A stretch of 18,416 nt of DNA from Hyphomicrobiales bacterium (GTDB lineage Bacteria > Pseudomonadota > Alphaproteobacteria > Rhizobiales > Aestuariivirgaceae): NCBI GenBank assembly GCA_025362535.1, contig JANYGE010000199.1:1-18416 (forward strand). The letters run 5' to 3'. The stretch's first letter is position 1, and every line of letters begins with the position of its first letter. The position numbers and the translations under genes were made by a program. Below, in pieces: positions 1 through 18,416 of this stretch. The notes beneath the pieces were generated by a model. That model saw nothing but the letters and a program-made list of their open reading frames with translations. It was not told the origin of the DNA and did not search any database.

Positions 1-902
1 TCAAATGAACTCAATCCAAAAAATTGCTTAAAGAGAGCGTCGTCTTTGTGGAGCAACTGCGCAAATTCGGAATAGCCAGAATATTTGGCCCAGGTTTTCT
101 GGGTCGTTGAGAGGGGGAAAAAATAATATGTTTTGGCTGCTGCCAACATGATGACATCACAAATTGCATCCATGTTACTGGTTCTGGCATCCATCTTCAT
201 ATCACTGTGAATTGGTCGTCCATCGACGGCAGGAAACGTTGCAAAATTGAAAACTCTATCGTGCCCAAAGTGCTTTCGGCAGAACTCCAACGCCATACGA
301 TTATCAGTGGCCAAAAAAATGGGTCCCGAAATTTCATATTTTAATTCTAAAATTCGGTCCTGATAGTCAGTAAGGAAATCCGTGTAGCGAATATGCAAAC
401 TTGTAAAAGGCCCGCCAATGCAAGCCATGCGCACCTTCACCTCATCCTGCACGATCTTGTTGACCGAAATCCGTCGTACCGCTAACTCCACATTGCGCAT
501 TCCGCCACCAGCCGCATGATGGAGGAGCAAGGGTTCAGAATAATTTTTTTTAACATTAAAACTCAAAAGCTGATCGCTTTCCACATCAACAAAATTTTCA
601 TACTTGGCCTTATATACGCCGAGGTAACTATTGATGCGTCCCGTCAAATTCGATGGAAAAGCCACTAATCGATCGAATTGTGAAGTGAAAGCTCTGCTGC
701 TTAAAACCAATCGGGGGTCGTGTGAGGTAAAGTAAACACCGAAATCATCCCTAAAATGCACAGCACCTTTAAAGTCCATCTCCACAATCACTGTGCGGTT
801 AAATCTATCTGCATAGCGCAAGCATTTTCCAATCTGGCTCAGAATATCAGTCAAACCAGCCTGTGGGCGACACAGAAGCAAACGCACAGATTTATGTGGC
901 AT
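1..902 (-). CDS. Fucosyltransferase-like glycosyltransferase (FUT8/NodZ/O-FucT superfamily), 3' end beyond window
   Basis: This open frame runs from an ATG at 902 to the window edge (300 codons, no stop), so the C-terminus is missing. A GAGGA ribosome site lies 5 bases upstream of the ATG. Three blocks resemble the GDP-fucose transferase superfamily. The N-terminal block around residues 15-42 (GLTDILSQIGKCLRYADRFN, then a hydrophobic strand) looks like the 'G-ND-L--I--CL-YA---NR' region of these enzymes. An H-x-R-x-x-D type motif follows at residues 170-174 (HIRYTD). FLATDN at 197-201 is next, and then an acidic and serine region at 245-266 (DAICDVIMLAAAK..FPLST), as in the nucleotide-binding C-terminal half. 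Assignment is by motif reading only; the acceptor and even the donor sugar are inferred. The gene is AT-richer than the housekeeping genes and divergent from a GT25 gene, which fits an LPS or capsule locus. Confidence 0.65.
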   Translation of the reverse strand, partial: MPHKSVRLLLCRPQAGLTDILSQIGKCLRYADRFNRTVIVEMDFKGAVHFRDDFGVYFTSHDPRLVLSSRAFTSQFDRLVAFPSNLTGRINSYLGVYKAKYENFVDVESDQLLSFNVKKNYSEPLLLHHAAGGGMRNVELAVRRISVNKIVQDEVKVRMACIGGPFTSLHIRYTDFLTDYQDRILELKYEISGPIFLATDNRMALEFCRKHFGHDRVFNFATFPAVDGRPIHSDMKMDARTSNMDAICDVIMLAAAKTYYFFPLSTTQKTWAKYSGYSEFAQLLHKDDALFKQFFGLSSF

Positions 903-935
903 GGCTGTCCTCGTAGGCTAGCTGTCAGTTAAATC

Positions 936-964
936 AGTATAGATTCGTTTAGCAACTTTTAAAG
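936..964 (-). promoter_or_regulatory. Candidate promoter for the fucosyltransferase-like gene
   Basis: On the minus strand a TATACT hexamer (936-941), matching the -10 consensus in five of six bases, lies 17 bases downstream of a weak -35-like CTTTAA (959-964). It would give a leader of about 25 bases before the ATG at 902. The spacing is right but the -35 is poor. This is a pattern match only. Confidence 0.3.
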
Positions 965-1032
965 TGCTGTTCATTTATCAAACAACCAATTAACACACCC
1001 AAAGGTTAAACAAAAAAAAGAACTACAACTTT

Positions 1033-1773
1033 ATGCGCGTTTTCGTAATCAACCTCGCCCGTCGTCCCGATCGTCTTGCTACCATAACGCAAGACCTTAA
1101 GGATCACGGCATTTCGTTTGAAAGAATTGATGCCATTGATGCAAAAACCAATCCCCTAATAAAAAAATTTCGACGTTCATTTTTTAAAGTGCTGCTTGGC
1201 AAACGCAGCTATGGTGATGGTCCCACTGCCAATTACCTTAGTAACTGCAAAATCTGGCAGAAAATGGTTGATGAACACATAGAACAAGCCCTCATCCTTG
1301 AAGATGATGCAAAATTGGTGAGCTGGGATAAGCGCTTCCTCGACATAAACATCAAGCAGTTCGGGCTGGATATTTTGCGACTTGGCGCAGTTAACGAACC
1401 GAACCTTCTCGAAAAACTGACTTATCTTCAACCAGAAAAAACCATCCTCGGGCGAAAGCTTGTCACCGGACAAATATGGGGGAATTTCGCAACAATCGTA
1501 ACTCTAACAGCCGCAAAAAAATTTCTCTTTCATAAAAAATACTGGTTTCCGGCTGATGATTACCAAAGCTTTGAAAAGTGCTTTGGCATAAAATACGCCA
1601 TTGTCAGCCCTCTGGTTTGGGCAACGTCAGGAAGTGAATCGGACGTGGAGTTAGTTAAAAAGAAACTGTCGACCGTCCAATCAGTTCTTCTCAAAATCAT
1701 CAAGCCATTGCGCAGGCGTTTGTTGTTTCCAGCAATTCACAGCTATTTACGTTTAATATCATCTCTTCGCTAA
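1033..1773 (+). CDS. Glycosyltransferase family 25 protein (LPS-type, divergent)
   Basis: This 246-residue protein belongs to family GT25, which contains LgtB/LpsA-type beta-galactosyltransferases that extend lipooligosaccharide or capsule chains at the cytoplasmic face of the inner membrane. The evidence is the family's opening strand VFVINLARRPDR (3-14), the FERIDAID segment (29-36), and the acidic ALILEDDAKL motif (86-95) whose EDD (90-92) is the expected metal/nucleotide-sugar site. The usual 'GC--SH' segment before the EDD is altered here: NYLSNCKIW (67-75) has Asn where His is common, so activity or specificity may differ. The C-terminal 35 residues are rich in Arg/Lys and hydrophobics, compatible with peripheral membrane binding. 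No good Shine-Dalgarno is visible before the ATG. The gene ends tail to tail, with a 4-base overlap, on a second GT25 gene. Confidence 0.8.
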   Translation: MRVFVINLARRPDRLATITQDLKDHGISFERIDAIDAKTNPLIKKFRRSFFKVLLGKRSYGDGPTANYLSNCKIWQKMVDEHIEQALILEDDAKLVSWDKRFLDINIKQFGLDILRLGAVNEPNLLEKLTYLQPEKTILGRKLVTGQIWGNFATIVTLTAAKKFLFHKKYWFPADDYQSFEKCFGIKYAIVSPLVWATSGSESDVELVKKKLSTVQSVLLKIIKPLRRRLLFPAIHSYLRLISSLR

Positions 1774-2501
1774 ACATCACGGAGTTTCAAACAAACCGCG
1801 CGCACAACCCGTAAAACCGGCAGCACACAGATGCGCCACGCAATATTGCCTTGGCGCTTGGCGGAACTCCCCTCGCCGATGGTTGAAAGTGCGCTGTGGG
1901 TCTGGTGCATTCCGACTGGAAATGGAAAAATCGCTCCACACTTCACACCCAGAAACGCCCGTGCCAAAACCCATTTATCATTGGTGAAAATAATGCGGCG
2001 ATACTTCAATAGTTTTTTTGCACCCGAAGCGCGCAAGCCATAAGCCGTTGCAGTGGGGTTGGCCCCGGAATAGCTCATGAGGCGATAAGGCGTGTCAGGC
2101 AATTTGGCCTTCAAAATATCAGGTTGCTTGAGCGAATAGAACTGCACCACATCATAGGCTTCCGTAGATTTTTCAAACAGCGGCATAGCATTCGAAAATT
2201 CGGGCGATAACAGCGCGTCATCTTCAAAAATAATGGCCCACTCTTGGCCGCGGTCCAGCATCATTTTCCAAATCATGCGGTGGCTGAGATTGCACCCCAA
2301 CTCGGCTGCAGAAGGTTGGCGTCCCATCAGCAGACTATACCAAAATTTTGAGTAACTTGCGCGTCTCTGTTCCGCCGTAAGCTCGCGCCCCACCACAGCC
2401 TCAACCCGCTCAAAATCCAGGCCTTGTGCCGCAAGCTGCTGCGCCATGCTGGCCGTATCTTTGGCCATGTTGATCACATAGATGGGCGCTTGCCTGTTCA
2501 T
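1770..2501 (-). CDS. Glycosyltransferase family 25 protein
   Basis: This is a second GT25 enzyme of about 243 residues, with a more canonical motif set than its convergent neighbour. It has the opening strand IYVINMAKD, FERVEAVVG, the family segment AELGCNLSHRMIW with intact Cys and His, and IIFEDDALL carrying the EDD triad. The predicted role is transfer of a hexose, often galactose, to LPS or capsule; donor and acceptor cannot be read from sequence. I use the ATG at 2501. A GTG one codon upstream is equally possible, and an in-frame TAA just beyond rules out anything longer. The GGAG lies very close to the start. The gene begins 32 bases after the stop of the RnfD-reductase fusion on the same strand, so read-through from that operon is possible, though the functions look unrelated. 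Confidence 0.85.
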   Translation of the reverse strand: MNRQAPIYVINMAKDTASMAQQLAAQGLDFERVEAVVGRELTAEQRRASYSKFWYSLLMGRQPSAAELGCNLSHRMIWKMMLDRGQEWAIIFEDDALLSPEFSNAMPLFEKSTEAYDVVQFYSLKQPDILKAKLPDTPYRLMSYSGANPTATAYGLRASGAKKLLKYRRIIFTNDKWVLARAFLGVKCGAIFPFPVGMHQTHSALSTIGEGSSAKRQGNIAWRICVLPVLRVVRAVCLKLRDV

Positions 2502-2533
2502 CACTCCGCATTAGCGGTGGAGGGACTCGATGG

Positions 2534-4051
2534 TCAAGCAAAGCCCGGAAAAAAATCTGTCTTAATGCGAGACTTGGCAATACCCAGTTCACCCAACACT
2601 TTTTGAAAACGAACCACCATGGCACGCGGGCCAGAGACGTAGAATATGCGGTCTTTAAAATCCGGCACCTCGCGCTTAATCAACGCTGCATCGATAAACC
2701 CGTGGTGCATATTTGAATGGGGCACTGCATCCTGCGCCACCGCATAAACTGTGCGCAGGCCCAATTCACGTTCGGCACGGTTAAATACATCGGCATAGGC
2801 AATTTCATTGGCTTTGTTGTTGCCATAGAGCAACACGGTGGAACGTTTATCTTGCGCATCCACCATCTGTTGGATCATGCTGCGAAACGGTGTAACCCCA
2901 ATGCCGCCTGCGATAAAAGCCAGCTTTTCATCTGGGTTCTTTGGCAGAACAAATTCTCCCGCCAATTGCGAAGCATAAATCTTGTCACCCGGCTTCAATG
3001 CCAAGAGTGATTGTTTGAAGGCGCTGGGATTGGCATAAAATTTCACGCCAAGCCGCAGTTCATTTTCACTCGGTGCCGAGGCAATAGTGAAACTGCGGCG
3101 ATTGCCGCGATTATCAGGGCTGCGCACAGGCATGGTCCAATCGAGATATTGGCCAGCGGCAAACCTAACCGGACGATTGGTTTTGAACACATAATCAAAG
3201 CAGCCAGCAGCCTGCTTCTCAATCCGGTCGAGTGTGAGCTTGAAGCGAAACTTCGGGCTCACCGCCCACGCAAAGAGATTCCCGACCAAAAAGGCCATTT
3301 CTGGCGTAAAATAGAATTCGCCAATATGGATATTTGGCGTGGAGATCGCACCCACAATCGCACCAAAGGCCAGACTCGGAAAAAGCGCTGCAGGTGCTGT
3401 GAGAGGCTCCGTCAACATTGCAAAGCCAGCAAACAACAGCGGCGAATAGAGGAAGCTTTGTGTGAAGGCTTCGCCATACATATCGGGCGTGTTGGTCAGC
3501 GCAGTCACCAGAAAATTGGCCAGCACATAGATGCCGAACATTTCAAAGCGTTGCACTTTGCGCAAGATGAGCAATCCACCAATGAGAACAATTGGCAGCA
3601 ATTCCAAATTGCCACCCACCCACCACGTGGCTGGTTGATCCAATAGGAAATAGGAAGCAACCACACCGACAGCCACCGGATTGAAAATATGCTTGCGATA
3701 AACAGCGAGCAAGAATTTTGATGCAATCGCCGCACCAGCGGCCAAGGCCAAACCTGAAAGCCCCGGCATATCAGCCGGCAGAACCGGAGGCATGATGAGG
3801 GCGAGAATAAACGCTGTAATATAAATCGATTCCGTGTTGGCCGGAACATTCAGCGCCCAGGCAAAGGCACGGTTCACCAGCCAGCACACACCTGTGATAA
3901 ACACGGTGGAGAAGGTCAGCGCCGCAGGATCATGCGGCACCAATCCAAAGAACCCCAGCACGAATGCCCCAACCAAAAGCGCCAGAACATAATAGAGCAC
4001 CAGCCGGTACATGGTGATGTGATTGAGAAAGCTGTCAATGCGATTGATCAT
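2534..4051 (-). CDS. RnfD/NqrB-like membrane domain fused to FAD/NAD(P)H oxidoreductase
   Basis: The protein has 505 residues in two parts. Residues 12-265 are a polytopic membrane domain of the NqrB/RnfD/RnfE family. Family marks are ALIMPPVLP (84-92), FNPVAVG (123-129), the LLPIVLIGGLLILRK helix (151-165) and MLTEPLTAP (212-220). Residues 270-505 are a ferredoxin-reductase-like module with the FAD site RRSFT (318-322), the glycine loop GGIGVTPF (382-389) for NAD(P)H, and a C-terminal SGP (473-475) where many relatives have CGP. No 2Fe-2S cysteine cluster is present, unlike NqrF. No SGAT-type flavinylation motif is found in the membrane part, unlike classical RnfD and NqrB. The ATG overlaps the apbE stop (ATGA), giving translational coupling. 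Inferred role: it takes electrons from cytosolic NAD(P)H and passes them through the membrane to the exported FMN-binding partner. The final acceptor is unknown. Confidence 0.88.
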   Translation of the reverse strand: MINRIDSFLNHITMYRLVLYYVLALLVGAFVLGFFGLVPHDPAALTFSTVFITGVCWLVNRAFAWALNVPANTESIYITAFILALIMPPVLPADMPGLSGLALAAGAAIASKFLLAVYRKHIFNPVAVGVVASYFLLDQPATWWVGGNLELLPIVLIGGLLILRKVQRFEMFGIYVLANFLVTALTNTPDMYGEAFTQSFLYSPLLFAGFAMLTEPLTAPAALFPSLAFGAIVGAISTPNIHIGEFYFTPEMAFLVGNLFAWAVSPKFRFKLTLDRIEKQAAGCFDYVFKTNRPVRFAAGQYLDWTMPVRSPDNRGNRRSFTIASAPSENELRLGVKFYANPSAFKQSLLALKPGDKIYASQLAGEFVLPKNPDEKLAFIAGGIGVTPFRSMIQQMVDAQDKRSTVLLYGNNKANEIAYADVFNRAERELGLRTVYAVAQDAVPHSNMHHGFIDAALIKREVPDFKDRIFYVSGPRAMVVRFQKVLGELGIAKSRIKTDFFPGFA

Positions 4052-4791
4052 GATATAACATAAGCTCCAAAGCCTGTGGTTTGCGTTGCAATGCCACTGG
4101 CGTTCACCACATAACCTTCAAAGCCAGGCAGGGTTTCAATAAAATAAATACCGTCTTCACCCATGGCAAAAGCCGCTGTGGCAAAACGATCCGCTTCTAA
4201 AACATCAGGCCCAATCACCGTCAGGCTTACAATATCTTTGATTTTTTCTTGGGGCTGATGCGGATTATAAATATGCTGCCCACGCACATAGGTGCCCGAA
4301 GTGGCTATGCCCTGGCTTTGCAGAGCAACCGCCTTGATAATATCCTGATCATTAAAGGGGCTGCGGATGCCCACTCGCCAGGCTTCTCCGGCGCCGTTCA
4401 TGCCAGCCGTTTGAATATCACCGCCCGCTTCGACATAGAAATTTTGCGCGCCCGCTTCACCAATCAACCGAGCCACATTGCGCACCGCCCAGCCTTTGAC
4501 AATTCCCGATGGATCAACGGTGCCATCAGCCCGCCGCATATCAAAATAACCATGGCTTGCCTTTTCCGTCGCAGCAGCGAGCTGAAACACTTCGCACATT
4601 TCTGCACTTCGTCTTTCATTGGAAATCTCACCCCGATTATACGCACTGATCTCGCTATCTTTTTTGTAGGTGCTAAATTTTTGATCAACACTTACAAAAT
4701 ATTCAAACGCCCGCTCAACCACATCGGCTGAGACCACATCAACGATCTCCACCGTAATTGGCATGCCCATAATGATGCGGGTGTCGCGCAT
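4048..4791 (-). CDS. apbE: ApbE-family FAD:protein FMN transferase (no export signal)
   Basis: ApbE enzymes cleave FAD and attach FMN through a phosphoester bond to Thr or Ser of SGAT-type motifs. This 247-residue protein shows the fold markers in order: MGMPITVEI (8-16), DPSGIVKGWA (93-102), EAGGDI (121-126), the IATSGTY loop (162-168), HIYNP (173-177) and ADRFATAAFAMG (200-211) with a likely Mg-binding Asp201. It starts directly at the beginning of the fold. There is no signal peptide or lipobox, and the upstream frame closes at a TGA after eight codons, so none can be added. Most ApbE proteins acting on Rnf/Nqr partners are exported, so this is unusual. The gene overlaps the FMN-binding gene (TAATG) and the downstream fusion gene (ATGA). 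The obvious substrate is the FMN-binding protein encoded immediately upstream. Confidence 0.9.
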   Translation of the reverse strand: MRDTRIIMGMPITVEIVDVVSADVVERAFEYFVSVDQKFSTYKKDSEISAYNRGEISNERRSAEMCEVFQLAAATEKASHGYFDMRRADGTVDPSGIVKGWAVRNVARLIGEAGAQNFYVEAGGDIQTAGMNGAGEAWRVGIRSPFNDQDIIKAVALQSQGIATSGTYVRGQHIYNPHQPQEKIKDIVSLTVIGPDVLEADRFATAAFAMGEDGIYFIETLPGFEGYVVNASGIATQTTGFGAYVIS

Positions 4792-5219
4792 TACTTTGCC
4801 GAAAGAACCAGTGCATCATGCAGCGATGCAATATAGGCCCGGCTCGTCAATGTGGCACCGGAAATAATATTCACGCGAGAGGTTTGTTTAGCCACCACTT
4901 CCTGCAATAAATAAGGCAGTGCTTGCCGATTGATCGAACGGCTGGTGCCACTGTGATTGGGAAATTTTAGCGCCTGCACATCGACGATAGTGCCACCCTG
5001 CACCACAGCTTTCACCTGCACAACGCCATAATAGGCATCGTAAATCCGCCCCATAAATTCGCCGTCATGCAAAACCGCCGTTGCTTTAGCGTCCTGCACA
5101 GTTGCATCCACAATTGTGTTTTGGTCTGCTGGTAAGGCAGGCTGAGCGGCCCAAGCCTGTCCCAATTGAACAGCCACAGTTGAAAGCAAACTGGCTGCAA
5201 GTTTCGCCGTAATTTTCAT
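4791..5219 (-). CDS. Exported FMN-binding protein (NqrC/RnfG-like domain) with flavinylation motif
   Basis: This is a small protein of 142 residues. It opens with a Sec-type signal peptide: Lys2 and Lys6, a hydrophobic core at about 7-22, and a likely cleavage after AWA at 24. The remainder is a single FMN-binding domain (YYGVVQVKAVVQGGTIVDV, then LKFPNHSGTS) ending with NIISGATLTSRAY. There the SGAT at 120-123 is the classical attachment site and Thr123 the expected acceptor of covalent FMN. Unlike NqrC and RnfG it has no clear membrane anchor beyond the signal sequence. I prefer the ATG at 5219; a TTG at 5228 would add three residues. It is the first gene of the operon with apbE and the RnfD-reductase fusion. 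Inferred role: periplasmic electron carrier that receives electrons from the fusion protein. Confidence 0.85.
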   Translation of the reverse strand: MKITAKLAASLLSTVAVQLGQAWAAQPALPADQNTIVDATVQDAKATAVLHDGEFMGRIYDAYYGVVQVKAVVQGGTIVDVQALKFPNHSGTSRSINRQALPYLLQEVVAKQTSRVNIISGATLTSRAYIASLHDALVLSAK

Positions 5220-5241
5220 GATTATCAAATCTCATAATGTG

Positions 5242-5272
5242 TTGAAGGCTTAATTCAGTTGCCCACCTTCAA
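5242..5272 (-). repeat. Inverted repeat TTGAAGG/CCTTCAA upstream of the FMN-binding gene
   Basis: A perfect 7-base inverted repeat (5242-5248 and 5266-5272, 17 bases apart) sits 23 to 53 bases upstream of the FMN-binding start. Its position would suit an operator or an mRNA leader hairpin for the redox operon, but no known regulator site matches it. Chance cannot be excluded. Confidence 0.25.
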
Positions 5273-5285
5273 ACGTTCACTTGCG

Positions 5286-5305
5286 GCCAAAATAGGTTTT
5301 TTGGC
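5286..5305 (-). terminator. Weak hairpin downstream of the ABC permease gene
   Basis: GCCAAAA (5286-5292) and TTTTGGC (5299-5305) form a perfect 7-base stem with a 6-base loop, 37 bases beyond the permease stop on the minus strand. No T-run follows on that strand, so it is at best an atypical terminator separating the exporter from the redox operon. Confidence 0.2.
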
Positions 5306-5341
5306 TGACAAGAGACTGATAAACACTCACATTACAGGAAT

Positions 5342-6103
5342 TTAACTCTTGAGCCGATATCCCGTGCGGAAGATCCACGATACGATTGCCAAGCAAATAA
5401 CCAGAAACAACGCCGTCATGCCAAGGCTAACCGCAAGGCTCACATCTGCCACTTCATAAAAGCTCCAACGAAAGCCGCTGATTAAATACACCACCGGATT
5501 AAACAGCGAAACCTTCTGCCAGAATTCTGGCAACACGCTGATCGAATAAAAGCTCCCGCCCAAGAACGTAAGAGGTGTGATGATCAATAGCGGGATAATT
5601 TGCAATTTTTCAAACCCATCCGCCCACAGTCCAATGATAAATCCAAAGAGCGAGAACGTCAGTGCGGTGAGCAACAAAAACAGCGCGGCCCAAAATGGAT
5701 GCGCCACTGTAACTGGCACAAAGAATGCGCTCGTGGCCAGAATAACCAAGCCAATCAAAATTGATTTGGCCGCCGCCGCTCCAACAAAACCTAAAACCAT
5801 TTCAAATGCCGAAATCGGTGCCGATAAATACTCATAAATCGTCCCTGAAAAACGCGGAAAATAAATCCCGAACGAGGCGTTGGAAATACTTTGCGTGAGG
5901 ATCGACAGCATGATGAGGCCCGGCACAATAAATGCACCATAAGACACCCCTTCAATCTCGGAAATGCGCCCACCAATGGCTGCACCAAATACGATAAAAT
6001 AGAGCACCGTCGAAATCACCGGAGAAATCAGGCTCTGAAACAGCGTGCGGAAAAACCGCTTCATCTCATAAGTGAAGATTGCAACAATAGCGCGCCAGTT
6101 CAT
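5342..6103 (-). CDS. ABC-2 type transporter permease (YadH-like)
   Basis: This 253-residue integral membrane protein has about six hydrophobic segments (roughly 22-44, 55-76, 103-127, 133-160, 168-190 and 225-247). The cytosolic amphipathic start [18 protein letters not shown] is typical of ABC-2 permeases. [14 protein letters not shown] (161-174), [14 protein letters not shown] and [12 protein letters not shown] are recurring family segments of the YadH/NodJ group. It pairs with the ATPase gene directly upstream through an ATGA overlap, forming one exporter of two permeases plus two ATPases. The substrate is unknown. Glycan, drug or lipid export are all seen in this family, and the nearby glycosyltransferases are only a weak hint toward glycans. 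Confidence 0.88.
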
Positions 6104-7020
6104 TGCTTCACCAATCCCATAAAAATATCTTCGAGCGAGTTTTGTTCCGTGTGCAGATCACTATAGCTGATCTTGGCCGTATCAATTTCTTTCAACAGCC
6201 CAGATATATCTGGTCGGCCCTCGCGTGCGTCAAAGGCATAAGATAATTCATTGCCATCTTTGCTGAGGGACAAATTGAATTTCGATAATTTCTTCGGCAC
6301 AGCAGCCAGCGGCTTATCCAACACAAGGGTAAGCTTCTTTTGCCCCATCTTCTTCATAAGAGCATTTTTATCTTCAACTAAAATCATCTGGCCCTTGTTA
6401 ATCACACCCACACGGTCTGCCATTTCTTCGGCTTCTTCGATGTAATGCGTGGTGAGAATAATGGTGACACCTGTGCTGCGCAATTCCCGCACCACATTCC
6501 ACATGTCTTTACGCAGCTCCACATCAACGCCAGCTGTTGGTTCATCGAGAAATAAAATCTGCGGCTCATGCGCCAAAGCCTTGGCAATCAAAACCCGTCG
6601 CTTCATGCCACCTGAAAGCGTCATGATTTTATCATCTTTTTTATCCCACAGCGAAAGCTGCTTGAGAATTTTCTCAACATGCTGCGGGCTGTCGCCACGG
6701 CCAAAAAGCTTCCGGCTAAACGTCACCGTGTCCCACACAGATTCGAAAATACTTAAGTGAAGTTCCTGCGGCACCAGCCCAATCATTTTGCGCGTGGCGC
6801 GAAAATCCGTCACATTGTCATGGCCATCCACCAGCACAGCGCCGGATGTCTTATTCACAATGCCACAAATCGTAGAAATCAACGTCGTCTTCCCCGCCCC
6901 ATTGGGTCCGAGCAAAGCAAAGATTTCTCCACGCATAATCTCAAGGTTGATATCTTTGAGGGCGTGAAGACCAGATTTATAGGATTTGGAAAGGCTTTTG
7001 ATTTGGATGATAGGGTTCAT
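6100..7020 (-). CDS. ABC transporter ATP-binding protein (YadG-like)
   Basis: This 306-residue ATPase drives the ABC-2 permease encoded just downstream. It shows a Walker [10 protein letters not shown] (about 39-47), a Q-loop at VPQELH, the signature LSGGMKRRV, a Walker [13 protein letters not shown] and the switch His in TTHYIEEAE. The last 90 residues form the accessory C-terminal region usual in the YadG/CcmA-like group of about 300-residue exporter ATPases. No Shine-Dalgarno is evident in front of the ATG at 7020, and the upstream 189 bases (7021-7209) separate it from a divergent GT2 gene; I see no convincing promoter there. The permease gene starts within the last codons through an ATGA overlap. 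Confidence 0.92.
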
Positions 7021-7209
7021 GAAAGGAAGAATAGCAGACTGGTATGAAAATGGACATATTCAAAATACAATTGTTCCATCCCTTTTACTTTGAGTTCAAA
7101 CAGCTTGCAGGTCGTGTTACTTTGGCAGATTGATTGCAACTGTGCTAACAACCAAAAGCCGCATCGTGCAATCGGGCGTTTTTCGTCATACAACTGAGCT
7201 TAGGGTTTT

Positions 7210-7977
7210 GTGAATTATTCCGTTATTATTCCGGCTTACAATGCCGAAGCCACGCTTGAGAGAACGCTGGCTTCAATCAAGCAGCAAACCTTCCGCGTTT
7301 CCGAAGTGGTTCTCGTCAATGACGGTAGCACCGATGGAACGCGTTCAATTGCTGAAAGATGGTTGAATCGACTTCCCTTGATTATTGTTGATCAATCAAA
7401 AAACCGTGGCCTAACCCAGGCCCTCATAGACGGTGTCACAGCGAGTAAATGCGATTGGATTCTTCGGATAGACTCGGATGATTTTTGGGATTCGAACCAT
7501 GTGAAAATTATCGATGAGCTACGTTGTAATTCTAATGCAGTGCTTATAAGCACTCAAACGCGATTTGTTGACGTTGATGGTAATTTAATCAGTTTCACTG
7601 GAGCGCCGAATCCTAAACGCATCCGTGCTAAACTTATGTTTGGCAATCACATGTGCCACTCCGCTGTGGCATTTTCAAAGAAAGCTTATCATAAAGCAGG
7701 TGGTTATCGTCTTTCAGTCAAATGGGAAGATTACGATCTTTGGATAAGACTTCTGAGCGTGGGTGACTTTCAAACGACAAGCACGGTTACCGTCAGCAAT
7801 CTTATCCGTTCAAACTCAATATATCACAGCACCGATTTACGTGCGAGGCAGTTGGCCGATATTCATTGCAACCTCTTAGCCATCAAATTGTTTTGGATGC
7901 AGCACCCACTCCAAGCAATAAGACGAATTCTAAGCTTGGGCATTCATAAATTCTCACTGTCGTTCAAGCAAAAGTAG
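7210..7977 (+). CDS. Glycosyltransferase family 2 protein
   Basis: This 255-residue GT-A type glycosyltransferase starts with GTG at 7210, preceded by AGGG. It opens with SVIIPAYNAEATLERTLASI (4-23), then VLVNDGSTDGT (34-44) binding the nucleotide, ILRIDSDDFWD (84-94) with the metal-binding D-x-D, and WEDYDLWIRL near residue 177, whose acidic pair is the usual catalytic base region. There is no transmembrane segment, so it is a cytosolic or peripheral enzyme that adds a sugar to a lipid-linked oligosaccharide or LPS core. Donor sugar and linkage cannot be told. The gene is AT-rich like the other glycosyltransferase genes here. Its TAG directly abuts the end of a broken GT11 gene on the opposite strand, so the locus was probably larger and has eroded. 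Confidence 0.85.
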   Translation: MNYSVIIPAYNAEATLERTLASIKQQTFRVSEVVLVNDGSTDGTRSIAERWLNRLPLIIVDQSKNRGLTQALIDGVTASKCDWILRIDSDDFWDSNHVKIIDELRCNSNAVLISTQTRFVDVDGNLISFTGAPNPKRIRAKLMFGNHMCHSAVAFSKKAYHKAGGYRLSVKWEDYDLWIRLLSVGDFQTTSTVTVSNLIRSNSIYHSTDLRARQLADIHCNLLAIKLFWMQHPLQAIRRILSLGIHKFSLSFKQK

Positions 7978-8133
7978 TTAAAAGTTTACATCTAGTTGTG
8001 CGTAAATTTTTCTGTTTTCTTTCAATAGTATGAAGTCGCCTGTGCGTTTATGAACAGCGATAGATACATTTAAGCCTGCTCCATATTGAAACAGCTCATT
8101 ACCAAGCCCACCTTAAATATAGAAAATCGCTGT
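7978..8133 (-). pseudogene. Remnant of a GT11 (alpha-1,2-fucosyltransferase-like) gene, N-terminal fragment
   Basis: Read on the minus strand, this stretch gives AIFYI, an in-frame TAA (8113-8115), then 44 codons from 8112 to 7981 beginning GGLGNELFQYGAGLN and ending at a TAA at 7978-7980. 'GGLGN-[QE]-[ML]-FQY-A/G' close to the N-terminus is the hallmark GDP-binding start of GT11 fucosyltransferases such as FutC and WbsJ, which are normally near 290 residues. Only about 50 residues remain. The TAA sits exactly where a residue should precede GGLGN, and the catalytic HIRRGD region is absent. It is therefore a truncated, nonsense-mutated remnant. A short functional ORF is unlikely, as no ribosome site or start lies after the TAA. 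The upstream limit is uncertain because the prs 3' hairpin begins at 8134. Confidence 0.7.
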
Positions 8134-8172
8134 GTTTGAGTTTGCCAGCCACATTGGCTTGCTTACTCAAAC
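8134..8172 (-). terminator. Bulged hairpin across the prs stop codon
   Basis: ACTCAAAC (8165-8172) and GTTTGAGT (8134-8141) are a perfect 8-base inverted repeat. Inside it, AGCCA (8147-8151) pairs with TGGCT (8155-8159) around a 3-base loop. On the prs strand only a short ATTTTC follows, so termination would be weak; the structure may instead protect the mRNA 3' end. The fold is read by eye. Confidence 0.4.
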
Positions 8173-9098
8173 AAGCTCGACACGCTTTCCTCTCTGCTGG
8201 TGCGCCCTATCGCTTCACCCAACAAAGAGGCAATTGGTATTACCCGAATATTGCGCGCCACTTTCACAGCTTCGGTGGGTTGAATGGAATCGGTGATCAC
8301 CAAATTCTTTAACTTCGAAGCGGAAATGCGCGAAACTGCACCGCCGGATAAAACGCCATGGGTAATATAGGCGGTCACATCCTTAGCCCCCTTGTCGATC
8401 AGCGCATCCGCTGCATTGCACAGGGTGCCACCTGAATCCACAATATCATCAATCAGAATGCAACTTTTGCCAGCTACATCGCCAATAATGTTCATCACTT
8501 CCGATTCACCAGCGCGTTCGCGGCGCTTATCAACAATGGCCAATGGCGTATCAAGCTGCTTGGCCAAGGCCCGCGCCCGCACCACGCCGCCAATATCAGG
8601 CGAGACCACAACAGTGTTCGCAATATCCATGTGTTGTTTGATATCACGCACGAACACCGGACCGGAAAAAAGATTGTCAGTTGGAATATCAAAGAAGCCT
8701 TGAATTTGCCCGGCATGCAAATCAATGGTCAAAACGCGGTCGGCACCAGCATGGGTGATGAGATTGGCAACAAGTTTTGCAGAGATCGGTGTTCGCGAAC
8801 CAGACTTCCGGTCTTGGCGGGCATAACCGAAATACGGAATAACCGCCGTAATGCGTTTGGCTGAAGCGCGGCGCAAAGCATCAATAATGATCAGCAGTTC
8901 CATCATATGGTCGTTTGTGGGGAAAGATGTGGATTGGATAATAAACATATCCTGCCCGCGCACATTTTCCTGAATTTCAACGAACACTTCCATGTCGTTA
9001 AAACGCTTCACCACCGCTTTGGTGATGGGCAGGTGAAGATAAGAGCAGATCGCCTCCGCCAGGGGTCTGTTGCTGTTCCCTGAAACGATTTTCATCAT
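8163..9098 (-). CDS. prs: Ribose-phosphate pyrophosphokinase
   Basis: It makes PRPP from ribose 5-phosphate and ATP in the cytosol, feeding purine, pyrimidine, NAD, histidine and tryptophan synthesis. The 311-residue length is typical. Visible marks are the ATP-binding [10 protein letters not shown] (89-98), the metal-binding [12 protein letters not shown] (126-137), [12 protein letters not shown] (164-175) and the PRPP loop [11 protein letters not shown] (215-225). The protein starts with two Met codons and either could be used. It is a single-gene unit. Upstream lies a plausible promoter, and downstream a bulged hairpin spans its stop. The lipoprotein gene of the lgt operon ends 94 bases upstream on the same strand. 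Confidence 0.97.
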
Positions 9099-9134
9099 GG
9101 AGTGTTCGCCCTTATGCCATGCAGATTATGGCGC

Positions 9135-9163
9135 TCTATAACAATGCTATGACGCAAGAGCAA
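9135..9163 (-). promoter_or_regulatory. Candidate prs promoter
   Basis: On the minus strand TTGCTC (9158-9163) and TATAGA (9135-9140) are separated by exactly 17 bases, 37 bases before the first prs ATG at 9098. Both hexamers are only partial matches to the sigma-70 consensus. Confidence 0.35.
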
Positions 9164-9192
9164 ATAGACTTTTATACTGTGCATAATTGAGC

Positions 9193-9825
9193 TTAACGAA
9201 ATTTCTCAATTAATTTGAAAATGCCCTCGGCGGCAGCCTGCGCGGCATAGCCCGCATTCTTTCCCCATCCACTGTCGAGTGAACCAGCCGCCACTGGATT
9301 GTTTTGTTTTATATCACCCAATATTTTGCCCTTGGGCGTGCTGACCACCCAAATTATATGTACAAGCTGCTGGCCATCTACCGGCTCATCAATAAAAATG
9401 CGGCCGCGAATTTCCAGTGCATCGGCCCGCGCCGCCGGCAGAACACGCCATCCCGCATTTTTTAAAACCTTGCGCATCGCCACAGTTAACTCGGCACCAC
9501 CTCCCTCAACCGGCAAAACCGCAACCGCTTTAATCTCGATATCACCCGGCTTCGGCGGCGATCTTTTTGGCTCAGGGGTTGCCGCAATTTTTTGCGGTGC
9601 CGGGTCTAAAACTGGCGGCGGCTCTGCCGGGTTTTGCGGGCCATTTAAAGTTTCCAAATCAATGTCATTTTCCGCCTCGGGTCCGGCTTTCACCAGCGCC
9701 TCCCAAGGCGGTTGCAGCAAAGAATCGTTGTTCACCACAACAGGTTCCGGTTTTGAAAGCGGCAACCCTAAATCCGTGCAGCCGAACAAGAGGAGAGCGA
9801 ATAAGACTGTTGCAAAGCGTTTCAT
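9193..9825 (-). CDS. Putative lipoprotein of unknown function
   Basis: This is a 210-residue protein with a lipoprotein signal: MKRFATVLFALLLFGC, where Cys16 follows Leu-Phe-Gly. The Phe at -2 is slightly atypical. Residues about 28-95 are a low-complexity linker rich in Pro, Glu and Asn. The conserved-looking part is the C-terminal 115 residues, from IKAVAVLPVEGGGAELTVA on, with alternating strands and a Gly/Ala-rich helix at the end. I do not recognise a named domain. It is the last gene of the lgt - methyltransferase - pgeF operon and overlaps pgeF by ATGA. Having a lipoprotein in the same operon as Lgt, the enzyme that lipidates it, is notable but not evidence of a special link. Predicted location: inner or outer membrane, facing the periplasm. 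Confidence 0.75.
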   Translation of the reverse strand: MKRFATVLFALLLFGCTDLGLPLSKPEPVVVNNDSLLQPPWEALVKAGPEAENDIDLETLNGPQNPAEPPPVLDPAPQKIAATPEPKRSPPKPGDIEIKAVAVLPVEGGGAELTVAMRKVLKNAGWRVLPAARADALEIRGRIFIDEPVDGQQLVHIIWVVSTPKGKILGDIKQNNPVAAGSLDSGWGKNAGYAAQAAAEGIFKLIEKFR

Positions 9826-10583
9826 TTTGCCGTCAACGCGATAGCCGAAATCAAGCGGCCATAATCTTTCTCGCCCCTATGTGTGGCGCGGCGATAACTG
9901 AAAAAGCGATCTTCATCCGCATAAGTGCAGAGAGCCAAATCATGCACTTGGCCAAGGCCAAATGCCCTCATACGATCACTTAAATAGGTTGGTAAATCAA
10001 ACATATAATGGCCAGGCTTAACAGATGGAATGAAGTATTTTTGATGCGCCGGATCTTGCTCCAGAAACGCTTTCGGAAATTCCGGGCCCACTTCATAAGC
10101 GCTTTGTGAAATCGTCGGGCCAAGCACGGCCACAATATTTTCGCGCAGCGCTCCAAGCCTTTCCATGGCTAAAACCGTGGTATCCGTGATACCTGAGACC
10201 GCTCCTTTCCAACCCGCATGACAAGCACCAATCACTTGAGCTTTCTCATCTGCAAACAACACTGGCCCGCAATCCGCCGTAAGAACACCAAGCGCAATTC
10301 CTCGCACACGCGTCACCAATCCGTCGACCTTCGGCCGCTCGGTAAAGGGCGCTTCAACCACGGCAACATCAGCACTGTGAATTTGGTAAGCCGATACGAG
10401 ATGAGACGTATCAACATTTAATGACGCCGCAACTTTGGCTCGATTCTGGGTGACCAAAGCAACATCATCACCAGAACCAAGACCACAATTCAGCGAAGCA
10501 AAAATGCCCGTAGAATAACCGCCCTCACGCGTAAAAAACCCATGTGCAATACCTGAAAGATTAAGCGGAGCTGCAGTGATCAT
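9822..10583 (-). CDS. pgeF: Purine nucleoside phosphorylase / laccase-domain protein, YfiH family
   Basis: This 253-residue member of the YfiH/DUF152 family, historically called polyphenol oxidase or multicopper laccase domain, is now known to act on purine nucleosides and, in some bacteria, to edit peptidoglycan precursors. The zinc/catalytic residues are visible: His69 in SAYQIHSADV, Cys105 in LTADCGPVLFAD and His122 in GACHAGWKGAVSG, followed by LGPTISQSAYEVGPEF. I choose the ATG at 10583 rather than an upstream frame extension to 10631, because it starts the conserved region and creates an ATGA overlap with the preceding methyltransferase. It also overlaps the lipoprotein gene by ATGA, so the genes are probably translationally coupled. 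Confidence 0.93.
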   Translation of the reverse strand: MITAAPLNLSGIAHGFFTREGGYSTGIFASLNCGLGSGDDVALVTQNRAKVAASLNVDTSHLVSAYQIHSADVAVVEAPFTERPKVDGLVTRVRGIALGVLTADCGPVLFADEKAQVIGACHAGWKGAVSGITDTTVLAMERLGALRENIVAVLGPTISQSAYEVGPEFPKAFLEQDPAHQKYFIPSVKPGHYMFDLPTYLSDRMRAFGLGQVHDLALCTYADEDRFFSYRRATHRGEKDYGRLISAIALTAK

Positions 10584-11599
10584 GTGGCCTCGAAGGGGTA
10601 AATCTGCGTGGCACCCTTTTGCACTACGCACATCACTTTGAAAAGCTCGCCCATCTGGGCGGCATCAATAAGGCGATGGGTAGCCGCCAGAAAATTCTTT
10701 TTTTCTTCGCCGTCCAGTTTTTCGGCAAGTTTTTCAGTGCGCATCACAATGCCCATAGCCTTAAGAAAGCTGCCTTGGCTGAGCGTAGGGGAACTGCTCA
10801 ATTTTGAAAAATCAACATGCGACGTAATATCCACCTCACCGGGCGCATCAAGAATACTGCAATATTTATGCCTGTGCATGGCCTGCACCGTGTCTCCAGC
10901 CGCAGATTGCACATGGCCATAATCAATAATCAGAGCAGCCCCACCACAGGCCTCAATGCGTTCTTTCATCTCTGCCGCAATATTCTGTGAAACTTGCGAG
11001 ACTTCATAGACCCCATCAGCTCCACCCGGCCAAGATGAAGCCACCAAACCCATTTTCAACTGGCCATTTGAAACACCAACATAGCGCTCAAAGCTTTGCC
11101 CAGAGCGCATTTCAAATTGCTGCACTGGCAAAGCATCAAAAAATTCGTTGGCGATAAAAAGCGTCGGCATATTGGGCAGGCTCTCAAGGCTTGCATGCCA
11201 CGTAGCATGGGCATCCAGTTTTTCACGCTGCAGTTTTTGCAACACCGGGCTCATCTCCACAAAATGAACATCAACGGCCTTCAAAAACTCAGGGGCTGCC
11301 TTGGCGGCGCGCAACAGATCAGCCATCAAAGTGCCACGCCCCGGCCCCATCTCAACCAAAGCAAAAGGCGATGGTTGCCCCAAACTCATCCACGCATTCA
11401 CACACCACACGCCAATCATCTCTCCAAACACTTGGGAAATTTCCGGCGCTGTGGTGAAATCACCCGCAGCTCCAAAGGGGTCACGCGTCATGTAATAGCC
11501 ATGCTGTGGATGGCCAAGGCACAGGCTCATATAACGGTCGAGAGGCATCGGCCCTTCCGCCTCAATCATCTCGATTATGATCTTCTCAAGCGCGGTCAC
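10580..11599 (-). CDS. SAM-dependent methyltransferase, MidA/NDUFAF7 family
   Basis: This 339-residue class I methyltransferase is of the DUF185 family, related to mitochondrial NDUFAF7, which dimethylates an arginine of respiratory complex I subunit NDUFS2. The family-specific N-terminus is clear: GPMPLDRYM, HPQHGYYMTRDPFGAAGDF and TTAPEISQVFGEMIG (49-63), then the SAM-binding loop LVEMGPGRGTLMADLL (81-96). Alphaproteobacterial relatives are presumed to act in complex I assembly, though that is inference from the mitochondrial protein. It overlaps lgt by 14 bases upstream and pgeF by 4 bases downstream. Confidence 0.93.
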   Translation of the reverse strand: MTALEKIIIEMIEAEGPMPLDRYMSLCLGHPQHGYYMTRDPFGAAGDFTTAPEISQVFGEMIGVWCVNAWMSLGQPSPFALVEMGPGRGTLMADLLRAAKAAPEFLKAVDVHFVEMSPVLQKLQREKLDAHATWHASLESLPNMPTLFIANEFFDALPVQQFEMRSGQSFERYVGVSNGQLKMGLVASSWPGGADGVYEVSQVSQNIAAEMKERIEACGGAALIIDYGHVQSAAGDTVQAMHRHKYCSILDAPGEVDITSHVDFSKLSSSPTLSQGSFLKAMGIVMRTEKLAEKLDGEEKKNFLAATHRLIDAAQMGELFKVMCVVQKGATQIYPFEAT

Positions 11600-12395
11600 G
11601 CGAGCGCCACAATAGCCAAATGCCGATCGCCACCAGCGGCAAAGACAAAATCATTCCCATGGTCAATGCGCCGGAAAGATAGCCAATCTGCGCATCGGGC
11701 ACACGGAAGAACTCAACAAAAATCCGCGCCAGACCATAGATCAGCGCGAACCAACCCGAAGCCCGCCCGGGATGCGCCAATGCCCCATAACGATGCGTTG
11801 CAAGGCGCACCGCTAAAAATAAAACCAAACCCTCAAGCAGTGCTTCATAAATCTGGCTGGGATGGCGGCCAAAATTATCGCCCGGAAAAATTACCGCCCA
11901 TGGCATATCACTGGCCCTGCCATAAAGCTCGGCATTGATGAAATTGGCAATGCGCCCAAGGCCAAGCCCAACCGGCACCGAGGCCGCACCCAAATCGAGC
12001 ACGCGGTCTAACGTTGTACCAATTTTTCGGCCATAAAAATAACTTGCTATCACCACCCCTAAAAAGCCACCATGAAACGACATTCCGCCATCCCAAACCT
12101 TAAATATATCAAGGGGATGCTGCATATACTTCAAAGGATTGTAGAAGAGCACATAGCCAAACCGACCACCCGCCACCACACCCAGAAAAAACCAGATGAA
12201 CATATCATCAACTTGGGCGGGACGCAGGGTTGGCTTCTCGCCGAACCACAAAGCTGGGTTACTGACCAATTTTTTCATATACCAAGAGGCAAAAAGAAGA
12301 CCCCCAACATAGGCAAGTCCATACCACTTCACGGTGAAGCCACCCACAGAAATGGCATCAGGACTGATATTTGGAAATGCAATGGCGGCCAACAT
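11586..12395 (-). CDS. lgt: Prolipoprotein diacylglyceryl transferase
   Basis: It transfers diacylglycerol from phosphatidylglycerol to the lipobox Cys of prolipoproteins in the inner membrane, the first step of lipoprotein maturation. The protein has 269 residues from the ATG at 12395, which is preceded by GAGG at 4 bases. An in-frame start at 12452 would add 19 residues that do not resemble the family. About seven membrane segments are visible. Key residues include His108 in SFHGGFLG, Arg148 in LGRIANFINAELYGR, RHPSQIYEALLEG (177-189) and GLARIFVEFFRVPD near the C-terminus. It is the first gene of its operon and divergent from the ubiK-like gene, so 12396-12488 must hold both promoters. I see no clear hexamers there. 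Confidence 0.96.
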   Translation of the reverse strand: MLAAIAFPNISPDAISVGGFTVKWYGLAYVGGLLFASWYMKKLVSNPALWFGEKPTLRPAQVDDMFIWFFLGVVAGGRFGYVLFYNPLKYMQHPLDIFKVWDGGMSFHGGFLGVVIASYFYGRKIGTTLDRVLDLGAASVPVGLGLGRIANFINAELYGRASDMPWAVIFPGDNFGRHPSQIYEALLEGLVLFLAVRLATHRYGALAHPGRASGWFALIYGLARIFVEFFRVPDAQIGYLSGALTMGMILSLPLVAIGIWLLWRSRDRA

Positions 12396-12488
12396 AATGC
12401 CTCTGTGCCGCATGCCACAGATTCTTGCAACAGCCCTTGAAGAATGCCGCATTTATCCCTAGCTATGGGGAAGCAAAGGAACCCGCAA

Positions 12489-12740
12489 ATGCCCGCCACA
12501 TCGTCTCGTTTTTTTGATGAACTCGCCAAGCTCATGACCAATGCCGCAGGTGCGGCACAGGGCGTGCGCAAGGAAGTGGACACATTGGTGCAAACCCAAG
12601 TGGAGCGTGTGCTCAACAACCTCAATGTGGTAAAGCGCGAAGAGTTTGATGTGGTCCGCGAAATGGCCGAAAAGGCCCGTAGCGAAAATGACGTCCTCGC
12701 CGCCCGCATTGCCGAGCTCGAAGCAAAGCTCCGTAGCTGA
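12489..12740 (+). CDS. ubiK: UbiK/BMFP-family accessory factor
   Basis: This small 83-residue protein belongs to the UbiK (YqiC)/Brucella membrane fusogenic protein family. UbiK assists ubiquinone biosynthesis in enterobacteria by helping the soluble Ubi complex meet lipids; the alphaproteobacterial members form trimeric coiled coils that bind membranes. The N-terminal amphipathic helix FFDELAKLMTNAAGAAQGVR (8-27) and the C-terminal heptad region, residues about 48-83 ending ARIAELEAKLRS, are typical. I choose the ATG at 12489, with AAGGA 8 bases upstream. The frame is open further to 12444, but those residues look non-coding and would overlap the lgt start region. It heads a plus-strand series including ybjN-like, proC and csaA. 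Confidence 0.85.
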   Translation: MPATSSRFFDELAKLMTNAAGAAQGVRKEVDTLVQTQVERVLNNLNVVKREEFDVVREMAEKARSENDVLAARIAELEAKLRS

Positions 12741-12763
12741 ATTAAATTCATGTGGAGGAATCA

Positions 12764-12835
12764 GTGCTGCGGTTGATGCGGTGGCATTGCTCCGGCACAT
12801 TGCCCTCACAAGCAGCGGTGATTCGTGGCGCTTGA
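12764..12835 (+). CDS. Possible 23-codon leader ORF before the ybjN-like gene
   Basis: A GTG at 12764 is preceded by an excellent ribosome site (GGAGGA, 5 bases away) and opens a 23-codon frame (MLRLMRWHCSGTLPSQAAVI..) that stops at 12833-12835, 12 bases before the YbjN-like ATG. The only support is the ribosome site and position. It could be a leader peptide or chance, and nothing in the peptide is recognisable. Confidence 0.2.
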   Translation: MLRLMRWHCSGTLPSQAAVIRGA

Positions 12836-12847
12836 GAGGAAATGTGA

Positions 12848-13348
12848 ATGTCGGCTTTTGAGCCCTATACCCGTGATGCCCATAACCCGCTAGACCGGGT
12901 GGAGCGGCTGGCCGAAAGCCACCAATGGAATATTGATCGCACCAATGACCATGAAGTGGTGATGCTGGTGGGCGGTGGCTGGGCCGATTTAAACCTGTCC
13001 TTCACCTGGCGCGACGATTTGGAATCGTTACATTTCGCTTGCGTGCTTGATCTCAAAGTTCCAGAAAAGCGCCAAGATGAAGTGGCCAGATTGCTTGCCA
13101 TCATCAACAGCCAAATCATGCATGGCCATTTTGATTTATGGGCCACCGATGGGTCAATCGTATATCGTTACACGCTGCTGCTGGCTGGCGGTGCTGAAGC
13201 CAATGATGCGCAAGTCGAAGCAATTATCCGGGTTGGTGTTGAAACCTCGCAGCGTTATTATCCGGCCATTCAATTTGTCATCTGGGCGGGCCACACCGCT
13301 GAAGATGCACTCGAAAGCGCGATGTTAGAAACCCAAGGTGAAGCATGA
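12848..13348 (+). CDS. YbjN domain-containing protein
   Basis: This 166-residue protein is of the YbjN family (a T3SS-chaperone-like fold), common in alphaproteobacteria beside proC. It has no signal peptide or membrane segment, so it is cytosolic. The pattern of the family is visible: NPLDRVERLAESHQWNIDR at the start, DLNLSFTWRDDLESLHFAC in the sheet region, and KRQDEVARLLAIINSQIMHG followed by GHFDLWATDGSIVYRYTLLL. The molecular function is not established. E. coli YbjN affects stress and motility phenotypes, and the family is sometimes described as a sensory regulator. AGAGGAA lies 6 bases before the ATG. It overlaps proC by ATGA, so the two are translationally coupled. Confidence 0.85.
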   Translation: MSAFEPYTRDAHNPLDRVERLAESHQWNIDRTNDHEVVMLVGGGWADLNLSFTWRDDLESLHFACVLDLKVPEKRQDEVARLLAIINSQIMHGHFDLWATDGSIVYRYTLLLAGGAEANDAQVEAIIRVGVETSQRYYPAIQFVIWAGHTAEDALESAMLETQGEA

Positions 13349-14166
13349 GTATCTCTCTCAAAGGCACTTTGGTTCTGGCCGGTGTTGGCAAAATGGGTGG
13401 GGCCATGTTGGAGGGTTGGCTGAGAGCTGGCGCTGATCCGAAAAAAATCGTGGCCATTGATCCCATGCCGCCGCAGGAAGTTTTGAGCCTCTTGGCCCAC
13501 CATGGCATTCGCCACAATCCACCCATCGCAACGATAACGGATGCAGAAGCGGTTATCATTGCGGTGAAGCCACAAGTGATGGATGATGTCTTGCCAAATT
13601 TGGTGAGCCTCAAATCATCGAAGCCCCTGATTTTATCGGTGGCAGCCGGAAAAACCATTGCGACTTTTGCCAAATATTTTGGTGAAGATGCGGCGATCAT
13701 TCGAACCATCCCCAACACCCCAGCAGCAATTGGCCGTGGCATAACGGCAATGTCATCGAACCCCAATGTCACTGATGTGCAAATGGCTTTGGCGACGTCA
13801 TTGCTTTCTTCGACGGGCGAAGTGGTGAGCGTTGAAAATGAAAGCATGATCGATTTGGTCACTGCCGTTTCAGGCTCAGGGCCTGCCTATGTTTTTTATC
13901 TCACCGAATGCTTGGCCAATGCTGGCGTTAAAATCGGCCTGCCCCCTGCCCTTGCCATGCAGCTTGCCAGAGCTACTGTGGCAGGCTCTGGCGAATTGAT
14001 GCGCCAATCTGGCATCGATGCCGCAACCTTGCGCCAGAACGTCACTTCGCCCAAGGGCACAACTTACGCAGCCCTGCAAGTGCTGATGGCTGATGATGGA
14101 ATGAAACCCCTGTTCGAAAAAGCCATCGCAGCGGCGGCCTTGCGCTCGAAGGAACTGGCGAGCTGA
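13345..14166 (+). CDS. proC: Pyrroline-5-carboxylate reductase
   Basis: It catalyses the last step of proline synthesis, reducing pyrroline-5-carboxylate with NAD(P)H in the cytosol. The 273-residue length is normal. The Rossmann start LAGVGKMGGAMLEGWL holds GVGKMGG at 13-19. IRTIPNTPAAIGRGITAM lies in the middle, and the substrate region VSGSGPAYVFYLTECLANAG leads to the family signature SGIDAATLRQNVTSPKGTT. The C-terminus is complete. The stop codon overlaps the csaA start (TGATG) and the start overlaps the YbjN-like gene (ATGA), so three genes form a compact operon. Confidence 0.97.
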   Translation: MSISLKGTLVLAGVGKMGGAMLEGWLRAGADPKKIVAIDPMPPQEVLSLLAHHGIRHNPPIATITDAEAVIIAVKPQVMDDVLPNLVSLKSSKPLILSVAAGKTIATFAKYFGEDAAIIRTIPNTPAAIGRGITAMSSNPNVTDVQMALATSLLSSTGEVVSVENESMIDLVTAVSGSGPAYVFYLTECLANAGVKIGLPPALAMQLARATVAGSGELMRQSGIDAATLRQNVTSPKGTTYAALQVLMADDGMKPLFEKAIAAAALRSKELAS

Positions 14167-14504
14167 TGGCCGAAATTACTTTTTCGGATTTTGAGAAAGT
14201 CGATATTCGCGTCGGCACAATCGTCGCCGTTGAGCCATTTCCTGAAGCCCGAAAACCTGCCTTTAAATTAAAAATTGATTTTGGCACCACGATTGGTGTG
14301 AAAAAATCTTCCGCGCAAATTACCACACATTACACCATTGAATCGCTGCTCGGCCGTCAAGTGGCCGCTGTGGTGAATTTTCCACCCCGGCAAATTGGCC
14401 CCTTCATGTCAGAAGTTCTAACTTTGGGGTTTCCGGATGAAGCAGGCGGCGTAGTGCTCATTGGGCCGAGCCAGACCGTTCCGAATGGTGGCAAACTATT
14501 TTAG
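14166..14504 (+). CDS. csaA: tRNA-binding protein CsaA
   Basis: This 112-residue single-domain protein has the tRNA-binding OB fold also found at the C-terminus of bacterial MetRS and in Trbp111. Family marks are FSDFEKVDIRVGTIVAVEPF (6-25), ARKPAFKLKIDFG, KKSSAQITTHY, VVNFPPRQIGPFMSEVLTLG and the C-terminal LIGPSQTVPNGGKLF. CsaA dimers bind tRNA and have also been described as secretion-related chaperones in Bacillus; which role applies here is unknown. It starts within the proC stop (TGATG). The next gene is controlled by a riboswitch beginning about 40 bases after the csaA stop. Confidence 0.94.
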   Translation: MAEITFSDFEKVDIRVGTIVAVEPFPEARKPAFKLKIDFGTTIGVKKSSAQITTHYTIESLLGRQVAAVVNFPPRQIGPFMSEVLTLGFPDEAGGVVLIGPSQTVPNGGKLF

Positions 14505-14542
14505 CTCTTGTTTGGCATTGCCCCCTTAGCTAGCGTCAACCT

Positions 14543-14698
14543 TGCAAGGTGCCAGCGCAAGCTGGAGAATCGGGAATGCGGTTAAACTCCGCAACGTGCC
14601 CAACGCTGTAAGGTGGACGAGACGACACATGCCATTTGCCGTTTGAGCAGAGAAGGCGTCGGCCCGGTTGATCCCTAAGTCAGAAGACCGGCCTTGCA
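14543..14698 (+). promoter_or_regulatory. Cobalamin riboswitch upstream of bluB
   Basis: The conserved core of the adenosylcobalamin-type aptamer is present in order: AATCGGGAATGCGG (14569-14582), the short hairpin continuing into CCGC, GCCCAACGCTGTAAG (14598-14612), a P5/P6 region with GCCATTTG..AGAGAAGGC (14630-14656), and the B12 box-like end AAGTCAGAAGACCGGCC (14677-14693). The ends close with a perfect P1 stem, TGCAAGG (14543-14549) with CCTTGCA (14692-14698). It lies 57 bases before bluB, whose product makes the cobalamin lower ligand. Family knowledge predicts repression of bluB when cobalamin is plentiful. A candidate expression platform follows immediately. Confidence 0.92.
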
Positions 14699-14708
14699 TC
14701 ATCGTGGT

Positions 14709-14725
14709 GCCGTTTGGAAAACGGC
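14709..14725 (+). promoter_or_regulatory. Hairpin in the riboswitch expression platform
   Basis: GCCGTTT (14709-14715) and AAACGGC (14719-14725) form a perfect 7-base stem with a 3-base loop between aptamer and bluB. The left arm's sequence GCCGTTTG also occurs at 14638-14645, overlapping the predicted L5 loop of the aptamer, so AAACGGC could pair with either copy. No T-run follows. The ribosome site GGGGA lies 18 bases further on, so translational control is more likely than termination. Confidence 0.5.
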
Positions 14726-14751
14726 GCTGCAATTGATGTCTATGGGGATAA

Positions 14752-15450
<699 letters not shown>

Positions 15451-15468
15451 TTCTTGCAGGAGCACAAG

Positions 15469-16083
15469 ATGTCCACCATTACCACCATCGCTGAGTTGGA
15501 AAAAATCTACAGTATCAAACCCGTCTTGGCCTCCACCGCCAAAGAAATTGATCACATTGCGCCAGCTTATCAAAACCTGATCGAACTCTCGCCGTTTGTT
15601 GCTCTTGCCACCATCGGCCCTGAAGGATTGGATTGCAGCCCGCGCGGTGATCTTGCAGGGTTTGTTAAAATTCTCGATCCTAAAACCTTGGCCATGCCTG
15701 ATCGGCGCGGCAATAACCGCATTGATAGTTTGCGCAATATTATAGCTGATCCGCGCGTGGCCCTGTTGTTCCTCATCCCCGGCAGTGGCACCACATTTCG
15801 CGTGAATGGCACGGCAACACTCACCACTGATCCAGACCTGTGCCAATCTTTCGCCGTCGAAGGCCAGCTTCCGCGCAGTGTAATTATCGTAACTGTCGAG
15901 ACCGCCTATTTCCAATGTGCCAGGGCCATTATCCGCTCCGGTCTCTGGGACCCCACCAAATACGTCGCCAAAGAAGCTGTGCCAAGCACTGGCTATATTT
16001 TAGAATCACTCACCAAAGGCGAAATCAATGCCGAAGCCTATAATAGCAATTGGCCCGCCCGCGCTAAAACCAGCATGTGGTAA
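15469..16083 (+). CDS. PPOX-type FMN-dependent flavoprotein (MSMEG_1061-like)
   Basis: This 204-residue protein is of the pyridoxamine-5'-phosphate-oxidase-like split-barrel fold, closest by look to the MSMEG_1061-type family. FMN-contact segments are ALATIGPEGLDCSPRGD (45-61), MPDRRGNNRIDSLRNI (76-91) and the LLFLIPGSGTTFRVNGTA strand pair. The C-terminal CARAIIRSGLWDP is also characteristic. The reaction is unknown; members are annotated only as oxidoreductases. I prefer the ATG at 15469, with AGGAG 6 bases upstream, over an in-frame TTG at 15454. It follows bluB by 18 bases and could be co-transcribed under the cobalamin riboswitch. Its stop directly abuts the stop of the convergent kinase gene. 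Confidence 0.85.
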   Translation: MSTITTIAELEKIYSIKPVLASTAKEIDHIAPAYQNLIELSPFVALATIGPEGLDCSPRGDLAGFVKILDPKTLAMPDRRGNNRIDSLRNIIADPRVALLFLIPGSGTTFRVNGTATLTTDPDLCQSFAVEGQLPRSVIIVTVETAYFQCARAIIRSGLWDPTKYVAKEAVPSTGYILESLTKGEINAEAYNSNWPARAKTSMW

Positions 16084-17448
16084 TTAAATCGGAATCTTAA
16101 TTGCCACGCGCAGGCCACCCAGCGCACTGTCTTCTAGATAAATATCTCCGCCATGGGCCTGCGCAATATCAAGAGCAATGGCAAGCCCAAGGCCTGTGCC
16201 GGTTTTGTCTAAATTGCGCGCCTCATCCAGGCGCACAAAAGGTCTGAACACATCTTCTCGGTGCGATTCTGGAATTCCCGGCCCATTATCATCCACGTAA
16301 AGCCAGAGGCGATCATCTTTCGTTTCGCCTGAAATTTGCACCAGATTGCCATAGCGCACCGCATTGCCAATGATATTTGTGAGCAACCGGCGAAATGCAT
16401 TGGGCTTCAGGTGCAAATTGAGTTGCGGCAGATTAGAAATTTCAATGGACGCAGCCTCACGGCCAAACCCATGCGCAACCCCCAGAACAGCATCAGGCAC
16501 AAATAGCTGTGACACTTGCTCGCCACCGTCGCCCCGCACAAAGGCCATATAGTCTTCCAGCATCTGCTGCATCTCATTCACATCATCGCGCAACAGTTTC
16601 ACTTTTGGATTATCGCCCAAGACGGCAAGCTCCAATTTAAAGCGGGTTAAAATAGTGCGGAGATCATGAGAGACACCAGCCAGCATCGTGGTGCGCTGTT
16701 CCACATGCCGTGCAATGCGACGTTTCATATCAAGAAAAGCCTCACCTGCAAGGCGAACTTCCGTGGCACCCCGCGGTTTGAACTTCATAACATCGCGCCC
16801 CATGCCCAAAGCTTGCGCAGCACGGGTGAGATCAAGAATAGGTCTGATTTGATTGCGCATGAAAACAACTGCAATGGCCAAAAGCGAAAGGGTTGAAAGC
16901 ACCATGAAAGACAACATCAATGGCGTGCCTACCGCATGGGCACGATCCGCATCCACGCTGGTTTTAAAAATTAAACCCTCCTCCACCTGAACTCGAATTT
17001 CAACTTGGCCATTGGTGGCCGCACTGTTCACCCAATAGGGCCGATCAGATTCCGTACTAAGATAATATCGAATCTTACTGTCAAACAGCGAGAAAAAAGG
17101 CGAGGGGAGAGGTTCTGGCAATTTGGTGCCATGCTCATAATTAAAATTCATCCGCAATTTTTGACGTGCCAAAGTTTTAATATCATTGAGAGCCACATCA
17201 GATTTATCAGACCGTTGATAGAGAGTGATGAGCAAACCAATTTCATTGGAAAGCGAGCGCGCCAAAACCTTGGTAACATTGTCCCAATAACGCTCAATGA
17301 TAATGCCAGCCATCAAAATTTGTAGCAGCACGACAGGCGTAATCATAATCGTCAAGGCACGGCCATAGAGCCCGTGCGGCGCATAGGTTTCGAGGAAGCA
17401 GTTGAAGTGATCATATAAAGTTTTGCGAAGTTTTTTAGCCATGCTCAC
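16084..17448 (-). CDS. EnvZ-type sensor histidine kinase
   Basis: This is a 454-residue inner-membrane kinase. TM1 spans about 31-52, a periplasmic region about 53-173, TM2 about 174-197, and a HAMP domain 198-250. The phospho-acceptor is His261 in the HDLRT H-box, the N-box is NIIGNAVRYG (358-367), and the G1 and G2 boxes are DDNGPG (386-391) and GTGLGLA (417-423). The F-box FRPFVRLDEA lies between them. The layout is that of EnvZ. The periplasmic domain of about 120 residues has no recognisable ligand fold, so the stimulus is unknown. It starts with a GTG that overlaps the stop of the regulator gene upstream (GTGA), and an ATG two codons later is an alternative. Partner: the adjacent OmpR-like regulator. 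Confidence 0.94.
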   Translation of the reverse strand: MSMAKKLRKTLYDHFNCFLETYAPHGLYGRALTIMITPVVLLQILMAGIIIERYWDNVTKVLARSLSNEIGLLITLYQRSDKSDVALNDIKTLARQKLRMNFNYEHGTKLPEPLPSPFFSLFDSKIRYYLSTESDRPYWVNSAATNGQVEIRVQVEEGLIFKTSVDADRAHAVGTPLMLSFMVLSTLSLLAIAVVFMRNQIRPILDLTRAAQALGMGRDVMKFKPRGATEVRLAGEAFLDMKRRIARHVEQRTTMLAGVSHDLRTILTRFKLELAVLGDNPKVKLLRDDVNEMQQMLEDYMAFVRGDGGEQVSQLFVPDAVLGVAHGFGREAASIEISNLPQLNLHLKPNAFRRLLTNIIGNAVRYGNLVQISGETKDDRLWLYVDDNGPGIPESHREDVFRPFVRLDEARNLDKTGTGLGLAIALDIAQAHGGDIYLEDSALGGLRVAIKIPI

Positions 17449-18134
17449 ACGGCTCCATCAACAAACAACGTATAACCAGCACCACGTATCGTCTGCAAGA
17501 ATTTTGGATTTCCGGAATCCACTTCAAGTTTCTGCCGCAACCGGTTTATTTGCACATCGACACTGCGCGCACTGTCTTCGCCGCCAGTTTGCGCCAGCTG
17601 CAAACGGCTGAATGCCTGGCCTGCCTTCTGGGCCAACATCCGTAAAATATCTTTCTCGCGTGACGTAAGCTTGATCGCAGTTCCATCACGCAGCAATTCC
17701 CCATTGACGAGGTTGAAACGACAATCTCCGAAAACAACTTCGCGCAACACCGCAGCTTGCGGAGCCACCCGGCGCAACAGGCTTTGTAAACGCAACAGCA
17801 ATTCCTGCGGCTCAAAGGGTTTGGCCAGATAATCATCACTGCCCGATTGAAGCCCGGCAATGCGGTCCGGCGAGTCAGCCAATGCTGATAACATCAAAAC
17901 TGGGGTTGTTTCCTTGGCGCTGCGCAAACTGGTTATAAGGGAAAGGCCAGTCTCCCCTGGCATCATCACATCAAGAATGATCAAATCAAAAGAAAGGCCA
18001 CGCATGCGTTCGCGCGCCTCAGTGGCACTGGCCGCGAGCGAAACCAAATAATTATTTTCAATCAGATAAGACCGCAGCAATTCGCGAATGCGCTTATCAT
18101 CATCCACAATTAAAATATGCGGGCGCTCACTCAC
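17445..18134 (-). CDS. OmpR/PhoB-family response regulator (PetR-like)
   Basis: This 229-residue two-domain regulator has a receiver domain with the acidic cluster DDD (11-13), phospho-acceptor Asp55 in LIILDVMMPG and Lys105 in KPFEP. A winged-helix domain follows (LTSREKDILRMLAQKAG, then SVDVQINRLRQKLE and LQTIRGAGYTL). The frame is open to a TTG at 18161, but the GTG at 18134 overlaps the stop of the MarR-type gene as GTGA and starts directly before the receiver fold, so I choose it. The order MarR-like / OmpR-like / kinase resembles PetP-PetR of Rhodobacter capsulatus, where PetR is needed for cytochrome bc1 and cytochrome c expression. Assigning that role here is inference. Confidence 0.92.
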   Translation of the reverse strand: MSERPHILIVDDDKRIRELLRSYLIENNYLVSLAASATEARERMRGLSFDLIILDVMMPGETGLSLITSLRSAKETTPVLMLSALADSPDRIAGLQSGSDDYLAKPFEPQELLLRLQSLLRRVAPQAAVLREVVFGDCRFNLVNGELLRDGTAIKLTSREKDILRMLAQKAGQAFSRLQLAQTGGEDSARSVDVQINRLRQKLEVDSGNPKFLQTIRGAGYTLFVDGAV

Positions 18135-18416
18135 GCTTTGGCTCCACGGCGCTGAACCCAATCTGAAGCACCATCGCGGTTTTCAGGATTGATGAGATGG
18201 AGCAACAGATCATGAAAGCCAGCCCCACTGGTTTCCCGCGCTGCCCGCTGAAACCGCGCAATTTGCGGAGCCGCCAAAGCATGCCGCAACCCCTCGCCTT
18301 TCGCAGTTAAATGCAACAAGCGCTGGCGCCGATCCACCGCCCCTTCTTTCTGAAACACATAGCCTTTATCGATCAGCTCTTTCAAAACCCGCGCCAGGCT
18401 CTGCTTGGTGATCTTG
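18131..18416 (-). CDS. MarR-family transcriptional regulator (PetP-like), 5' end beyond window
   Basis: Ninety-five codons of the C-terminal part are visible, running off the window end. The first residues are KITKQSLARVLKELIDKGYV, the recognition helix pair of MarR winged-helix proteins, followed by the wing DRRQRLLHLTAKG and a C-terminal dimerisation helix. It ends at a TGA that overlaps the GTG of the response-regulator gene, so the two are probably translationally coupled, as described for petP-petR. The effector is unknown, and the start lies outside the window. Confidence 0.85.
   Translation of the reverse strand, partial: KITKQSLARVLKELIDKGYVFQKEGAVDRRQRLLHLTAKGEGLRHALAAPQIARFQRAARETSGAGFHDLLLHLINPENRDGASDWVQRRGAKA

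Follow-up and report, generated by a model that had tools for sequence, protein, structure and literature searches.

Three overlapping genes from a Hyphomicrobiales bacterium very likely encode a complete minimal NQR/RNF-like electron-export system, in which the covalent FMN bond would be formed by the system's own ApbE, probably before export. The genes lie at 2534..5219 of the window, the whole stretch of 18,416 nucleotides that was analysed, and form a cassette composed of an exported FMN-binding (FMN_bind) protein, a short ApbE without a leader, and a fusion of an NqrB/RnfD-like membrane domain with a FAD/NAD(P)H reductase.

Gene layout and domain composition

All three genes are minus-strand ORFs that overlap as an earlier note on this DNA had described, and its assignment of an exported SGAT protein, an ApbE, and an RnfD/NqrB-reductase fusion agrees with Pfam and with a reading of the sequence. 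The FMN_bind gene (4791..5219, minus strand) starts with an ATG at 5219, a second in-frame candidate being the TTG at 5228, and overlaps the ApbE gene (4048..4791, minus strand) by 1 nt (TAATG), which in turn overlaps the fusion gene (2534..4051, minus strand) by 4 nt (ATGA). The Pfam scores are all above the family cut-offs: FMN_bind (PF04205) at 1.1e-7, ApbE at 4.7e-40, and, in the fusion, NQR2_RnfD_RnfE (PF03116) at 1e-7 (32.1 bits against a cut-off of 27.7) in the N-terminal part and NAD_binding_1 (PF00175) at 2.9e-17 in the C-terminal part.

The fusion is 505 amino acids long. Its membrane domain (residues 1-266; 3254..4051, minus strand) is, judged by sequence profiles, an NqrB/RnfD homologue, matching RnfD (8ahx_D) at 1.2e-5, NqrB (7xk3_B) at 9.3e-5, and E. 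coli RsxD with an hhalign probability of 92.5. The earlier note had named failure to align with the NqrB/RnfD family as a refutation of its reading, and the membrane part does align. The FAD- and NAD(P)H-binding reductase domain occupies residues 267-505 (2534..3253, minus strand), and its fold is supported by structure prediction: the AlphaFold2 model of the fusion has a pLDDT of 89.5, and the 50 matches listed in a fold comparison of the whole protein are all reductases, with the reductase domain filling the list and no NqrB/RnfD chain among them.

The flavinylation motif [STG]GA[ST] is absent from the first 290 residues of the fusion in 74 of 74 aligned rows; T142 is T in 59 and S in 10 of these rows, without the GA context. 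No conserved cysteine cluster is found, and an Fe-S cluster in the fusion was rejected because only two positions are cysteine in more than half of the 74 rows. As for the idea of a bis-histidine heme, H121 is invariant in the 74 rows and H242 is present in 71 of them.

The FMN_bind protein (142 amino acids) is an NqrC/RnfG-type extracytosolic subunit, and a profile of 45 relatives matches the solved FMN-binding domain 8p2a_A at 5.9e-23. The SGAT motif lies at residues 120-123 (4851..4862, minus strand) in the context NIISGATLTS, and [SGT]GA[TS] is present in 120 of 120 relatives. The first residue of the 7-residue flavinylation motif described in PMC12052999 is N here, not D; a model substrate was little affected when this D was changed to A (PMC12052999). 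Export was judged from the sequence and from one crude signal-peptide heuristic. By eye, residues 1-24 (5148..5219, minus strand) make up a Sec-type signal peptide with cleavage near A24/A25, and the heuristic flags a signal-peptide-like stretch in 113 of 120 relatives. This protein has no twin arginine, and 4 of the 120 relatives have RR among their first 20 residues.

The leaderless ApbE

The cassette ApbE (247 amino acids) shows the T-fold of its family in the predicted structure, together with conserved catalytic residues: K99, H173, D201, and T205, which we take to be active-site residues in keeping with the PDB alignment, are invariant in 52 aligned rows. A stop codon stands 9 codons upstream of its ATG, the predicted fold begins at residue 1-2, and the same crude heuristic flags a signal-peptide-like stretch in 0 of 120 ApbE relatives. 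This heuristic flags 18 of 37 other ApbEs, with misses and false flags; by eye, five unflagged ApbEs carry leaders (L115, L117, L130, L140, and L173), and two flagged ones (L121 and L128) look leaderless. The cassette ApbE is not alone in lacking a leader, as about a dozen of these 37, by eye, look like leaderless full-length ApbEs from other alphaproteobacterial genomes.

The cassette ApbE is the only ApbE found in its own genome. In 38 of the 42 genomes that hold an ApbE of this type, no other ApbE passes the cut-off; the remaining 4 also possess a full-length ApbE.

Site of flavin attachment

Since the cassette ApbE is leaderless and the only ApbE found in the genome, and its substrate looks to be exported by Sec, flavinylation is probably cytoplasmic and precedes export, unlike that by the usual periplasmic ApbE; we infer this from the sequences of the present analysis. 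In the titles and abstract openings covered, with subscription papers mostly outside, no account was found of pre-export flavinylation or of a leaderless ApbE with an exported substrate. The full proposal is put forward tentatively, at slightly less than even confidence: FMN would be attached covalently to the exported subunit in the cytoplasm by the short ApbE, the flavinylated chain would then leave via Sec, no periplasmic FAD export would be needed, and the same may hold across the alphaproteobacterial and Patescibacteria members.

The periplasm is the site of action of most characterised ApbEs, and this location was essential in Salmonella (PMC12052999); on this precedent, the leaderless ApbE might be carried to the same compartment by an unrecognised route and flavinylate there as usual. 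This is unlikely in view of a fold that begins at the very N-terminus and of relatives that uniformly lack a signal-peptide-like stretch; furthermore, the FAD exporter family PF07456, with a role described in Listeria, was not found in the own genome. Still less probable is that the enzyme mainly flavinylates another, cytosolic protein, for which the precedent is the leaderless Klebsiella ApbE that acts on a soluble fumarate reductase (PMC12052999). Against this, a search of the own genome for FMN_bind, the sole substrate family covered, found the exported protein alone; a single FMN_bind match, adjoining the cassette ApbE, is present in 13 of 14 relatives; and the ApbE gene overlaps the gene of the exported substrate.

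The possible significance of pre-export flavinylation lies in the biogenesis of the cassette, the electron-export device itself being already known and predicted. Work on ApbE mostly assumes a periplasmic enzyme and thus a supply of FAD outside the cytoplasm, and the route of FAD to ApbE has been called still obscure (PMC12052999). In many genomes, a single flavin transferase was found, which looks cytoplasmic although it serves an exported substrate. If the flavin is loaded before Sec export, the FAD supply problem would vanish for the NQR/RNF-like family, and the cytoplasm could be the place where covalently flavinylated proteins are made before being shipped out.

Relatives and gene neighbourhood

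The fusion is covered over 97-100% of its length in the best 120 of 6234 relatives, and the order FMN-ApbE-fusion on one strand is found in 45 of 58 loci examined; the cassette is therefore not a chance arrangement. These loci provide the other genomes with the fusion beside FMN_bind and ApbE that the earlier note had proposed to search for. Many members are alphaproteobacterial, and a tree separates them from the Patescibacteria members, the actinobacterial members being left out of the comparison. Three plasmid records match, one of which, from Mesorhizobium, spans query positions 1 to 504 and has an annotated ApbE.

The gene neighbourhood points to no acceptor: in the clustering, no gene outside the cassette is shared across the groups, although many contigs are short. 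The ABC-2 permease upstream of the cassette has cluster partners in just six named near relatives, and kinases or response regulators lie upstream of several other members (Pfam-checked only in L023).

Rnf and Nqr partners

In the own genome, which is 92.8% complete, PF02508 (RnfA/E, NqrD/E) has 0 matches, the same search being positive in 4 of 14 control genomes, and PF13375 (RnfC_N) also has 0; RnfB and a separate NqrF were outside the family searches. For PF03116, the fusion is the only match genome-wide, leaving no second RnfD/NqrB. One partial match to PF05896 (NQRA_N) just above the cut-off was rejected as NqrA because its ORF, read by eye, resembles a lipoyl-type E2 acyltransferase. A normal Rnf or Nqr elsewhere in the genome is rejected for the families searched (PF02508, PF13375, and PF03116), and the completing rnf or nqr genes that the earlier note had named as counting against it did not appear as RnfA/E, NqrD/E, or RnfC. 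The compression of the path into two proteins plus a maturase is likewise supported by the domains and by the partners absent among these families.

Proposed electron path

NAD(P)H would reduce FAD in the cytoplasmic reductase domain, and the electrons would cross the membrane within the NqrB/RnfD-like domain, where a non-covalent flavin is the most likely carrier. They would then reach the exported protein, whose FMN would be linked covalently to the SGAT threonine by the cassette ApbE, and be handed to an extracytosolic acceptor. The outward direction and the non-covalent flavin are probable and follow the published interpretation (PMC8238504; PMC11334425). In NQR/RNF, the outward limb is the [2Fe-2S] cluster of NqrD-E/RnfA-E, and NqrB/RnfD belongs to the inward return limb, which leads from FMN via riboflavin to a cytoplasmic-side acceptor (PMC12174285); the outward path is therefore not made shorter by the fusion. 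By analogy with these complexes, if the flow is outward, the fusion runs a return-limb subunit in reverse.

Inward operation, in which an extracytosolic donor reduces the FMN_bind protein and the fusion passes the electrons to NAD(P)+, is improbable. NAD+ is a low-potential acceptor, which argues against it, and the clustered loci show no recurrent donor enzyme next to the cassette. The published authors also favour outward flow (PMC8238504; PMC11334425), although Meheust et al. 2021 considered the direction reversible in principle for such systems (PMC8238504) and in NQR/RNF the NqrB/RnfD subunit does take electrons from FMN in the periplasm to a riboflavin close to the cytoplasm (PMC12174285). 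Ion pumping as in NQR/RNF is slightly more doubtful again. It would be in line with the homology of the membrane domain to NqrB, a proposed Na+ path (PMC12174285), and with the F that all 74 rows share at the counterpart of the NQR gate residue F338; however, the second gate residue, F342, corresponds to A in 70 of the 74 rows, replacement by A at one or the other of these gate positions lowers the voltage of NQR by 30% (PMC12174285), and NqrD-E/RnfA-E was not found in the own genome (PF02508).

Comparison with known systems

A new module was rejected, as it was already defined as the 'NQR/RNF-like system' by Meheust et al. 2021 (PMC8238504) and its complex was modelled as a two-subunit outward path by Huang et al. 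2024 (PMC11334425). The interpretation in the earlier note holds for the architecture, the compression, and the lack of normal partners among the families searched, with two corrections: the module is not new (PMC8238504), and the outward path is not shortened (PMC12174285). The missing leader of the ApbE had escaped that note.

The cassette is another member of this published system, the testable defining features being present. One protein carries N-terminal PF03116 and C-terminal PF00175, the Thr that is flavinylated in NqrB/RnfD is missing from its membrane domain in all 74 rows, one FMN_bind subunit is exported, and the FMN_bind and ApbE genes are adjacent, overlapping with each other or with the fusion. 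Other Nqr/Rnf subunits are absent, leaving two apparent subunits, as counted over the families searched in a genome 92.8% complete. The 127 clusters of Meheust et al. 2021 are primarily from Actinobacteria and the candidate phyla radiation (PMC8238504), whereas the host here is an alphaproteobacterium.

RNF and NQR share with the cassette the homologous RnfD/NqrB part, an FMN_bind subunit (as RnfG/NqrC), and an NqrF-like reductase. The cassette does not belong to these six-subunit complexes: RnfA/E-NqrD/E and RnfC were not found, the fusion has no conserved Cys cluster, the second covalent FMN site is missing, and the return-limb subunit apparently runs outward.

Compared with the canonical periplasmic ApbE lipoproteins of E. 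coli, V. cholerae, and T. maritima, the cassette ApbE has neither the N-terminal signal peptide nor the lipobox and lacks approximately 45-50 profile positions, with 247 amino acids against 328-352 in the canonical structures (PMC12052999, Table 1). The Klebsiella ApbE is also without a signal peptide, but its substrate is soluble and cytoplasmic, whereas here the substrate is exported (PMC12052999). The short leaderless ApbE is a feature that the sections covered from the main texts of PMC8238504 and PMC11334425 do not discuss, and this form, together with the many alphaproteobacterial members, is what the present analysis adds to the known system.

Gene content and distribution of the cassette

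The three overlapping minus-strand genes reported in the earlier note are borne out by ORF coordinates and Pfam domains: the FMN protein (5219-4791, minus strand; FMN_bind), ApbE (4791-4048, minus; ApbE), and the fusion (4051-2534, minus; NQR2_RnfD_RnfE and NAD_binding_1), each domain scoring over its cut-off. The FMN protein and ApbE genes overlap by 1 nt, and the ApbE and fusion genes by 4 nt. The FMN protein profile retrieved three solved FMN-binding sequences (best 5.9e-23), while its hhalign match to E. coli RsxG was weak (probability 5.6) and confined to the motif region. The top PDB sequence matches of the fusion were NqrF FAD domains, all to the reductase half. Just upstream of the cassette lies a pair of an ABC-2 permease (NCBIfam PRK15066) and a DrrA-like ATPase (5342-7020), the permease being found beside the cassette in six named close relatives and at no other clustered locus; immediately downstream are two convergent glycosyltransferase family 25 genes of ~245 aa each (1033-2504).

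A fusion match was found in 16 of 150 relatives' genomes, own genome counted; in one of the 16 (G008), it covers the reductase half only, at 33% identity, and some others end at a contig edge. At least 54 contigs of named genome records carry the fusion, a lower bound obtained with two short search patterns. Their hosts include Alphaproteobacteria (e.g., Hyphomicrobiales, Devosia, Kaistia, Oricola, Thioclava, Acetobacteraceae, and Rhodospirillales), Patescibacteria, and records titled merely "bacterium". The search proposed earlier, for other genomes with the fusion beside FMN_bind and ApbE, was productive: the order FMN-ApbE-fusion on one strand occurs at 45 of 58 loci (the 54 contigs plus four more, L014 and L031 being one and the same gene). 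The remainder comprise ApbE-FMN-fusion (one), ApbE and fusion with the contig ending upstream (five), FMN and fusion without an adjoining ApbE (five), and the fusion with neither beside it (two, one at a contig end). A quick-method, unrooted tree of 53 rows, with six loci omitted and actinobacterial members absent, separated 28 alphaproteobacterial rows from 25 Patescibacteria or "bacterium"-titled rows (SH-aLRT 100). A single old transfer between the two groups would fit this split, as would other histories.

The neighborhoods vary. At the Kaistia locus L023 (5623-7625 and 10652-11152), the cassette and a two-component system (2CSK_N sensor kinase and response regulator) are divergently oriented, and a cytochrome b561 gene follows the cassette; by clustering, similar kinases or regulators lie upstream in L032, L037, L038, L039, and L070. 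Four close relatives encode an exported protein, cupredoxin-looking by eye (L020, 5367-5915), ~3.6 kb ahead of the fusion. Two Parcubacteria loci, L043 and L046, have two FMN_bind genes each, one adjoining the fusion and the other on the opposite strand, 6.5 and 2.7 kb ahead of it, respectively.

A short ApbE without a leader

The window ApbE has seven residues ahead of its MGMP strand, with an in-frame stop nine codons upstream of the start. In 117 of the 120 best relatives, the ApbE has 7 to 9 residues ahead of MGMP (0, 10, and 23 in the remaining three). The 52 ApbEs of cassette loci, five of which end at contig edges, start within 10 residues of MGMP in 35 cases; nine others have a longer first-start reading, yet possess a Met seven or eight residues ahead of it. 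MGMP is absent in three: L062 and L063 begin just ahead of a degenerate form, and L042 is unplaceable. In the predicted model (pLDDT 93.7), the first strand comprises residues 2-7. In alignments with T. maritima ApbE, Listeria FmnB, and V. cholerae ApbE, its residue 1 falls opposite residues 46, 42, and 24, respectively (entry numbering). Given these start positions and a fold beginning at residue 1-2, the leader is therefore truly missing rather than hidden by a misread start. The profile match also jumps ~45-50 positions past position 74-76; the skipped segment probably belongs to the helical insert reported for T. maritima ApbE (PMC12052999).

A crude heuristic for signal peptide-like stretches flagged 0 of 120 ApbEs versus 113 of 120 FMN proteins, the other seven mostly looking truncated or misstarted. 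As a control, it flagged 18 of 37 ApbEs from other loci, where inspection by eye indicated five leaders missed and two of about a dozen leaderless-looking proteins wrongly flagged. Leaderless ApbEs also exist outside the cassette. A second, alphaproteobacterial class, full-length yet leaderless by eye (L120-L125, L128, L129, L131, and L146-L148), begins ...RHALNGPTMGTRW or similar.

The own genome (2.80 Mb, 92.8% complete) encodes one ApbE and one FMN_bind protein, and no EetB-type FAD exporter (PF07456) was found in it at that completeness. Fourteen of the fifteen other relatives with a fusion match were searched, G008 being left out (a separate 120-genome survey, with any ApbE in 54, found none there). 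In all 14, the only ApbE is of the cassette type (interrupted by a contig end in some), and 13 have exactly one FMN_bind; G022, whose cassette sits at a contig edge, has none. Among 28 further genomes reached via the loci, completeness not given, 27 encode the short ApbE (G163 none), accompanied by a full-length one in four (Oricola, Rhodospirillales 70-18, Thioclava, and Solirhodobacter); G173 has an additional match under the cut-off. Taken together, the cassette-type ApbE occurs in 42 of these genomes and is the only ApbE over the cut-off in 38 of them.

Proposed flavinylation before export

Since the ApbE is leaderless and sole, and adjoins a Sec-exported substrate, the arrangement is most simply read as cytoplasmic flavinylation followed by export. 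ApbE would attach the flavin to the FMN protein in the cytoplasm, and the flavinylated chain would then leave via Sec. Bulky groups were reportedly tolerated by SecYEG in a pore-size study with conjugates. The typical ApbE is described as a periplasmic lipoprotein, and Salmonella required the periplasmic location; truncated cytosolic forms are nevertheless active, a seven-residue motif being enough (PMC12052999). An extracytosolic ApbE depends on an extracytosolic FAD source (PMC9973259). The location of ApbE is the part of the cassette that deserves a bench test.

Comparison with NQR and RNF

The membrane part aligns in sequence with the NqrB/RnfD family, a point on which the earlier reading could have failed. 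Its profile (28 sequences) matched RnfD (8ahx_D, 1.2e-5) and NqrB (7xk3_B, 9.3e-5, and two near-copies), the sole PDB relatives up to E=1 (four distinct sequences), and hhalign with E. coli RsxD gave a probability of 92.5 over 103 columns. Residues 46-99 and 171-261 correspond to 132-181 and 302-393 of NqrB 9lrr_B; between these blocks, the cassette is ~50 residues shorter, an uncertain figure as the first block is weak alone (i-Evalue 18). The flavinylated Thr236 of NqrB presumably falls within this shortened stretch, and a flavinylation motif was found in none of the 74 aligned membrane domains. Two gate phenylalanines of NqrB, F338 and F342, are named in a review (PMC12174285). In an ungapped stretch of the 9lrr_B alignment, they correspond to F207 (F in 74/74 rows) and A211 (A in 70/74), which makes conserved ion pumping less likely but proves nothing.

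The NQR/RNF-like system was defined by a protein with N-terminal PF03116 and C-terminal PF00175 inside a flavinylation gene cluster, with 127 clusters in 127 genomes, mainly Actinobacteria and the candidate phyla radiation, and a proposed unidirectional flow starting at NAD(P)H (Meheust et al. 2021, PMC8238504). It has two apparent subunits only and has lost the Thr of NqrB/RnfD, and a Ktedonobacter complex model places the exported flavinylation site beside an apparent site for a non-covalent flavin (Huang et al. 2024, PMC11334425). All published features that could be checked are present in the window; the cassette is a new member of this family and, as a module, ordinary. Electrons in NQR and RNF move outward through the intramembrane [2Fe-2S] of NqrD-E/RnfA-E and return through NqrB/RnfD, which carries them from FMN to a riboflavin close to the cytoplasm (PMC12174285). 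Of these two limbs, the cassette has the return-limb subunit only, as a fusion with an NAD(P)H reductase; if its flow is outward, it would therefore run the NqrB/RnfD return limb backwards.
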